From Methanobrevibacter millerae (GTDB lineage: Archaea > Methanobacteriota > Methanobacteria > Methanobacteriales > Methanobacteriaceae): 64,000 nucleotides of DNA. Shown here piece by piece: positions 1-64,000 of the stretch. Position numbers and translations under genes: made by a program. Location: the NCBI RefSeq assembly GCF_900103415.1, contig NZ_FMXB01000006.1, positions 1-64,000 of the forward strand, read 5' to 3'. The notes under the pieces are model-generated. The model was given only the letters and a program-made list of their open reading frames with translations, was not told where the DNA came from and did not search any database. Each line of letters begins with the position of its first letter. The stretch's first letter is position 1.

Positions 1-236
1 TTTAAAAAGAATAAAACAAAAATAAAGGACAACTTGATAATTAAATAGAAAAAATAAGTAAAATAATCAAATTATGGATTTATTGACAAACCCCTTAAAA
101 TTTGCAACTTTTTAAATAGTTTATTGACATTTATATTGCCATTAATATTTTATTAAATTATACTATTTAAATTAATATCAGATAGCATTTAAAAAGAAAA
201 AATTATATTAAAAAAATCATTGAACATTCAAAAATT

Positions 237-280
237 GTGAAATTCATCTCCTGCATTAAGACACAGGAGCATTATTTCAC
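237..280 (-). terminator. Nested hairpin just downstream of modA
   Basis: Read on the minus strand, GTGAAAT pairs with ATTTCAC as the outer stem (237-243 with 274-280) and GCTCCTG/CAGGAG forms an inner stem. The hairpin sits about 15 bases past the modA stop and is followed on the minus strand by an AT-rich stretch with AATTTTT. It may end the modA transcript or trim it before the permease genes that would be expected further left, outside the window. Confidence 0.55.
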
Positions 281-293
281 ATCTCAGACAGAT

Positions 294-1130
294 TTATGCA
301 TGAATGGTAAAGCCGTATTGGACGAAAACATCCTTAGCTTCTTTTGTTTGCAGGAAGTCCAGGAATGCTTGTGCAGCATCAGGATGTTCTGAACCGTTTA
401 CCATAGCTACAGGATAGATTACAGGAGTTTTTAAAGCACCATCAGGAGCTTCACAAACTACTTTAACACCATCATTGGATTTTGCATCAGTGGAGTATAC
501 AATACCACAATCAGCGGATCCTTGAGCCACTTGGTTCAATACAGCAGTTACATCAGTACCAAGAGACAATTTTCCTTGAATTGCATCCCAAATGCCAAGG
601 TTGGTTAGCGCTTCTTTAGCGTATTGACCTGCAGGTACGGATTCGGGATCACCAATAGCAATAGTGCCGTTTACATTTTTCAAGTCATCAAATGAAGATA
701 TGTTGGCGGTTGAGTCTTTAGGCACAATCAATACAACTTTGTTTTCTAATAATTGAACGTTAGTCTTGTTATCAACCAAACTTTCATTAATCAAAGCATT
801 CATCTGTTTATTAGCAGCAGACATGAATACATCTGCTTTTAAACCGTTTTCAATCTGAGATTGCAAATCTCCACTTGAAGCATAAGTAGGAACAACTTTT
901 ACTCCAGGATATTGTTTTTCAAACATTGGAATTAAATCTTTATCAAATGCATTTTTTAAACTAGCTGCAGCAGCCAGATCAACTTCTTGTCCATTTAAGC
1001 TACTGTTGGTAGCAGTGCTGTTAGAGCCACCGCCAAGGAAGTCAAATAAACCTGCGGAACAGGTACCTACACCAACAATTACTACTAACGCCAAAATAGC
1101 GGCGAATAACAATTTTTTTGTAGATTTCAT
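294..1130 (-). CDS. modA: Molybdate/tungstate ABC transporter, substrate-binding protein
   Basis: Extracellular oxyanion-binding protein that would hand molybdate or tungstate to a ModBC permease; formylmethanofuran dehydrogenase needs either metal. The 278-residue product has a lysine-rich N terminus and a hydrophobic signal segment (about residues 5-24) ending in GTCS, so it may be lipid-anchored at that Cys, followed by a short Gly/Ser/Asn linker. The mature part shows the ModA pattern LAAAASLKNAFDK and VVPTYASSGDLQSQIENG. The start at 1130 is chosen because AAGGAG lies 8 bases upstream; the longer reading from 1169 would place that ribosome site inside the gene. ModB and ModC would lie left of the window. 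Tungstate specificity cannot be excluded. Confidence 0.9.
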   Translation of the reverse strand: MKSTKKLLFAAILALVVIVGVGTCSAGLFDFLGGGSNSTATNSSLNGQEVDLAAAASLKNAFDKDLIPMFEKQYPGVKVVPTYASSGDLQSQIENGLKADVFMSAANKQMNALINESLVDNKTNVQLLENKVVLIVPKDSTANISSFDDLKNVNGTIAIGDPESVPAGQYAKEALTNLGIWDAIQGKLSLGTDVTAVLNQVAQGSADCGIVYSTDAKSNDGVKVVCEAPDGALKTPVIYPVAMVNGSEHPDAAQAFLDFLQTKEAKDVFVQYGFTIHA

Positions 1131-1301
1131 AGTTTTTCTCCTTTTGAAAAATTTTAACAAATAACACAATCAAACATCAAAAGCAATATCGAAGATTAAT
1201 AAAAAGATACGAATGATTCTATACTACACATCAACTGAAAAAGATTTTTTCTCTCTTCGTTTCTCAATATTAAATCATAATCGAATTATCTTGATGAGTG
1301 A

Positions 1302-1337
1302 TTATAATTTATATTTAATATGATATATAAACTTATT
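1302..1337 (-). promoter_or_regulatory. Probable modA promoter (BRE/TATA)
   Basis: The minus strand reads AATAAG-TTTATATA (TATA at 1324-1331, BRE at 1332-1337). A start site about 25 bases on, near 1302, would leave a leader of about 170 bases. The leader includes the imperfect palindrome ATAATCGAATTAT (near 1276-1288), which could be an operator, although no regulator is known here. Confidence 0.5.
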
Positions 1338-1686
1338 CATATTGAATTTTTATATTCTTTAAAAAAATCGTTGAATTTATTTATTATTAATTATTATATC
1401 TTAATAATATAAATTTAAAATAATTATAATTTAAAAATCTTATTGATTAATTTATTATCATTTTTATATACTTTAAAAATATTTTATTGAAGATAAATAA
1501 TTTTCTATTGATACGATATTCATGCTTTCATGACGATTCATTAATTAATTTGAAGTAAGAAAAGACACGTTTCAAACAAATTAAAATAAAGTTACTTATT
1601 GTCAATCACTTCACATCGCAATTTATCCATAAAAACAAAATTTATATTAATTATTAAGTCATTATAATTTAAATGATGGTGATATA
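1338..1686. other. AT-rich intergenic stretch between modA and a flavoprotein gene
   Basis: No start-to-stop reading frame of note. A plus-strand promoter for the next gene is visible at its right end: AAAACAAAA-TTTATATT (TATA 1641-1648) lies about 30 bases before the GGTGAT ribosome site at 1678-1683. The rest is simple A/T-rich sequence without a clear repeat. Confidence 0.5.
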
Positions 1687-2100
1687 ATGTCAGACATTCA
1701 AAAAGTAGATGATTTCATAACTGAAGCAGGAGTATTCTTCCTTGCCAGCGTAGATGGCGACCAGCCAAAATGCAGACCATTAGGTTTCCACATGATTGTT
1801 GAAGACAAAATATACTTTGGAGTAGGAACATTCAAAGAAGTCTGGAAACAGATGCAGGAAAATCCTAAAATAGAAATTGTAGCATTAAGCCCTGAAAAAG
1901 ATAAATTCCTAAGATATTACGGAACTGCAACAGCAGACGACAACCCAGAACTTGTCGAAAAGACCTTTGAAATAATGCCCGAAATCGGTGCGGCCTACAA
2001 AGAAAACGGCTGGGAAATGGGAATGTTCTATCTGGATGATGCTACAGCAGAATTCAGAAACATGTTCGCAGTCGAAGAAACATTAAAATTTAAATATTAA
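1687..2100 (+). CDS. Pyridoxamine 5'-phosphate oxidase-family flavin-binding protein
   Basis: A 137-residue split-barrel protein of the PPOX superfamily. The N-terminal half has the family pattern FFLASVDGDQPKCRPLGF, then IYFGVGTFKEVWKQMQENP and FLRYYGTATAD, which form the barrel that binds FMN or F420 in relatives. Members of this size in methanogens are usually of unknown substrate; this is not the biosynthetic PdxH, which is longer. The start is fixed by GGTGAT 4-9 bases upstream. It stands alone, convergent with the gene at 2113-2805 (12-base gap), so it is probably monocistronic. Confidence 0.8.
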   Translation: MSDIQKVDDFITEAGVFFLASVDGDQPKCRPLGFHMIVEDKIYFGVGTFKEVWKQMQENPKIEIVALSPEKDKFLRYYGTATADDNPELVEKTFEIMPEIGAAYKENGWEMGMFYLDDATAEFRNMFAVEETLKFKY

Positions 2101-2112
2101 TGCTTTTAAGCA

Positions 2113-2805
2113 TTAATATTCATTTATTATCGCCAACGCATTCAGCGTTCTTGGAAAGCCTATATACGGCAAGAGAATGGTTAATGCATCAATCAATACC
2201 TCTTTATCATTGCCGACATTTAAATTGGCCGCAACATGAGCTCTCAACTGATTTTCACAACCGCCCAACGTAGCCAAAACGCAGAAGGTAATCATTTCAC
2301 GGTCCTTATCATCCAGAGCGTCTCTTGTGTAGAAATCACCGAAACAGTAACCTGAAAGGAAATCATTGAACCTTTCCTGGCCTTCAGGAGCATTATCAAT
2401 CATTGACTGAATAACCTCATCGCCAAAATACCTTTTCTGAATCTCCAAACCCTTTTCATGACGGTTTTCCTTATTTACGGTCGATATGCTTTTTAAAGGC
2501 AATTCAACACCATTTTTAGCCAGAACATCATTGGTGACTTCAAAGAGTTCGAATGTCTTTCCAATGCCGACATATGCAACTGACTGATAGAGCACTTCCT
2601 TGATTTCAATCGGACTCATTACCTCAAGTGCGTCACGAACTGCAATTGCATATTTCTCTTTAGACGTGTTGGCAATCAATGTGGCCAGAGTGATTATGAA
2701 TCTGGTCCTTTTTGATATTGATACGTATTCCAGAATTTCTCTGTTGTTGAAACTGTTGAAAATTTCAAAAAAATCAGGATCGTTTTTTCTTAACTTCAAA
2801 ATCAT
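2113..2805 (-). CDS. Carboxymuconolactone decarboxylase-family protein (double domain)
   Basis: A 230-residue all-helical protein with two CMD/AhpD-like segments: residues about 35-95 (TLATLIANTSKEKYAIAVRD) and about 150-225 (REMITFCVLATLGGCENQLR, then a His in AHVAANLNVG). True AhpD has a CxxC active site. Here only a single Cys is seen near the first position of that region (GGCENQLRAHV), so a thiol peroxidase-reductase role is uncertain. It starts 17 bases after the stop of the MFS gene and reads in the same direction, so the two are probably one operon. The start follows a GGGGGA ribosome site at short spacing. Confidence 0.8.
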   Translation of the reverse strand: MILKLRKNDPDFFEIFNSFNNREILEYVSISKRTRFIITLATLIANTSKEKYAIAVRDALEVMSPIEIKEVLYQSVAYVGIGKTFELFEVTNDVLAKNGVELPLKSISTVNKENRHEKGLEIQKRYFGDEVIQSMIDNAPEGQERFNDFLSGYCFGDFYTRDALDDKDREMITFCVLATLGGCENQLRAHVAANLNVGNDKEVLIDALTILLPYIGFPRTLNALAIINEY

Positions 2806-2822
2806 TCCCCCTTGTTAACATT

Positions 2823-4007
2823 TTACTTTCTCAATGCATAAATACAAATCGGTAGGGCAAGCAGCGTGATGAATGAAGCCACGTAATATAACGGAGCATA
2901 TCCCGTTGATGCGGAAACGAACATGCCCAGTAATGCAGGCCCAAAGCCTATTGTGGCGTCACAGAAAATAAAGAAGGTTGAAAGGGCATATGGGCGTCTG
3001 GTTTCTGAGGAATTTCTCGTTACGATTGTAGTGCAGGCAGAATTCAACGTACCGAAACCCAATGAAAGACATATTGCGCAGATGAATATCGTGACATATG
3101 AAGGTGCAATAGCTATTAGAAAAATACCTGCACTTTGTGCGATGATTCCTGTTACGCAGATTATCATGTCTCCATGATTGTCCTGGATTTTGCCTGCAAG
3201 AGGTCTTGTCAATACAAGACAGATTGAATATATTATAAAGAACCAGGAAAATGCCTGAGTCAAGTTGATTTCAGCGGCATAGAGCCTGTAAAATGAGAGA
3301 ATTGAAACATATCCTAAAGCTGTCAATGCAGTAAAAAGGGAAACCGGAATAGCCTTTATCTCAAAGACCTTTTCAATTAATGAATAGCTGTCCTTTTCAG
3401 ATTTATTATTATTCGGATTGTTCTTGCTCGGATCATACTTGTTGATATCAATTAATGACATGCAGACAAGGGCGATTCCGCAAAAAAGGGTTGCGGCCGC
3501 AAAACAGCCGAAAGATGAGAAATTGTCATAAAGGAATCCTCCGATATAGGGCCCCAGACCGACAGCTATCGTTGTTCCGAGCATAAAGTAGCCGAAAGCT
3601 TCACCGAATCGTTTTTTGGGAAGTATTGCTGAAGCTATTGTAACGATTGCATTTGCCGATGCGCCGAAGCCGATACCATGTATGAAGCGGACAATCAAAA
3701 GAAAAGTCACGTCATTTACAAAGAAATATAAAAAACAGGCAAAAAAGTGAATGCTCATGAAAGTAAGGGCGATTTTTCTCCAGCCTACCCTGTCCAAAGC
3801 ATTTCCGGAGTATATTCTTGAGCATAACCCGCCAAATACATATATTCCAGATACAAGCCCTGCAATGGTGGCTGTGGAGCCCATGGCTGTAGCATGCTCA
3901 GTTACCGTTGACATGAGCGCATACATTACCAGAGCAGTGAACAATAACGCCCCGAATATTAAGAAAAAGGATTTTGTAAATATCTTTTCGTTTTCATCAG
4001 CGTTCAT
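2823..4007 (-). CDS. Major facilitator superfamily transporter
   Basis: A 394-residue polytopic membrane protein with about 12 hydrophobic segments in two groups of six, split by a charged cytoplasmic loop around residues 190-210 (NKYDPSKNNPNNNKSEKD). The loop between segments 2 and 3 has the MFS motif A pattern G-x-x-x-DRVGWRK. It resembles sugar or drug:proton antiporters of the MFS_1 group; the substrate cannot be told from sequence. It is the first gene of a probable two-gene unit with the CMD protein downstream. Confidence 0.85.
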   Translation of the reverse strand: MNADENEKIFTKSFFLIFGALLFTALVMYALMSTVTEHATAMGSTATIAGLVSGIYVFGGLCSRIYSGNALDRVGWRKIALTFMSIHFFACFLYFFVNDVTFLLIVRFIHGIGFGASANAIVTIASAILPKKRFGEAFGYFMLGTTIAVGLGPYIGGFLYDNFSSFGCFAAATLFCGIALVCMSLIDINKYDPSKNNPNNNKSEKDSYSLIEKVFEIKAIPVSLFTALTALGYVSILSFYRLYAAEINLTQAFSWFFIIYSICLVLTRPLAGKIQDNHGDMIICVTGIIAQSAGIFLIAIAPSYVTIFICAICLSLGFGTLNSACTTIVTRNSSETRRPYALSTFFIFCDATIGFGPALLGMFVSASTGYAPLYYVASFITLLALPICIYALRK

Positions 4008-4078
4008 TAATTATATACTTTAACATTAATGATATTTAATATTTAATTGAAAAAAAAGAAAAATAAATAAAGAAGAGT

Positions 4079-4192
4079 TCAATCTCCTTTATTCCAGTTT
4101 ACAATACCATAAACAACACATAAGAGCGTGGATAAGATAATTCCAACGTATACTCCCCAAATCCATGGGTCTTCAATTCCAAAAACCATCAT
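4079..4192 (-). CDS. Small membrane protein paired with the sodium:solute symporter
   Basis: A 37-residue frame found by reading the minus strand after the symporter stop. The two genes overlap as TAATG, so translation is coupled. The product begins MMVFGIEDPWIWGVYVG, has one membrane segment (about residues 11-31) and ends in NWNKGD. Tiny one-segment proteins encoded directly after SSS-family transporters are known in methanogens as symporter small accessory proteins. The match in position, length and the conserved-looking DPWIW start supports this. Its role, perhaps assembly or stability of the transporter, is inferred. Confidence 0.75.
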   Translation of the reverse strand: MMVFGIEDPWIWGVYVGIILSTLLCVVYGIVNWNKGD

Positions 4193-5802
4193 TATGCTTC
4201 ACTCCCCTTATTGTCAATGTCCTTGAATGCTTCGTTAATGACTTCCTCTGCAGGAGGTTTGGTAAGTAAACTTACGACAATAGTAAATAATGCGGATACA
4301 GGAACTGCAATCAGCATAACGTCAATGAACGGCCATGGTGCAGCAGGTAGGATTGTTTCAGTGCCCAGTAATGCCATACATATTCCGAGACCCTTTGCGG
4401 TTTTTGCAAATACGAATATTAACCAGAACAGGCTTACAATGGTTCCGGATACAATTCCTGCAATAGCTCCAAGTCTTGTAGTTCCTTTCCAGTAAAGAGC
4501 ACCTAAAAATACCGGCAGGAAGGCTGCAGCACAGATTTCAAAGAAGAGGCTTGTTCCGAGCGCAACCACACTTCCCGGAAGTGAAAAAGCCATAACCAAT
4601 GCCAGTATGATAGCTAGTAGGATACCGACTCTTGAAATCGTGACCTGATCCATTTTCTGTTTGGTTTTATTCCTGATTGTACCGTAGATGTCCACACCGA
4701 ATGCTGTTCCCTGCGTATGGAGCTGGGAGGATATCGTAGACATTGCTGCTGCAATCAATGATAATAAAAAGATGTATACGAACCATTCAGGCAATGCTGA
4801 GGTAATGAATGTCGGAATAATCTTGTCGATGTTTCCTCCGACGACATCAACTGCAATCTTTCCTAACGTATTGTAGAAATAGACGTTTGAAAGGGATCCT
4901 ACGATATAGGCGGTTGTAGGCATGATTGCGATGAATATACCACCAATCAATACTGACCTGTTAAGTTCCTTATCGGATTTTACGGTCATGAACCTTACAA
5001 TCAATGAAGGCTGTGCCAGCACACCGATACCCACTCCGATAAGGGTTGATGATACTAAAGACCACCAGAATGGCGTTCCCAACGTTGGGAAGCTCGTCCA
5101 TCCCGTTCCCCCTGTCGCTATGGCATCTGCAGGATACAGATTAACCATACCAGAAAGTGCTGAATTTGCAGTATCAATACCGCCAAGCAGCCAATATACG
5201 AACACAAGCAAGAATACCATAGCTACAACCATAATGGTACCCTGCAATGCGTCGGTATACATTACACCACGGATTCCTCCGAACAGCACGTAAAACGTGA
5301 TAATTATTGATAAGATTAAAAGCGCAATGCTGAAATCAATTAACAGTGAAGATTCCAAAAATCTTGCAGCTCCGATTAATACAACCGCAGCATATAAAGG
5401 CATTGCACAGAAAATGATTAATCCTGAGAAATAATGAATAAATTTGGAGTCAAATCTTTTGCCCAGAAACTCCGGAAATGTCAAGGAGCCCAAGGCGTGA
5501 CCCATTCTACGAGTTCTTTTTCCTAAAAATACAAATGCGATGAATACTCCGATAATGATGTTCAAAAATGCCAGCCATAAGACACTCATACCATATTCAC
5601 CTGCAACTCCGCCGAAACCTACGATAGCTGCCGTTGAAATGAAAGTAGCTCCATAACTCATTGCCATGATAAATGGATGCGTATCCTTACCAGCTATCAT
5701 AAAGTCTTCAGAGGATTTAGTTTTCTTGTATGCATAATAACCTACAAAAACCAGTGCAAATATGTAGATTATAAATACAATAGCTAAAATCATTACGTCC
5801 AT
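4192..5802 (-). CDS. Sodium:solute symporter family (SSS/PutP-like) transporter
   Basis: A 536-residue protein with about 13 hydrophobic segments, typical for the family. The first helix is followed by YYAYKKTKSSEDFMIAGKDT, the usual SSS signature region, then SYGATFISTAAIVGFGGVAG, which carries the sodium-site Ser/Thr residues, and FGGIRGVMYTDALQG. It would import an organic solute with Na+. The substrate is not fixed by sequence; relatives carry proline, pantothenate, acetate or other monocarboxylates. It is divergent from an arylacetate-CoA ligase gene across a 262-base promoter region, so an aryl or short-chain acid is a reasonable guess. It is followed by a coupled 37-residue partner gene. 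Confidence 0.85.
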   Translation of the reverse strand: MDVMILAIVFIIYIFALVFVGYYAYKKTKSSEDFMIAGKDTHPFIMAMSYGATFISTAAIVGFGGVAGEYGMSVLWLAFLNIIIGVFIAFVFLGKRTRRMGHALGSLTFPEFLGKRFDSKFIHYFSGLIIFCAMPLYAAVVLIGAARFLESSLLIDFSIALLILSIIITFYVLFGGIRGVMYTDALQGTIMVVAMVFLLVFVYWLLGGIDTANSALSGMVNLYPADAIATGGTGWTSFPTLGTPFWWSLVSSTLIGVGIGVLAQPSLIVRFMTVKSDKELNRSVLIGGIFIAIMPTTAYIVGSLSNVYFYNTLGKIAVDVVGGNIDKIIPTFITSALPEWFVYIFLLSLIAAAMSTISSQLHTQGTAFGVDIYGTIRNKTKQKMDQVTISRVGILLAIILALVMAFSLPGSVVALGTSLFFEICAAAFLPVFLGALYWKGTTRLGAIAGIVSGTIVSLFWLIFVFAKTAKGLGICMALLGTETILPAAPWPFIDVMLIAVPVSALFTIVVSLLTKPPAEEVINEAFKDIDNKGSEA

Positions 5803-5888
5803 AATTAAAACCTCTAAATAATAAAAAATATTATATAATATTATTTATCATACACTTTATTTAAAGATTATCATTAAAAATACATTAA

Positions 5889-5904
5889 TGTACAAAAAAG
5901 TACA
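5889..5904. promoter_or_regulatory. Paired TGTACA-like boxes, possible TrpY operator
   Basis: TGTAC-AAAAAA-GTACA is a perfect inverted repeat in the divergent region between the symporter and the CoA ligase. A third half-like site TTGTAC is at 5989-5994, just upstream of the ligase TATA region (about 6007-6016). The known TRP box bound by TrpY in Methanothermobacter has consensus TGTACA. The gene content (aromatic-acid activation) fits such control, but no trpY gene is in the window. Confidence 0.4.
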
Positions 5905-6064
5905 ATGATTAAAAGGTATGGAAAATACATTTATTTAATTAAAGGTAATGATTATGTAATTAATTGTTCATTTAAACATTGCACACAATTGTACTATTAA
6001 AAAAAGCTTATAATATATGAAAAACTAATAATTAAACGAGAAAAAATTAAAAATAGGGATAAAT

Positions 6065-7363
6065 ATGTATTGGGATGAAAAAGCCGAATGTATGACAAAG
6101 GAAGAGAAAGAAAAGGTTCAGCTTGAAAGACTTAAAAAAACCGTTAAGCTGGCCTATGAAAACGTGGAATTCTATAAAAAGAGATTTGATGAAATAGGAT
6201 TGAAACCTGAGGACATAAAAACCTTAAAGGACATTGAAAAAATACCGTTCACGACAAAAAGCGACCTGAGACAGGCCTACCCTCTCGGACTTCTGGCCGT
6301 TCCCAGAGAGGAGATTGTTGAAATCCACGCGTCATCCGGAACAACCGGAAAGCCTACCGTGACCGCATACACCCAAAACGACCTTGAAATATGGGGAGAA
6401 TGCATTGCGCGAGGATTGAAAATGGCCGGTGCCGAAAAGGACTACATCATTCAAAACGCATACGGATATGGACTCTTCACAGGAGGATTCGGAATTCACC
6501 ATGGCGGAAACAAGATGGGTGCAATTACAATACCGATTTCAGCCGGAAACACCCAAAGGCAGCTGGATACCATGGTTGACTTTCAAAGCGACATATTGAC
6601 ATGTACCCCATCTTACGCAATGTATCTGGGCGAATCCAGAGAAAAGGCCGGAATCGCTTTGGAAGACATTAATTTAAAAATTGGAATCCACGGAGCCGAA
6701 ATGTGGACAAATGAAATGAGAAAAAGAATCGAAGCATCCCTTGGAATCAAAACCCACAACATCTATGGATTGACTGAAGTAATGGGGCCTGGAGTTGCAC
6801 AGGAATGCGATGAACAGAACGGAATGCACATCCAGGACGATCATTTTTATCCTGAAATCATAAATCCCGACACCGGAGAAACCCTGGAAGCCGGCGAAAG
6901 CGGCGAACTGGTATTGACATCCCTTACGAAAACTGGAATGCCAATCTTAAGATTCAGAACTAAGGATTTGACATCATTGATTGATGAAAAATGTGAATGC
7001 GGAAGGACAACCGTCAGAATGACAAGAATCACTGGAAGAAGCGATGACATGCTCAAAATCAAAGGAGTTATGGTTTTCCCATCACAAATCGAAAAGGCAT
7101 TGCTTAAGGTTAGTGGAATCAGCCCAAACTACCTGATACACGTCACAAGACCAGACATTCTTGATGAAGTGGAAGTTAAAGTCGAGGCGTCAAAGGAACT
7201 GTTCTCAGACGAAATAAGAAAAATGGAACAAGTGGAAAAGCAGATTCAGGCATCAATCAGATCAGAAACCGGATTGAGAGTGGATGTTACATTATGTGAA
7301 CCTGAATCCCTCCCAAGAAGTGAAGGAAAAGCTGTTCGTGTAATCGATGAAAGAGAGTTATAA
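6065..7363 (+). CDS. Phenylacetate-CoA ligase-type AMP-forming acyl-CoA synthetase
   Basis: A 432-residue enzyme of the PaaK group of the ANL superfamily, of normal length. Adenylation motif [16 protein letters not shown] lies near residue 92, the second core motif [17 protein letters not shown] near 238, and the C-terminal lid starts at [20 protein letters not shown]. The reaction is aryl acid plus ATP plus CoA to aryl-CoA, AMP and PPi. In methanogens this activates phenylacetate, hydroxyphenylacetate or indoleacetate so that IOR can carboxylate them to aryl pyruvates for amino acid synthesis. The next gene (9-base gap) is an ACT protein and iorAB is 1.4 kb away. The substrate is inferred. 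Confidence 0.88.
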
Positions 7364-7372
7364 GGTGATAAA

Positions 7373-7801
7373 ATGGCAATTCAAATTTCAGTATTTATCG
7401 AAAACAAGGAAGGAAGAATAAGAAAAGCTATCGATACGTTGGCAAAAGCCGGCATTAACATACGCGCATTATCCGTTGCGGACACATCAAAATACGGAAT
7501 TCTAAGATTGATAGTGTCCGATAACGAAAAAGCAACAAAGGCACTTGAAAAAGACGGATTTATCGTTAAGGAAAACGAAGTTATTGTAGTGACCGTTCCG
7601 GACGAACCAAACGGACTGAACTCAACTCTGACAGTATTGGATGACGCCGACATCAATATAGAATACATTTACGCATTTGTAGGCAACGAGCCTGGCGAAG
7701 CAATTGTTGCCATAAAAGTAGAAGATACTCAAAAGGCAATTGAAGTGTTTGAAAAAAATAATGCGAAAATACTTAAAAAAGAAGATATAGAAAAGATTTA
7801 A
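7373..7801 (+). CDS. Tandem ACT-domain protein
   Basis: A 142-residue protein built of two ACT domains (about residues 3-68 and 70-138). The first shows ISVFIENKEGRIRKAIDTLA and INIRALSVADTSKYGILRLI; the second shows LTVLDDADINIEYIYAFV. ACT domains bind amino acids and sense end product. This stand-alone form is commonly next to PaaK-type ligases in archaea, which fits a feedback sensor for aromatic amino acids, though the ligand is not known. It starts 9 bases after the ligase stop, with GGTGAT as the ribosome site, so they form one operon. Confidence 0.88.
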   Translation: MAIQISVFIENKEGRIRKAIDTLAKAGINIRALSVADTSKYGILRLIVSDNEKATKALEKDGFIVKENEVIVVTVPDEPNGLNSTLTVLDDADINIEYIYAFVGNEPGEAIVAIKVEDTQKAIEVFEKNNAKILKKEDIEKI

Positions 7802-7839
7802 TTCTTTTCTACTAATTTTTTATTAAAAAACAAAATCAT

Positions 7840-8118
7840 TTAGAATTCTTTCAATAATTTAGCTATATCCTCTTTAGAATAACCTAAACGAGGAAGCAAA
7901 GATTTAATAGGTTCCGTTTCCGGAATAACACCAAGTTCTCTCCAACTTTTAAAATCATTATTCATGATACTGTTAATTAAAAGTTGAATCGTAATCAAAT
8001 CATCACTTTTAACTGCAATGAATGCATCTTCATCTTGAAAATTGCCTTCCGGGTCAATTAATGTTAATTTCCCAGTCCTATCCTTTTTTACTATAGCGTT
8101 GTCTATTTGGTAAGCCAT
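7840..8118 (-). CDS. Hypothetical 92-residue protein
   Basis: I do not recognise a family. The product is soluble and acidic. It starts MAYQIDNAIVKKDRTGKLTL, which looks like a beta strand pair, and ends with a helical SLLPRLGYSKEDIAKLLKEF. A GGGGAT ribosome site precedes the ATG and codon use is like that of the neighbours. It is convergent with the ACT gene and has its own short upstream AT-rich region, so it is probably transcribed alone. Confidence 0.65.
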   Translation of the reverse strand: MAYQIDNAIVKKDRTGKLTLIDPEGNFQDEDAFIAVKSDDLITIQLLINSIMNNDFKSWRELGVIPETEPIKSLLPRLGYSKEDIAKLLKEF

Positions 8119-8174
8119 AAAATCCCCACTATTATAATCTAATTAATGATTTACTCTTAATGATATTTAAATTT

Positions 8175-8753
8175 TTAACCCTTGATTGATTTATATCCAT
8201 TCTCAATAGCTTTTAGATTCAAATCATGGAACCTTTCATGCAGATTGTTTTTCATTGCATCGATGACCGCATCTTTGGATAACGGGAATTTGTCATCTGC
8301 AGTTACCGCTCCCAAAAGAACCATGTTCAATGACAGGATATTTCCAGCATCCAAGGCCAGTTTCGTAGCATCAATAGGTAAAACATGAGTAAAGTTCTCT
8401 TTCAAGGCACTTGTAATGCCTGAAATGCTCGGATAGCTCATGTCACTTGAAGACGGCACAATCGGATGAGTATTGTAAACGATTTTGCTGTCCTTATTAA
8501 CCTTGTGCAATCCCCTTATCGTTTCGATAGGTTCAAAGGACAATAGCATGTCTGCGGTTGTGTCCGGAATGATTGAACTGTTGAATTCACCTATCTTTAA
8601 CTCGGTTGAAACGGATCCGCCTCTCTGGGACATTCCGTGAATTTCACTCATTACCACATCTAAACCCTGATTCATTGCGGCTTCTCCGATAATTACTGAG
8701 GTTTTAATAATTCCCTGGCCTCCTACGCCACAGATGTAAATAGTATAGCTCAT
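8175..8753 (-). CDS. iorB: Indolepyruvate ferredoxin oxidoreductase, beta subunit
   Basis: A 192-residue gamma-type pyruvate:ferredoxin oxidoreductase domain. Signature GVGGQGIIKTSVIIGEAA is near the N terminus, followed by SEIHGMSQRGGSVSTELKIG, which is diagnostic of IorB and KorC-type subunits. With IorA it interconverts aryl pyruvates and aryl-acetyl-CoA, using ferredoxin. In methanogens the carboxylating direction can serve aromatic amino acid synthesis from imported aryl acids. The start overlaps the iorA stop by 4 bases (ATGA), so the two are translationally coupled and IorB is made second. Confidence 0.93.
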   Translation of the reverse strand: MSYTIYICGVGGQGIIKTSVIIGEAAMNQGLDVVMSEIHGMSQRGGSVSTELKIGEFNSSIIPDTTADMLLSFEPIETIRGLHKVNKDSKIVYNTHPIVPSSSDMSYPSISGITSALKENFTHVLPIDATKLALDAGNILSLNMVLLGAVTADDKFPLSKDAVIDAMKNNLHERFHDLNLKAIENGYKSIKG

Positions 8754-10642
8754 TTTCCCACCTCCAGTGCACCATATTTACAGACCTGAATACATACTCC
8801 GCATCCGTCACACATTGACTCATCAATTTGGATTTTGCCGTCCATTTTTGAAATTGCAGGACATGCAAGTTCGCTTACGCATTTATCACAGTGATTGCAG
8901 TTTGATTCAACCAGTTTAACCGGAGGCTTTTTGGTCAGTCCCTTAATTAATGTACATGGAGCTTTTGAAATGATTACTGCAGTGTCATCACGTTCAAATG
9001 CTTCCTTATATGTTTTGACAACCTGGTCCAGGTTGAACGGATTGATAACGCGCACATAATCAACTCCGCAGGCCAATGCCAACTTACGGATTGATATTTC
9101 AGGGGCTTCATCGCCCATTCCGTCAACTGGAATGCCCGGATTCGGCTGACCGCCCGTCATGGCCGTAATCCTGTTGTCAAGAACAGTTAATACGAAATTA
9201 TGCTTATTGTGAACTGCATTAATCAATGGAGAAATTCCGCTGTGGAAAAACGTTGAATCACCGATGAAGCTTGCCACTTTCTGGTCTGTGGAAACTGAAA
9301 ATCCGCAGCCGTCCCCAACGCTTGAACCCATTGACAATAGATAATCGGCAGCATTGTACGGCGGATTGATACCTAAAGTATAGCATCCGATATCTGATGC
9401 GAATACAACGTCTGAAGTCTTTAAGCCTAATTCTGCGATAGCTATGTTTATTCCGTAATACATTGCCCTGTGAGGACATCCAGCACACAATACGGGAGCC
9501 CTTGAAGGTATCTTTTCTGCCAATCCATTTAAGCTGTCAGTAAAGGTAATTTCATCTTTATTAAGGAAGTCCAATACCTTATCAAAGCCTTCGGCAACAA
9601 TGTCTGAGTTGAATTCATAGCATTCAGGCAATGTTCCGTCCAGTTTTCCGTGAACGGTAACGTTTAAGTTTTCACGCCCGATTAAAGCCAGCACCTCTTT
9701 TTCCATTATAGGGTCGACCTCTTCAACGATGAAAACCTCATCCAAGTCATTTAAAAATTCAATGACTTTTTTATCAGGGAATGGATATGAAAATGCGATT
9801 TTTAAAATGTCCATGTCCAAGTCATTGTATTTTATGACATCAAAGGCATAGTTGAATGCGCTTCCGGATGAAATCACACCGTATTTCTTTTCATCTGAAA
9901 ATGAAGTAATCCTATTAAATTCTGATTTGTTCGTTAAATCATTTATTTTAGAAATTTTATCGCACAGCCTTTCATGCATCTTGCCTGCAAAGACGGGAAC
10001 AGGCACGTATTTTGAAGGGTCTTTGTCAAAATGTCCTCTCTTCCAGTGATTATCGTTATTTGATGAGTTGTCATTAACGTCACCGAATTCCACAACGCCC
10101 CTCATGTGGGATACACGAGTGGTTGTTCTAACGATGACAGGCAGTTTATACTCTTGTGAAACTTCAAAGGCATATTTGACCATGTCCTTTACTTCCTGAC
10201 AGTTTGAAGGTTCAAAAACGGGAACGTTAGCCAGGCGTGCATAATTACGCGTATCCTGCTCATTCTGTGATGAAAAGAGTGAAGGATCGTCAGCGACCAG
10301 TATAACCATTCCTCCATTTACGCCGGTATATGCGGTTGTCATGAATGAGTCGCTGGCCACATTCATGCCGACATGCTTCATGAAAGTAAATGAACGAAGT
10401 CCTGAAGCGGCAGCCGTTGCTGCAACCTCCATTGCGACCTTTTCATTGGTTGAAAATTCAAAATAAATGTTTGCATCCTTAGCAAGGACAGATAATATAT
10501 TTCCAATCTCTGATGAAGGAGTTCCAGGGTATGTTGCAGCTATGGAGACACCTGCCTCTATTACGCCTCTTACCGCCGCTTCATTACCTAGCAAAAACCC
10601 TTTTTCACCAGACTTTCCAGTAACTAATTCTTTTAGATTCAT
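8750..10642 (-). CDS. iorA: Indolepyruvate ferredoxin oxidoreductase, alpha subunit
   Basis: A 630-residue thiamine diphosphate enzyme of usual IorA length. The N-terminal domain has GNEAAVRGVIEAGVSIAATYPGTPSSE, reading as the substrate-binding pyrimidine domain in two adjacent motifs. The TPP pyrophosphate region is near residues 395-470 (CAGCPHRAMYYGI, then ASDIGCYTLG, GSSVGDGCGF and GDSTFFHSGI). The C terminus carries two 4Fe-4S motifs (CNHCDKC..C and CDGCGVCIQVC). It oxidises indolepyruvate and other aryl pyruvates or runs in reverse. It is divergent from tfrB across 107 bases, with iorB coupled downstream. Confidence 0.95.
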   Translation of the reverse strand: MNLKELVTGKSGEKGFLLGNEAAVRGVIEAGVSIAATYPGTPSSEIGNILSVLAKDANIYFEFSTNEKVAMEVAATAAASGLRSFTFMKHVGMNVASDSFMTTAYTGVNGGMVILVADDPSLFSSQNEQDTRNYARLANVPVFEPSNCQEVKDMVKYAFEVSQEYKLPVIVRTTTRVSHMRGVVEFGDVNDNSSNNDNHWKRGHFDKDPSKYVPVPVFAGKMHERLCDKISKINDLTNKSEFNRITSFSDEKKYGVISSGSAFNYAFDVIKYNDLDMDILKIAFSYPFPDKKVIEFLNDLDEVFIVEEVDPIMEKEVLALIGRENLNVTVHGKLDGTLPECYEFNSDIVAEGFDKVLDFLNKDEITFTDSLNGLAEKIPSRAPVLCAGCPHRAMYYGINIAIAELGLKTSDVVFASDIGCYTLGINPPYNAADYLLSMGSSVGDGCGFSVSTDQKVASFIGDSTFFHSGISPLINAVHNKHNFVLTVLDNRITAMTGGQPNPGIPVDGMGDEAPEISIRKLALACGVDYVRVINPFNLDQVVKTYKEAFERDDTAVIISKAPCTLIKGLTKKPPVKLVESNCNHCDKCVSELACPAISKMDGKIQIDESMCDGCGVCIQVCKYGALEVGK

Positions 10643-10755
10643 TATTTTTATTCCTTAAAGATTATTTATAAATAGATAATATATTATAATAATAAGTTCA
10701 AAATATAATATAAATTTATAGATATTTTGACTTAGTTTAAAAAAGAGGGATGATG

Positions 10756-12228
10756 ATGATTAAGGTTTATGTCTCCAGGTTCGACGCAAAAAAGGATAGC
10801 GAACCTCACATGGAGTGTTATGAAATTGAAAAAACCCCACAGATGAAGGTTTTGGATGCACTGCAGGCAATCAACGACAAGTATGATGCCGACATCAGCT
10901 TCAGAAGTTCCTGTAGGGCAGGACAATGCGGATCCTGTGGAATACTGTTTAACGGCAATGGCGCTCTTGCATGTCAAAAGGAAATAAAGGACAATGCAAG
11001 AATAGAGCCTTTAAGAATGCCCGTTATCAAGGATTTGATTGTCGAGAGAAGCGAAATAGAAAATAAGGTTAAAGACCTGGAATTAAATTTGCACGCTAAA
11101 GACAATGACGAACTGGACGAAAGCATAACGAAAGCAGAAACCGCCGATACCAAAAAGCTTAGAAGCTGCATTGAGTGCTATTCATGTCTTTCAAGCTGTC
11201 CTGTCGTTAACTTTGCAACTGCCGAGTTTGGCGGACCATACATAATGAGATACATATCCAAATTTGAATCAGACCCTCGTGAAGACTTTAATCGCTTGAA
11301 AGAAAGTTTGGATGAAGGATTATACAACTGTACCAGCTGCGGAAAATGTCTGGCGGTTTGTCCTAAAAACATTAATACCTTCGGCGATGCAATCGAAAAG
11401 ATGAGAGCTATTGCATGCTCCCAAAATCAGGGCCCTCTGCCTGAACACGTTGCATTCCATGACAATATCAAGGAAACCGGAAGGTCCGTTTCAGTTGACG
11501 GTGAAAGCTTCATAAGTCAGGTTGACAACTACAACGGCTCGAAGGTTGCTTTGTTTACCGGCTGTATGCTGGATAATAAACTGCAGAAAATCGGCCACAG
11601 TTTACTGAAAGTTCTTGAAGCAAATGACATTAAAATTGATATTCCCGAAGGCCAGGTCTGCTGCGGTTCTCCGCTTTTAAGGACCGGACAGACTGAGCTT
11701 GTTCAGGGTTTGGTTGACAAAAACAAGGAAGTATTTAAAGATTATGATGCCGTTATCACCTTATGTTCCGGCTGCGGAGCAACCCTCAAGAACAATCATC
11801 CTCAATTCGGTTCAAAGCTCAACGTGATGGACATAAGCGAATTCCTTGTTGATAAGCTTGATACCGAGAAAATGAAAGACGTTAATATCAAGGTTACCTA
11901 CCATGACCCATGTCACTTGGCAAGAGGCCAGGGAATTAAGGATGAACCCCGTGAAATCATCGAGATGGTTCCAGGCGTTGAATTCGAGGAAATGCTTTAT
12001 CCATGCCAGTGCTGCGGTGCAGGAGGCGGAATAAAATCCGGAAGACCTGAAATCGCAATGGAGCTTTCAAAGGCAAAGGCCGAAATGATTAAAGACACCG
12101 GCGCCGATGCAGTAGTTACAATCTGTCCGTTCTGTGAAAGAAACCTTCAGGACGGCCTGGATGATATGGGCGAAGAGAACGTTAAGGTAATGCACATTTT
12201 AGAGTTATTGGAAAAAGCTTATGAATAA
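10756..12228 (+). CDS. tfrB: Fumarate reductase (CoM/CoB), iron-sulfur subunit B
   Basis: TfrB passes electrons from coenzyme M and B thiols to fumarate through TfrA, making the heterodisulfide and succinate. About 490 residues, as in Methanothermobacter TfrB. In order: a 2Fe-2S plant-type domain (CRAGQCGSC near residue 55), two 4Fe-4S motifs (CIECYSCLSSCP and CTSCGKCLAVCPK), and two CCG domains (CCGSP and CCGAGGG) like those of HdrB. Three ATG codons run in series at 10750, 10753 and 10756. The GAGGG ribosome site abuts the first, so normal spacing favours the third. TfrA is not in the window. It feeds the incomplete reductive citric acid path along with the fumarase near 63 kb. Confidence 0.92.
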   Translation: MIKVYVSRFDAKKDSEPHMECYEIEKTPQMKVLDALQAINDKYDADISFRSSCRAGQCGSCGILFNGNGALACQKEIKDNARIEPLRMPVIKDLIVERSEIENKVKDLELNLHAKDNDELDESITKAETADTKKLRSCIECYSCLSSCPVVNFATAEFGGPYIMRYISKFESDPREDFNRLKESLDEGLYNCTSCGKCLAVCPKNINTFGDAIEKMRAIACSQNQGPLPEHVAFHDNIKETGRSVSVDGESFISQVDNYNGSKVALFTGCMLDNKLQKIGHSLLKVLEANDIKIDIPEGQVCCGSPLLRTGQTELVQGLVDKNKEVFKDYDAVITLCSGCGATLKNNHPQFGSKLNVMDISEFLVDKLDTEKMKDVNIKVTYHDPCHLARGQGIKDEPREIIEMVPGVEFEEMLYPCQCCGAGGGIKSGRPEIAMELSKAKAEMIKDTGADAVVTICPFCERNLQDGLDDMGEENVKVMHILELLEKAYE

Positions 12229-12250
12229 TATTTAAAGGAGTTGATTTTGA

Positions 12251-13144
12251 ATGGGAGATGCTGCGGTAAGTGAGGAAAAGGTAGTTGAAGCCACCCCTAT
12301 CGCCCAACCTGAAAAAGAAGAAAAAACCGAGAAAAAATCAACTTCAACAAAAAAGGCAAAGTCCAGAGGCCAATCTTTAGCAATAAAAGAGCTTCAGCAA
12401 ACCAAAAGCGATTCCGAAGAGGAACTGGACTTGTTCAAAAATAACATTTATATTGTCTTTGTGGAGTGTGAAACTCCTGGAAATATAGGGTTTCTCGCAA
12501 GAACAATGGCAAACTTCGGATTGAGAAATCTGGTATTGATCAATCCCCCAACCCTTACGCCTGAAGCATATTATCAGGCAACGCATGGAAAATACATTGT
12601 GGAAAACGCCTTGGTTTATCCTAATTTAAATGATTTTTATCAGTCAAAAAGGATTGACTTTAAAATCGCATCAACCGGAATTGCCGGAGGCAGCTACAAC
12701 CTATCAAGAATTCCATTAAAACCGGAAGATTTAGCTAAAAGCATTAACGTCAACAATAAAATCGCAATACTGTTTGGAAGAGAAGGGGACGGCCTTTCAA
12801 ATAAGGAAATTGAAGACTGCGATATCTGCGTGTCCATTCCAACTGATCCCACCTATCCGATTCTCAACATTTCCCATGCGGCAGCAATAATATTCTATGA
12901 GCTGTTTAAAAACAAGCATGAATTTCCGGTTGAAGGACTTGAAGAGAGTTCTCATTTGGAAAAGGAATATCTTGTAAAGGACATGACCGATCTGATAAAC
13001 AGCCTGGACATTCCGGAGCATAAAAAGAAAAATGGTTTAAAGACCTTTAGAAATATAATTAATAGGGCTTTCATTACAGGCAGGGAAGCTCATACTTTTA
13101 AAGGTATTTTAAGAAGATTGAAAAATAAGATAGGTGAACAATGA
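12251..13144 (+). CDS. TrmJ-type tRNA 2'-O-methyltransferase (SpoU/SPOUT family)
   Basis: A 297-residue SPOUT methyltransferase. The catalytic core begins near residue 65 with IVFVECETPGNIGFLARTM, then LVLINPPT, and has the knot motifs IAILFGREGDGLSNKEI and CDICVSIPTDPTYPILNISH. The C-terminal helix region (AHTFKGILRRL) is typical of TrmJ. Known archaeal relatives methylate the ribose of C32 in tRNA. The first about 60 residues are a low-complexity Lys/Glu/Ser/Thr tail, unusual for the family and perhaps RNA-binding. The ribosome site is AAGGAG. The stop overlaps the next gene by 4 bases. Confidence 0.88.
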   Translation: MGDAAVSEEKVVEATPIAQPEKEEKTEKKSTSTKKAKSRGQSLAIKELQQTKSDSEEELDLFKNNIYIVFVECETPGNIGFLARTMANFGLRNLVLINPPTLTPEAYYQATHGKYIVENALVYPNLNDFYQSKRIDFKIASTGIAGGSYNLSRIPLKPEDLAKSINVNNKIAILFGREGDGLSNKEIEDCDICVSIPTDPTYPILNISHAAAIIFYELFKNKHEFPVEGLEESSHLEKEYLVKDMTDLINSLDIPEHKKKNGLKTFRNIINRAFITGREAHTFKGILRRLKNKIGEQ

Positions 13145-13971
13145 GAAGACCGAGATTTGTGGACTTAAGCCGTTTTACCCTTAAGTACATATTCAATTGG
13201 AGATTCAGGATTGCAGAGTTTACAAAAAAATCCGAATTATACAAGAAGGCAGTGGAAAAGTTCCTCTTTGAAGATGACGAGATAATCGTTATACCCAATA
13301 CGATTAGCGTCAATAAGAAAATAGAATCTGAAGGGTCTGAATTTTTACCTACAGAAATCATTAAGGAAGTCATTAAACGCTGCGATGATATTGTTATAAT
13401 GAATTCCTGCCTTTGCAGAACCTCAAATAACTGCCAGGATTATCCTCAAGACATAGGATGTATTTTCCTCGGTCCGACATCAAAAAGAATACCTGAACAT
13501 ATTGGAAAAAAGGCAAGCGTTGAAGAAGCCCTGGAGCAGGTTGACAGGGCAGATGAAGCAGGTTTAAGCCACATTATAGGCAGGAACAAAATCGATACCG
13601 TCTGGATGAATGTGCGTCCGGGAAAAGGCCTGTTGACAATATGTCATTGCTGTCCATGCTGCTGTCTGTGGAAGGTATATCCCAATTTGGATGATGACAT
13701 TACCGATAAACTGGAAAGACTTGACGGAGTCACTGTCAGTCTCAGCGAAGAGAACTGCAGAATGTGTAAGAAATGTTTGGATGAAGTCTGCATGTTCAAT
13801 GCCATCGGCCTGAAAGACAATAAAATTACAATCGATCATGATACTTGCAGAGGCTGCGGCCTTTGCGCAAATACATGCAAATTCGGTGCAATCAATATTG
13901 ACTACACTGAAGAGGCGGTTGACAATATAGTTAACAGATTAGAAGATTTAATTGAAATAAAAGAATTATAA
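13141..13971 (+). CDS. Cysteine-rich 4Fe-4S protein
   Basis: A 276-residue protein with many cysteines. The N-terminal 75 residues are basic and lack cysteine. A middle part has SCLCRTSNNC and a striking CHCCPCCCLWK cluster (near residue 165). The C-terminal part is a two-cluster ferredoxin domain (CRMCKKCLDEVC and CRGCGLCANTC). Such proteins are annotated as 4Fe-4S binding proteins of unknown substrate. It is coupled to the methyltransferase by ATGA overlap, which suggests co-expression rather than a shared reaction. An iron-sulfur reductase or maturation role is possible but not shown. Confidence 0.85.
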   Translation: MRRPRFVDLSRFTLKYIFNWRFRIAEFTKKSELYKKAVEKFLFEDDEIIVIPNTISVNKKIESEGSEFLPTEIIKEVIKRCDDIVIMNSCLCRTSNNCQDYPQDIGCIFLGPTSKRIPEHIGKKASVEEALEQVDRADEAGLSHIIGRNKIDTVWMNVRPGKGLLTICHCCPCCCLWKVYPNLDDDITDKLERLDGVTVSLSEENCRMCKKCLDEVCMFNAIGLKDNKITIDHDTCRGCGLCANTCKFGAINIDYTEEAVDNIVNRLEDLIEIKEL

Positions 13972-13989
13972 AATTACCTATGTGATAAA

Positions 13990-14574
13990 ATGGCTATTTT
14001 AAGTGATAAAGACATAATAAAATATTTGGAAGAAGGCAAAATTGAAATTGACCCTATTCTGGATGAAAAGCAAATACAGCCATCTTCAGTTGACATGAGA
14101 TTGGGAGATGAGTTTAAGGTATTTAAAGTAATTAGAAAGGCGTATATCGATCCTAAAGATGAAGATGACATTTCCTCATACATGGAGGAAATTACGGTTC
14201 CCAAAGGAGAAGCATTCATTATTCATCCCAACGAATTTGCGCTGGCCACAACAGCAGAATACGTTAAAATTCCCGATGACCTTGTGGCTCGTGTTGAAGG
14301 CCGTTCCAGCATGGGAAGACTTGGAGTTACCATGCACGTGACCGCAGGCTTCATCGACCCGGGCTTTGAAGGAAACATTACCCTTGAAATCTCAAATATC
14401 GGCGCAATGCCTGTTGCCCTTTATCCCGGCCAGAGAGTATGTCAGATTGTTTTTGAAACAATGACATCACCTGCAGAAGTGCCTTACGGCCATCCAAGCA
14501 GGAACAGTAAATATATGGGACAGACCAGTCCTGAAAGCAGTAGAGTTAAACTTGATTACGAATTAAAAAAATGA
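13990..14574 (+). CDS. dcd: dCTP deaminase
   Basis: A 194-residue member of the dUTPase-like trimeric fold. Motifs: IQPSSVDMRLGDEF near the start, the substrate loop GRSSMGRLGVTMHVTAGFIDPGFEG, read here as two adjacent motifs, and the Tyr/Gln-rich end YMGQTSPESSR that closes over the nucleotide. It turns dCTP into dUTP, or directly into dUMP if bifunctional as in Methanocaldococcus DCD-DUT. Sequence alone does not settle which. Ribosome site GTGAT. It follows the Fe-S gene by 18 bases and precedes glyS by 16, so it is probably in the same transcript. Confidence 0.93.
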   Translation: MAILSDKDIIKYLEEGKIEIDPILDEKQIQPSSVDMRLGDEFKVFKVIRKAYIDPKDEDDISSYMEEITVPKGEAFIIHPNEFALATTAEYVKIPDDLVARVEGRSSMGRLGVTMHVTAGFIDPGFEGNITLEISNIGAMPVALYPGQRVCQIVFETMTSPAEVPYGHPSRNSKYMGQTSPESSRVKLDYELKK

Positions 14575-14590
14575 ATGGAAGTTAATATTT

Positions 14591-16285
14591 ATGAATCATG
14601 ACAAAATGACAAATATAAGTGCGAAAAGAGGATTTTTATGGCCATCATTTGAAATATATTCCGGAGTATCCGGATTCACGGATTATGGCCCATTAGGAGC
14701 AAGCTTAAAAAATAACATCATGCAGAAATGGAGAAAGCAGTACGTTTCAGGAGAAGGATTCTATGAAATAGAAGGGCCTACCGTAATGCCGAAGGAAGTC
14801 CTTAAGGCATCAGGACACGTCGACAACTTCACCGATCCGATGACAAAATGTGAAAGCTGCGGAGAAGTCTTCAGGGCAGATCATATCATCGAAGAGGCAA
14901 TAGGCGTTGACGTGGAAAGCCTTGAAAACAGCGAAATGGATAAAATCGTTTTAGAAAACAACATCAAGTGTCCTGAATGTGGAGGAGACCTTGCAAACAT
15001 TTGGGACTACAATCTGATGTTTAAAACCCAAATCGGTGCCAAGGGAAACAAGGTAGGATACATGAGGCCTGAAACGGCACAGGGAATATTCATCCTTTTC
15101 AAACGTCTTGAAAGATTCTTCAGAGGAAAACTTCCTTTCGGAGTTGTCCAATTGGGAAAAGCCTACAGAAACGAGATTTCCCCAAGGCAGGGCGTAATCA
15201 GGCTCAGGGAATTCACTCAAGCCGAAGCCGAAATCTTTCTGGACCCTACCGACAAGACAACCCCTAAATTCGCACAGATTGAAAATGAAATCCTGAGGCT
15301 CAATTCACAGGAAGTTCAGGAAAATGACCTGGAGCCATTGGAAATCACCGCACGCGAAGCCTTGGACAAGGGAATCGTTGCCAATGAAATGTTAATCTAT
15401 CAATTATACTTAGCACGTAAGTTCCTAAATGAAATCGGAATACCTAATGACGTTTTAAGGTTCCGCCAGCACCTGGCAGGGGAAATGGCTCACTACGCCC
15501 TTGACTGCTGGGACGTTGAAGTAAAAACCGACAAGTACGGATGGGTTGAAATCATCGGAATAGCGGACAGGGGAGACTATGACCTCTCTTCACACTCCGA
15601 GTTCAGTAATGACGAGCTTAACGTGTTCAAGGAATACGATGAACCTAAAAAAGTGAAAAAGACGGTCATTAAGCCAAACCTCTCAAAATTCGGACCTGTC
15701 TTTAAGGGAGATTCACCTAAAGTGAAACAGGCAATTGAAGACGCCGACCCACAGGAAATCATCTCCGCAATCGAAAGCGACGGCAAATACGTTGTCCAAC
15801 TGGATGACAGCTATGAAGTGGATAAGGACCTTCTCATCATAGAGGAAGTGGAAGCCGACGTTACCGGAGAAAAGATAATTCCTCACGTAATCGAGCCTTC
15901 ATTCGGTATCGACCGTATCCTCTACTCCGTCTTATTGCATTCATTTGAAGAAACCGACGAAAAGGACTATTTCAAGTTCGCCAAATGCGTCGCGCCGGTA
16001 CAGGTTGGAGTTTATCCTCTCGTTAAAAAGGACGGGCTTCCTGAAATAGCTACCGAAATTAAGGACAGTTTAAGGCTGGCCGGTTTCACCGTCGAATATG
16101 ATGAAAGCGGAACTATAGGAAGAAGATATGCAAGGGCTGACGAAATCGGTATCCCTCTTGCAGTAACCGTTGATTACGAGTCAAAAGACGACAACATGGT
16201 TACCGTAAGAGACAGGGACACTGAAGCCCAAAAAAGAATTCCGATAAGTGAAATACCTGAATATCTAGAAAATTATTACAAATGA
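14591..16285 (+). CDS. glyS: Glycyl-tRNA synthetase (class II, alpha2 type)
   Basis: A 564-residue enzyme of the archaeal/eukaryotic homodimer type. Motif 1 region is near GFTDYGPLGASLKNNI, motif 2 is AYRNEISPRQGVIRLREF with EFTQAEAEIF, and motif 3 is IEPSFGIDRILYS. The C terminus is an anticodon-binding domain (APVQVGVYPLVKK through GTIGRRYARADEIG). An inserted Zn-type pair CESCGEVF and CPECGGDL lies near residues 80-135. It charges tRNA-Gly. It sits last in the run trmJ-like, Fe-S, dcd, glyS and ends 2 bases before a convergent regulator gene. Confidence 0.96.
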   Translation: MNHDKMTNISAKRGFLWPSFEIYSGVSGFTDYGPLGASLKNNIMQKWRKQYVSGEGFYEIEGPTVMPKEVLKASGHVDNFTDPMTKCESCGEVFRADHIIEEAIGVDVESLENSEMDKIVLENNIKCPECGGDLANIWDYNLMFKTQIGAKGNKVGYMRPETAQGIFILFKRLERFFRGKLPFGVVQLGKAYRNEISPRQGVIRLREFTQAEAEIFLDPTDKTTPKFAQIENEILRLNSQEVQENDLEPLEITAREALDKGIVANEMLIYQLYLARKFLNEIGIPNDVLRFRQHLAGEMAHYALDCWDVEVKTDKYGWVEIIGIADRGDYDLSSHSEFSNDELNVFKEYDEPKKVKKTVIKPNLSKFGPVFKGDSPKVKQAIEDADPQEIISAIESDGKYVVQLDDSYEVDKDLLIIEEVEADVTGEKIIPHVIEPSFGIDRILYSVLLHSFEETDEKDYFKFAKCVAPVQVGVYPLVKKDGLPEIATEIKDSLRLAGFTVEYDESGTIGRRYARADEIGIPLAVTVDYESKDDNMVTVRDRDTEAQKRIPISEIPEYLENYYK

Positions 16286-16287
16286 GT

Positions 16288-17091
16288 TTAATGACTCATT
16301 TTAATATTTTCCTTTTTGAAGTTTTTAAAAAGCTCATTGCCCCAGATGATGCAGTCATCATCCTCGGAGGTCAGTAAGCGATTCTGATCGTAAGTGCCGT
16401 CATCCTTAAAGAAACCTAAAATCACCTTTTCATCAGTGCAGATCAACAGAAACGGAGCTGCCTCGTCGCCATTGAAATAACCGATTCTCAAATTGCTTTT
16501 GGAGGTGTCCAGATTCCTTAAAAGGATGTCCTTGATATCTTCAGGAATCAGCAAATCTATATCTATCCTTTTTGAGAGCCTGTTGAAAAGCATGTTGAAT
16601 TCATTGTATGAGAAAGGCAAAATCGCATTGACGCTTTTCGCCTTCAAGAGAGATTTTTCAATGAATTCATAAGCCTTATAAACATCAAAGCCACTGGATT
16701 CTATCAGTTCGATGTTGTCCAGATAATGGATGTTTTCAACGCAATCCCTAGGAATTGACATGACCTTATGGCCCTGCAGGATAGGAGATATGATTTCCAG
16801 AAGGTTCATCAGGTTATTTATTTTCAGCAGATTATCCATCTGAAGCTTCATTGAGTTGGACAGGAAATACCGATTGTTTTCCTTATATACCTGACCGTTT
16901 AATTCAAGGCCATGAATATGAGTCGATATTGCACTGTAATGGAATTTTGTTTCATGATTCATTTCCTTCATATCCCTTGGATAATCATATAGCATTTTTA
17001 GTATTCTAAGTCTTATTAAAGATTTTGGCAGGAATTTAACGTCTTTTTCGATTGTTTCATAGTTTTTTACTGTTTTTAATGTTTCAATCAT
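16288..17091 (-). CDS. Winged-helix transcriptional regulator of FilR1 type
   Basis: A 267-residue regulator. The N-terminal part (residues 15-90) is an HTH of ArsR-like pattern (SLIRLRILKMLYDYPRDMKE, then YSAISTHIHGLELNGQVYKE). The C-terminal part (SILPFSYNEFNMLF-like region through FLLICTDEKVILGFF) looks like the FilR1 ligand domain common in methanogens. The target is unknown. The start at 17091 is chosen for the GGTGA site just upstream; a longer reading from 17184 adds 31 residues without a ribosome site. It is divergent from a TatD-like gene, which is the nearest candidate target besides itself. Confidence 0.8.
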   Translation of the reverse strand: MIETLKTVKNYETIEKDVKFLPKSLIRLRILKMLYDYPRDMKEMNHETKFHYSAISTHIHGLELNGQVYKENNRYFLSNSMKLQMDNLLKINNLMNLLEIISPILQGHKVMSIPRDCVENIHYLDNIELIESSGFDVYKAYEFIEKSLLKAKSVNAILPFSYNEFNMLFNRLSKRIDIDLLIPEDIKDILLRNLDTSKSNLRIGYFNGDEAAPFLLICTDEKVILGFFKDDGTYDQNRLLTSEDDDCIIWGNELFKNFKKENIKMSH

Positions 17092-17276
17092 ATTTTCACC
17101 ACAGGTATTGCTTAGCCTAATATCTATAATGTTGCGAATATAAAATCTAAGGAAGTGCGACAAAGCATAAAGTCGCACTTGCAAAAGACTTAAATAAAAT
17201 GTGTCAAGTCAGGAAAATTTTTTCAACGAAAAGCAATATAATAAAAAACAGGTAAAAATTTTTAGAAGTGATTGAA

Positions 17277-18032
17277 ATGATAGACACACATATACATGGG
17301 GATTCAAGAAACGGTGAAGATTTTGATAAGATGTATTTATCTGGCATAGACGTTGCAGTAGCATGTGCCTATTACCCGTACAATCAATATGATGATGCGA
17401 TTCTTTTAAATCATTTGATGAGAATTCTGAACTATGACACGAAAAGGGCAGCCGAATACGGACTCGATTTAAAAGTGGCCTTAGGCATTCATCCAACCAA
17501 TACAAATCTTGACGGTGAATTGATATTTGAAAATCTCTACAAATGGATAGAAAACGAAGATATAATAGCCATTGGTGAAATCGGCCTTGAAGACTTGAGC
17601 GATAACGAATACGGGATTTTCAAAAGGCAGCTGGATATAGCTGAAGAGACAAAAACCAATGTCATCATCCACACCCCAAGGAAAAACAAGGCTGAAGTCC
17701 TTGATGAGATACTGGAGATACTGCCCCAGCACATTTCACCGGAATATGTTGTCATTGACCACATCAATCCGGATGTCGTTGAAAAGGTGATTGGAACAGA
17801 TTATACCTTAGGCCTGACGGTTCAGCCACAGAAAATGGATAAATATGATGCCGTTTCAATTCTGGATGAATACGGATTTGATAAATTTCTATTAAACAGT
17901 GACTGCAGCTACAAGCCATCAGATCCGCTGTCCGTTCCCAAAACGATTCGCGAACTTAAAAAGCAGGGCTTCAATCAGAAGGATATCGATAAAATTGCCT
18001 TTGGAAATGCTCGAAAGTTCTTCAGGTTCTGA
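17277..18032 (+). CDS. TatD-like metal-dependent hydrolase
   Basis: A 251-residue TIM-barrel amidohydrolase relative. It begins MIDTHIHG, the HxH metal motif, then LGIHPTNTN, IGEIGLED (the bridging Glu), VIIHTPRKNK and a late Asp in NSDCSYKP. It is the more diverged of the two TatD-like proteins in the window and belongs to a methanogen group of unknown substrate. The start is the ATG at 17277: the GTG nine bases earlier belongs to a GTGATT ribosome site and is not likely the initiator. Confidence 0.85.
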   Translation: MIDTHIHGDSRNGEDFDKMYLSGIDVAVACAYYPYNQYDDAILLNHLMRILNYDTKRAAEYGLDLKVALGIHPTNTNLDGELIFENLYKWIENEDIIAIGEIGLEDLSDNEYGIFKRQLDIAEETKTNVIIHTPRKNKAEVLDEILEILPQHISPEYVVIDHINPDVVEKVIGTDYTLGLTVQPQKMDKYDAVSILDEYGFDKFLLNSDCSYKPSDPLSVPKTIRELKKQGFNQKDIDKIAFGNARKFFRF

Positions 18033-18122
18033 AAATTTTAATGCTTGAATATTTCATTTGAAAAGAATCGTTTGAATAATGGCTCAATTAATATTCAATT
18101 CAAACGTGCTGTTAAAAGATCA

Positions 18123-18452
18123 TTATTCATAATCTTTACAAAACCTTCCGGGGGATGGAGAATGGCCTAAATCACAATAATATTCAACATTACCTCCATC
18201 ACAATAATCGCTAACTATCGCACCGCCACTATCTAAAAATTCTTCACGATAATGTATGCAGCTCAAACCACAATAACCTCCATCATTGGATTTGCCTTTA
18301 CTTTCAGATTCCCGGTAATGAAAAGTCTTATTGGTTGATGCAGTTCTTTTTGAACTGGAATCAGCTTTATTGAGAATAGTTTCACCACCCCCACAACAGC
18401 ATGCAGAAACAATTAAAAAGAAAAAAATTACCGCAAGAATTGTTATAATCAT
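18123..18452 (-). CDS. Small cysteine-rich exported protein, unknown function
   Basis: A 109-residue product with a hydrophobic N terminus (residues 1-16) running into ACCCGGGE, either a signal anchor or a lipoprotein-like cleavage site, then a Ser/Lys linker. The C-terminal half has six Cys in GGYCGLSCIHYREEFLD, SDYCDGG, YYCDLG and RFCKDYE, which may form disulfides or bind metal. The promoter TTTATATG at 18476-18483 would put the RNA start only a few bases before the ATG, so it is probably leaderless. Its upstream 49 bases are shared with a small RNA promoter at 18975-19026. Confidence 0.7.
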   Translation of the reverse strand: MIITILAVIFFFLIVSACCCGGGETILNKADSSSKRTASTNKTFHYRESESKGKSNDGGYCGLSCIHYREEFLDSGGAIVSDYCDGGNVEYYCDLGHSPSPGRFCKDYE

Positions 18453-18475
18453 ATTTAATTATTATAATATTATTG

Positions 18476-18524
18476 CATATAAACTTTTTAATTTTAAAAA
18501 AAGAGAGATGTAAGGTGTTTATTC
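18476..18524 (-). repeat. Direct repeat copy A, promoter-upstream element
   Basis: This stretch and 18975-19026 match nearly base for base, from the TATA box through AAAAAAAGAGAGATGTAAGG and TGTTTATTC on the plus strand. Here it forms the promoter of the small exported protein gene. A degraded hairpin partner (TAAATAT near 18531-18537) lies next to it. Confidence 0.85.
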
Positions 18525-18605
18525 ATAAAGTAAATATTTATCTTAACATGAATTAAAAAAAAGCTATCAAAAACACTCATTTTTTATTTAATCATAATAT
18601 TAAAT

Positions 18606-18733
18606 AAAAAACTAGTTTGAATAAATGATTCAATGTCTACAACATGCAGGGCATGTTGGAACAATTAGACATTGAATAATCGTTGCAAAATAGAATTTAA
18701 TTCTATCCAAATGAAGGAATCCTTAAACTCCAT
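18606..18733 (-). ncRNA. Predicted structured small RNA, copy 1
   Basis: No reading frame is apparent. Read on the minus strand, the 5' domain is an 11-bp helix (18723-18733 with 18690-18700) with two G-U pairs. The 3' domain has an 11-bp helix (18667-18677 with 18628-18638), an internal bulge AATTGTTC, then an 8-bp helix CAACATGC/GCATGTTG (18651-18658 with 18640-18647) closing a 3-base loop. TTTATATA on the minus strand (18755-18762) is centred 25 bases before the first helix base, the right archaeal distance. A T6 run at 18606-18611 would end the RNA, giving about 128 bases. Confidence 0.65.
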
Positions 18734-18754
18734 GAAAAAATTTGATTTAAATAA

Positions 18755-18768
18755 TATATAAACATATC
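18755..18768 (-). promoter_or_regulatory. BRE/TATA for small RNA copy 1
   Basis: The minus strand reads AGATATG-TTTATATA. The TATA centre at about 18758 predicts a start at about 18733, exactly the outer base of the first helix. Confidence 0.65.
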
Positions 18769-18812
18769 TTTTTAAAAATAAATGATAAAAACATAAGAAA
18801 AATAGCTTGACT

Positions 18813-18840
18813 AAAAAATTGTGAATCAAAAGATTCACAA
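18813..18840 (-). terminator. Intrinsic-type terminator of small RNA copy 2
   Basis: The minus strand shows TTGTGAATC-TTTT-GATTCACAA followed at once by six T. Copy 1 has only the T run, so this hairpin is specific to copy 2. Confidence 0.75.
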
Positions 18841-18955
18841 ATAGTCAATCCAACATCTACAACATGCCAAGGCACATTGGAACAATTAGACATTGGAAAA
18901 ATATTACCCTTAATAGAATTTAATTCCTCCAAAAGAGGGAATCCTTAAACTCTAT
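18813..18955 (-). ncRNA. Predicted structured small RNA, copy 2
   Basis: A diverged duplicate of the RNA at 18606-18733. The same three helices occur: 18945-18955 with 18913-18923, 18888-18896 with 18850-18858, and 18872-18879 with 18860-18867, and the bulge AATTGTTC is identical. The helix differences give G-U or U-G pairs on the minus strand but A-C mismatches on the plus strand, which fixes the RNA strand. The 3' end has a strong terminator: a 9-bp hairpin (18819-18827 with 18832-18840) and T6 (18813-18818). Expected length is about 143 bases. No family match is known to me. Confidence 0.7.
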
Positions 18956-18974
18956 GAAATAATATGAATAGAAT

Positions 18975-19026
18975 CATATATAAACTTTATTATTTTTAAA
19001 AAAAGAGAGATGTAAGGTGTTTATTC
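18975..19026 (-). repeat. Direct repeat copy B, promoter of small RNA copy 2
   Basis: Second copy of the element at 18476-18524. It contains the minus-strand promoter AATAAAG-TTTATATA (TATA 18977-18984), centred 25 bases before the 5' helix of small RNA copy 2, and the T-rich tail of the preceding RNA. Confidence 0.8.
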
Positions 19027-19205
19027 GCACGTAAACACCTTGTGGTTTGGAAAAATTTTGGCAGAAAAATTTTCCGATGTTTTGAATTAGAAAATTGTGA
19101 GAAAACTAATTCAAACAAATTTAATTTTGGAGATTGTATTATTTTCGACTAATAATGTTTGAAGCAATGTGATTTTTTAGGTTGTCCTAAACTTTACATC
19201 GCTAG
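18998..19205 (-). ncRNA. Predicted third small RNA, possibly metal-regulated
   Basis: A minus-strand transcript is predicted from the promoter at 19227-19241 to the T7 run at 18998-19004, about 200 bases. I see no open frame with a ribosome site in it. Hairpins on the way: TTTGAATTAG/CTAATTCAAA (19081-19090 with 19106-19115), a GGAAAA/TTTTCC stem (near 19049-19074), and a 10-bp hairpin AAGGTGTTTA/TAAACACCTT (19014-19023 with 19032-19041) just before the T run. It is not similar to the two tandem RNAs. It could instead be a regulated leader that reads into them if the terminator leaks. Confidence 0.45.
19176..19191. promoter_or_regulatory. DtxR/MntR-type box, downstream of the third RNA start
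   Basis: TTTAGG-TTGT-CCTAAA is a perfect 6-4-6 palindrome of the form bound by DtxR, IdeR and MntR family metal sensors. It lies about 14-29 bases inside the predicted transcript, where a bound protein would block start or elongation. Confidence 0.5.
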
Positions 19206-19226
19206 TTATAATGTAGTTTGAACTAG

Positions 19227-19241
19227 TATATAAATGTTTCT
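19227..19241 (-). promoter_or_regulatory. BRE/TATA of the third small RNA
   Basis: The minus strand reads AGAAACA-TTTATATA (TATA 19227-19234). Predicted start is near 19205. It lies midway between two metal-regulator-like palindromes. Confidence 0.55.
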
Positions 19242-19247
19242 ATTTTT

Positions 19248-19263
19248 TTTAGGTGTGCCTAAA
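19248..19263. promoter_or_regulatory. DtxR/MntR-type box, upstream of the third RNA promoter
   Basis: TTTAGG-TGTG-CCTAAA is a perfect palindrome just upstream of the BRE. It is 72 bases centre to centre from the box at 19176-19191. The part on the plus strand right of it is the T-rich end of the sepF terminator. Confidence 0.5.
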
Positions 19264-19264
19264 A

Positions 19265-19305
19265 ATTAGTAAAAAATTAGATAATGAATAATGCGAATGC
19301 ATTAT
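19265..19305 (-). terminator. sepF terminator
   Basis: On the minus strand ATAATGC/GCATTAT (19299-19305 with 19288-19294) forms a hairpin soon after the sepF stop, followed by TAATTTTTTACTAATTTTT. Confidence 0.6.
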
Positions 19306-19316
19306 CCAAAGACAGT

Positions 19317-19778
19317 TTAACCTTTCTTAATTAACTTTACTTTCTTAGGAGCAATGATAATTAAGTTTTTCTCGCTCGTACGTGAAAGCAATAATGCCTG
19401 AGCGCCGTAACGTGCTCTCATCTGTTTAATCTTTTCACCAGCCAGCTTGAAATTGGCCGGACTTTCACTTTCAAGAAAAGACAAATCCAAAATAACGGGA
19501 TTTCTCTCTTCAATTACCTGATCAACAACATAATTAACGTCATCAATAGTTTTTGGCCTGATTAAAACAATTTCATAGAAAGGGGTTTCCGGAATAATTG
19601 TTTCAATATCATCAAAATCCGGTCTAGGACGAGGTTTAGCGCCATAACTAGGATTTTGTCTAGGACTAACAGTTTTAGGAGAACGAGGCCTTTGAGCAGT
19701 ACTTCTAGGTTGTTGTCTGGATGCTTGTTCGTCTATTTCAAATCCCAAACTTTTTTTAACCGTATCCATAAAAGTCAT
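19317..19778 (-). CDS. sepF: Cell division protein SepF (archaeal type)
   Basis: A 153-residue FtsZ membrane anchor. The N terminus MTFMDTVKKSLGFE is a short amphipathic helix for membrane binding. A proline/arginine-rich linker follows (about residues 18-55), then the DUF552 core from FYEIVLIRPKTIDDVNYVV to the end, of usual length. SepF is the FtsZ anchor in archaea that lack FtsA, including Methanobrevibacter. The first ATG is kept because GGAG is 7 bases ahead. It starts 5 bases after the stop of the DUF1611 gene, so the two are co-transcribed, which need not mean a shared role. Confidence 0.88.
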   Translation of the reverse strand: MTFMDTVKKSLGFEIDEQASRQQPRSTAQRPRSPKTVSPRQNPSYGAKPRPRPDFDDIETIIPETPFYEIVLIRPKTIDDVNYVVDQVIEERNPVILDLSFLESESPANFKLAGEKIKQMRARYGAQALLLSRTSEKNLIIIAPKKVKLIKKG

Positions 19779-19783
19779 TGTAA

Positions 19784-20833
19784 TTACTCCTCTAAATAAT
19801 CTAAAATTGCGTCTAATAATTTTGAAGCTCCATTAGTGTAAACATCTTCAACAGGCAAATCAAATTGGGATTCGAAGTAATCAACGTCAACATCCAATTC
19901 AGCATTTCTTAAATTGATTGATAAACCAACGACTTTGGTCGGTTCAAGAGATTCAATAGCTTTGATTTCTTCATCTATTCCTCTAGGTTCCCTGTATGGA
20001 TGATTTGGTCTGTGTCCAACAATAACCGCATCAGGAGCAGCACCGATTAGAATGGCTGCGGACAGGCCTCTTGGATGAGGGTTTCCTTTCTCGGTTAAAC
20101 TGGATTGACCTTCAATAAAGATAATATCCGGGCTTTTTTCCTCTTCAACATATTTGATGGCTGCCAGGATAGCTGCAGGGACATCCATTGCAGATAAACT
20201 TCCTGCCCTGAAATTAAAGTCAGTAGGCTCTTCAAGACCCATTTCATCAGTGGAGATGATTGCAGGAGTTAATCCACGTTCCATTGCAGCAATGCCCAAT
20301 TTCTTGGTGGTCGTTCTTTTACCGCATTCCTGGGAAGTTCCTCCAACGAAAATAACAGGAGCCCTTGGAGTGTAGGAAATCTTAGGTAAAATTTCACAGG
20401 ACTTTTCAGGAGCTATGCCTGCAAATTTCTCGACGACATCAAGTCTTGGACTGATTTCTTTAATAACGACATTCTTGTTTTCAGCAAATTTTATCAAAGA
20501 AGGGTTATCTGTAACAGACAGGGAGCGGAATGATGTAACGACATTCAAACCGGAATCAATGGCCTGAACAGCATATTTCAAAGCTGTTCCCTCAGCACCG
20601 ATAGGCAGCATTATCACCAGGGACTTTGCAGAAGTCTGTGCCAAACACTTATCCAGACTATCGGAAATTATATGTCCGCAAAACTGTTTTCCCTGCTTTC
20701 TTTCGTCATCGTCAATGAATCCAACTGCTTCAACTCCTTCAAGATTGGAGAATTTCTCTCCTCCGCCTCCACAACCGACAACTATGAAGGGATTTAAATC
20801 CTGAATTTCCTTAACTGAATTTACTGAATACAA
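19784..20833 (-). CDS. DUF1611 P-loop protein
   Basis: A 349-residue protein with an N-terminal Rossmann-like part ([20 protein letters not shown]) and a C-terminal P-loop part ([18 protein letters not shown] near residue 158, then [18 protein letters not shown]). This is the DUF1611 family, some of whose bacterial members act with dipeptide epimerases on D-amino acid compounds; no such partner is next to it here. The start codon is TTG, 8 bases after AGGAG, and there is no early in-frame ATG. It is the first gene of the pair with sepF. Confidence 0.8.
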
Positions 20834-21023
20834 AACTATCTCTCCTATAACTTATAATTTATAACTCACATTTATAATCATAAAATAATCTTGAAAAAAA
20901 ATTTTTCAAAAAAAATTATATACTAATTATAATTATTATATTTTCTAATATTAAAATATATGTTTTAAATAGAAAAATCTTTTTAATAAGTAATACAAAA
21001 ATTATTAAAAAAGAGGATGTGGA

Positions 21024-21977
21024 GTGTCAAAGATGAGAAAACCTTATGTTATATTAATTGGAAGTGCATCAGGCATTGGAAAATCAACGATTGCATCTGA
21101 ACTAGCTAAACAATTGAATATAAAGCATTTAATAGAAAGTGACTTCATTAGAGCGGTAGTGCGGGGCATAATTGGAAAAGAATATGCGCCGGCATTGCAC
21201 AGTTCATCTTATGATGCCTACAAAAACCTGAGAAACAAGGCCAATTACTCAAGCTATGAGGAACTGGTTTCAGCAGGATTTGACGAGCACGCCTCCTATG
21301 TGATCCCAGGTCTTGAAAAGATAATTCAAAGGGCCATTACTGATTTTGACGACATAATCATCGAAGGAGTTCATCTGGTTCCCGGACTGATAGACGTTGA
21401 ACAGTTCAAGGATTTTGCCGAAATATACTTCTTTGTTCTAAGCTCAGACGAGGAATCACACAAGGAACGCTTCGTAAAAAGAGCTATACAAATTCACAGA
21501 GGCGGAAAACAGCTTGATTTCTTTACCGAAAACAGGATAATCCACAATCACCTTTTGCATCAGGCTGAAAAGAACAACGTTGCAATAATCAAAACCGAAA
21601 CCATTGAAAAGAGCCTTGAACAGATACTGACGATTATCAACAAGTCATGCACAACCATTAAATTAACCAACAGCGTTGAGGAACTGAAGGATGTCGTTGA
21701 CATAATCATAAACGACAACAACGGAAAGATTGAAAGGATTACGTACAGTCTGAAGGGATTCAAGGATCCTCTCATCAGGGACGTTAACGTTTCCGATTCA
21801 GATTCCGCCAACAGGTTTATTGAAAACATCGAGAAAAATGAAAGCGTGAAAGAGGATTTGAATAATCTTTACAGCCTCTCAAAATACAGGGAACTGTTAA
21901 TATGCGCTGCAAACAGCGAAACCATTGAAAAGATTGAAAAAGAGTTAAAAGAGAAAGGATTTGTTTACAATGAGTGA
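21024..21977 (+). CDS. 2-phosphoglycerate kinase-like protein
   Basis: A 317-residue P-loop kinase. Walker A GSASGIGKSTIASELAKQL is near residue 12, then ESDFIRAVVRGIIGKEYAP and IIEGVHLVPGLID. This pattern is that of archaeal 2-phosphoglycerate kinase, which with a cyclase makes cyclic 2,3-diphosphoglycerate, an abundant solute in Methanobacteriales. The C-terminal 100 residues (NSVEELKDVVDII onward) are less familiar and may be a family-specific lid. Start is GTG at 21024 or ATG at 21033; both have a possible ribosome site. The stop overlaps the ZPR1 gene by 8 bases. Confidence 0.75.
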   Translation: MSKMRKPYVILIGSASGIGKSTIASELAKQLNIKHLIESDFIRAVVRGIIGKEYAPALHSSSYDAYKNLRNKANYSSYEELVSAGFDEHASYVIPGLEKIIQRAITDFDDIIIEGVHLVPGLIDVEQFKDFAEIYFFVLSSDEESHKERFVKRAIQIHRGGKQLDFFTENRIIHNHLLHQAEKNNVAIIKTETIEKSLEQILTIINKSCTTIKLTNSVEELKDVVDIIINDNNGKIERITYSLKGFKDPLIRDVNVSDSDSANRFIENIEKNESVKEDLNNLYSLSKYRELLICAANSETIEKIEKELKEKGFVYNE

Positions 21978-22563
21978 AGAGGAAACCACCAATATTAATG
22001 AAAGCATTATCAAATGCCCCGCATGCGGCATTGAAGGCATTGCAAAATCAATAATGAAGGAAATTGAAATTCCACACTTCGGTAATGTTTTGGAAACCAC
22101 AATCCTGTGTGAAAACTGCGGCTTTAAGCACAGCGACATCATTTCACTTGAACAAAACGATCCGGCCAGATACACACTGGAAATCTGTAAGGATACATTG
22201 TCCACAAGAGTAGTGCGTTCACAGTCCGCTACGGTTAGCATTCCCGAAATCGGAGTTAAAGTCGAACCTGGCCCAAAGTCAGAAGGCTACGTAACCAACG
22301 TCGAGGGGATTCTAACCAGATTTGAAGGTGCCGTAAAAACTGCTCTGAAAATGTTTGAAGATGCGCAATCACAAAAGAACGCCAAAGCCACATTAGCTGA
22401 AATTCAGGAGTTAATTAAGGGCAACGGAACGGCCACATTAATAATTGATGATCCTTTCGGCCAGAGCAATATCGTAAGTGATGATGTAATAATATCTGAA
22501 ATTCCCTCAGAGGAACTGAAAGATTTGAAAACCGGATTTTCCCATATAGAGGACAGATCCTAA
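21970..22563 (+). CDS. ZPR1-type zinc finger protein
   Basis: A 197-residue archaeal single-unit ZPR1. The zinc finger is CPACGIEG with a second pair ILCENCGF about 30 residues later, followed by the alpha-beta ZPR1 domain (TVSIPEIGVKVEPGPKSEGY, then FEGAVKTALKMFE). Eukaryotic ZPR1 has two such units and helps fold translation factor EF1A; archaeal single units are of unproven role. The ATG at 21970 is used; a TTG three codons earlier has no support. It is coupled to the kinase gene by overlap. Confidence 0.85.
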   Translation: MSEEETTNINESIIKCPACGIEGIAKSIMKEIEIPHFGNVLETTILCENCGFKHSDIISLEQNDPARYTLEICKDTLSTRVVRSQSATVSIPEIGVKVEPGPKSEGYVTNVEGILTRFEGAVKTALKMFEDAQSQKNAKATLAEIQELIKGNGTATLIIDDPFGQSNIVSDDVIISEIPSEELKDLKTGFSHIEDRS

Positions 22564-22587
22564 AAAAAATAAGTAAATGGAAGAAAT

Positions 22588-23019
22588 TTATTCTTCTTCC
22601 TCTTCGTCATCGGCTGAGAAGTCAGCAAATGTGTCTTCTTCCATGACGTCTTTTAATTTTAATGTTTTTTGTACATCCATAGCTAAAGCGTTACAGTCAG
22701 CTTTGATAGCTTCCAAATGCAAAAGAATTCTTTCTTTTTCCTGGTTAATTCTTTCGATGTTTGTGTATGGGTAAGTTGATTCCTTAAGCATTTCGTATTC
22801 GATTGTAGTGTAAGGATATTCGTTTAACTGCTTACATACGTTTTTCAATACTTCACCTAAGAACTTGTTCATTTCAACCTTTACCCTTTCCCTGATCATT
22901 TTGTCGTCGTCGAGGTTTTCCTTCATTAAACGGACAACTTCAGCTTTAGCGAAAGGTAATTTTTCTTCTTCTTCATCAGTGTATTCTTCGGTTTGTTCTA
23001 TAATTTCTTCTTCTGACAT
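22588..23019 (-). CDS. Acidic histone-fold-like protein with coiled-coil tail
   Basis: A 143-residue protein. After an acidic N terminus, residues about 20-80 ([16 protein letters not shown], then a long helix ending [20 protein letters not shown]) resemble the helix-strand-helix pattern of archaeal histones, with LPFA and VVRLMKE matching the first helix. A long charged helix follows ([19 protein letters not shown]), with heptad-like spacing, and a very acidic end. It could be one of the coiled-coil histone variants or an unrelated helical protein. There is no ribosome-associated neighbour. Codon use is ordinary. It is convergent with ZPR1. Confidence 0.5.
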
Positions 23020-23249
23020 AATAAATCACTTCATTTTTTAAAAAACATATTGTGCAAAAATTAACGAGTTTACAAAAAACTTCTCATTACACCAATATCA
23101 ATTATTATATTTGATTGAAGTTGTATTTAAAACTATGCATTATTTTACATTTGCGAATAAAAATTCATATAGTTACAAAGACAAGTACATGAATAATCAA
23201 TCATAAAATCAATAATTTTGATACTTTAAAAATTTGAAAAAATCGTTTG

Positions 23250-23282
23250 AAAAAAATAAGAAAGAGTAGCTTAAAAGCTACT
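23250..23282 (-). terminator. Terminator of the giant adhesin gene
   Basis: On the minus strand AGTAGCTT-TT-AAGCTACT (23265-23282) is followed by TTATTTTTT. It starts 6 bases after the adhesin stop. Confidence 0.75.
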
Positions 23283-23287
23283 TTAAA

Positions 23288-26200
23288 CTACCTTTTCTTT
23301 AAAATATTTAAATTTGAAAATGCAATGGAAATCAATGAAATGACAATCAGCAATCCTAATGGAATTCCTGTCTTTTTCATTTCCACTTTCACGCAAGCAT
23401 CGGATTTGGTATCTGACGGCTCAGTACTGCTTTCATCCGGAACAGATGGATTGACAACACTATCAGTAACATTTAAAATGACTTCTGCGAAATTGTTTCC
23501 TGAGTCATAATCGAAAGTGTCTGAAGTTACTGAAACCCTGTTGGCAATTGAACCTTCTTTTGCGGCACGTGCGGTGATATTGAGAATTGCCTTTTCACCG
23601 TTTTTCAGGTAATCAATATGCCATATGTTGTTTTCAACATCATATTCTCCTGCAGTAAGTGAATAAGATTCGAAATCGAGGGAATCGTCCATGATTTCAC
23701 TTACAAGGATGTTTCTGGCAGTGTCCGGACCGTTATTTATGACCACAATTGAAAATGTAATCAAATCACCGACATTATAGTTTGTCTTTGGGGAAGTCTT
23801 TATAATGGATAAATCGCTTGCAGGAGCTACGTTAACTGATTTTTCAGCCTTATTGTTTGAAGGCTTGTAATCGTACTGGTCTCCCTTAACGACTGCAACA
23901 TTATTGAATTCACCGGTTTTATCTGCACGGGATATGATTTTTAACTCCTTGCTTTGACCAGAAGCAAGACTTCCAACATTCCACAATCCTCCAGCAGAAT
24001 AGCTTCCATCGCCTTTGGATGAGACATATGTCAGTCCTTCAGGCAACAAATCATTAACAACGACACCTGTTGCGTCACTTGGACCGTTGTTTTTAACGAT
24101 TAATGCCCATTCCACAAGATCGTGGTAATTAATGTCCGTATCGTTAACTGATTTGATTATTTCCAAATCGCATGCTTTTGCAACGTTTATTATAGCATTG
24201 TCATGATTATTATCCGGATTGTAATCATATTCTGTTGCATTTGCACTTGCGACGTTTTCAATTTTGCCGATGCCCACTACTCTCGTAACAATTTCCAAAG
24301 TGGCTACCTCATTGGCTTCAAGACAGCAGAATTTCCATATTCCATCCTCATAATAACCTTTGCTAGCATCATAACTTATTAATTTAAGGTTATTTGGAAT
24401 GACATCAGTTATTTCTATTCCGTTTGCCTTGTCTGGACCATTGTTCCTGATTGTTACCGTCCATTTGACTAAATCATTGTAATTCGGTGCTGTAGCATTT
24501 ACCTTCTTGTTAATTTCCAAATCAACTGCAGGATCAACGATAATTGACTTATTGGCGTCATTGTTGGATTTATTGTAATCGTGCTGATTTCCAGTAACGA
24601 TCGCTACATTCGTGAAATTGCCCGTTTTAATGATTTTAGTAACAATTTCCAATGTAACTTCTTCACCATTATCCAGATTACCGATAACCCATGTTCCGTT
24701 AATGTAATGTCCTTTAGTTGCAGTTGAACTGATTAACTCGAATTCTTCGCCTAACACTTCGCTTACGTTGACATCCGTAGCCTCATCAGGGCCTTTGTTT
24801 TTAACAACCAAAATCCAAGTGATAATTTCACCGTATTTAGGATTTGAATCGTTTACGAGTTTTATGATTTCCAAATCTGCAGATGCAGGAACATCAACGG
24901 ATTCGGAAGCGTTGTTATTGGACTTGTTGTAATCGTATTCATCGCCTGAAACATTAGCATCGTTAATTAATACACCGGTTGCATTAATATAAGTTATAAT
25001 TTCCAGCAGCTTTGATGAATAAGGATTCAAGGTTCCAATAACCCAGTTTCCATTACTGTAATTTCCATCTTCACTCTCAATTATCAGGCCTTCAGGCAAT
25101 AAGTCATTAACGACCACATTATGGGCAGCATCAGGACCATGATTGTTAACGATTAATGTCCACAATACGGAGTCGTGATAATGAGGATTGGAGTTGTTTA
25201 CAACCTTGATTATCTCCAAATCACATGCCAGAGCAACATCAACGCTTTGATTGACGACATTGTTTGTTTTGTTGATGTCATACTCATTTCCGCTTACGTT
25301 AGCCACGTTGTTGATTAGGCCTGTTTCAATTACTTTTGTTATTATTCTTAAACTGGCTGATTCGCCGCTGGCTAAAGTGCAAATAGACCAAATTCCATCT
25401 GAATAACTGCCAAGAGATGCGTTATGGGATATGTAAGCCAGTGCATCCGGCAGGATATCACTCACATTAACGTCAGTTGCATTATCCGGACCGTTATTCA
25501 TAACAGTTAATGTCCACTCTATTTCATCCAAGTAATTAGGAGAGATATTGTTAACTGCCTTGATAACTGATAAATCGGCCGCTTTTGGCACGTCAATTGT
25601 CTTGGACGCATTATTGTTAGTCGGATCATAATCAAATTCATCACCAGTGACGTTAGCCACGTTAATTAATGAGCCGGTTGTGTTCACCAAAGTAATGATT
25701 TCGAATGATTTTAACTCGCCTGCATCCAGGGAACCGATAACCCATTTACCGTCGGAATAATTGCCTGTAACAGATTTGATAACCAGACCTGAAGGCAATA
25801 CATCACTTAAAGTAATATTATGAGCAATGTCAGGACCAATGTTCGCAACAATTAATGTCCATTTGATGACGTCGCCGAAATTAGGAGCCGTCACGTTAAC
25901 GGCCTTAATTACAGATAAATCAGCAGCATTTGGAACATTAATGTCTTCGGATGCATTATTGTTGCTTGAGTCATAATCATATTCTTTAGCTGTAACATTA
26001 GCCATATTAGTTAATGAACCTGTAGCATTAACTAAAGTAATGATTCTTAAAGTTACTGATTTACCACTAGCCAAACTGCCAATGCTCCAGACACCATCAG
26101 AATAACTGCCGACAGACGCATTATGAGATACATAAACCAATGATTCAGGCAATACATCACTCACATTAACGTCATTAGCCATGTCAGGACCGTTATTCCA

Positions 26201-29200
26201 AACGGTTAAAGTCCACTCAACAAATTCTAAGTAATTAGGGTTAGTATTGTTAACACTCTTAATAACTGATAAATCAGCTGATTTTGGAACATTAATGGCT
26301 TCAGAAGCGTTATTGTTAGCTAAATCATAATCGAATTCATTAGCAGTAACGTTAGCTGCATTAATTAATAAACCAGTCTTATTAACTAAAGTAATTATCT
26401 TTAATGTTTCAGATTTACCGCTTGCCAGACCGCCAACAGACCAAATGCCGTTTGAATAACTACCAACAGACGCATTATGGGACACATAAACCAATGATTC
26501 AGGCAATGCATCACTTACATTAACGTCATTAGCCATATCCGGACCGTTATTAACAACAGTTAATGTCCACTCCACACAATCTAAATAATTAGGAACATTA
26601 TTGTTAACGGCCTTATTAATTGACAAATCAGCCGCATCAGGAACATTAATAGTTTCAGATGCATTGTTGTTTGCATAGTCCGGATCAAATTCCCTTGCCA
26701 TAGTTGATACCTTATTGGCAATTGAACCTGTCTTATTGACTAATGTAGTGATTTCAAATGTTCTTGATTCACCTACAATCAATGATGAGATTATCCAGCT
26801 GCCGTCAATATAATTTCCGGTTGTTGATTTTAAAACCAGACCTGCAGGCAACATCTCATTTAATACAATGCCGTTTGCAACGTCCGGACCATTATTAATA
26901 ACAGTTACAGTCCATTTTACGATTTCACCATAATTAGGACTGGTATTGTTAACCGTCTTAGTCACTTCCAGATCAGCTGCCTTTGGAACGGTAATTGAAG
27001 CGTCATCCACATTGTTTATCTCATTAATGTCGAATTCGTTTGCGTTAACGACTGCAACATTCCTTATAGTGCCTGTTTTATTTACTTTGGAAATAATAGT
27101 CAGAGTTTCTGTGTGAACGCTTGCTAAAGTGCCGATATTCCAGACCCCATCAGCGTAACTGCCAACAGAAGCATTGGAAGATATATAAATAAGGCCTTTT
27201 GGCAACACATCACTGACATTAACGCCGGTTGCAGCGTCAGGACCATTATTAACAAGAGTTAATGTCCAGAGCACATAATCGCCGTAATTAGTTGCCGTTA
27301 CGTTAACTGCCTTATCAATTGATAAATCAGCTGCCTTTGGAACATCAATGGCTTTAGAAGCATTATTGTTGCTTAAATCGCAATCCACTTCATCACTTGT
27401 TACATTAGCTACGTTAATTAATGAACCGGTTTTATTAACTGAAGTAATGATTTCAAATGACTTGGATTCGCCTGCATTCAATGATTTGATAACAAATTTG
27501 CCATCGGCATAATCGCCAGAGACTGACTTGACAATCAAACCTGAAGGCAATACATCGCTTAAAACAACATTATTTGCCTTATCCGGACCGTTATTGCTGA
27601 CAATTAATGTCCACTTAATTAGATCCATGTAATTTGGAGCAGTATTGTTGACAAGCTTAATGACTGATAAATCAACCGTATCAGGAACATTAATGGCTTT
27701 AGAAGCGTTATTGTTGCTTAAATCACGATCGAATTCATTTCCAGTAACATTAGCTGTGTTAATTAATGAACCAGTTTTATTCACCAAAGTAATTATTTTT
27801 AAGGTTGCGGATTTGCCGCTTGCTAAACTGCCAATGTACCATTTGCCGTTTGAATAATCACCTGAAACTGATTTAATAACCAAACCGGAAGGCAATACGT
27901 CACTTACAGTAACTTCCGTTGCGGTATCAGGACCGTTATTAACAACAGTTAATGTCCACCAGATTTCGTCAAGATAATTAGGAGCAGTATTGTTAACGTC
28001 CTTGTTAATTGACAAATCGGCTGCTTTTGCTACATTAACCGTTTTGGAAGCGTTGTTGTTTGAAGGATTATGGTCGTATTCACGTCCGTAGACTGAAACG
28101 GAATTGGTAATTGAACCTGTCTTATTAACCAATGTGGTGATTTCAAAGCTTCTTGATTCACCTGAAGTTAATGATGAGATAGTCCATTTGCCGTTCATAT
28201 AGTTTCCATTTGTTGATTTTAAAACCAAGCCGGCAGGCAATAAATCATTTAAAACAATGTCATTTGCCATGTCCGGACCGTTATTCTTAACCGTTACTGT
28301 CCATTTAATGACATCACCGAAATTAGGATTAGTCTTGTTAACGTCCTTAGTTACTTCCAGATCAGCCGCATTCGGAACGGTGATTGAAGCATCGTCCCTA
28401 TTGTTTGATTCATCGATATCCACTTCATTTCCCTTAACGCCGGCGATATTTTTAATATTGCCGGTTTTATTGACTTTTGTAACGATATTTAATGTTGCTG
28501 TTTCGCCGCTTGCCAAATCACCGATATTCCAGAGACCATTAGCATAACTGCCAATAGAAGCACTGGATGAGCGATAAATTAAGCCTTGTGGCAAAACATC
28601 ACTGACATTAACGCCAGTTGCAGCATCAGGACCATTATTAACAATCGTTAATGTCCATGAAATCAGATTGGCGAAATGAGGAGTGGTATCGTTAACCGTT
28701 TTAGTTATGGATAAGTCACTTGCCTTTGCGGCATTGATAGTGGCGTCATCCACATTATTTGACTTATCAACATCGTATTCATTACCAAACACACTTGCAA
28801 CATTTTTAAAGCTGCCGGTTTTATTTACTTTTGAAACAATAATTAATCTGGCGGATTTTCCACTATCTAAATTGCCGACATTCCAAACTCCGTTGGAATA
28901 GCTTCCTACAGACGGAACGGATGACTGATAAACTAATCCTTCAGGCAAAATATCGCTGACATTAACGCCGGTTGCAGCGTCAGGACCGTTATTCTTAACT
29001 GTTATCGTCCATCTCACCACATCTCCATAATTTGGAGCGGTATTGTCTACATCCTTTGAAACTGACAGGTCTGTAGCTTTTGCAACATTAACTGATTCAT
29101 CATCCCTATTGTTTGATTCATCAATGTCATATTCATTGCCGGAAACAGAAGCAACATTTTCGATAGTGCCAGTTTTGGCAACTTTAGAAATGATATTTAA

Positions 29201-32200
29201 TGTTGCTCTCTGGCCGCTTGCCAAATCACGGATATTCCAGATACCATTAGCATAACTGCCAACGGATGATGTGTATGACTGGTAAATCAAGTCTTCAGGC
29301 AAAACATCATTGACATTAACGCCGGTTGCAGCGTCAGGACCCTTATTAACAACAGTTAATGTCCACATTATCACATCCCCATAATTAGGAGCAGACTCGT
29401 TAACTGCCTTGTTAATTGATAAATCGGCTGCTTTTGCTACATCAATAACTTTAGAAGCGTTGTTATTTGCCGGACTAGGATCGTATTCTCGTCCGTGTGC
29501 TGAAATCTGATTTGTTATAGTTCCGGTCTTATTAACTAATGTTGTGATTTCAAAGCTTCTTGATTCGCCGACAATTAATGATGCGATTACCCAACTACCG
29601 TCCACATAATTTCCGGTTGTTGATTTTAAAACCAAACCGGCAGGCAATACGTCATATAAAACAATACCGTTTGCAGCGTCAGGACCATTATTCTTAACCG
29701 TTACGGTCCAAGTTACGACATCTCCGTAATTAGGAGCTGTATTGTTAACGTCCTTGATTACTTCCAAATCGGCCGCATTCGGAACGGTGATTGAAGCATC
29801 GTCCCTGTTATTTGATTTGTCGATGTCGTATTCGTTTGAGCTTACGCTTGCAACATTTTTGATAGTGCCTGTTTTGGCAACTTTTGAAATGATATTCAAG
29901 GTTGCTGTCTGACCGCTTGCCAAATTACTGATAGTCCAAACCCCGTTAGCATAACTGCCAACGGATGGAGTTGAGAACTGATAAATCAAGCCTTCAGGCA
30001 AAACATCACTGACATTAACGCCAGTTGCAGCGTCTGGACCCTTATTAACAACAGTTAATGTCCAGACTACAGAATCACCATAATTAGGAGCAGATACGTT
30101 AACGACCTTTGAAATAGCTAAATCCACAGCATTTTCAATATTAATGGCTTTTGATACATTATTATTTGCCATATTGTAATCATATTCATTACCCTTGACA
30201 CCAGCAGTGTTAATTACATCATCAGTCGTATTAACCAATGTAACGATTTCCAAATTAACTGACTGGCCAGCATTTAAAGTTCCTATTGTCCACATACCGT
30301 TACTGTAATCACCAGTTGTGCTTTTTACTATCAAGCCGGAAGGAATGACATCATTTACCACAACTCCGGTTGCAGCATCCGGCCCGTTATTTTTAACCGT
30401 CAATATCCACCTGATATAATCCCCATAATTAGGATTAGTGTTATTTACGCTTTTGGAGATTTCCAAATCAGCTGCATCAGCAACAGTGATTGAAGCATCA
30501 TCCATGTTATTGCTTTCATCAATATCATATTCATCACCTTTAACGCTTGCAGTATTTTTGATTGTGCCTGTTTTAGCAACTTTTGAAATGATATTTAAAG
30601 TTACTGAGTCTCCATTGGTTAAGTAACCGATAGCCCACACTCCATTGGAATAAGTGCCAACGGAAGCTGAATAGGACTGGTAAACTAAACCATCAGGCAG
30701 AATGTCATTAACGTTAACGCCGCTGGCATCATTAGGACCATTATTTTTAACCGTTATTGTCCATTTTACAATAGTTCCATAATTAGGAGCAGTATTATTG
30801 GCTGTTTTAATTATGGATAGGTCACTGGCTTTAGCCACATTAATGGTCTTGGATGCATCATTATTTTCTGGATTAGGATCGTGTTCCCTACCATATGCGG
30901 AAGCCTTATTGGTAATGGAACCTGTCTTATTAACCAACGTAGTGATTTCAAAGATTCTTGATTCACCTACGGTTAATGATGCGATAGTCCATTTACCGTT
31001 CATATAGTTTCCGGTTGTTGATTTTAAAACCAGGCCTTCAGGCAAAATGTCAGTTAAAACAATGTCATTTGCCATGTCCGGACCGTTATTTTTAACGGTT
31101 ACAGTCCATTTTATTTCATCTCCAAGATTAGGATTGGCATTGTTAACGTCCTTAGTTACTTCCAAATCAGCCGCATCACGAACATTTATTGCTGCTTCGT
31201 CCCGGTTATTGCTTTCATCAATATCATGTTCAACTGCTGAAACGACAGCGACATTCCTGATAGTGCCGGTTTTATCGACTTTCGTAACGACATTTAAAGT
31301 TACCGTTTGTCCACTGGCCAAACCTCCAATATTCCAAATTCCATTGGCGTAACTGCCGATAGATGGAGTGGAAGACTTGTAAATCAGACCTGAAGGCAGA
31401 ACGTCATTGACATTAACGCCGGTAGCATCGCTAGGGCCGTTGTTCCTGACAGTTAATGTCCAGGTAACGGAATCTCCGTAATCAGGATTTGCATTATTTA
31501 CTGTCTTGGATACGACGAGATCAACGGATTTTTCACATGAAACGCCTTTTGAAGCGTTGTTGTTTGCCATATTATAATCATGTTCATTGCCATGAACATT
31601 AGCAGTGTTTACAACAGTGCCGACAGTATTAACCAAGGTAATTATTTCCAGACTGACTGATTGGTCAACGCCTAAACTTCCGATTGTCCATTTTCCATTG
31701 CTGTAATCTCCAGTAGTGCTTTTTACTATCAAGCCGGAAGGAATGACATCATTTACTACAACTCCGGTTGCAGCATCCGGCCCGTTATTTCTAACCGCCA
31801 ATACCCATTTAATGTTCTCACCATAATTAGGATTCGTATTGTTTACGCTTTTGGAGATTTCCAAATCGGCTGCATTTCTCACATTGATTGTAGCGTCAGC
31901 ACGGTTATTGCTTTCATCAATATCCGGTTCATTTCCTGAAACGACAGCGGCATTTTTAATGGTACCGGTTTTACTGACTTTTGTAACAATATTTAACGTT
32001 GCCGTTTGACCGGAAGCCAATCCACCAACAGTCCAAACCCCATTGGCGTAACTGCCGACAGATGGAGTGCAAGACTGATAAGCTAAGCCGTCAGGCAATG
32101 CATCGTTAACATTAACGCCGGTAGCGTCGCTAGGACCGTTGTTCCTGACAGTTAACGTCCAGGTTATAGTATCATCATAATCAGGATTGGCGTTATTAAC

Positions 32201-34867
32201 CGTTTTAGATATTGTCAGATCAACTGAATTTTCACCAGAAATGCTTTTTGACGCATTGTTATTTGCCATATTATAATCATGCTCGTTACCTTTAACGCTG
32301 GCAGTATTTACAACAGTGCCGACAGTATTAACCAAAGTTACGATTTCAAGTGTTTTTGACTGGCCAACGCCTAAAGTTCCAACAGTCCACTCGCCATTGC
32401 TATAATCGCCTGGGGTACTTTGAACAACCAATCCTGAAGGAAGGACATCACTTACAACAACGCCTGATGCGTCGTCAGGACCGTTATTAGTAACTGTCAA
32501 GGTCCATTTGACTTGAGATCCGTAATCCGGATTGGTATTGTTAACGTTTTTTGAAATGGCCAGGTCCGCAGCGTTCGGAACCGTAATCTTGTGTGAATCC
32601 TGATTGTTTGTCATGTCAGTATCCTTTTCGGTTGAAACGACGTTTGCAGTGTTTGTTATTTCACCGGTTTTCGTTACCTGAGTCGTAATCTGAAGGCTTG
32701 CTGATGCGCCACTTGCCAAATCACCGATAGTCCAAACCCCACCGGAATAACTTCCGACAGATGGAGTTGAATACTTTAAGACCAGCCCGTCAGGCAAAAC
32801 ATCCGTAACATTAACGCCGCTTGCGTCGTTAGGCCCGTTATTTTTAACGTTCAATGTCCAAACGACCATATCGTTGTAATTGACATTGGATTTGTCGATT
32901 GTTTTTGTAATTGACAAGTCCACTTTAGGCAATACCGTGAAAGTCGTCTGATTCCTGATTGCCTTGTAATATGTATCTTCAAAGTGGTTTGCGGTTACTA
33001 TGTATTTTCCAGGTTTTAAATCGTTTAATACATCATTTACTTCACCCAAATAGCTTGAGCGTAAGGATCCTGAATAAACTACGGTACCGTCCTCATGAAC
33101 TACCGTCAGGAATACTTCAATATTGTATTCGCGAGAATCCTGATAGATTTTACCGTCATTCGTTGCTCCCAAATGAGGAACCTCGTCATTTACAAATATA
33201 TTAGTATTCGGAGCAGCATTATAGATTGCGTTTGAAACAATTAGATTTCCATAATCCCCTATATTGTTTCCACCAATGATTACAGCACCGAATTCTTCGC
33301 TTTCACCATAATAAATGTCTTTTGCATAAACAGGCAGAGCATATACCCAAGCCTGATTTTCAACCATCGTATTGTTCTTGATATTCAGATAAGTGCTCGT
33401 TTTACTGTAGTAAACTGCACTTCCGTTTCTTGCTACATTATACTTGAACAGGTTGCCTTGCACAGTATCCCAGGAACCGTTGATATAAATAGCTCCTCCC
33501 AATCCGTCATCATTGACTTTTGGATTTGCAATAGCAACGTTTGAGATGAATTTTGATTTAAGGACACTTGTAAAGCTTCCGTTTGAATAGATTGCACCAC
33601 CATTGTGTTCAGCACGATTATTCGAGAAGTCTGATCCGTAAATATTCAGGAAATTTGCTTCAACAAATGCTGCACCGCCGTCAATTGATGCGTAATTGTT
33701 GGTGAAATTTGAATAATAAATTGAAATTTCGGTACCTTCCAGTTTTACTGCACCGCCGTAAGGAGCGGAATTTGAATCAAACTTACAGTTATTAATCATT
33801 AAATGCATTGCAGTTACGTCCATATTGGTTATTGCACCGCCGTAGTCATTTGCAGTGTTTCTGATGAATGTACAGTTATTTATTGAACCTGAACAATGAG
33901 AAGTCAAGGCTCCTCCGAAATCTGCTGAATTGCCTTCAAACAGACAGTTGTCATAAGTAACTCCATCCCTAAGACAGCTTGCACCACCGTGAGACAGTTG
34001 TGTGCCTGTAGCTGAAATTGCCTTATTGTTCAAGAATTTACAGTCCTTAATTAAGGAATCTGCAATAATATTTTTCTTTCCTACCTGCATAGCACCTCCA
34101 AATGTACTTCCACCGGATTTGTCGTAAACCCAATTCGATTCGAATATACAATTAATTATCCGGTTATTATACCCGTAAGCTCCGATGGCTCCAGCGGCGG
34201 TTGTTGCATGATTTCTCGTAAAGTTACAATTTTCAATCAAAAGATTGCGTCCGCGAGACGGGAAATCATCCGAATAATAATCCGTGTAGATTGCACCACC
34301 ACCTGCCGTGGCATAATTGTCTTCAAACAGACAGTTCGATATGGTCACGTTTTCACCATAAATGTAAATCGCTCCACCGTAATGTCCATTACCGTTCTTA
34401 AATACCAGATTCGAAAAGCTTGAGCCAGCTCCGGTTCCTTCAACAACGAAAATGCTTGACAGATTCTTTCCATTAAGTATTCCATTGGATGTTGAAGTGA
34501 AAGTTATCTTTTTATTTACTAAAATTTGAGTTTCTGCACGGTCAGTCGTGAACTCGCCGTTGAGATAAAGCGTGTCTCCGGATTCCAACTCATATAGGAT
34601 ACATGATTGAATATCTGAAAAAGTTCCTCCAGATAACGTTTTACTATTTCCAGCCGAAAGTACGTCTTGTTGTTGAGAATTTCCTAGTTTATCTTCATCA
34701 ATTGCATTAATGCCATAGTTACCGTTGTCAATTGTGTCGATGCCACAATTTCCATTGCTTTCATCCATTTCCATTGCAGGAACAGCATTCACTGCAAATA
34801 GAAGCAATAGAATGAAGCAAAGGGTAACTAAAAAGTTTTTTCTAATAGCTATCTTATTTTTAAACAT
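23288..34867 (-). CDS. Giant adhesin-like surface protein with 27 DUF11 repeats
   Basis: A 3859-residue exported protein. Residues 1-35 are a signal peptide (basic start, LVTLCFILLLLFAVNAVPA). About 60-560 form a right-handed parallel beta-helix with many GGAIY and NNYA-type rungs (FEDNYATAGGGAIYTDYY). About 560-650 is an Ig-like link. Then come 27 DUF11 repeats of about 117 residues, each starting DLxIxKxVN and containing WTLTVxNNGPD. A short acidic linker, one membrane helix (PLGLLIVISLISIAF) and ILKKR end the chain, so it is held in the cell membrane and spans the wall. Many N-x-S/T sites suggest glycosylation. The start at 34867 has AAGGAG upstream; an ATG at 34891 places that site inside the gene. 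Role is inferred: attachment to host, syntrophic partners or protozoa. Confidence 0.93.
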   Translation of the reverse strand: MFKNKIAIRKNFLVTLCFILLLLFAVNAVPAMEMDESNGNCGIDTIDNGNYGINAIDEDKLGNSQQQDVLSAGNSKTLSGGTFSDIQSCILYELESGDTLYLNGEFTTDRAETQILVNKKITFTSTSNGILNGKNLSSIFVVEGTGAGSSFSNLVFKNGNGHYGGAIYIYGENVTISNCLFEDNYATAGGGAIYTDYYSDDFPSRGRNLLIENCNFTRNHATTAAGAIGAYGYNNRIINCIFESNWVYDKSGGSTFGGAMQVGKKNIIADSLIKDCKFLNNKAISATGTQLSHGGASCLRDGVTYDNCLFEGNSADFGGALTSHCSGSINNCTFIRNTANDYGGAITNMDVTAMHLMINNCKFDSNSAPYGGAVKLEGTEISIYYSNFTNNYASIDGGAAFVEANFLNIYGSDFSNNRAEHNGGAIYSNGSFTSVLKSKFISNVAIANPKVNDDGLGGAIYINGSWDTVQGNLFKYNVARNGSAVYYSKTSTYLNIKNNTMVENQAWVYALPVYAKDIYYGESEEFGAVIIGGNNIGDYGNLIVSNAIYNAAPNTNIFVNDEVPHLGATNDGKIYQDSREYNIEVFLTVVHEDGTVVYSGSLRSSYLGEVNDVLNDLKPGKYIVTANHFEDTYYKAIRNQTTFTVLPKVDLSITKTIDKSNVNYNDMVVWTLNVKNNGPNDASGVNVTDVLPDGLVLKYSTPSVGSYSGGVWTIGDLASGASASLQITTQVTKTGEITNTANVVSTEKDTDMTNNQDSHKITVPNAADLAISKNVNNTNPDYGSQVKWTLTVTNNGPDDASGVVVSDVLPSGLVVQSTPGDYSNGEWTVGTLGVGQSKTLEIVTLVNTVGTVVNTASVKGNEHDYNMANNNASKSISGENSVDLTISKTVNNANPDYDDTITWTLTVRNNGPSDATGVNVNDALPDGLAYQSCTPSVGSYANGVWTVGGLASGQTATLNIVTKVSKTGTIKNAAVVSGNEPDIDESNNRADATINVRNAADLEISKSVNNTNPNYGENIKWVLAVRNNGPDAATGVVVNDVIPSGLIVKSTTGDYSNGKWTIGSLGVDQSVSLEIITLVNTVGTVVNTANVHGNEHDYNMANNNASKGVSCEKSVDLVVSKTVNNANPDYGDSVTWTLTVRNNGPSDATGVNVNDVLPSGLIYKSSTPSIGSYANGIWNIGGLASGQTVTLNVVTKVDKTGTIRNVAVVSAVEHDIDESNNRDEAAINVRDAADLEVTKDVNNANPNLGDEIKWTVTVKNNGPDMANDIVLTDILPEGLVLKSTTGNYMNGKWTIASLTVGESRIFEITTLVNKTGSITNKASAYGREHDPNPENNDASKTINVAKASDLSIIKTANNTAPNYGTIVKWTITVKNNGPNDASGVNVNDILPDGLVYQSYSASVGTYSNGVWAIGYLTNGDSVTLNIISKVAKTGTIKNTASVKGDEYDIDESNNMDDASITVADAADLEISKSVNNTNPNYGDYIRWILTVKNNGPDAATGVVVNDVIPSGLIVKSTTGDYSNGMWTIGTLNAGQSVNLEIVTLVNTTDDVINTAGVKGNEYDYNMANNNVSKAINIENAVDLAISKVVNVSAPNYGDSVVWTLTVVNKGPDAATGVNVSDVLPEGLIYQFSTPSVGSYANGVWTISNLASGQTATLNIISKVAKTGTIKNVASVSSNEYDIDKSNNRDDASITVPNAADLEVIKDVNNTAPNYGDVVTWTVTVKNNGPDAANGIVLYDVLPAGLVLKSTTGNYVDGSWVIASLIVGESRSFEITTLVNKTGTITNQISAHGREYDPSPANNNASKVIDVAKAADLSINKAVNESAPNYGDVIMWTLTVVNKGPDAATGVNVNDVLPEDLIYQSYTSSVGSYANGIWNIRDLASGQRATLNIISKVAKTGTIENVASVSGNEYDIDESNNRDDESVNVAKATDLSVSKDVDNTAPNYGDVVRWTITVKNNGPDAATGVNVSDILPEGLVYQSSVPSVGSYSNGVWNVGNLDSGKSARLIIVSKVNKTGSFKNVASVFGNEYDVDKSNNVDDATINAAKASDLSITKTVNDTTPHFANLISWTLTIVNNGPDAATGVNVSDVLPQGLIYRSSSASIGSYANGLWNIGDLASGETATLNIVTKVNKTGNIKNIAGVKGNEVDIDESNNRDDASITVPNAADLEVTKDVNKTNPNFGDVIKWTVTVKNNGPDMANDIVLNDLLPAGLVLKSTNGNYMNGKWTISSLTSGESRSFEITTLVNKTGSITNSVSVYGREYDHNPSNNNASKTVNVAKAADLSINKDVNNTAPNYLDEIWWTLTVVNNGPDTATEVTVSDVLPSGLVIKSVSGDYSNGKWYIGSLASGKSATLKIITLVNKTGSLINTANVTGNEFDRDLSNNNASKAINVPDTVDLSVIKLVNNTAPNYMDLIKWTLIVSNNGPDKANNVVLSDVLPSGLIVKSVSGDYADGKFVIKSLNAGESKSFEIITSVNKTGSLINVANVTSDEVDCDLSNNNASKAIDVPKAADLSIDKAVNVTATNYGDYVLWTLTLVNNGPDAATGVNVSDVLPKGLIYISSNASVGSYADGVWNIGTLASVHTETLTIISKVNKTGTIRNVAVVNANEFDINEINNVDDASITVPKAADLEVTKTVNNTSPNYGEIVKWTVTVINNGPDVANGIVLNEMLPAGLVLKSTTGNYIDGSWIISSLIVGESRTFEITTLVNKTGSIANKVSTMAREFDPDYANNNASETINVPDAADLSINKAVNNNVPNYLDCVEWTLTVVNNGPDMANDVNVSDALPESLVYVSHNASVGSYSNGIWSVGGLASGKSETLKIITLVNKTGLLINAANVTANEFDYDLANNNASEAINVPKSADLSVIKSVNNTNPNYLEFVEWTLTVWNNGPDMANDVNVSDVLPESLVYVSHNASVGSYSDGVWSIGSLASGKSVTLRIITLVNATGSLTNMANVTAKEYDYDSSNNNASEDINVPNAADLSVIKAVNVTAPNFGDVIKWTLIVANIGPDIAHNITLSDVLPSGLVIKSVTGNYSDGKWVIGSLDAGELKSFEIITLVNTTGSLINVANVTGDEFDYDPTNNNASKTIDVPKAADLSVIKAVNNISPNYLDEIEWTLTVMNNGPDNATDVNVSDILPDALAYISHNASLGSYSDGIWSICTLASGESASLRIITKVIETGLINNVANVSGNEYDINKTNNVVNQSVDVALACDLEIIKVVNNSNPHYHDSVLWTLIVNNHGPDAAHNVVVNDLLPEGLIIESEDGNYSNGNWVIGTLNPYSSKLLEIITYINATGVLINDANVSGDEYDYNKSNNNASESVDVPASADLEIIKLVNDSNPKYGEIITWILVVKNKGPDEATDVNVSEVLGEEFELISSTATKGHYINGTWVIGNLDNGEEVTLEIVTKIIKTGNFTNVAIVTGNQHDYNKSNNDANKSIIVDPAVDLEINKKVNATAPNYNDLVKWTVTIRNNGPDKANGIEITDVIPNNLKLISYDASKGYYEDGIWKFCCLEANEVATLEIVTRVVGIGKIENVASANATEYDYNPDNNHDNAIINVAKACDLEIIKSVNDTDINYHDLVEWALIVKNNGPSDATGVVVNDLLPEGLTYVSSKGDGSYSAGGLWNVGSLASGQSKELKIISRADKTGEFNNVAVVKGDQYDYKPSNNKAEKSVNVAPASDLSIIKTSPKTNYNVGDLITFSIVVINNGPDTARNILVSEIMDDSLDFESYSLTAGEYDVENNIWHIDYLKNGEKAILNITARAAKEGSIANRVSVTSDTFDYDSGNNFAEVILNVTDSVVNPSVPDESSTEPSDTKSDACVKVEMKKTGIPLGLLIVISLISIAFSNLNILKKR
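23470..32930 (-). repeat. Array of 27 DUF11-coding repeats, about 350 bp each
   Basis: The DNA repeats with a unit near 350 bp through most of the adhesin gene. Units fall into subtypes. One subtype, marked by NDIVL or NGIVL and SFEITTLVNKTGSI with GREYDPNP, occurs at units 6, 10, 14 and 18, a spacing of exactly four. Units 4-5-6-7 match 8-9-10-11 in order, which points to duplication of four-unit blocks. Units near the C terminus (23-27) are more diverged. Confidence 0.85.
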
Positions 34868-35006
34868 TTTTTGTCTCCTTGTCGAGGACATTGATAACCA
34901 CCATTAATTAACAAAAAGCTATTAATAAGCAATTAACCTTTTTATTTTAACCTAAATCTTGAAAATAATCATCATAATTTAAAATTTATGCTAAATTCGA
35001 TGAATT

Positions 35007-35195
35007 AAAAGCCGACTGTCTATGCAGCCGGCCTACACCTCATAGTTTAGGATAAATACAAGATCATAATTCAACAATTTAGGACAATTTTACCTCTTGA
35101 CAACAATTTTATCAAAACCTCGTAATATTGTACCAAAATAAAAGATAATCTTATAAATCCTCTAAAATCTTGTAATAACGAAGGTATATTTATAG
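35007..35195 (-). promoter_or_regulatory. Upstream region of the adhesin gene: promoter and leader hairpin
   Basis: The gene-free stretch 34868-35331 holds a minus-strand TATA-like CTATAAATATA (35185-35195), predicting a start near 35165, and a hairpin GCCGGCTG-CATAGA-CAGTCGGC (35011-35032) followed by TTTT on the minus strand. The stem keeps a G-U pair only on that strand. If both are real, the adhesin mRNA has a leader of about 300 bases with an attenuator-like stop, or a separate small RNA ends there. The right end must also hold the promoter of the gene at 35332. Confidence 0.4.
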
Positions 35196-35331
35196 TTTTG
35201 CTCTAAACTGATTATAATTTTACATTATCATGAAATATTACTTCTCCTTTAGAATTTCACTCAGTTATATGAAAACTTTAATAAGCGAGTAAAAATATAA
35301 CTAGAAAGTAATTATTGAGGGGAAAGATTTC

Positions 35332-36456
35332 ATGAAAAATAAAGGAATAATAATCGCTCTGATATTTTTATTGCTTTTATCCTGTGTCAGTGAGGTAACA
35401 GCAGCAAAGACCGTGTTTTTAACATCAGATAACATTATAGGTCAAAAAGAGGATGTTGACATGTTGAACTCCATTAAAAATTACATAGAGGGGATGAGCA
35501 ACGGCGATATTAAGGTGATTGTTGACAGCGAATCGCCAAGTCCTGGAGAGGGGACAAGGGCCGGTGAAAGCAGTGCAGATATAAAAGTGGTCCTTGCAGC
35601 GGCCGATCCAGGAAACTTCCTCCTGCTCGCCAAGTATGCCGTCAATACCGACAGGCAGATAATCTTTGTAAACACCGGAGACTTCGATTTGAATAATGCC
35701 GATACGATTAGAAGGGCCTGGGACGACAACTACTCCTCAAAAATATTTGCGGGAATAAATTCCCCAGGCAAATTCCTGAATGATGCAGGCATAGTCTATA
35801 TTCAGCCACTGCAGGAGTACCCGCAAGCAGGACCCAAGGGCTACCTGACAGAATATAACGAGGATGTGAATAAATACATCGCAAAGAAAATAGTTGAAAA
35901 TGTCGGTAATAACGATTCTGATTACTACAATAACGATTTGGTGATTACTCATAAGATGTATCCTGAAAAGATGGCCAAGGCAAGCCATTCATTAATCGAA
36001 AGCAATGACAAAACAATGAACGGAACATACGCTTCATATACGGCTCCACAGATACTGTACATGACAAGCTCCTATCTGAACGGCAATGGCCTCGAGGCCC
36101 CTAAGGATTACGGCCAGCCGACCGATCCGCAAGAATACTCAACATTTGCGAAAAACAGCTATTCCGTTTACGACTACTTCAAGATGGGAGGTATTGTGAA
36201 ATCATTTATGGATGAGAACGGAAGGGCACCGAATTACATCGAATACGACGGTGCCAAAATCGGCTATTACGATTTAGTATACAATTTCGCCAAAATAACG
36301 CAAAATCACAACGATACATCAAATATGGATTTTGCAAGAGAATATCACTTCGACAAGGTTAACGAATCAGTGCTTTTAACCGCATTGCCATATGTTTTAG
36401 CAATAGTCGTTATAATGTTGGCCTGCGTTGTATTTAGAAGAATAAGGCGAAAGTAA
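35332..36456 (+). CDS. Exported protein with pseudomurein-binding repeat and C-terminal anchor
   Basis: A 374-residue wall-associated protein. Residues 1-24 are a signal peptide (IIIALIFLLLLSCVSEVTAA). An N-terminal alpha/beta domain follows (AKTVFLTSDNIIGQ, then IKVVLAAADPGNFLL and QIIFVNTGDFD). Residues about 285-330 (GGIVKSFMDENGRAPNYI through YYDLVYNFAKI) match the pseudomurein-binding repeat PF09373, which binds the Methanobacteriales wall. One membrane helix (LLTALPYVLAIVVIMLACVVF) and FRRIRRK end it, so the C terminus is inside. Function beyond wall binding is unknown. It is divergent from the giant adhesin. Ribosome site GAGGGG. Confidence 0.78.
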   Translation: MKNKGIIIALIFLLLLSCVSEVTAAKTVFLTSDNIIGQKEDVDMLNSIKNYIEGMSNGDIKVIVDSESPSPGEGTRAGESSADIKVVLAAADPGNFLLLAKYAVNTDRQIIFVNTGDFDLNNADTIRRAWDDNYSSKIFAGINSPGKFLNDAGIVYIQPLQEYPQAGPKGYLTEYNEDVNKYIAKKIVENVGNNDSDYYNNDLVITHKMYPEKMAKASHSLIESNDKTMNGTYASYTAPQILYMTSSYLNGNGLEAPKDYGQPTDPQEYSTFAKNSYSVYDYFKMGGIVKSFMDENGRAPNYIEYDGAKIGYYDLVYNFAKITQNHNDTSNMDFAREYHFDKVNESVLLTALPYVLAIVVIMLACVVFRRIRRK

Positions 36457-36495
36457 ATATACAATTACTTACAAATTATACTAAAAGGTGAATTT

Positions 36496-37176
36496 ATGAA
36501 AAGATATATATGTGAATTAATTGGAACTATGGTTCTAGTATTATTCGGATGTGGAAGTGCGGCGATTGCCGGAGCTGCGCTCGGTAACTTGGGAATTGCG
36601 ATGGCATTCGGTTTGTCCATTGTCGCAATGGCTTACGTTATTGGAGACATCTCAGGGTGCCACATCAATCCGGCAGTATCAATCGGAATGTGGATAGACG
36701 GAAGAATGGAATTGAAAGACCTGGTTATGTACATTATTTTCCAATGTATCGGAGCGATAATAGGTACTGCACTTCTTGCAATATTGATTAACAGTGCACC
36801 AAGCCTTGGAGGATACATGGCAACAGGATTGGGTCAAAACGGATTTGGCGCAGCTTCAAGCGTTGGAATTAACCTGTACGGCGCATTGATAACCGAAATC
36901 ATTTTAACATTCGTATTTGTATTTACGGTTCTCGGAGTTACCAGAAGCGAAAAAACCAGCGCAATAGCCGGAATCGTTATCGGTTTAACCCTTGCATTCG
37001 TGCACATTATGGGAATCCCATTGACCGGAACCTCCGTTAACCCAGCACGTAGTTTAGCTCCTGCATTATTCATGGGAGGAGTTGCTCTCCAACAGGTTTG
37101 GGTATTCATTGTAGCCCCTGTTGTCGGTGCAATCATTGCCGGTTTAACTCACAAAACATTATACAATGAGGAATAA
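36496..37176 (+). CDS. aqpM: Aquaporin (MIP family, AqpM-like)
   Basis: A 226-residue channel with six membrane helices and both half-helix boxes: SGCHINPAVSIG (first NPA) and SVNPARSLAPAL (second, NPA with Arg of the selectivity filter). Length and features fit archaeal AqpM, which passes water and slowly glycerol, and perhaps dissolved gases. The start ATG follows GGTGAA. It is flanked by short AT-rich gaps on both sides and is probably transcribed alone; two T-rich runs at 37193-37219 may end it. Confidence 0.93.
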   Translation: MKRYICELIGTMVLVLFGCGSAAIAGAALGNLGIAMAFGLSIVAMAYVIGDISGCHINPAVSIGMWIDGRMELKDLVMYIIFQCIGAIIGTALLAILINSAPSLGGYMATGLGQNGFGAASSVGINLYGALITEIILTFVFVFTVLGVTRSEKTSAIAGIVIGLTLAFVHIMGIPLTGTSVNPARSLAPALFMGGVALQQVWVFIVAPVVGAIIAGLTHKTLYNEE

Positions 37177-37264
37177 AATTTTCCTCAAAACTTTTTCTTT
37201 TTTTAGCGACTTTTTTTAAAATTTAAATATTATAGAATTGATACTTAATATATAAGGTGAATAT

Positions 37265-37942
37265 ATGAAAATTGTTGTTGCAATTGGCGGATCAATTCTA
37301 TTGAAAGACTACGATAGTACAAGATTCAAACAATACAGTAAAATTTTAAAGGATTTAACCAAAGAACATGAAATATTTGTTGTAGTTGGCGGAGGAAAAC
37401 CAGCCAGAGAATATATTGGCGTTGTACGTGACCTGGGAGCCGGCGAAGCTCAATGCGATGATATTGGAATTGAAGTTACAAGAATCAACGCCAAACTGAT
37501 GTTATCAGCACTTGGAGACGCAGCCTACCAGAGAGTTCCACACAACTTCCAGGAAGCTTTGGAATTTTCATCAAGTGGAAAAATAATCGTTATGGGTGGA
37601 ACAGAACCTGCACACAGTACTGATGCAGTATCTGCAATACTGGCAGAATACGTTCATGCAGACAAGCTCATTAATTTAACTTCAGTTGACGGAATGTATA
37701 CCAAAGACCCTAACAAATACGATGATGCAGAGCTTGTTAAAGAAATTACCGCTACCGACCTTCTTGACTTTTTAAACGGCAAGGACATGAAAGCGGGAAC
37801 CTATGAATTCTTCGATACTACTGCAGTTCAAATGATTAAAAGATCAGATTTGGAAACTGTAATAGCAAACGGTTTTGAGCCTGAAAATCTTATAAAAGCC
37901 GTTAACGGCGAAGATATAGGAACCAGAGTTATCAATGAATAA
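37265..37942 (+). CDS. pyrH: UMP kinase (archaeal type)
   Basis: A 225-residue amino acid kinase-fold enzyme that makes UDP from UMP and ATP. Motifs: [14 protein letters not shown] at the N terminus, [14 protein letters not shown] for phosphate binding, [21 protein letters not shown] for the UMP site, and [18 protein letters not shown] near the ATP site. The length is that of archaeal PyrH. The ribosome site GGTGA is 6 bases ahead. It is followed after 12 bases by a TatD gene and then small membrane and YbjQ genes, likely one transcript to 40.1 kb. Confidence 0.95.
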
Positions 37943-37954
37943 TAAGGTGATTAG

Positions 37955-38743
37955 GTGGATAATCTTATCGATATCGGTTTGAATCTGATGCATTCCTCAT
38001 TCAGAAAGGACAGGGTTGAAATAATCGAAGAGGCAAAGAAAGCAGGCGTCAATAAATTCATCATTACAGGTACGAACGTTCATTCAAGCCACATGGCCCG
38101 TGAATACGCATCAAAGTATCCTGACACGCTATTTTCAACCTCAGGAGTTCATCCCCATGATGCCAAAACCTGCAACGGACATACCATTTTCGAACTTGAA
38201 AAAATAGCCAAGGACGACTGCGTTGTAGCTATCGGCGAATGCGGCCTTGACTACAACAGAAACTTTTCCCCGCAGGATATGCAGAGAAAATGGTTTGAAG
38301 CACAGGTGGAACTTGCAGAAAAGATTGACATGCCCCTCTTTTTACATGAAAGGGAAGCTCATGAAGATTTATACAAAATATTAAGCAAATATGACGTTGC
38401 CCACAGGTCAGTTGTCCACTGCTTTACCGGGACAAAAGAGGAAGCCCAAAATTATGTTGATTTAGGCTGTTATATCGGAGTTACCGGATGGATTTGCGAC
38501 ATGAAAAGAGGAAGGGACCTGCAGGAAGCTGTCAGCGTGATTCCTCCAGAAAAACTTATGATAGAAACCGACGCTCCATTCCTGATACCTAAAAACTTTG
38601 ATAAAAAACCTAAAAAGAATAGAAATGAACCTAAATATTTGCCTCATATATTAAATACAATTGCAATTTGCATGGGTATTGACGCAGAAGAGCTTGCGCT
38701 GCAGGTGACTGCAAATACCAAAGATTTCTTTAAAATAAAATGA
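37955..38743 (+). CDS. tatD: TatD-family hydrolase
   Basis: A 262-residue TIM-barrel metal hydrolase close to canonical TatD, a 3'-5' DNase or general phosphoesterase. Motifs: the first HxH of the family is altered to DIGLNLMHSSF, SGVHPHDAKTC, AIGECGLDYNRNFSP with the bridging Glu, FLHEREAHED, VVHCFTGT and the ending IETDAPFLIP. The start codon is GTG at 37955, preceded by GGTGAT at close spacing; the next ATG would remove the first strand. Loss of the usual HxH at the N terminus is worth noting, as it would affect one metal site. Confidence 0.9.
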   Translation: MDNLIDIGLNLMHSSFRKDRVEIIEEAKKAGVNKFIITGTNVHSSHMAREYASKYPDTLFSTSGVHPHDAKTCNGHTIFELEKIAKDDCVVAIGECGLDYNRNFSPQDMQRKWFEAQVELAEKIDMPLFLHEREAHEDLYKILSKYDVAHRSVVHCFTGTKEEAQNYVDLGCYIGVTGWICDMKRGRDLQEAVSVIPPEKLMIETDAPFLIPKNFDKKPKKNRNEPKYLPHILNTIAICMGIDAEELALQVTANTKDFFKIK

Positions 38744-38756
38744 AATGGTGATAAAT

Positions 38757-38948
38757 ATGGCAGTAGACCCACATAAACATTGTCCGATATGCGGAACCCC
38801 CATACCTTTAAATGAGCTTGTATGCTCACCGGATTGTCAGAAAGTATGGGATGCAAGATTAAACCAACAGAAAAGAAGCAGACTCATTTTATATGTTGTC
38901 ATAATAATCTTTTTAGTAATCTGGGCAGTTATGACATTTGTAAAATAG
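38757..38948 (+). CDS. Small zinc-ribbon membrane protein (DUF2116-like)
   Basis: A 63-residue protein with a zinc-ribbon ([22 protein letters not shown], read as CPICG and VCSPDC with the usual spacing) followed by a basic stretch and one membrane helix ([20 protein letters not shown]) to the C terminus. This layout is that of the archaeal DUF2116 family, found in many methanogens; no function is known. The start at 38757 has GGTGAT upstream. It lies 13 bases after tatD and 13 before the YbjQ gene. Confidence 0.8.
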
Positions 38949-38961
38949 ACTTGTGATAAAA

Positions 38962-39285
38962 ATGATATTGACTTCGGCTAACACTCTTCAAGATAAAACA
39001 ATAGTAGAATATAAGGGCCTTGTAACCGGAGAATCACTTATCGGCTCAAATATCTACAAGGATCTCTTTTCAGGTGTCCGTGACGTTGTAGGAGGCAGAA
39101 CTTCACAGTATGAAATAGAAATTAAAAAGGCGCGTGACATAAGCCTGAACAGCATGATTGAAAAAGCTGAAAGTTTAGACGCAAATGGAATAATCGGACT
39201 TAGGATTTCCTACGATAACCTTGGCGGCACCATGGGAAATACTATCCTTGTAACCGCTTATGGAACGGCCGTCAAATATGAATAA
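38962..39285 (+). CDS. YbjQ/UPF0145 family protein
   Basis: A 107-residue protein of the heavy-metal-binding-domain family, normal length. Pattern: [20 protein letters not shown], then [19 protein letters not shown] and [20 protein letters not shown]. Family members form pentamers; metal binding is suggested by name but not established. The ATG at 38962 is used, since the GTG nine bases before it is part of the GTGAT ribosome site. The next gene carries a second, membrane-tethered copy of a related domain. Confidence 0.85.
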
Positions 39286-39288
39286 AAA

Positions 39289-40137
39289 ATGAAAATCAGA
39301 GATAAAGAAATTAATAAAAGAGAAATATTATACGGCATCCTTGCCGTTGCCATAGGCACTGCAGCAGGGCTTATAGTATATGCAATTTTCCTGTATTTCA
39401 ACATAGCCATTTTCGGATGGAATTTAGGCCTGATATTCGCTCCGTTGGCTGCAGGATATGTGGAAACAGTAATAGCAAATAGAACTATCGGCGAAAACAT
39501 AGGAGCCATAAGCGCTTTCATTCTTTTCATCGATACGACATATTACAGCTTCATTTTGAAAAATCCGACTTTAGGATGGAATTTAATTACAGCAGGTTCA
39601 ATAGTTGTCATTTTGCAGGCGGCATTTCCAACGCTCATCAATTACCTCCTTTTAGTAGTTATTGGCGGAACTCTTTCATTTTTCTATAAACACTTAAAAA
39701 AAATTGGTGGAAAAATTAAAAGAGCAGTTAAAAATCAGAAAGTCGTTAGCTGGGAAGGCTCAAATGAGGAATTGGAAACGGATGTTGCTCTCTACTTTGA
39801 TGAAAAAGAAAGCAATGAAAGAATAAACGAATTGGATTTTTACTTTTTAACAAACAGCGACATGGGTGGCCAGAAGCATGAAGTCATAGGTGTTTTCAAC
39901 AGCGACGTCTTCATTGAAAAAGACCGCAACTTCGTAAGAGACCCTGAATTATACGAAAAGAATACCTTAGTTAATTTAAAACAGGGAAAGGATGAATGTC
40001 TAATTAGACTGGCTAAAAGGATTAAGGATAACGGTGGAAATGGAGTTGTGGATTTATCCATGAATTATGCCCTGACAGGAATGGGCGGAGACCATATCCA
40101 AGTCTCAGCAACGGGAATTGGAATTTACATTGATTAA
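39289..40137 (+). CDS. Membrane protein with C-terminal YbjQ-like domain
   Basis: A 282-residue protein. Residues 12-135 have four hydrophobic helices (ILYGILAVAIGTAAGLIVYA is the first). A basic linker (KHLKKIGGKIKRAVKNQK) follows. Residues about 180-282 resemble the YbjQ fold (LTNSDMGGQKHEVIGVFNSD and DNGGNGVVDLSMNYALTGMG), parallel to the gene just before. It therefore looks like a membrane-anchored partner of the soluble YbjQ protein, 3 bases downstream. Function is unknown. Its stop overlaps the convergent TauE gene by 4 bases. Confidence 0.7.
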   Translation: MKIRDKEINKREILYGILAVAIGTAAGLIVYAIFLYFNIAIFGWNLGLIFAPLAAGYVETVIANRTIGENIGAISAFILFIDTTYYSFILKNPTLGWNLITAGSIVVILQAAFPTLINYLLLVVIGGTLSFFYKHLKKIGGKIKRAVKNQKVVSWEGSNEELETDVALYFDEKESNERINELDFYFLTNSDMGGQKHEVIGVFNSDVFIEKDRNFVRDPELYEKNTLVNLKQGKDECLIRLAKRIKDNGGNGVVDLSMNYALTGMGGDHIQVSATGIGIYID

Positions 40138-40943
40138 GGCAAAACACCAAGCATCTTAAGGGCAATATACAAAACAACCACACCAAACACTTGTTTTAAA
40201 CGTTTTTCAGGCAGTTTATGAGCATATTTAGCACCGACCTGCGCCAGCGGCACTGAAAAACATGCGATCAAAAGGAAATTAATAATACTGACATAACCCA
40301 AAGAGTACGGGAATGTATTGACTCTCCATCCGGATATGATATATGATATTGTTCCTCCAATAGCCGTAAGGGAAATGAACACAGAAGAGGTTCCTATAGC
40401 CCGAATCATTGAGAATCCCAATATCGTAGTCAATATAACTATCAGGAATATTCCTCCGCCGATTCCCAATAAACCCGAGGAGAATCCTACAAACAAACCT
40501 GTTACAGCAATAGTTATCAAATTAAAGTCGAATTTGGCTTCCTTTTCTTTGGTATCCCTTGAAAGAATGTTTCTGATTGCAATAAAGAGCAATAATAATC
40601 CGAAGATTATTTCCAAAATTCTTGAAGGCAAAGCTGAGGCGACAAATCCTCCAATGAAGCTTCCTATAATGCCGAAAATTCCCAATTTTATTCCTGGTTC
40701 GATTATATTGTCCAGCTTCTGGGAATGCTTATACGCTCCGCTTGAAGCGGTCGGGATGATAATAGCCAGGCTTGTTCCAAATGAAATCAGCATTGCAAGG
40801 CCAGGTTCAACTCCAATATACTTTAAAAGGAAGTATTGGAAAGGAACGATTAAGAATCCTCCGCCGACACCCAAAAGGCCTGAAGCAAAGCCTGCAACGA
40901 TTCCGATTAATATCAAGCCAATATAATATCCTATTGCAAACAT
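40134..40943 (-). CDS. TauE/SafE family membrane transporter
   Basis: A 269-residue membrane protein with about eight helices in two homologous halves. Each half begins with the family motif: GFASGLLGVGGGFLIVP and GFSSGLLGIGGGIFLIV. Members export sulfite, sulfonates or sulfoacetate, or move other organic anions, but specificity cannot be predicted. It is transcribed alone, divergent from the gene at 41000 across 56 bases. Confidence 0.9.
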   Translation of the reverse strand: MFAIGYYIGLILIGIVAGFASGLLGVGGGFLIVPFQYFLLKYIGVEPGLAMLISFGTSLAIIIPTASSGAYKHSQKLDNIIEPGIKLGIFGIIGSFIGGFVASALPSRILEIIFGLLLLFIAIRNILSRDTKEKEAKFDFNLITIAVTGLFVGFSSGLLGIGGGIFLIVILTTILGFSMIRAIGTSSVFISLTAIGGTISYIISGWRVNTFPYSLGYVSIINFLLIACFSVPLAQVGAKYAHKLPEKRLKQVFGVVVLYIALKMLGVLP

Positions 40944-40999
40944 CTTAAAATCCTTTTTTCACTAAATATTTAAGTCATTAATTTAAATAGTTATTCTTA

Positions 41000-42121
41000 A
41001 TGAAGATAAACAAGACTATATTTGTTGGTATTCTATTTATAATAATTGCCGGTGCACTTTTTGTAACTAATGTTTTAAACCCCATAGTTCACCCGATAAC
41101 ACACTTATTTTTAATGGGATCCTCAAAAGGAAAGGACATAATATTCTTTGGACTTATGGGAGTCTTTTTGATATCCAGTCAATTGTTCAAGGATTTTAAC
41201 GTCGATTCCGGGAAGTTTCTGAAAATCTCAATAATCCTGGGTTCGATTACACTGATTGCAGGAATACTTCTTGAAGTCCTCTTCAGATGGCAGATGGGAA
41301 TCAGCCTCAACACAATTTTCATGACCGCACAGAATACGATTTCATCTACAAGCATTCTGCATACCCACCTGCTGAAGTCCATTTTCGGAGAGCTTTTAAG
41401 CAAGATAATGGGAGGCCTTATTGAAAGCTCAATCAATACCGGCGCCGGCCTATATGCATATGTTCCGCAAGTCGCAAAAATAGTGATTATCCTCCTGCCG
41501 ATACTGCTTATCACATTACTGCTTGCCGTAAGAAAAAGGAGATTTGTCCAGACATTCCTATTAGCGTTTTTTGCATCCTGCCTTTTAATCGGAGCGCTTG
41601 ACGGAGGACTCTTTTCAACCCCTGCAATAACGGGAATATGCGGAATATTTCTGATTCAGAGAAACGGCAAATGCATAGAGCGAATCATTGATATCATTAT
41701 TGGAGCGAAAAAGGGAATTTGCGACGAATGCAGGATAATACCGCATTACAAAAGCTTAACGGATTTTATCGCCAAACTAATCAGGAGATACGCCCCATAT
41801 ATCGCAGCGGCACTGATAATATTTTTAAGGTTTACGATAGCGTTTTTCGGAGCGAATACCGAACACTATGAAGTTGACGTTATTAATCCTTCAGACAATA
41901 TCGAATTAAACGGCATCCCGATTGAAAACATAAGCGTAAGCGACAATAAAACCGTTTACATAATCGATTCCAGCTATAATGAGATGGAGCTTCTAAACGA
42001 CATAAAAATACCTCTGACCAACAGATGCGACTACTTCAGCGAAACATGGAACTCATTTTCATATCTGGACCAGAACAGTCCGGTAACTGCTTTTCTTTAT
42101 GATTTGAAATCAAAATTCTAA
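41000..42121 (+). CDS. Conserved multi-pass membrane protein, unknown
   Basis: A 373-residue protein I do not recognise. There are about six or seven hydrophobic helices over residues 8-290. Between the last two is a cytoplasmic loop with Cys and basic residues (RNGKCIERI, GICDECRIIPHYK). A C-terminal extracytoplasmic tail of about 85 residues follows (VINPSDNIELNGIPIENISV), which looks like a small beta domain. No ribosome site is clear, so it may be leaderless. It precedes the glycosyltransferase gene by 42 bases and may share a surface-related role, as inference only. Confidence 0.65.
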   Translation: MKINKTIFVGILFIIIAGALFVTNVLNPIVHPITHLFLMGSSKGKDIIFFGLMGVFLISSQLFKDFNVDSGKFLKISIILGSITLIAGILLEVLFRWQMGISLNTIFMTAQNTISSTSILHTHLLKSIFGELLSKIMGGLIESSINTGAGLYAYVPQVAKIVIILLPILLITLLLAVRKRRFVQTFLLAFFASCLLIGALDGGLFSTPAITGICGIFLIQRNGKCIERIIDIIIGAKKGICDECRIIPHYKSLTDFIAKLIRRYAPYIAAALIIFLRFTIAFFGANTEHYEVDVINPSDNIELNGIPIENISVSDNKTVYIIDSSYNEMELLNDIKIPLTNRCDYFSETWNSFSYLDQNSPVTAFLYDLKSKF

Positions 42122-42163
42122 AAGCCAATTTATTTAAACGTTGAAAATAAATTAATATACAGT

Positions 42164-44065
42164 ATGATTTTAAGTATTATTATCCCCACATATAATGAAG
42201 AGGAATATTTGCCTCTCCTTTTAGACAGCATCAAGATGCAGAAATTCGACGATTACGAAATAATTGTCGCCGATGCCAATTCAACAGACAGAACCCGTGA
42301 AATTGCTGAAGAATACGGCTGTATCGTGATTGACGGAGGCCTGCCTGCTGTCGGAAGAAACAACGGCGCTGAAGTGGCGAAAGGCGAATATCTATTATTT
42401 TTGGATTCCGATTTAATACTTACGGAAGATTATTTGAGGGATACTATATACGAGTTTCAAATGGAAAGGCTTGGAATAGCAATTACCCAAATGGAGCCAT
42501 TATCCAAAAAGAGCGAAGACAAGCTATTGCACAAGCTGGCTAACCTCTTCATGGTAAGCGTTGAGAAAATCAAGCCACACGGCGCAGGATGCTATGGGAT
42601 AATAGCCAAAAAGGAACTCCATGACAAATGCGGAGGATTTGACGAAAGCCTGACTTTTGGAGAGGACAGCGATTACATCAAGCGCCTTGGAAAAACCGAA
42701 CGCTTTAAAGTATTGAGAACTCCAAAAATCGGCGTTTCAACAAGAAGACTTGAAGAGGAAGGAATCGAAACGTTAATAAAACAATACGGTAAAAGCACAT
42801 TGAATGACTTTACGGGCAAAAAAACCGATGCCGAAGATTTGAACTATAATTTCGGGCATGATGTGGAGAATATGAGCAAGGACAATCTTGACCGCTTTGC
42901 AGAGGAGTCAGAAAAAATCAGCAGAATGTTTGAAAAGTACGATAATTCGGTTGAAAAAATCAATACCGCCAAATCCTACTTTAAAAAGTCAAAGGCATTG
43001 AAAAACAGGCCTCGCAAAAGGGTTTTCTACTGTGTCTGCGGTGAGGGAATGGGTCATGCGATAAGATCAGCCGTCATAATTGAGAGAATTAAGGAGAAAT
43101 ATGACGTTTACGTATTTTCACATGACCGGGCATATAAATACCTGAATGAAAAGTTCGATAACGTGTATGAAATCGGCGGATTCAACACAGTTTACATCAA
43201 CAACAAGGTAAACAATACAAAAACGTTAATCAGTGCCATAAAAAGAAATCCAACCAACATCAAGGTGGGATATCAGGAACTGTACAAAAAGGCGAGAAGC
43301 CTGTCACCGGACGTTATCGTTACCGATTTTGAGATTTATGCGACAATGGTATCCAAGCTTCTTCAGATTCCTTTGATAAGTCTGGACAATATCCATATGA
43401 TTACCCAGGCTCAAATTGACTATCCTCCACACCACATGACTGAAATGCTTAAGGCCAAGGGAGTAATCAAGAGCTATGTCGTAAGGCCGAAATTCCACAT
43501 CATGACCAGCTTTTTCTTCCCGAAAGTAAGGTCCAAAAAGAATGCTGTGATTTATCCGCCCGTAATCCGTGAAGAGATTTTGAAATTAAAGCCGACCATT
43601 GAAGATCATATCGTTGTCTATCAGACGAGCAAGGAAAGCGTAAAGCTCGTTGAACGCCTCAAGACCCTTGACGAGAACTTCATTGTATACGGATTCAACA
43701 TGGACAAGGTTGACGGTAACCTAAGGTATAAAATGTTTAACGAAGATGAATTCTATGACGATTTAGCCAGCGCAAAGGCAGTTGTCTGCAATGGAGGATT
43801 CACGTTCATATCCGAAGCAATTACCCTTAAAAAACCTATCTACAGTGTTCCAGCCATCGGAAACTTTGAACAGACCCTGAACGGATTTTACGTTAAGAAA
43901 CTGGGTTACGGCGAATATCATGAAAACATGAGCGCCAAAAAACTTAAACTCTTTTTAAGCAGGCTTGACAAATATCAAAACAAGTTAAACAACGTTAAAA
44001 AGTATAATAATGACGGTATTGTTCGAGAACTGGAATATCGTATCGAAAAGTACTCCAGACACTAA
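42164..44065 (+). CDS. Fused glycosyltransferase: GT2 plus MJ1255-like GT-B domain
   Basis: A 633-residue protein of two enzyme parts. Residues 1-230 are a GT-A family 2 domain (SIIIPTYNEEEYLPLLLDSI, IIVADANSTDRT, the DxD in LFLDSDLIL, and FGEDSDYIKRLG). Residues about 285-633 form a GT-B domain like MJ1255 and MurG-like transferases (FYCVCGEGMGHAIRSAVII, then VVCNGGFTFISEAITLKKP near the donor site). A charged linker joins them. It probably adds two sugars in one glycan, for example in wall or glycoprotein synthesis; donor and acceptor are not known. No ribosome site precedes the ATG, so a leaderless start is likely. Confidence 0.85.
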   Translation: MILSIIIPTYNEEEYLPLLLDSIKMQKFDDYEIIVADANSTDRTREIAEEYGCIVIDGGLPAVGRNNGAEVAKGEYLLFLDSDLILTEDYLRDTIYEFQMERLGIAITQMEPLSKKSEDKLLHKLANLFMVSVEKIKPHGAGCYGIIAKKELHDKCGGFDESLTFGEDSDYIKRLGKTERFKVLRTPKIGVSTRRLEEEGIETLIKQYGKSTLNDFTGKKTDAEDLNYNFGHDVENMSKDNLDRFAEESEKISRMFEKYDNSVEKINTAKSYFKKSKALKNRPRKRVFYCVCGEGMGHAIRSAVIIERIKEKYDVYVFSHDRAYKYLNEKFDNVYEIGGFNTVYINNKVNNTKTLISAIKRNPTNIKVGYQELYKKARSLSPDVIVTDFEIYATMVSKLLQIPLISLDNIHMITQAQIDYPPHHMTEMLKAKGVIKSYVVRPKFHIMTSFFFPKVRSKKNAVIYPPVIREEILKLKPTIEDHIVVYQTSKESVKLVERLKTLDENFIVYGFNMDKVDGNLRYKMFNEDEFYDDLASAKAVVCNGGFTFISEAITLKKPIYSVPAIGNFEQTLNGFYVKKLGYGEYHENMSAKKLKLFLSRLDKYQNKLNNVKKYNNDGIVRELEYRIEKYSRH

Positions 44066-44087
44066 AAAAAATAAGTTAAAGGTGGAA

Positions 44088-45059
44088 CTATAAAGTTACA
44101 CCCATATCCAACTGTTCGGTTAATTCCTTATATCTGTTTCTGATAGTTACTTCAGTGACGCCTGCAATGTCTGCAACGTCCCTTTGGGTTTGCCGCCCAC
44201 CGAGAAGAACTGATGCAATGTATAATGCAGCAGCCGCTACACCGGTAGGTCCCCTTCCTGAAGTCAATCCTTTTTCCATTGCCTTTTCAATGATTTCAAT
44301 AGCTTTGGATTGAGCTTCACCGGACAGTCCCAGTTCACTTGCGAATCTTGGAACATAGTCAACCGGAGAGGTTGGAGGCAATTTGATGTTGAGTTCCCTT
44401 GTAAGGAACCTATAGGTTCTGCCTACTTCCTTTTTGGTAACTCTTGAAACCTCAGCGATTTCATCCAGGGTACGAGGTACGTTGCACTGTCTGCATGCTG
44501 CATATAATGAAGCTGCAACTACACCCTCAATACTTCTTCCACGGATGAGCTTATTGTCTACAGCGCTTCTGTAAATGACAGATGCGGCTTCCCTTACGCT
44601 TCTTGGAAGTCCTAATCTTGAAGAATCCCTGTCCAGTTCGGACAATGCGAACGCAAGGTTACGTTCGGTTGCACCGGAAATTCTGATTTTCCTTTGCCAT
44701 TTTCTTAGTCTGTACCATTGTGCACGGTTTCTTGCAGGAATATCACGACCGTAAATATCCTTATTCCTCCAATCGATCATGGTACTTAAACCTTTATCGT
44801 GAATAGTATATGTAATCGGAGCGCCGACCCTTGTACGTTTATCTCTCTGCTCGTGGTCGAATGCCCTCCATTCAGGACCCATATCCACCAGGTTCTCATC
44901 AATAACTAATCCGCAATGAGAACAAACAACTTCCGCTCTTTCATAATCTCCTATTAATTCTGTGGAACCACATTCCGGGCAAACCGCTTTTTTACTTTCA
45001 TCTGCTTCTTCTTTTTTAGCCCTATCTGACCTTCTTCTACGTTTTGGAGCTTGATTCAT
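44088..45059 (-). CDS. tfb: Transcription initiation factor TFB
   Basis: A 323-residue archaeal TFIIB. The N-terminal zinc ribbon is [20 protein letters not shown] with CSHCGLV, followed by the B-finger region ([19 protein letters not shown]). Two cyclin-like repeats follow (about residues 125-215 and 220-315), the second with the BRE-reading HTH near [19 protein letters not shown]. It recruits RNA polymerase to TATA-bound TBP. A basic 20-residue N-terminal tail precedes the ribbon. The start overlaps the gar1 stop by 4 bases, so the two are coupled. Confidence 0.97.
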
Positions 45060-45343
45060 TTCTTCTGACGTGGTTTCATCCTCCTTTTTTTATTTTTTCT
45101 TGATTTTGGTTTTGATACAAATAGTTTTTCGCCATAATTTCTTTTAATCCGTTCTATATCCGCTGACTTGAATAATCGGATTGAAATGTATGGCTGTTTG
45201 GTAGGTCCGAAAACATAGCTCACCTTACCTATTTTGTTTTTATTGCTGTCAAAAACAAGACCGCCTGCTGATGGCGTCTGCGAGGATCTTGCTATCAATT
45301 TACCGGAGTTTGCTATATGTAACGAATTTCCTAAAAACTTCAT
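45056..45343 (-). CDS. gar1: H/ACA RNP subunit Gar1
   Basis: A 95-residue Gar1/Naf1 protein. The small beta-barrel has [19 protein letters not shown], then [20 protein letters not shown], the typical core. The C terminus is a basic tail ([16 protein letters not shown]). It works with Cbf5, Nop10 and L7Ae in pseudouridine formation. Pairing with tfb in one operon is common in archaea. The promoter on the minus strand is ACC-TTTATATA (TATA 45397-45404), predicting a start near 45375. Confidence 0.92.
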
Positions 45344-45396
45344 AAAATCAAACTAAAAATTAAATCTGTATCGTTTATATATTTAGAATATGCTAC

Positions 45397-45408
45397 TATA
45401 TAAAGGTA
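45397..45408 (-). promoter_or_regulatory. BRE/TATA of the gar1-tfb operon
   Basis: The minus strand reads GATACC-TTTATATAG. The predicted start near 45375 gives a leader of about 30 bases before the gar1 ATG. Confidence 0.6.
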
Positions 45409-45459
45409 TCGATATATTTATATATAAAATAATTTTATTATTTAAATAATTTTATATTT

Positions 45460-46194
45460 TTATCTGAGACCGACAATTTCCGACAGGGATTTGCCTGAGT
45501 TCAGCATGTCGACGATATTCCTCTCCCCGATTTTAATCTGCAGTGTCTGAAGGATAACCTCTGTGAAAAACTCCTTCGGTATTACAACAACACCACTTTC
45601 ATCGCCGAATAAAAAGTCACCGGGAGCTATTTTAACGGATTCGAGTTCCAAATCTATGTTTATTTCACCCATACCCAAAGCCTTGCCTGCATTTGGACGG
45701 AAACCGCAAGCGAAAATCGGATAATCCATGGTTAAAAGGGCATCCATATCACGCACGCAGCCATAAATCAGCGTGGCCTTAACGTTGTTGTTCTTGGCGC
45801 AGGTTGAAGCAAGCTCGCCCCAAATGGCTGCGTCCATACCGCTTGTTTCAACAAGCAGAACGTTGTCTTTAGCCTCATCAATGGCCAATGTGATGGTTCC
45901 CCAGTCGTCACTGCCAGTTTTGGAAGTAGTTATTCTACCCCAGGCCTTTAAATTGTTAATTGACTTCAAATTATAAATAACACCTGATCGATGAGCGATT
46001 TCATTGAATGCGTCTGAAATCTGGCAGGTGGAAACCTGATTTAAAAATGAATTCAGATTAATGTATTTTTTGTAGTTATCACCGTTATAAGTCAAATCAT
46101 CTATTGTAATGCCGTCCAATGTAATATCTTCAAATTTAATCTGTTTATTTAAGTCTTTTTTATTTTTTAACAAATCCTGAGGTTTTATTGACAT
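45460..46194 (-). CDS. RraA/HMG-aldolase-like family protein
   Basis: A 244-residue protein of the RraA fold. The first about 45 residues are a helical extension. Then come CQISDAFNEIAHRSGVIYNL, TISK-like TTSKTGSDDWGTITLAID, AAIWGELASTCAKNNNVKA, GCVRDMDALLTMDYPIFACG and the end DESGVVVIPKEF, all family marks. The GCVRD region with Arg and Asp is the metal and pyruvate site in aldolase members, so an aldolase or lyase is possible. The start at 46194 has GGTGAT ahead; a longer reading to 46293 lacks one. Confidence 0.85.
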   Translation of the reverse strand: MSIKPQDLLKNKKDLNKQIKFEDITLDGITIDDLTYNGDNYKKYINLNSFLNQVSTCQISDAFNEIAHRSGVIYNLKSINNLKAWGRITTSKTGSDDWGTITLAIDEAKDNVLLVETSGMDAAIWGELASTCAKNNNVKATLIYGCVRDMDALLTMDYPIFACGFRPNAGKALGMGEINIDLELESVKIAPGDFLFGDESGVVVIPKEFFTEVILQTLQIKIGERNIVDMLNSGKSLSEIVGLR

Positions 46195-46288
46195 TAAATC
46201 ACCTATTCTAATAATCACTATAATATTATGTTGACGATTAAATAAAAAAATTTCTATGGAGAAAGAACTGAAGTAAAAACAAGTCAAC

Positions 46289-46340
46289 ATCAATGTTTTA
46301 TTTGTGAGAAAAACTCACAAATCCCAAAAAAAACATTGAT
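46289..46340 (-). terminator. Double nested hairpin left of the folded element
   Basis: ATCAATGTTTT pairs with AAAACATTGAT (46289-46299 with 46330-46340). Inside it ATTTGTGAG pairs with CTCACAAAT (46300-46308 with 46314-46322). On the minus strand it has T8 in the left side of the outer arm, and it would end any transcript of the folded element at 46342-46698 before the RraA-like gene. Confidence 0.55.
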
Positions 46341-46341
46341 T

Positions 46342-46698
46342 CACCAACTTAAAAATGAATTTTAAAAATAAAATTCAGTGGAGATAAACTATCTCTATTT
46401 CATGGTTCTATTTTTCTACTTATTTAAATTTTTTGTTGAGCACGGATGCAATTACCAAGTTAGCTTTTCAAGACCATTACCTACTCATAAACTAATTTTG
46501 GGATTAATTTAACGGCTATCATTAAAGTTTCACTCGATATCTGCCCGCGCTTTAAAAATAGAGGTGGTTAATGGATTAGTTCTGCATCAGGATTTTAATA
46601 ATCCAGAAGCATATAAAAACCAATGCCTTCAAAGAAACATTGATTTTCACTTCAAATGATGCTCTGAAATCCATAGGTGACCTCCCTTTAAGTTGGTG
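46342..46698 (-). other. Folded element bounded by 12-bp inverted repeats (candidate RNA or mini-element)
   Basis: CACCAACTTAAA at 46342-46353 is repeated inverted at 46687-46698. Inside, 46561-46684 can form a long stem of three helices (5, 7 and 6 bp: 46561-46565/46680-46684, 46571-46577/46668-46674, 46584-46589/46657-46662) ending in a junction of two hairpins (46590-46604 and 46617-46646). Further hairpins lie at 46356-46377 and 46381-46395. One helix has a G-U pair only on the minus strand. A minus-strand TATA at 46813-46819 predicts a start near 46791. ATT flanks both ends, so a 3-base target duplication is also possible. Two short frames (33 and 32 codons) overlap it but are weak. Confidence 0.5.
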
Positions 46699-46812
46699 AT
46701 TATTGGCAGACATTCAGACGCTATTTTTAAAAACTCTAAACGTTTCATATTAACATCCTAATATCTTTCAATAATAATCGAGTAGGATTTACATATATTT
46801 TTATTTCAAAGC

Positions 46813-46826
46813 ATATAAACCTTTTA
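46813..46826 (-). promoter_or_regulatory. BRE/TATA reading into the folded element
   Basis: The minus strand reads AAAAGG-TTTATATG. A start near 46791 is expected, about 93 bases before the right inverted repeat. Confidence 0.5.
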
Positions 46827-47446
46827 TTTTTGATATAAAGTTCAAATTACTCGTTGAAATCAATATTGCCTCAGGAGAGTAATTTTTCACGACAAAGTAA
46901 TTTCAACCCAAGAAAGTAAAAATCAACATCAGCCCAAAAATAGCAAATAAAAAACCGGATTAACTGTTATGATAATATCAAAGGAAACTTTACCAACAAT
47001 AAACTAATTCAATAGAATACAGCAATCATCAATTGATAATGCCATCATTCTAATCATTAATTAATATCGCCAAAACAATATAACACATTTTATATATTAG
47101 TTTTTTCATAATATTAATTGTAGTATTTAAGAAAATACTAAATTATTATATACTTAAGAGTTCATTTATTCATTATTATCAATTTATATCAACATTTGAT
47201 TATTAAAAAAAGGAGAAAATTTAATTACAAAAGGGATTTAGAGAAAAAAGAAAGGAAATTAAATTAAATAACCATTTAATAATTTAAACCCATAATTAGA
47301 TTTTCATTGTACTTCGGCTCTTTTTAGTGTATAATAGGATTAAATAAAAGGAATGTTTATCGTATAATTTATTTATTTGCCTAAAAATCACGTTAATTTT
47401 TAGAAAAATATAAATTAGCCCGATTAATAAGCTAGGAGGCTTAAAT
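46827..47446. other. AT-rich gene-free stretch upstream of dnaG
   Basis: No protein gene is seen. A plus-strand TATA TTTTATATAT (47088-47097) predicts a start near 47120, exactly where an 8-bp hairpin TAGTATTT-AAGA-AAATACTA begins (47121-47140). This could be a long dnaG leader or a separate RNA. A second TATA-like ATATAAAT (47408-47415) is close to the dnaG ribosome site AGGAGG (47434-47439). Confidence 0.4.
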
Positions 47447-48673
47447 ATGGGAAAAGGCGAAGAATTAACTACAACAAAATATTTAATCCATGCGCAAATT
47501 ACTGCAAATGGAATTGTAGAAAAACCTGACGTTGTCGGAGCTGTATTTGGACAAACCGAAGGTTTATTAAGTAATGATTTAGATTTAAGAGAACTGCAGA
47601 GAACTGGAAGAATTGGAAGAATCCAAGTCAATATTCATTCTAACAGCGGAAGAGCTAAAGGTGAAATTGTAATCCCATCTAGTTTGGACAGAGTTGAAAC
47701 CGCCATTCTCGCAGCATCCCTCGAAACAATCAACCGTGTCGGACCTTGTGAAGCCGAAATCCAGACTTTAAAAGTTGAAGATGTTCGTGCCGTCAAAAGA
47801 GAGCAGGTTGTTAACCGTGCAAAAGAAATCTACAAAAACATGGTTGAAAGCGTCGGTCCGGCAAGCATGAAAATGATCGAGGAAGTCAGAGAAGCAATGC
47901 GCGTTCACGAAATCTCCGAATATGGTGACGACAGGTTGCCTGCAGGCCCTAGCATCCACACTTCCGATGCAATAATTGTTGTTGAAGGACGTAGCGATGT
48001 CTTGAACTTACTTAAATACGGCATTAAAAATACCGTTGCTGTTGAAGGAGTAAGCGTTCCACAATCCATTGGAGAGTTAAGTAAAAAAAGAACCACAACC
48101 GCATTTGTTGACGGCGACCGTGGCGGAGAACTGATCTTAAAAGAACTCCTGCAAATCGGTGACGTGGACTACATTACCCGCGCTCCTCAAGGAAAAGAAG
48201 TGGAAGACCTGGAAAAGGACGAAGTGCTCATTGCGCTTAGAGACAAAGTCCCTACTGCACAATTTTTAGCTAATCACAACATTCTTTCAGACAATGACGA
48301 TAATAATTCAAGAAGACGTGACAGACATCATTCCAGAAGATCCAACAACAGATACAACAAACAGCAGCCTGCTGTAGAAGAGGTTGAGGATGACGAAGTC
48401 ACTTTAATGAAGGATATGTTAAAGGAATTTGAAGGCACCGGTAACGGAGCCATCCTGGACGAAGCATTGAATGTGACAAAAGAGGTTTCAATAGAAGATA
48501 TCTATGAAGAAATCAAAAACATTGAAGGCAATGCAGATACAGTCATATTTGACGGCATCATAAGTCAGAGAATGGTTGATGTTGCATCCAAAAAAGGAAT
48601 CAAAAAATTGGTTGCATTCAAATCCAACATAGTTAAAAAACCTCACAACTTGAAAATCATTACAATAGAATAA
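47447..48673 (+). CDS. dnaG: Archaeal DnaG primase
   Basis: A 408-residue DnaG-type protein with a central TOPRIM domain: IIVVEGRSDVLNLLKYG with the catalytic Glu, and TAFVDGDRGGELILKEL with the Asp pair. The N terminus (TTKYLIHAQITANGIVEKPD) is the archaeal-specific domain. A charged Arg/Asn/Ser-rich linker (residues 285-320) is followed by a C-terminal helical part. In archaea DnaG is tied to the exosome as well as showing primer synthesis. The start is set by AGGAGG 8 bases upstream. Confidence 0.95.
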   Translation: MGKGEELTTTKYLIHAQITANGIVEKPDVVGAVFGQTEGLLSNDLDLRELQRTGRIGRIQVNIHSNSGRAKGEIVIPSSLDRVETAILAASLETINRVGPCEAEIQTLKVEDVRAVKREQVVNRAKEIYKNMVESVGPASMKMIEEVREAMRVHEISEYGDDRLPAGPSIHTSDAIIVVEGRSDVLNLLKYGIKNTVAVEGVSVPQSIGELSKKRTTTAFVDGDRGGELILKELLQIGDVDYITRAPQGKEVEDLEKDEVLIALRDKVPTAQFLANHNILSDNDDNNSRRRDRHHSRRSNNRYNKQQPAVEEVEDDEVTLMKDMLKEFEGTGNGAILDEALNVTKEVSIEDIYEEIKNIEGNADTVIFDGIISQRMVDVASKKGIKKLVAFKSNIVKKPHNLKIITIE

Positions 48674-48687
48674 TACTATTGTTTTTA

Positions 48688-48717
48688 GAGGATAAAACCA
48701 TATCCTCACTTTTTTTA
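48688..48717 (+). terminator. dnaG terminator
   Basis: GAGGATA-AAACCA-TATCCTC is followed by ACTTTTTTT on the plus strand, 15 bases after the dnaG stop. Confidence 0.8.
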
Positions 48718-48816
48718 TATTTTTAACCCCCATAACACCGGAAAAATAATTGCTGTAAATTATTTATATTAATAAGAACAAATATTATTAAGGAAACAAA
48801 TTTAGGAGGGAAATTA

Positions 48817-49428
48817 ATGAACATTAATATTGAAAATTATTATTCAACCAGAAAAACAGCTTTTGAAAGATTTCAAGAGTCCAGTACACTTACAAAAGTA
48901 GTGATGTCCTTTTTCATGGCATGCATTACTGGTTTAATGGCTCAAATCATTATTCCTCTTCCATGGACCCCCGTTCCAATTACCGCACAAACCTTTGCAG
49001 TATTATGCTCAGGCCTGTTTCTCGGTAAAAAATATGGCTGCTTAAGTCAGATAATTTACATTGTTTTAGGAATTGCATTCATCCCATGGTTTGGAGGAAT
49101 GACCGGCGGGTTGGATATGGTTCTTGGATCCACAGGAGGATATTTCCTTGGATTTTTAATTGCATCCTACTTTGTAGGATACATTGCTGAAAAATACACA
49201 CATTCACGCAGCTTTACCAAAATGCTCGCAGTTATTGGCGTTGCCAACTTTGCATGCATCTACATTCCTGGACTTTTAGGATTAGCCTTATGGTTCTATT
49301 TAACACAAGGCACCGTATTGGGAATTGCAGATTTATTAATAATGGGTCTTGTTCCATTTATCTTTGGAGACCTCATTAAAATAGTCGGTACTGCCGGTGT
49401 ATCAAAAGTATTTTTACCAAAAGAATAA
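48817..49428 (+). CDS. bioY: Biotin transporter BioY
   Basis: A 203-residue ECF-type S component with six helices. Marks: IIIPLPWTPVPITAQTFAVL, FLGKKYGCLSQIIYIVLG, GGYFLGFLIASYFVGYIAEK and PFIFGDLIKIVGTAGV. It captures biotin and works with a shared EcfAT module, not in the window, or alone at low rate. The ribosome site is GGAGGG. It has its own TATA (near 48757-48770) and terminator, so it is a single-gene unit. Confidence 0.93.
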   Translation: MNINIENYYSTRKTAFERFQESSTLTKVVMSFFMACITGLMAQIIIPLPWTPVPITAQTFAVLCSGLFLGKKYGCLSQIIYIVLGIAFIPWFGGMTGGLDMVLGSTGGYFLGFLIASYFVGYIAEKYTHSRSFTKMLAVIGVANFACIYIPGLLGLALWFYLTQGTVLGIADLLIMGLVPFIFGDLIKIVGTAGVSKVFLPKE

Positions 49429-49458
49429 AAGGTTAAGATTTTAACCTTTTTTACTATT
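49427..49458 (+). terminator. bioY terminator
   Basis: AAAAGGTTAA-GATT-TTAACCTTTT runs into TTACTATTTTTT. The hairpin starts at the bioY stop codon. Confidence 0.8.
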
Positions 49459-49471
49459 TTTTAAGATTATT

Positions 49472-49861
49472 ATGAAGATTAAGTTAAGAGGCCATCATTT
49501 GCTGTGCCTTCAGGGATTTCAGGGCTACGGCTACAGTGAGGATTTCATATCAAACATGACCTGCATCAATGAATTAAGAAAATATGAGGATTGTGTAATT
49601 ACCTTAACGGATAAAACAGACGATATTTGTACTTTCTGTCCGAATTTAAACGATGATATTTGTGAAAACAAAAAACAGAACGAAATGATTGAGAGAATGG
49701 ACAGGGAAGTCCTTCAAAAACTTGATTCAAAAAAAGAATATAACGCCATCGAATTATTTGAAGATGCGTCAGAGAAATTCAATACCATTAAAAGCGTTGA
49801 AAATATCTGTTTAGGGTGCAAATGGAGAGAAGAATGCTTATTTTACAAAAAATTGATATGA
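49472..49861 (+). CDS. DUF1284 family cysteine-rich protein
   Basis: A 129-residue protein beginning KIKLRGHHLLCLQGFQGYGY, the DUF1284 signature, with later cysteines in CTFCPNLNDDIC and ICLGCKWREECLFY. The pattern of conserved Cys and His suggests metal or Fe-S binding, and iron-sulfur binding has been proposed for the family; the function is unknown. No ribosome site is clear before the ATG. It ends 59 bases before tRNA-Gln. Confidence 0.85.
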   Translation: MKIKLRGHHLLCLQGFQGYGYSEDFISNMTCINELRKYEDCVITLTDKTDDICTFCPNLNDDICENKKQNEMIERMDREVLQKLDSKKEYNAIELFEDASEKFNTIKSVENICLGCKWREECLFYKKLI

Positions 49862-49920
49862 AAACGATACATTTAAATACTACCTAACATAGAAATTAAT
49901 ATGTTGTTATGTTACAACAT

Positions 49921-49991
49921 AGTCCCGTAGGGTAGTGGTAATCCTTCTAGGCTTTGGACCCGGAGACGGCGGTTCGACTCCGCTCGGGACT
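49921..49991 (+). tRNA. tRNA-Gln (anticodon TTG)
   Basis: Acceptor stem AGTCCCG/CGGGACT, D arm with AGTGGTA, anticodon loop CTTTGGA (anticodon TTG), T arm GGCGG-TTCGACT-CCGCT. The CCA end is not encoded. The anticodon stem CTAGG/CCCGG has an A-C mismatch at pair 29:41 and a T-G wobble at 28:42. A 7-bp hairpin (49901-49920) abuts the 5' end, and a T7 run (50000-50006) follows. In Methanobacteriales this tRNA is charged by the Glu-tRNA amidotransferase route. Confidence 0.95.
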
Positions 49992-50021
49992 ATTCAAATA
50001 ACTTTTTTTACGAGATTTTTT

Positions 50022-51209
50022 ATGGAAAAGCTATTGCTTATTGGAATTAATACAAGAAGTATGCTTAAAAGCGCGTTAAAACTGGATTATGACATTTATT
50101 CCACCAGCTATTTTTCAACTTCAGACACGCCTCAGATTAAAAACCAAAAAATCATTCTTCAGGAAAAAGACAATGAAAGCTGCGGCATATTTGAAGACAA
50201 TTTCAAAAGTGAAAATGTTTTGGAGATTTCAAAGGACTTCATTGACGAAGTTGACTACATAATACCTATTTCCGGAATCTCTCCAATCGAGTTTTCAAAA
50301 AGTGATCAAAAAAAGATTCTGGGAACGAGAGACGTTTCAAACATTGAGGACAAATACAAGTTTTACAGGAAAATCAAGGATGAATTTAAAACACCCAAAA
50401 CTTTTTTAATAAGAGATGTAGATGAAGCCATCGAAATCAGCAAAAATAATCCTGAAGTTAAATATATTATAAAACCCGTTAAAGGATCCGGTGGTTATGA
50501 CATAAATCTTTTAAATAATGATAGCTACATTCAATTAAACGATGGTGAAAATTATATGCTCCAGGAATACGTAGAAGGGATAACATTAAGCTCATCGGTT
50601 CTTGCAAGCAAGGACTGCAAAAGGACGATTATGAACTCAAGGCTTCTTACGGAGAATGATTTCGAAAAAAATGACAGCTTTATCTATATAGGAAACATTC
50701 TACCCCTTACAAATGAAAGCATAATGGCTAATGTTAAAAACATCGATGATATAAACAGGAATATGATTGAAACATCCGAGAATCTGGCCCGCAAATTCAA
50801 TCTGATGGGGTCCAACGGAGTGGACTATATACTTAATGAAAAGGGGCTTTACGTGATTGAGATAAATCCGAGGATTCAGGGAACCTTCGAATGCGTAGAG
50901 CAGTCACTTCAAATCAACATGCTGGACGCCCACATAAAATCAAGCCTTAATGAGGAAGTTGAAATTCCCGAAGCAAAGTACTACAGCTATAAAAGGATAA
51001 TCTATTCGCCATGTCGAAACATATATTCAAAAATAAATCTGGACAATATCTACGACATGCCGCATATCGGCTCAATTACCGAAAAATCAGAACCATTGCT
51101 GACGGTTATAGATAAAAACAGCGATTTTAAAAAACTATATAGTGATGTTGAAAAAAGCTCTGAAATAGTCAATCAGATATCTAGAAAAAACCGACAAGAT
51201 GCAAAATAA
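50022..51209 (+). CDS. ATP-grasp family carboligase-like enzyme
   Basis: A 395-residue ATP-grasp protein. The N-terminal Rossmann-like part is MEKLLLIGINTRSMLKSALK. ATP binding is at YIIKPVKGSGGYDINLL and YMLQEYVEGITLS, and the metal site is LYVIEINPRIQGTFEC. It resembles the predicted carboligases of COG2232, found in methanogens and of unknown substrate. The true start is the ATG at 50022; a longer in-frame reading would begin inside the tRNA gene. Its 3' end overlaps an antiparallel 49-residue gene by 29 bases. Confidence 0.83.
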   Translation: MEKLLLIGINTRSMLKSALKLDYDIYSTSYFSTSDTPQIKNQKIILQEKDNESCGIFEDNFKSENVLEISKDFIDEVDYIIPISGISPIEFSKSDQKKILGTRDVSNIEDKYKFYRKIKDEFKTPKTFLIRDVDEAIEISKNNPEVKYIIKPVKGSGGYDINLLNNDSYIQLNDGENYMLQEYVEGITLSSSVLASKDCKRTIMNSRLLTENDFEKNDSFIYIGNILPLTNESIMANVKNIDDINRNMIETSENLARKFNLMGSNGVDYILNEKGLYVIEINPRIQGTFECVEQSLQINMLDAHIKSSLNEEVEIPEAKYYSYKRIIYSPCRNIYSKINLDNIYDMPHIGSITEKSEPLLTVIDKNSDFKKLYSDVEKSSEIVNQISRKNRQDAK

Positions 51210-51330
51210 AAATCAGGCATCCTATAGTGATTAAAAAAGTAGTTGCAATCATGCCGTAAGTCATCCAAACAAACAATTTCGCCTTATTATCAGGATCCTT
51301 AAAATATTGTTCTATTGGATTTCTTCTCAT
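51181..51330 (-). CDS. Small membrane protein next to the ATP synthase operon
   Basis: A 49-residue frame with ribosome site GGTGTT before its ATG. The product begins MRRNPIEQYFKDPDNKAKLF and has one membrane helix (about residues 22-47, TYGMIATTFLITIGCLIFIL) to the end. It reads in the same direction as the atp genes, 63 bases after atpD and its terminator. It may be a Methanobacteriales-specific companion of the ATP synthase, or unrelated. It overlaps the 3' end of the ATP-grasp gene on the other strand. Confidence 0.65.
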   Translation of the reverse strand: MRRNPIEQYFKDPDNKAKLFVWMTYGMIATTFLITIGCLIFILHLVGFF

Positions 51331-51359
51331 ATTAACACCGAAATTATTATAAAAAATTT

Positions 51360-51400
51360 TAAAAAAAAGAAAATGAAAGAATAAGAAATAATCTTATTCT
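51360..51400 (-). terminator. atp operon terminator
   Basis: On the minus strand AGAATAAG-ATTATTT-CTTATTCT (51378-51400) overlaps the atpD stop, followed by a T8 run (51361-51368). Confidence 0.65.
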
Positions 51401-52071
51401 ATAGTCTCTTCAGCTGCCTCATCGGCGGCCTCGTTTTTCTCCATGACAGACCTAATCATTTTCAAACGAACAAAGTTTTCCCTTTCCATTTCTTGGAGTC
51501 TCATATCAATATACTTTTCAGTATTTTGGAATCTTGGAATCATAATGTGTTCTAAAGCATTAACCCTACGTTTGGTGGATTCGATTTCCTCAGCTAAAAG
51601 GAAAATGGTCTTTTCCACTTCACCAAGTTCAATTAAATACTTAAGAGATTCCTCGAATTTTTTAGCAGCTTCGTCTAACTGAATGGTAGTGTCTGAAAAA
51701 CCGTAACCCCTGTCAATGATGGATCTTTCCTCCATCTTGATGTTGGTTACAGGCACAGCCACACCCATAACGCTTCTTGAAGTGATATCAACGTCAATGG
51801 ATTCCTTGACTGAAAGTGATGCTTTCCTAACAGCCAGGTCTCCCATTGCAATTTGAGCTTCAAGCAATGCGTCATTAGCTTCCTGTAAACTTCTTTCTGC
51901 GTCTTCACGAATACCTTTAACACGATCCAAGATATCAAAAAATTCTTTGATTAAAGCATCCCTTTTTTCCTTAAGCAAACCGTGCCCTTTAACGGCCAGT
52001 TTGGTTCTGTTTTTAAGAGATAATAACTCCATCCTTGTTGGATTAATTCCATCAATAATATCTTGTGCCAT
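51394..52071 (-). CDS. atpD: A-type ATP synthase subunit D
   Basis: A 225-residue central-stalk rotor protein, a long coiled-coil hairpin. The N-terminal helix is [20 protein letters not shown], a family mark; the middle has [14 protein letters not shown]; the C-terminal helix has [20 protein letters not shown]. It turns inside the A3B3 head and couples with F and C. It is the last gene of the operon, 27 bases after atpB. Confidence 0.96.
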
Positions 52072-52098
52072 TTAATCACCTGTTTTAAACAAATGAAT

Positions 52099-53487
52099 TT
52101 AATCTTTTGGAAGGTATTGTTCGACAAATTCTTCTTTAACCCTTTTGAGTTCTGCTTTAGGCAAGATTTTAAGTAAATCCCAACCGAGATCCAAGGTTTC
52201 AAAGATAGTTCTGTCTTCATCTTTGCTTTGAGTGATGAATCTATCTTCAAATGCTTGAGCGAATTCAAGGAACTTTTGGTCCCTTTCCGTAAGAGCTTCT
52301 TCCCCTACAACCGCAACCAGGTCTCTTAATTCACGACCTTCTGCATAAGCGGAATAAAGCTGGTCGGATACACCACTGTGGTCATCACGAGTCTTGTCTC
52401 CACCGATACCACCACTCATCAGACGTGAGAGTGATGGAAGTACGTCTACAGGAGGATAAATACCTTTCCTGGAGATTTCCCTGCTTAATACAATCTGTCC
52501 TTCGGTAATATAACCGGTCAGGTCAGGAATTGGGTGGGTAATATCGTCCTGAGGCATAACCAAGATAGGCATCTGAGTGATTGAACCTTCTTTGCCGTCA
52601 ATACGTCCTGCTCTTTCATAGATACCTGCAAGGTCAGTGTACATGTATCCAGGATAACCTCTTCTTCCAGGTACTTCTTCCCTAGCTGCTGAAATTTCCC
52701 TTAATGCTTCACAGTAGTTGGTCATATCTGTTAAGATAACCAGTACCTGCATTCCTAAGGTAAATGCGTAGTATTCAGCAGTGGTCAAAGCCATTTTTGG
52801 AGTCAAGATCCTTTCGATAGCCGGGTCGTCAGCCAAGTTCATGAATACTGTTAATTTTTCTAAAGCTCCAGTACGTTCGAAGTCTCTCATAAAGAAGTTT
52901 GCTTCTTCGTTTGTAATACCCATTGCTGCGAAAATTACTGCGAACTCGTCGTCAGCACCTAATACTTTAGCCTGTCTTGCAATCTGTACAGCTAAATCGT
53001 TGTGAGGTAAACCAGATCCTGAGAAAATAGGAAGTTTTTGTCCCCTTACTAAAGTGTTCATTCCGTCAATGGTAGAGATACCAGTTTGAATAAATTCTTC
53101 AGGGAATTCACGGGAAGCCGGGTTCATTGGAGCACCGTTAATATCCAGTTCTTCGTCAGGAATGATTTCAGGTCCGCCGTCAATAGGTTTACCGATACCG
53201 TTGAAGATACGTCCCATCATGTCTCTGGAAACACCGATTTTTGCGGTTTGACCAGTGAATCTGGTTTTTGTATCTTTGGTGTTCAAATCATTTGTTCCTT
53301 CGAAAACCTGAATAACAGCAACGTCTTTAGTTACTTCAAGAACTTGACCACTTCTTTTTTCACCAGTAGGTGTTTCAATATCTACAATTTCATTGTAACC
53401 AACGCCTTCTACTCCTTCAACAATCATCAAAGGACCGGAGACTTCAGATACAGTAGTATATTCTCTAGTTTTAATATTTGTATTCAT
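52099..53487 (-). CDS. atpB: A-type ATP synthase subunit B
   Basis: A 462-residue non-catalytic subunit of the A3B3 head. It has the F1/V1 fold but no working P-loop: the site reads [19 protein letters not shown]. Other marks are [28 protein letters not shown]-like [20 protein letters not shown], and [20 protein letters not shown]. It starts 2 bases before the atpA stop region with a 2-base gap, in the usual A-B-D order. Confidence 0.97.
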
Positions 53488-53489
53488 TT

Positions 53490-55232
53490 TTAAGCCTCAC
53501 TGCATTGTTTAGTAATTGCTGCTTGAATTTCTTCAATTTTAGCATCAAAAACATCCTGTGGGATGTATTTCATTTTACCAATTTCTTCTTTTACAGGTAA
53601 TGCTACAATATTTGCAATTGGAACACCTCTTTGAACTGCTGCAAGAGATTCATCGTAGAACTTAAGGATGGTTTTCAACATCTTATATTGTTTGTCTGGA
53701 GCACAATATGTGTCTACGTCATCAAATGCGTTTTGTTGCAAGAAGTCTTCTCTTAACATACGTGTAGTTTCTAAAGTAGCTTGGTCTGTTTCAGGTAAAG
53801 CGTCAGGACCGACCAATTGAACAATCTCTTGAAGTTCTGATTCTTTTTGTAAAAGACTCATTGCTTCGTCACGAGTAGCTCTCCAATCGGCTGCTACGTT
53901 TTCAGCCCACCAGCCTTCAATGCTGTCTACATACAATGAATAGCTTTGCAGCCAGTCAATTGAAGGGAAGTGACGTTTATCTGCAAGGGATGCGTCCAAA
54001 GCCCAGAACACTTTACAGATACGCAATGTGTTCTGTGTAACAGGTTCGGACAAGTCCCCACCAGGAGGTGATACTGCACCAACTACTGAAATGGAAGCAA
54101 CATTTGATTCGGTACCGATAGTTTCTACCCTTCCAGCCCTTTCATAGAACTGTGCCAATCTGGATGCCAGATATGCTGGGTAACCTTCTTCCCCTGGCAT
54201 TTCTTCTAATCTTCCTGAAATTTCCCTCATAGCTTCAGCCCATCTTGAGGTTGAATCTGCCATGAGCGCTACATCGTAACCTTGGTCACGGTAGTATTCA
54301 GCGATTGTAATACCTGTGTATACACATGCTTCACGAGCTGCTACCGGCATGTTTGAAGTGTTTGCAATAAGAACAGTTCTGTCCATCAGTGGGTTACCGG
54401 TTTTAGGGTCGTCAAGGAATGGGAACTCGGTAAGTACCTCAGTCATTTCGTTTCCACGTTCTCCACAACCGATGTAAACAACGATGTCTGCGTCTGCCCA
54501 TTTAGCCAGTTGCTGCTGTGTAACAGTCTTACCTGATCCGAAAGGACCTGGAATGGCTGCTGCACCACCTTTAGCTACTGAGAAGAAAGTGTCCTGTGCT
54601 CTTTGACCAGTGACTAATGGAATGTCTGGGTCTAATTTTCTTACATAAGGACGACTTCTCTTTACAGGCCATTTCTGGAGCATTTGAACAGCTTCGCCAT
54701 CAATTTCTGCAATATCTTCGAGTACAGTATATTCGCCTTCGGATGCAATACTGGTTACTTCCCCTTCCATGGTTGGTGGGACCAATATCTTGTGCAAAAC
54801 AGCGGTGGTTTCCTGTACTTCACCAAGAACGTCTCCTCCGGTTACTTTGTCACCGACTTTAGCAACAGGTTTGAATTCCCATTTTTTCTCTTTGTTAACG
54901 GAATCTACGTCAATACCTCTTGCAATAAAGTCACCAGATTCTTCTCTGATAATTCTTAAAGGCCTTTGAATACCGTCGAAAATAGAACTCATTACGCCCG
55001 GACCGAGTTCTACGGACAAAGGACCTCCTGTACATTCTACTACTTCACCCGGTTGAATACCGGCTGTTTCTTCATATACTTGGATAGTTGCGGTGTCGCC
55101 TTCTAACTCGATGATTTCTCCGATAAGCTTTTGGTCACCTACCCTAACCATCTCAAGCATCTGGGCTCCTCTCATACCATCTGCGACAATAACAGGCCCA
55201 GCAATTTTAATAATTTTTCCTTCAATAATCAT
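53490..55232 (-). CDS. atpA: A-type ATP synthase catalytic subunit A
   Basis: A 580-residue catalytic subunit. Walker A is [20 protein letters not shown] near residue 230; the archaeal bulge domain lies before it (residues about 110-190); the catalytic Glu lies in [12 protein letters not shown], and the arginine region is [16 protein letters not shown]. No intein is present, though this gene hosts one in some other archaea. The start overlaps atpF by 4 bases. Confidence 0.98.
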
Positions 55233-55546
55233 TTAACCATCTCTACCCCGATAACTCTTTTAATAAGATCGTTCATTTGATCAGATGACCCTTCGGAGGA
55301 CCCATCTTTATCAGGTATCTCAATTATCATTGGTAATACATCAGAACCAATTTTCCTGTTTATATGTTCTCTAATTTCATTAGCTAACACTTGTGTAATG
55401 ATAATAATTGAAATCTCTTCCTCTAAAAATTTGTCAAAAGCAACAATTGCTTCATCGGCAGTGTTTACAACCTCTGCCTTTTTAACTCCACCAAGTCTAA
55501 ATCCAGATACAGTATCTATATCACCAATAATAGCTACAGAACTCAT
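55229..55546 (-). CDS. atpF: A-type ATP synthase subunit F
   Basis: A 105-residue central-stalk subunit. It begins [20 protein letters not shown], the typical Rossmann-like opening, with [15 protein letters not shown] in the middle and a C-terminal helix [11 protein letters not shown]. It binds D and regulates rotation. It is coupled to atpC before it and atpA after it by 4-base overlaps. Confidence 0.95.
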
Positions 55547-56697
55547 ATTAACATCTCCATGATTTTAGAATTAGGGAAATCAGCTTCTCTTTTTGCTCTT
55601 GCAATAATTTTCAAGTTTTTAATTTCAGCTTCTTTTTGACTTAAATAACCAATAATCGGACCAATACCTAATGGTTTTTTAGAAGATAATGACTTTGCAT
55701 GTTCTGTGACATACACATCCAATGCCCTTTCAAACACAGCAACTGAACCAGTTTCATTGTACTGCGGAACGACATCGGTTAAAGCTTCAGCGTATTTTGT
55801 ACCTTCTAATCCAGAAATTACGTTAGTAACGTCTGGTGAATCCATTAAATCTTTAAGTTTCCATTCACGTAATTGATAACCGTCGGCCAAGATATAACTG
55901 GAAATATCATCGTATGATAAACCATCTTCTTTAGCCCTTAAAATTAATTTAAGGTTATCAGCATCGACTTGAGTTCCTATGTATGAATACAGGATTTGCC
56001 TATTTTCATCGGAAGGAACGTCAGGAGAATGTAATAATTTGCCTAAGTAATATTTATCTAAAGCAGATTCTAACGGAAGAATCATATGATTTTCCTCATA
56101 TTCAGGAAGAGCGTCTTCTAATACGGTAGCATATTCGGTACCGTCCAGACTTGTGACAATATCTGTAACATTATCCGCATCAACCAAAGAATTTAACTCT
56201 TTATATAGTGATCCGCTAGGGATTAATAAATCTTTAGTTTCTTCAGGACTGAGACCTACTTCCTTAGCAGTTAAAAGACTTTTGATATTGTTAATATCCG
56301 TTTTCTTGGACATTACAACAAATGAGTCTTTTACTTCCTTAGGAGCGAGCCTTGCGATAAAGTCATAGGTGTCTGCACGATGAATGTCCAATGCTTTATC
56401 AAGAGGATAGTCCTCTAATACATCTGCGTATTCAGGAACGCCTTTGAGATAGTTTTCTACCTCTTCGACATTGTTAGCTTCAACCATTTCGGAAATCTGT
56501 TTCTCATCAAAGAGTCTTCCTTTTCTAGCTCTTACTCTTGCACTAGGATTGAGATAAGGATAAATATCCAGTATTGGTCTAGATGTAATGATTACAACTA
56601 CAGCACCCACAACAAGAATTGCAAGAACACAAACTGCAATAAATGTTTCCGGTGAAAGTCCGATTGAACTCATTAATGTAGCAATTTCATCAGCCAT
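55543..56697 (-). CDS. atpC: A-type ATP synthase subunit C
   Basis: A 384-residue funnel-shaped linker between rotor ring and central stalk. It has three repeats of a helical unit, each with a DVTNIVS- or DNVTDIV-like segment. An N-terminal hydrophobic helix (ETFIAVCVLAILVVGAVVVII) is present, as in other Methanobacteriales versions of this subunit. It follows atpE by 18 bases and overlaps atpF by 4. Confidence 0.95.
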   Translation of the reverse strand: MADEIATLMSSIGLSPETFIAVCVLAILVVGAVVVIITSRPILDIYPYLNPSARVRARKGRLFDEKQISEMVEANNVEEVENYLKGVPEYADVLEDYPLDKALDIHRADTYDFIARLAPKEVKDSFVVMSKKTDINNIKSLLTAKEVGLSPEETKDLLIPSGSLYKELNSLVDADNVTDIVTSLDGTEYATVLEDALPEYEENHMILPLESALDKYYLGKLLHSPDVPSDENRQILYSYIGTQVDADNLKLILRAKEDGLSYDDISSYILADGYQLREWKLKDLMDSPDVTNVISGLEGTKYAEALTDVVPQYNETGSVAVFERALDVYVTEHAKSLSSKKPLGIGPIIGYLSQKEAEIKNLKIIARAKREADFPNSKIMEMLI

Positions 56698-56715
56698 AAT
56701 TTCTCCCTCCTAATT

Positions 56716-57330
56716 TTATTTAAATAATACATTTGCAACTTCACTACGTAAAATACTTTTAAATCTTTCCAATCTAGATTCAATAGTATTATTCACTTCA
56801 ATATCTCCGCTTTTGGTTTTAACAATAGCTCCACCAATAGTATCAATAGGTTCTCCTAATTGGAAATTTACATCGTCAATTTGGAAAGTAGAGACATTAT
56901 CGCCCAATTGACTCTTGAACTTTTGGGTGTCCTTTTCGTTTAATTGAATAATTAAATCCTTGGCACCGAGTTCGTCAACTGCTTCTTTTATCATTTTAGT
57001 TAATGAATCATCATATTCTTCGCTGTCTGAAGAAGCTACGTCTTTCAACTGAGCAGTTGCTTTTGTGAAAGCAGCTTCAATTACTTCTTCTTTAGCGCCT
57101 AATTCTGCTCTACGAGCATTCATCTTAGCTTCAGAGATAATTTGCTGATATCTCATATCAGATTGTTTTTTACCATTTTCTAGAATTTTATTTTTTTCTG
57201 CGGCTGCAGTTTTCTCAGCATCAGCGTTGATTGCTGCGATTTCTGCATTTGCTTCCTGCATGATTATATCAGCTTTCCCTTGGGCTTCAGACATAATGCT
57301 TGAAACAATTTTATCTGTGCCTGAGCTCAT
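56716..57330 (-). CDS. atpE: A-type ATP synthase subunit E
   Basis: A 204-residue peripheral stalk protein. The N-terminal half is a long coiled coil (MSEAQGKADIIMQEANAEIA) and the C-terminal half an alpha/beta head (VDELGAKDLIIQLNEKD, then IGGAIVKTKSGDIEVNN). It pairs with subunit H and holds the head still. It lies 13 bases after atpK. Confidence 0.95.
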   Translation of the reverse strand: MSSGTDKIVSSIMSEAQGKADIIMQEANAEIAAINADAEKTAAAEKNKILENGKKQSDMRYQQIISEAKMNARRAELGAKEEVIEAAFTKATAQLKDVASSDSEEYDDSLTKMIKEAVDELGAKDLIIQLNEKDTQKFKSQLGDNVSTFQIDDVNFQLGEPIDTIGGAIVKTKSGDIEVNNTIESRLERFKSILRSEVANVLFK

Positions 57331-57343
57331 ATAAATTGCCTCC

Positions 57344-57829
57344 TTAACCTAAGATTCCACCGAATACCATGAGTAAAATAGCAATCAAGAAACCGTAAAT
57401 AGCCTGAGTCTCTGGTAATGCAGAGAAAATAATACCACGTGCAAACATGTCGTTGTCTTCTACAATTGCACCAACAGATGATGATGCTGCAAGACCTTGT
57501 CCCATACCGGAACCTAATCCAGCGAAACCGATGGATGCGCCTACACCAATAGCTACAATACCTGCTTCAGTTGATAAACCTGATCCTCCACCTAATAAAC
57601 CGGAGAATACAAGTAATAAGATTGCAATCAAGAAACCGTAAATAGCCTGAGTCTCTGGTAATGCAGAGAAAATAATACCTCTAGCAAACATATCGTTATC
57701 TTCAGCAACTGCTCCTACGGAACCTGCTGCTGCCATACCTTGCCCTAAACCGGAACCTAATCCAGCAAAACCAATTGCTACTCCAGCACCAATAGCTGCT
57801 AAAGCAGTACCTAAAGCAATTTCTACCAT
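57344..57829 (-). CDS. atpK: A-type ATP synthase proteolipid, duplicated subunit K
   Basis: A 161-residue rotor ring subunit made of two hairpins, four membrane helices in all. Both halves carry ALPETQAIYGFLIAILL, with the ion-binding Glu, and GSGxGQG with a Gln in the first helix. Thr, Gln, Glu and Tyr in this pattern match the Na+ ligands of the Enterococcus hirae ring (T64, Q65, Q110, E139), so sodium coupling is likely. Both hairpins keep the Glu, giving one ion per hairpin. About 56 bases are identical in the two halves. Ribosome site GGTGAA. Confidence 0.96.
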   Translation of the reverse strand: MVEIALGTALAAIGAGVAIGFAGLGSGLGQGMAAAGSVGAVAEDNDMFARGIIFSALPETQAIYGFLIAILLLVFSGLLGGGSGLSTEAGIVAIGVGASIGFAGLGSGMGQGLAASSSVGAIVEDNDMFARGIIFSALPETQAIYGFLIAILLMVFGGILG

Positions 57830-57894
57830 ATTTAATTCACCTTTAAATAATATTGATTTTTATTTTTGTTTTTTTAAATTTAAATGAAAAATTT

Positions 57895-59898
57895 TTAATT
57901 TTTAGTTTTTGTAAATGTCCTTTCTGCTTTAAAAGCTTCGAATTTGTTTTTTCCACCCATGAAGAACTGGGAGAAGAATTCAACATAATTCAAACGCAGA
58001 GCGTTAATGAATGCACCTAAAACTTGGAAAGCGAAGTTTGCAATGTGTCCACCAATAAATATGATGATTGCAAGGATTATTCCAACAAATGGAACCATAT
58101 TATCAATCATTTGAGCTAAGATGTTAACTGTCATAGCAATACCGCCCGTAGCCAGACATAAAGCTAAAAGACGAGCGTATGATAAAATGTCTCCCATAAA
58201 TCCGAATATATCCATTACTCCATATGCACCGTTAGCATATACCAACATTCCAATACATGCAATTACTAAAACACCGCCCAATGCGTATCCAATAATACCA
58301 ATTGAAGGCATTAAGTATCCAAGTGCTAATAAAATAACACCAGCTTCTAAAACAAACCAGCATAATTGAGATCCGATAGCTTCCTTTTTGTTACCGTATC
58401 TGAAGTTATCAATGGCTCCTATAATGAAACCTAAGTTAGTATAAATAACACCAATAATGATTGCAATTATCAAGATAGTGTCTGGATGTTTGAATGCTTC
58501 AACAGGAGCAAATACTGTCGGCAATCTGAATCCTGCGATTCTTTCTGGGAAATCCCCAATGAAACCATTGGTTAACAGACCCAATATTATTGCCCACAAA
58601 CCGGACCATATCAAAATCCATCCGAATGCGTGCATTGTTTTATTGACTTTACCTAAGCCTTTCAATAAAACAACACCGATTAATGATACGATTAATCCGT
58701 AAATTGCATCAGTCAAACAGAACCCAAAGAAGATTGGGAACATAATTGCAACGAATATTGTTGGATCGATTTCATTATAACGTACTGGTGAGTACATATC
58801 AACAAGATATTCGAAAGGTTTGGAATACCACCCATTTCTCTGCAAAATAGGTACATTTTCATCATCTGTTCCTTCAACTTCAATCAGTTCGAAGGCACAG
58901 TGACCGTCAGAGGTTTTTTCTACTAATTGTTCTACCTTTTCGGTGTCATCGACCGGCACCCATGCCTCAAGCATGTAAGCATCTTTGGTTTGAACAAAAG
59001 AAGAAAGAATCTCGTTCTTTTCTTTTTCATTTTCTAATTGTTCTTTGAGAGCTAATATTTCGTCATCATATTGCTCAGCGACAACTCTTAATTCTGATTT
59101 AACAGTTGCACGTTCTGATTCAATAGCGGATAACCTGGAATCAGCGTTTGAAATAATCTGTTGAGGAGTTCCTTCAACGTTTCCTATTTCAATTTTCTCA
59201 AAGTCATATTTACGAAGTGTTGAGTAAACCTCATCACTATATTCTTTTAAAGTCACCACAACGATAGTTTCATAATCTTTGTCTTCGCTTGGGACCGTAA
59301 ACATATCTAATTCGTCAGTCAAGTTACTTAATTTAGTTTTGATTTCTGAAGTAGATTCAACATTAATCCTTCCAACAGTAGTAGAAGTGTACTTAGAATC
59401 TTTTAAAAGAGCTAAATCCATGTCAAAATTAGATAAGTGTCTAGCTAAACTTTTATTAGACTTTAATTCACTTGTTTCGGAGTCGAGAGCGGCTAGTTTA
59501 CCCTCAATAACGTGAGTTTTACCTCCCACTTGGTCTAATGTTTCTTCAGCTTTTGCAATGAAAGCTTCAGTATCCAAATCTTCAACTTCTTTTTGTACGG
59601 GAATGTCTGGACTAATGAAAGACATTATAGTATCTTTAATCCCATGGCCTTCTGATAAAGAATTTCCCAAAAGTTCAGATATACCGTTTGTTTTCATTAA
59701 AAGTGAAGATAACTTACCAGTATAAGGTGTAGCTTTTGCGGGAGTAACTAATTCCGCTAATTCAGGATCTTGCTGAATACTATCAGAAATATCGCTGATT
59801 TGTATTAGTCCCTGTTCGTGGAGAGCATCCACTGTAGGAGCTACATACTTTTCCAACGTAACTATTCTAATTTTTCGCATTCTAGCTGTCTTGAACAT
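57895..59898 (-). CDS. atpI: A-type ATP synthase subunit I (a subunit)
   Basis: A 667-residue stator subunit. The N-terminal 360 residues are soluble with long coiled coils (SRLSAIESERATVKSELRVV). The C-terminal half has about eight helices, with GFCLTDAIYGLIVSLIGVVL and the later SYARLLALCLATGGIAMTVN, which includes the half-channel Arg. It forms the ion path against the K ring. It follows atpH by 11 bases. Confidence 0.96.
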   Translation of the reverse strand: MFKTARMRKIRIVTLEKYVAPTVDALHEQGLIQISDISDSIQQDPELAELVTPAKATPYTGKLSSLLMKTNGISELLGNSLSEGHGIKDTIMSFISPDIPVQKEVEDLDTEAFIAKAEETLDQVGGKTHVIEGKLAALDSETSELKSNKSLARHLSNFDMDLALLKDSKYTSTTVGRINVESTSEIKTKLSNLTDELDMFTVPSEDKDYETIVVVTLKEYSDEVYSTLRKYDFEKIEIGNVEGTPQQIISNADSRLSAIESERATVKSELRVVAEQYDDEILALKEQLENEKEKNEILSSFVQTKDAYMLEAWVPVDDTEKVEQLVEKTSDGHCAFELIEVEGTDDENVPILQRNGWYSKPFEYLVDMYSPVRYNEIDPTIFVAIMFPIFFGFCLTDAIYGLIVSLIGVVLLKGLGKVNKTMHAFGWILIWSGLWAIILGLLTNGFIGDFPERIAGFRLPTVFAPVEAFKHPDTILIIAIIIGVIYTNLGFIIGAIDNFRYGNKKEAIGSQLCWFVLEAGVILLALGYLMPSIGIIGYALGGVLVIACIGMLVYANGAYGVMDIFGFMGDILSYARLLALCLATGGIAMTVNILAQMIDNMVPFVGIILAIIIFIGGHIANFAFQVLGAFINALRLNYVEFFSQFFMGGKNKFEAFKAERTFTKTKN

Positions 59899-59909
59899 AT
59901 AATCTCACA

Positions 59910-60224
59910 CTACAAAATATTTTTGACAATAATTGAAGCAGCTTCATCCACATTGGTCATAGCGGCATCTTTCAATGATTTTACATCATTTTCAGAGTTT
60001 GCTGCAATGCTTTTAGCTTCTTCCTTAGCTTTATCTTCTGCATCAAAAACAGTTTTTTGAGCTTCCTCTTCTGCTGACTTCTTGGCCTCTGAAATAATTT
60101 CTTCAGCCTTCACTCTTGATTCATTGATTAAATCTTTTGATTGTGATTCAGAATCAATAATGAGTTGTTCAGCATCAGCTTCAGCTTTTTTTATCATTGC
60201 GATTGCGTCTGATATCTCTGCCAT
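59910..60224 (-). CDS. atpH: A-type ATP synthase subunit H
   Basis: A 104-residue coiled-coil peripheral stalk protein, Ala/Glu/Lys-rich (IKKAEADAEQLIIDSESQSK), first gene of the operon. It pairs with E. The ribosome site is GGTGAT. The promoter lies just upstream (minus-strand GATATATATTA near 60263-60274), leaving a short leader of about 20 bases for the nine-gene transcript. Confidence 0.93.
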   Translation of the reverse strand: MAEISDAIAMIKKAEADAEQLIIDSESQSKDLINESRVKAEEIISEAKKSAEEEAQKTVFDAEDKAKEEAKSIAANSENDVKSLKDAAMTNVDEAASIIVKNIL

Positions 60225-60262
60225 AATAAATCACCATGGTATATTAATTTTTATTTTGCTTA

Positions 60263-60280
60263 ATATATATCTTTTACTAT
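60263..60280 (-). promoter_or_regulatory. Probable promoter of the atp operon
   Basis: The minus strand reads AGTAAAAG-ATATATATTA. The predicted start is near 60243. Confidence 0.5.
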
Positions 60281-60399
60281 ATTTTAGTGAAAAATAAATC
60301 AAATCTTGACTTAAAAACAAAAAACGATAACAAAAATAAAATATTTTTTTAAATAAATATAGTTATAAAATGAATTATAAAAAATAAAGAAAAAAAAGA

Positions 60400-60750
60400 T
60401 TATCTATAGAAAAATTTAAGAATGCTAGGCGGTAATTTCATCAAATAAGCCAGAATAGCTATTAAAACAATGATAAAACCGATTATAAGGAAGCCAAAAT
60501 TATATGGAACTGCCAGTATCATATAACCGCTGACGCCGATGACAATTCCTTCAAAGAAAAAGACCGCCTTGGTCCATTCAGGCTTGCGTGAAATTATGAT
60601 GTAGGCAATACCCAGAAGTATCAGAATGATTGATGTGGCCAAAGTATCATTGGTTAATGTGTCTCCCCTGACAATAGGAAGAATTCCCACAAGTATTAAC
60701 ACTACTGCCAGTATCAGGCCCAGAAATTTAAAAGTTTTAACACGAGACAT
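60400..60750 (-). CDS. Small four-helix membrane protein, unknown
   Basis: A 116-residue protein with four hydrophobic segments (for example LGLILAVVLILVGILPIV and GFLIIGFIIVLIAILAYL) and few charges. I do not recognise a family. It lies between the atp operon and a divergent small gene and has its own upstream AT-rich region. Confidence 0.65.
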   Translation of the reverse strand: MSRVKTFKFLGLILAVVLILVGILPIVRGDTLTNDTLATSIILILLGIAYIIISRKPEWTKAVFFFEGIVIGVSGYMILAVPYNFGFLIIGFIIVLIAILAYLMKLPPSILKFFYR

Positions 60751-60798
60751 ACATCAATATTTAAACAACTTAATATTTATATTATAGTAGTGATTTAA

Positions 60799-61119
60799 AT
60801 GGACAGATGCGTTTGGGTTATATTGAATGAGAATTTTGAAATGCTGCTTGACGGACAAGTCCGCGAAAAAAAGGTTGTTGACAAGAAGTTTTCACCGGGA
60901 AGCGACTTGTGGACAAACGAGCTTCCGCAGCTTAAGATTAAAGATGAAAAGGTTCAAAGCGAGTATGATGAGTTTAGAAATGATATTTTAACATTCTTTT
61001 TAGAGCCTCAGGCCGATGAAGTGCTCATTAATGCTAAAATCGGCGAGGAATCCGAATACCTTGAAAAAATAATAATAAGAAAGATAGAAGAGTATAGCGT
61101 TGATGAAATAATCAGCTAA
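60799..61119 (+). CDS. Hypothetical 106-residue soluble protein
   Basis: No family recognised. It begins MDRCVWVILNENFEMLLDGQ, a beta hairpin-like start, is rich in Glu and Lys, and ends KIEEYSVDEIIS. GTGATT precedes the ATG and TTTATATT (near 60774) may be the TATA. The stop overlaps the convergent next gene by 4 bases. Confidence 0.6.
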   Translation: MDRCVWVILNENFEMLLDGQVREKKVVDKKFSPGSDLWTNELPQLKIKDEKVQSEYDEFRNDILTFFLEPQADEVLINAKIGEESEYLEKIIIRKIEEYSVDEIIS

Positions 61120-61454
61120 AAGAGCTTGTTTGCCTTTTCAAGAACTTCATCCATCGTATTGAATTCCAAATCTTCACTGTCTTCGGATTTGGTTTCAGTC
61201 GTTATTAATACGTGAGGTGAAGCCCACAGATAGCTGTACGTAAAGTATACGACATTTACAATTAATGCCAGGTAGAAATAAAAGAGACCAATCATCAGAA
61301 AGAGGATATGGACATAAAAATTGCCATACCTGTTCTTTTTCATCAGAATGAAATGATTCTCTTCCTGTATCTTTTTAAATTTTTTATCAGACAGTTCCTG
61401 AGAAATTTTATTCATTTCCTTGGAACTGTCCGCCTTTAATATTAATAAATCCAT
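61116..61454 (-). CDS. Hypothetical membrane protein
   Basis: A 112-residue protein with a charged N terminus (LILKADSSKEMNKISQELSD) and one or two membrane segments (VHILFLMIGLFYFYLALIVN region, residues 48-75), then an acidic tail. No family recognised. It lies 6 bases after the nitroreductase stop in the same direction and probably belongs to that operon. Confidence 0.6.
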   Translation of the reverse strand: MDLLILKADSSKEMNKISQELSDKKFKKIQEENHFILMKKNRYGNFYVHILFLMIGLFYFYLALIVNVVYFTYSYLWASPHVLITTETKSEDSEDLEFNTMDEVLEKANKLF

Positions 61455-61460
61455 ATTGAT

Positions 61461-61967
61461 CTACAAATAAACCGTGAATTCATCGACTTCCTTTCTTGGA
61501 GTGTCCCTTGGCTCTGCATTGCCGTAACCTAAAGGAGTGAACAGTACCGGTTCTTCATTATCCTCCAATTTTAAAAATTCCCTTGCCTTTTGCGGGTTGA
61601 ACGCTGCAATATAGCAGGTTCCAAGTCCGACACTGGTTGCCGCAAGGATAATGTGATCCATTACGATGGTTGCGTCAATGTCTGAGATGTTTTTATTGTC
61701 GTATTTTCTCACCCATGCCTTGTCCTTTAAGGAAACAACGCATAAAACGTAAGGAGCCTGCGTGAACCATTCTGCAGGATATACTTCACGTAAAGCCTCC
61801 TTATTTTTCTTTGTATCAATGACATAAACCTTAAACGGCTGGAAATTTACTCCTGTTGGAGCGATTGTGGCTGCCTTCAAGACATAATTCAGTTTTTCTT
61901 TTTCGACTTCCTTATCCAAATATCCTCTAACGCTGTATCTTGTATTGATTACTTCATCAAATTCCAT
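61461..61967 (-). CDS. Nitroreductase family protein
   Basis: A 168-residue FMN-dependent oxidoreductase fold. Marks: INTRYSVRGYLDKEVEKEKL, AATIAPTGVNFQPFKVYVID, IVMDHIILAATSVGLGTCYI and TPLGYGNAEPRDTPRKEVDE. Substrates vary widely; it may use F420 or NADPH and flavin. It follows the citryl-CoA lyase-like gene by 1 base in the same transcript. Confidence 0.88.
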   Translation of the reverse strand: MEFDEVINTRYSVRGYLDKEVEKEKLNYVLKAATIAPTGVNFQPFKVYVIDTKKNKEALREVYPAEWFTQAPYVLCVVSLKDKAWVRKYDNKNISDIDATIVMDHIILAATSVGLGTCYIAAFNPQKAREFLKLEDNEEPVLFTPLGYGNAEPRDTPRKEVDEFTVYL

Positions 61968-61968
61968 T

Positions 61969-62766
61969 TTAATGACCTCTATATTCTATATCGTCCAAAT
62001 CACAAAAACATCTGAAATCTTCTTCATCCATCTTTTCTTCATGGATATGCGCAATAATTCCCGGAACACGTCCTATGATGAAAACACCCAATCCCAAATC
62101 AGGAGTGAAACCCAAATCAGATAATATGGCAGCATTTGCACCATCAACATTCAATTTGATGTTCTTGTTTTGATAAACCAGATCTTCAATGGCCACGGCA
62201 AGCTTGATGTGAGGACCGACAAAGCCTTCCCTAATGGCCATCTGTATCAGCTTTTCCGCTCTCGGATCGGTAGTGTGATACCTGTGGCCGAAGCCGGGAA
62301 TCTTTTCTTTTTTAGCATAATAGTCATTGTAAACCTCAATGGCCAAACTTGCAATTTGCTTGTTGTCCAAATCATTGTCTTCAGTCAGGAATAATGAATC
62401 TATGCTGGACTGGAACAGTTCCATCGTCTGTTCAATTGCACCTGCATGCTTATGGCCGAATGAAAGCAAGGCTCCGGCAACAGCGGAATTCATCGGCGAA
62501 CCTGATGATGCAATGATTCTGGCGGTCTGCGTGCTTGGCGGAGTGACACCGTGGTCACAAAAAGAGACAAGGACATGATTGAACATTCTACTTTCCTTAA
62601 TGGAAGGCAATCTTCCTTTCAAAAGCAAATAAACCATATCTCCATAACGTATTTTCTCAATTAAATCTTGTTGATTATATCCTCTTGTAGTTAATTTATT
62701 GGGTTCAACATTGGAAATTGCTGTTTTTAAAGAGTGTTCATTAACACGAAAATTATTTGCTTGCAT
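61969..62766 (-). CDS. Citrate synthase-like, probable citryl-CoA lyase
   Basis: A 265-residue short citrate synthase-fold protein. Catalytic-region marks: SFGHKHAGAIEQ, IPGFGHRYHTTDPRAEKLI with the second His, and VDGANAAILSDLGF with the Asp. The end is PGIIAHIHEEKMDEED. True citrate synthases are about 370 residues or more, so this short form is better called citryl-CoA lyase-like; the direction of the reaction in this organism is not known. It follows fumA after 55 bases. Confidence 0.78.
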   Translation of the reverse strand: MQANNFRVNEHSLKTAISNVEPNKLTTRGYNQQDLIEKIRYGDMVYLLLKGRLPSIKESRMFNHVLVSFCDHGVTPPSTQTARIIASSGSPMNSAVAGALLSFGHKHAGAIEQTMELFQSSIDSLFLTEDNDLDNKQIASLAIEVYNDYYAKKEKIPGFGHRYHTTDPRAEKLIQMAIREGFVGPHIKLAVAIEDLVYQNKNIKLNVDGANAAILSDLGFTPDLGLGVFIIGRVPGIIAHIHEEKMDEEDFRCFCDLDDIEYRGH

Positions 62767-62821
62767 GAAATAAAATTTAATTTGATTATTAATAAATGTT
62801 ATATATTCTCCCAGGGAAATA

Positions 62822-63676
62822 TTATAATCTCACGGTAGATTTCCGTGGTTCGACAAAACAGGACGGCCTTACGGAAACTATTCTGACGCCGCTGGCCCTC
62901 TGATTTCCTATTTTTATAAATGTGCCTAAAACCGTGGTGTTTCCGCCGAAACCCAATGGCCCTATGTTGGTTTCGTTCAATTTATGGCTTACGTATTTCT
63001 CTTCTTTTGATTGAAGGTCAAGATTGCCGTATACCATTGATTTAAGCATTAATGATGATGCTTCATAATGCGTCCTGCCGATGCCGATTGCGGGAATTGA
63101 CGGGGTGCATCCCAAAAGCTTCAATGATTCCTTAAGCCATTCAATGGCCTCATTGATTACAGTGTCAAATGAACGCTTGTGATAAACCCTGTACGTCTTT
63201 GCCCTTATTTCAGGACCTCCTCCCTGAAGCAAAAAATGAACGTTAAGCGTGTCTGGATTTTGTGAGTTGTCGATTAAAAATGATGCGGGCTTCATTAATC
63301 CTGGATCGTCGAAAAGTCCCTGTGACTGCTCGATTCTTTCAATTGAATTTCCCTTAACGGCCATAGGCCTTGCCGGAAGTCTGTTTAACCCTTGATAAAT
63401 GCCTTCATTAATCTGTGATATTAATTCGGAGGTGATTTCACGGTTTTTGCCCAATTCGATAATTACGTGAGGAATGCCCGTATCGTCGCATAGCGGGAAT
63501 TTACTTTTCTGGCTGACTTCATAGTTTTCAAGAATCTGCTTTAATGCCCAGCGGGCGTTTTCATTAACTTCATTTTCAATGGCTGATTCAAGAGCATGCC
63601 TTTTATCTTGAGACAAATTTGTGCTGGCTTCAATTATAGAATCAGATACTTTATCGATAATATCCATTATAATCAC
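62822..63676 (-). CDS. fumA: Class I fumarate hydratase, alpha subunit
   Basis: A 284-residue 4Fe-4S hydro-lyase subunit. Marks: SKFPLCDDTGIPHVIIELG with a cluster Cys, LLQGGGPEIRAKTYRVYH, GRTHYEASSLMLKSM and GFGGNTTVLGTFI. With the beta subunit, not in the window, it converts malate and fumarate, or a related tartrate-type acid. The fumarate would feed TfrAB. The start overlaps the upstream gene by 4 bases. Confidence 0.9.
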   Translation of the reverse strand: MIIMDIIDKVSDSIIEASTNLSQDKRHALESAIENEVNENARWALKQILENYEVSQKSKFPLCDDTGIPHVIIELGKNREITSELISQINEGIYQGLNRLPARPMAVKGNSIERIEQSQGLFDDPGLMKPASFLIDNSQNPDTLNVHFLLQGGGPEIRAKTYRVYHKRSFDTVINEAIEWLKESLKLLGCTPSIPAIGIGRTHYEASSLMLKSMVYGNLDLQSKEEKYVSHKLNETNIGPLGFGGNTTVLGTFIKIGNQRASGVRIVSVRPSCFVEPRKSTVRL

Positions 63677-64000
63677 TCAGGAACAGCTAAATCGGATGAT
63701 TTTGGTGGTGACATGACTGCATCAGGCAAATATTGGCCTATCATCCTTTTGACCAGTTTGACCTGTTTTACCCTTGCGACTGCCTCTTTTTGAGTGGTGT
63801 CCCAGTTATGGTTGGCCGCAACGGAACCGCCGGTCTTTAAATACACCGGAGCAGCTACCTTAATGAACTGCGGAACCTCATAGTGCCTGATGAATCCTCC
63901 GGTCGATTTCGGGTTTTCCGTGTGCAGGTCAATCGGAATGTCTATTGCGTTTCTTATGGACGCAAGCATCGGTATCTGCAAATCCCTCACAGGATTTAGC
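63673..64000 (-). CDS. Beta/alpha-barrel-like protein, cut by the window edge
   Basis: Only the C-terminal 109 codons are in the window; the frame stays open through 64000, reading LNPVRDLQIPMLASIRNAI, so an apparent GTG start at 63990 is an internal Val. The visible part (IPIDLHTENPKSTGGFIRHY, then VYLKTGGSVAANHNWDTT) resembles a barrel protein family of methanogens without known function. It is coupled by overlap to fumA, so a link to the citric acid path is possible. Confidence 0.55.
   Translation of the reverse strand, partial: LNPVRDLQIPMLASIRNAIDIPIDLHTENPKSTGGFIRHYEVPQFIKVAAPVYLKTGGSVAANHNWDTTQKEAVARVKQVKLVKRMIGQYLPDAVMSPPKSSDLAVPE

Follow-up and report, generated by a model that had tools for sequence, protein, structure and literature searches.

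Two tandem structured RNAs of Methanobrevibacter millerae likely belong to an antitoxin-type RNA family of Methanobacteriaceae paired with a small membrane peptide

The Escherichia coli type I toxin-antitoxin loci ZorO-OrzO, ShoB-OhsC and TisB-IstR combine a small hydrophobic protein with a neighbouring, non-overlapping sRNA that has limited complementarity to the 5'UTR of the mRNA. OrzO has 18 nt of complementarity to its mRNA, of which 15 continuous nucleotides suffice (PMC3919570), and the duplicated loci of OrzO and OrzP show self-specific pairing. In systems of the hok/sok type, a small membrane peptide and an antisense RNA are combined with an mRNA whose 3' region folds back onto the Shine-Dalgarno sequence. 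According to a 2025 paper, type I systems were known from three bacterial phyla only before the cyanobacterial case reported there; this case, msoT1/msoA1 of Microcystis, is a recent extension beyond the classical phyla (PMC12390103). In archaea, sRNA162 of Methanosarcina mazei targets cis- and trans-encoded mRNAs via two domains (PMC3510493). We searched the open-access literature (5.4 million papers) by phrase and found no archaeal type I system there, the restriction to open-access papers being a real limit.

The family described here resembles the E. coli loci in having a small hydrophobic peptide and a non-overlapping neighbour sRNA that is complementary to only a short part of the mRNA 5'UTR, and its pairing is specific to each locus, as for OrzO and OrzP. 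It differs from them in that the sRNA is encoded downstream on the same strand and not divergently, and in that the RNA has two pairing sites, a linker and a bulge. Like the hok/sok type, the archaeal module has a predicted 3' fold-back, a small membrane peptide and an antisense RNA; unlike in that type, the antitoxin gene does not lie opposite the mRNA, and the complementarity is limited to 12-19 nt and a loop contact. sRNA162 regulates ordinary genes and has no paired small hydrophobic peptide gene, whereas msoT1/msoA1 is bacterial. Pfam, NCBIfam and Rfam searches revealed no sequence relation to the E. coli type I loci.

The window analysed here is a 64,000-nt stretch of the M. millerae genome (contig NZ_FMXB01000006.1). 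Its minus strand carries at 18606-18957 two diverged copies of one unit made up of a promoter and a structured RNA. The copies are alignable over about 175 nt, from TTTATATA through the T-run, with an identity of 79-80% (BLAST); about 20% of the positions differ. Each unit consists of a TTTATATA box, a structured block of about 130-145 nt beginning 25 nt later and a T-rich end; from the centre of the box to the first base of stem 1 (18733 and 18955) the distance is 25.5 nt in both copies. In copy 1, the TATA box TTTATATA (18755-18762), found likewise upstream of almost every homologue, is followed by an sRNA at 18606-18735 that has its predicted start at about 18733-18735 and ends in T6 (18611-18606). 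It contains stem-loop 1 (18690-18733; loop UAAGGAUUCCUUCAUUUGGAUAGA, complementary to Shine-Dalgarno/start regions of the family), the linker UUUUGCAACGAUUAU (18675-18689), whose counterpart in complete modules is complementary to the mRNA of the adjacent gene, and stem-loop 2 with a AAUUGUUC bulge (18626-18677). Copy 2 has the same box at 18977-18984 and an sRNA at 18813-18957, comprising stem-loop 1 (18913-18955), stem-loop 2 (18847-18895) and a 3' end formed by a 9-bp hairpin and T6 (18840-18813). Alignment and folding identified stem 1, lower stem 2 and upper stem 2 in unchanged order in both copies, with an identical bulge, AATTGTTC. The minus-strand fold reaches -35.3 kcal/mol in copy 1 (z -4.8 against shuffled sequence; plus strand -30.4) and -43.1 kcal/mol in copy 2 (z -5.1; plus strand -32.5). 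This anatomy, shown by computation, agrees with an earlier note made from the sequence alone: its claims of two tandem structured minus-strand RNA copies (coordinates, alignment and folds), of three common helices in the same order with an identical bulge, of a promoter box 25 bases 5' of the first helix base, and of ends in T6 (copy 1) and hairpin plus T6 (copy 2) all held. We rejected the blocks as protein-coding, the only ORF being one of 61 aa that crosses copy 2. Identities as H/ACA RNA, C/D RNA or riboswitch were rejected by eye; the one-sided bulge and the adjacent target suit an antisense RNA better.

A DNA search found some match in 33 of the 67 genomes of the genus, and many of the matches were full length and started at the TATA box. 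As the earlier note had suggested, a covariance model was run against Methanobrevibacter genomes; trained on 30 sequences, both window copies among them, it detected the RNA in 34/67 genus genomes (E <= 0.01), with up to four per genome. The matching genomes are Methanobrevibacter, mostly ruminant-gut MAGs, and a single further genus of the family gave weak matches. With this homologue-built model, the window copies score 82.9 and 85.5 bits, both being part of the training alignment. Of the 780 stem cells in the 30 homologues, 766 are paired when the minus strand is read as the RNA, as against 698 for the plus strand. Paired cells make up 98.2%, compared with 31-43% in a slid register, and five stem pairs are changed on both sides.

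The stem cells of these homologues contain 74 G-U and only 6 A-C combinations, confirming the strand choice that the earlier note had made by this comparison. Selection on an RNA fold and not on a protein, also claimed there, is supported in about 50 homologues, and free change at paired positions, which would have refuted the claim, was not observed. The TATA box 25 nt 5' of the RNA is conserved in nearly all copies; independent promotion of the two RNAs, a further claim, is therefore supported by sequence in about 50 homologues, with transcription inferred from the promoters. The absence of a matching family was confirmed, as Rfam gave no match for the window region at lax thresholds or, at gathering score, for four sampled loci including three complete modules. 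The earlier note had proposed no function; the homologues supply a peptide gene and a co-varying antisense pairing.

Beyond the RNA unit, conservation reaches about 440 nt upstream, and flanking genes further out vary by genome. The modules are dispersed and multi-copy, lying at unrelated loci in different species, with some copies tandem or inverted. One locus (L209, G060:C31) has a tandem array of no fewer than two complete modules, in which three sRNAs follow each other at intervals of about 710 nt. The module had no match in phage records and the peptide none in IMG/VR. A viral origin of the sRNA was rejected, the single phage match of the region being a third RNA that neighbours the two copies.

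The upstream part of the module is a small gene consisting of a TATA box, a 5' hairpin, GGAGGAATCC and ATG + 31 codons. It encodes MSIQKKFWIGMLIYTIISWCLAFYIIWITYN and relatives, peptides of 31 aa with a single hydrophobic span (consensus MSIQxKFWIxMLIYTIIxWCLAFxIIWITYN). Coding selection was shown by computation, with a dN/dS of 0.24 and change mostly at third positions (17 distinct intact copies). An N-terminal extension from an upstream in-frame ATG was rejected because it is not kept at all loci; in some peptide genes at L146, L147 and L152 (genus g9), a good Shine-Dalgarno sequence is followed by what seems to be an ATT or ATA start codon. Pfam and NCBIfam returned only sub-threshold matches, the best being 0.0027 to DUF6126 for one of 16 members, besides 0.14/0.049 for the YmiA profile; these weak matches are to families of unknown or regulatory function.

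The linkage between gene and RNA was also shown by computation, using a genus-wide peptide-profile search and an RNA covariance search that were run independently. A peptide gene lies upstream on the same strand, at 96-198 nt (median 172), for 31 of the 51 sRNA matches (about 60%). Conversely, 31 of the 36 peptide matches, even those with E = 0.3, have a same-strand RNA 96-198 nt downstream, and with filters off three more gain one (34/36). Of the remaining two, one gene sits at a contig end, and the other match spans only 13 residues and is taken to be due to chance. The RNA thus accompanies every credible peptide gene, the contig-end gene excepted, and in the second genus it follows at the same distance in 7/7 cases. 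Twenty of the 51 RNA matches have no peptide match, a few of them being weak or at contig ends. Orphan RNAs at L042, L139, L144 and L172 adjoin remnants of peptide genes that have lost their 5' part by deletion, and in G009:C6 a TnpB-type insertion has taken the place of the 5' half of the peptide gene.

Full-length, unconstrained duplex prediction was too permissive, and we used comparisons of cognate and non-cognate pairs instead. The linker that joins stem 1 to stem 2 is highly variable; it is complementary, usually over 13-19 nt, to an equally variable mRNA segment directly 5' of the Shine-Dalgarno sequence. Examples are L156 (AATCTCATTTATCAAAAT, 18/18 Watson-Crick), L047a (AACACATCAAATTAAAG, 17 nt) and L140 (AATTTAATCTATTTTATAG, 19 nt). 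For 27 loci, the summed run length of linkers against their own mRNAs was 405; permuted partners gave 208 ± 13, with 286 as the best value, and none of 100,000 permutations reached the observed sum. Permutation tests ignore relatedness. This concern over common descent is largely answered by 11 loci chosen to be mutually distinct, picked so that non-cognate pairs never exceed 9, in which the cognate runs are 14, 10, 16, 17, 15, 17, 14, 14, 19, 6 and 18 compared with a non-cognate maximum of 9. Pairing of the linker is unclear at L142 (6 nt), and at L146 and L215 the runs are interrupted only. In the second genus, complementarity of 12-15 nt was found in 6/7 loci, with L215 as the interrupted case. 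The run lengths of the family are adequate, since 15 continuous pairs suffice in ZorO-OrzO (PMC3919570).

The bulge of the RNA pairs with the loop of the mRNA 5' hairpin over 6-12 nt. For 22 loci, the summed dG was -239.8, compared with -153.6 ± 12.0 for permuted partners (0/100,000). Where a locus deviates, both sides are changed: in the radical type of L074 (bulge UGUAUCAC, loop GUGAUACA), at L071 (CUACUCA with UGAGUAG), at L039 (CUACCUAAA with UUUAGGUAG) and at L047b, where an extra U in the bulge is matched by an extra A in the loop. Linker and bulge thus both co-vary, locus by locus, with the mRNA of their own neighbour, as shown by computation. In the consensus fold of the mRNA, the linker target is open, the bulge target lies in a hairpin loop and the Shine-Dalgarno sequence pairs with a segment of the 3'UTR. 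The 3'UTR between peptide gene and RNA terminates in its own 13-bp hairpin.

We consider it likely that the window blocks are antitoxin-type antisense sRNAs of a Methanobacteriaceae family that resembles type I toxin-antitoxin systems; their transcription, the toxicity of the peptide and its repression are inferred. A complete module runs along a single strand, from a TATA box and an mRNA through a structured 3'UTR to a second TATA box and an sRNA of about 130 nt, the mRNA comprising a 5' hairpin, a single-stranded segment, the Shine-Dalgarno sequence and the reading frame of a 31-aa single-span membrane peptide. The stems of the sRNA are conserved and would serve as its scaffold; its open parts vary and would serve as recognition elements. 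In the proposed model, first contact may be made by the bulge with the mRNA 5' hairpin loop, after which the linker would zipper onto the segment 5' of the Shine-Dalgarno sequence, so that ribosome loading would be blocked or the duplex exposed to cleavage. The 3'UTR may fold onto the Shine-Dalgarno sequence as well, and the peptide would be harmful if the RNA is missing.

Type I systems are expected to encode a small hydrophobic protein, usually of less than 60 aa, which the 31-aa peptide fulfils and which is absent beside the window copies. A neighbouring ncRNA gene with its own promoter is present according to sequence evidence only, separate transcripts being inferred. The RNA is antisense to the presumed toxin mRNA through linker and bulge (0/100,000 each, and in the second genus), and repression is inferred from the position of the pairing site just 5' of the Shine-Dalgarno sequence. 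A match to a named type I toxin family in Pfam or NCBIfam is missing. For toxicity there is only indirect support, from the retention of the RNA where the peptide gene is lost. The family behaves like type I, and its membership rests on inferred toxicity and repression. A type III (ToxIN) system was rejected; it requires an endoribonuclease and an upstream tandem-repeat RNA, and here a 31-aa span is followed by a single downstream RNA.

No peptide gene was found near the window copies, and comparison of their linkers with the family mRNAs gave no convincing match. The window RNAs are therefore orphans, as occur elsewhere in the genus; as part of the type I reading, they are likely antitoxin-type RNAs whose peptide genes are gone. 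A search with the copy 1 linker in its own genome, allowing up to 3 mismatches, gave no target above background, and a lost partner in the same genome was rejected on these background-level matches. A single complete module exists in the source genome, at C1:34517-35103 on a different contig. Its own cognate RNA pairs through the linker over 14/14 nt, and its peptide, MSIQMKFWMGMLIYSIISWCFAFTSFGLCISLD, carries a frameshift close to the C-terminus. The bulge of the window copies does not fit the mRNA of this peptide. In copy 1, complementarity of the stem-1 loop to Shine-Dalgarno/start regions of the family extends over up to 24 nt (20 Watson-Crick), and none of 1000 shuffles reached its match to the Shine-Dalgarno region of L046. 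Against the C1 module, stem-loop 1 of copy 1 has a run of 13 nt, and stem-loop 1 of copy 2 a run of 14 nt (13 Watson-Crick) with the Shine-Dalgarno/start of the genome's sole peptide gene (C1:34710); about 3% of shuffles reach each of these. Action of the window copies in trans on the C1 module through stem-loop 1 is possible and only weakly supported, less clearly for copy 2 than for copy 1.

Other explanations have to be weighed against this reading. The window copies could be decaying relics without a present function, only the C1 module being at work. They have no peptide gene and no matching linker target, and their model scores are lower (83-85 compared with 100-130 bits). Against decay, promoters, terminators and the three stems, the latter through G-U exchanges, are intact in both copies despite about 20% divergence, and stem-loop 1 of copy 1 fits family Shine-Dalgarno regions far above chance (0/1000 shuffles, L046); on balance we lean slightly away from the relic view. 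It is less likely, but possible, that the RNA keeps a non-toxic small membrane peptide with a regulatory or stress role at low levels. Toxicity is only inferred, non-toxic examples are common among small single-span proteins, and the weak database matches point to families of unknown or regulatory function. A harmful product, however, better explains dispersed multi-copy modules at unrelated loci, the constant presence of the RNA beside credible peptide genes and the repeated loss of the peptide gene with retention of the RNA.

That the second element is merely the 3'UTR of a single long peptide transcript, folding back on the 5'UTR in cis, appears unlikely to us. Both elements lie on the same strand with a fixed spacing of about 172 nt, and pairing in cis would co-vary equally; yet the TATA box 25 nt 5' of the RNA is conserved in nearly all copies, orphans and both window copies included, the RNA has a T-rich end, and the intervening 3'UTR finishes in its own 13-bp hairpin. 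Least plausible is a palindrome-bearing miniature mobile element with the fold as a by-product of inverted repeats. Dispersal at unrelated loci in different species and the tandem or inverted copies would suit such an element, but the strand-specific G-U pairs, the coding selection on the peptide and the two-site co-variation with the mRNA would not; common ends or target duplications were not noticed, without a systematic search for them.

Beyond the type I-like reading itself, a bolder one seems fairly likely to us, in which this would be the first archaeal type I family and would be widespread among gut Methanobrevibacter and in a sister genus. Its antisense RNA would act through two sites, with a specificity that diversifies from one locus to the next, and its recurrent orphan antitoxins may protect cells against related modules. 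If true, RNA-controlled toxins would extend to another domain of life and another membrane chemistry. About 30 natural pairs make the specificity readable from sequence, and the peptide might inhibit rumen methanogens. Co-variation between the unpaired parts of an sRNA and a neighbouring small gene offers a route to discovery.

Immediately upstream of copy 2, the minus strand of the window encodes at 18998-19235 an unrelated ncRNA with a TATA box (19234-19227), a fold of -39.2 kcal/mol (z -4.5) and a terminal hairpin followed by T7. It has no Rfam match, occurs in 62/67 genus genomes, often in several copies, and is far commoner than the antitoxin-like RNA. A copy lies beside a small membrane protein gene in the archaeal virus Caudoviricetes sp. 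vir323 (BK063679.1, L009; 3369-3554). In about 15 genomes, two convergent copies are found about 6-11 kb apart, and in all three cases inspected (L166, L167 and L168, in G060:C3, G062:C4 and G023:C88) a conserved set of ordinary genes lies between them. The 3' end of this ncRNA is duplicated (18485-18524 and 18987-19026; 40 nt, 95% identical) just 5' of the promoter of a 109-aa ORF, and the intergenic region has therefore grown by duplication. Further along the window, an 11.6-kb gene on the minus strand (23288-34891) encodes an adhesin-like surface protein of 3867 aa with repeated DUF11-like 'NNGPDxA' units.
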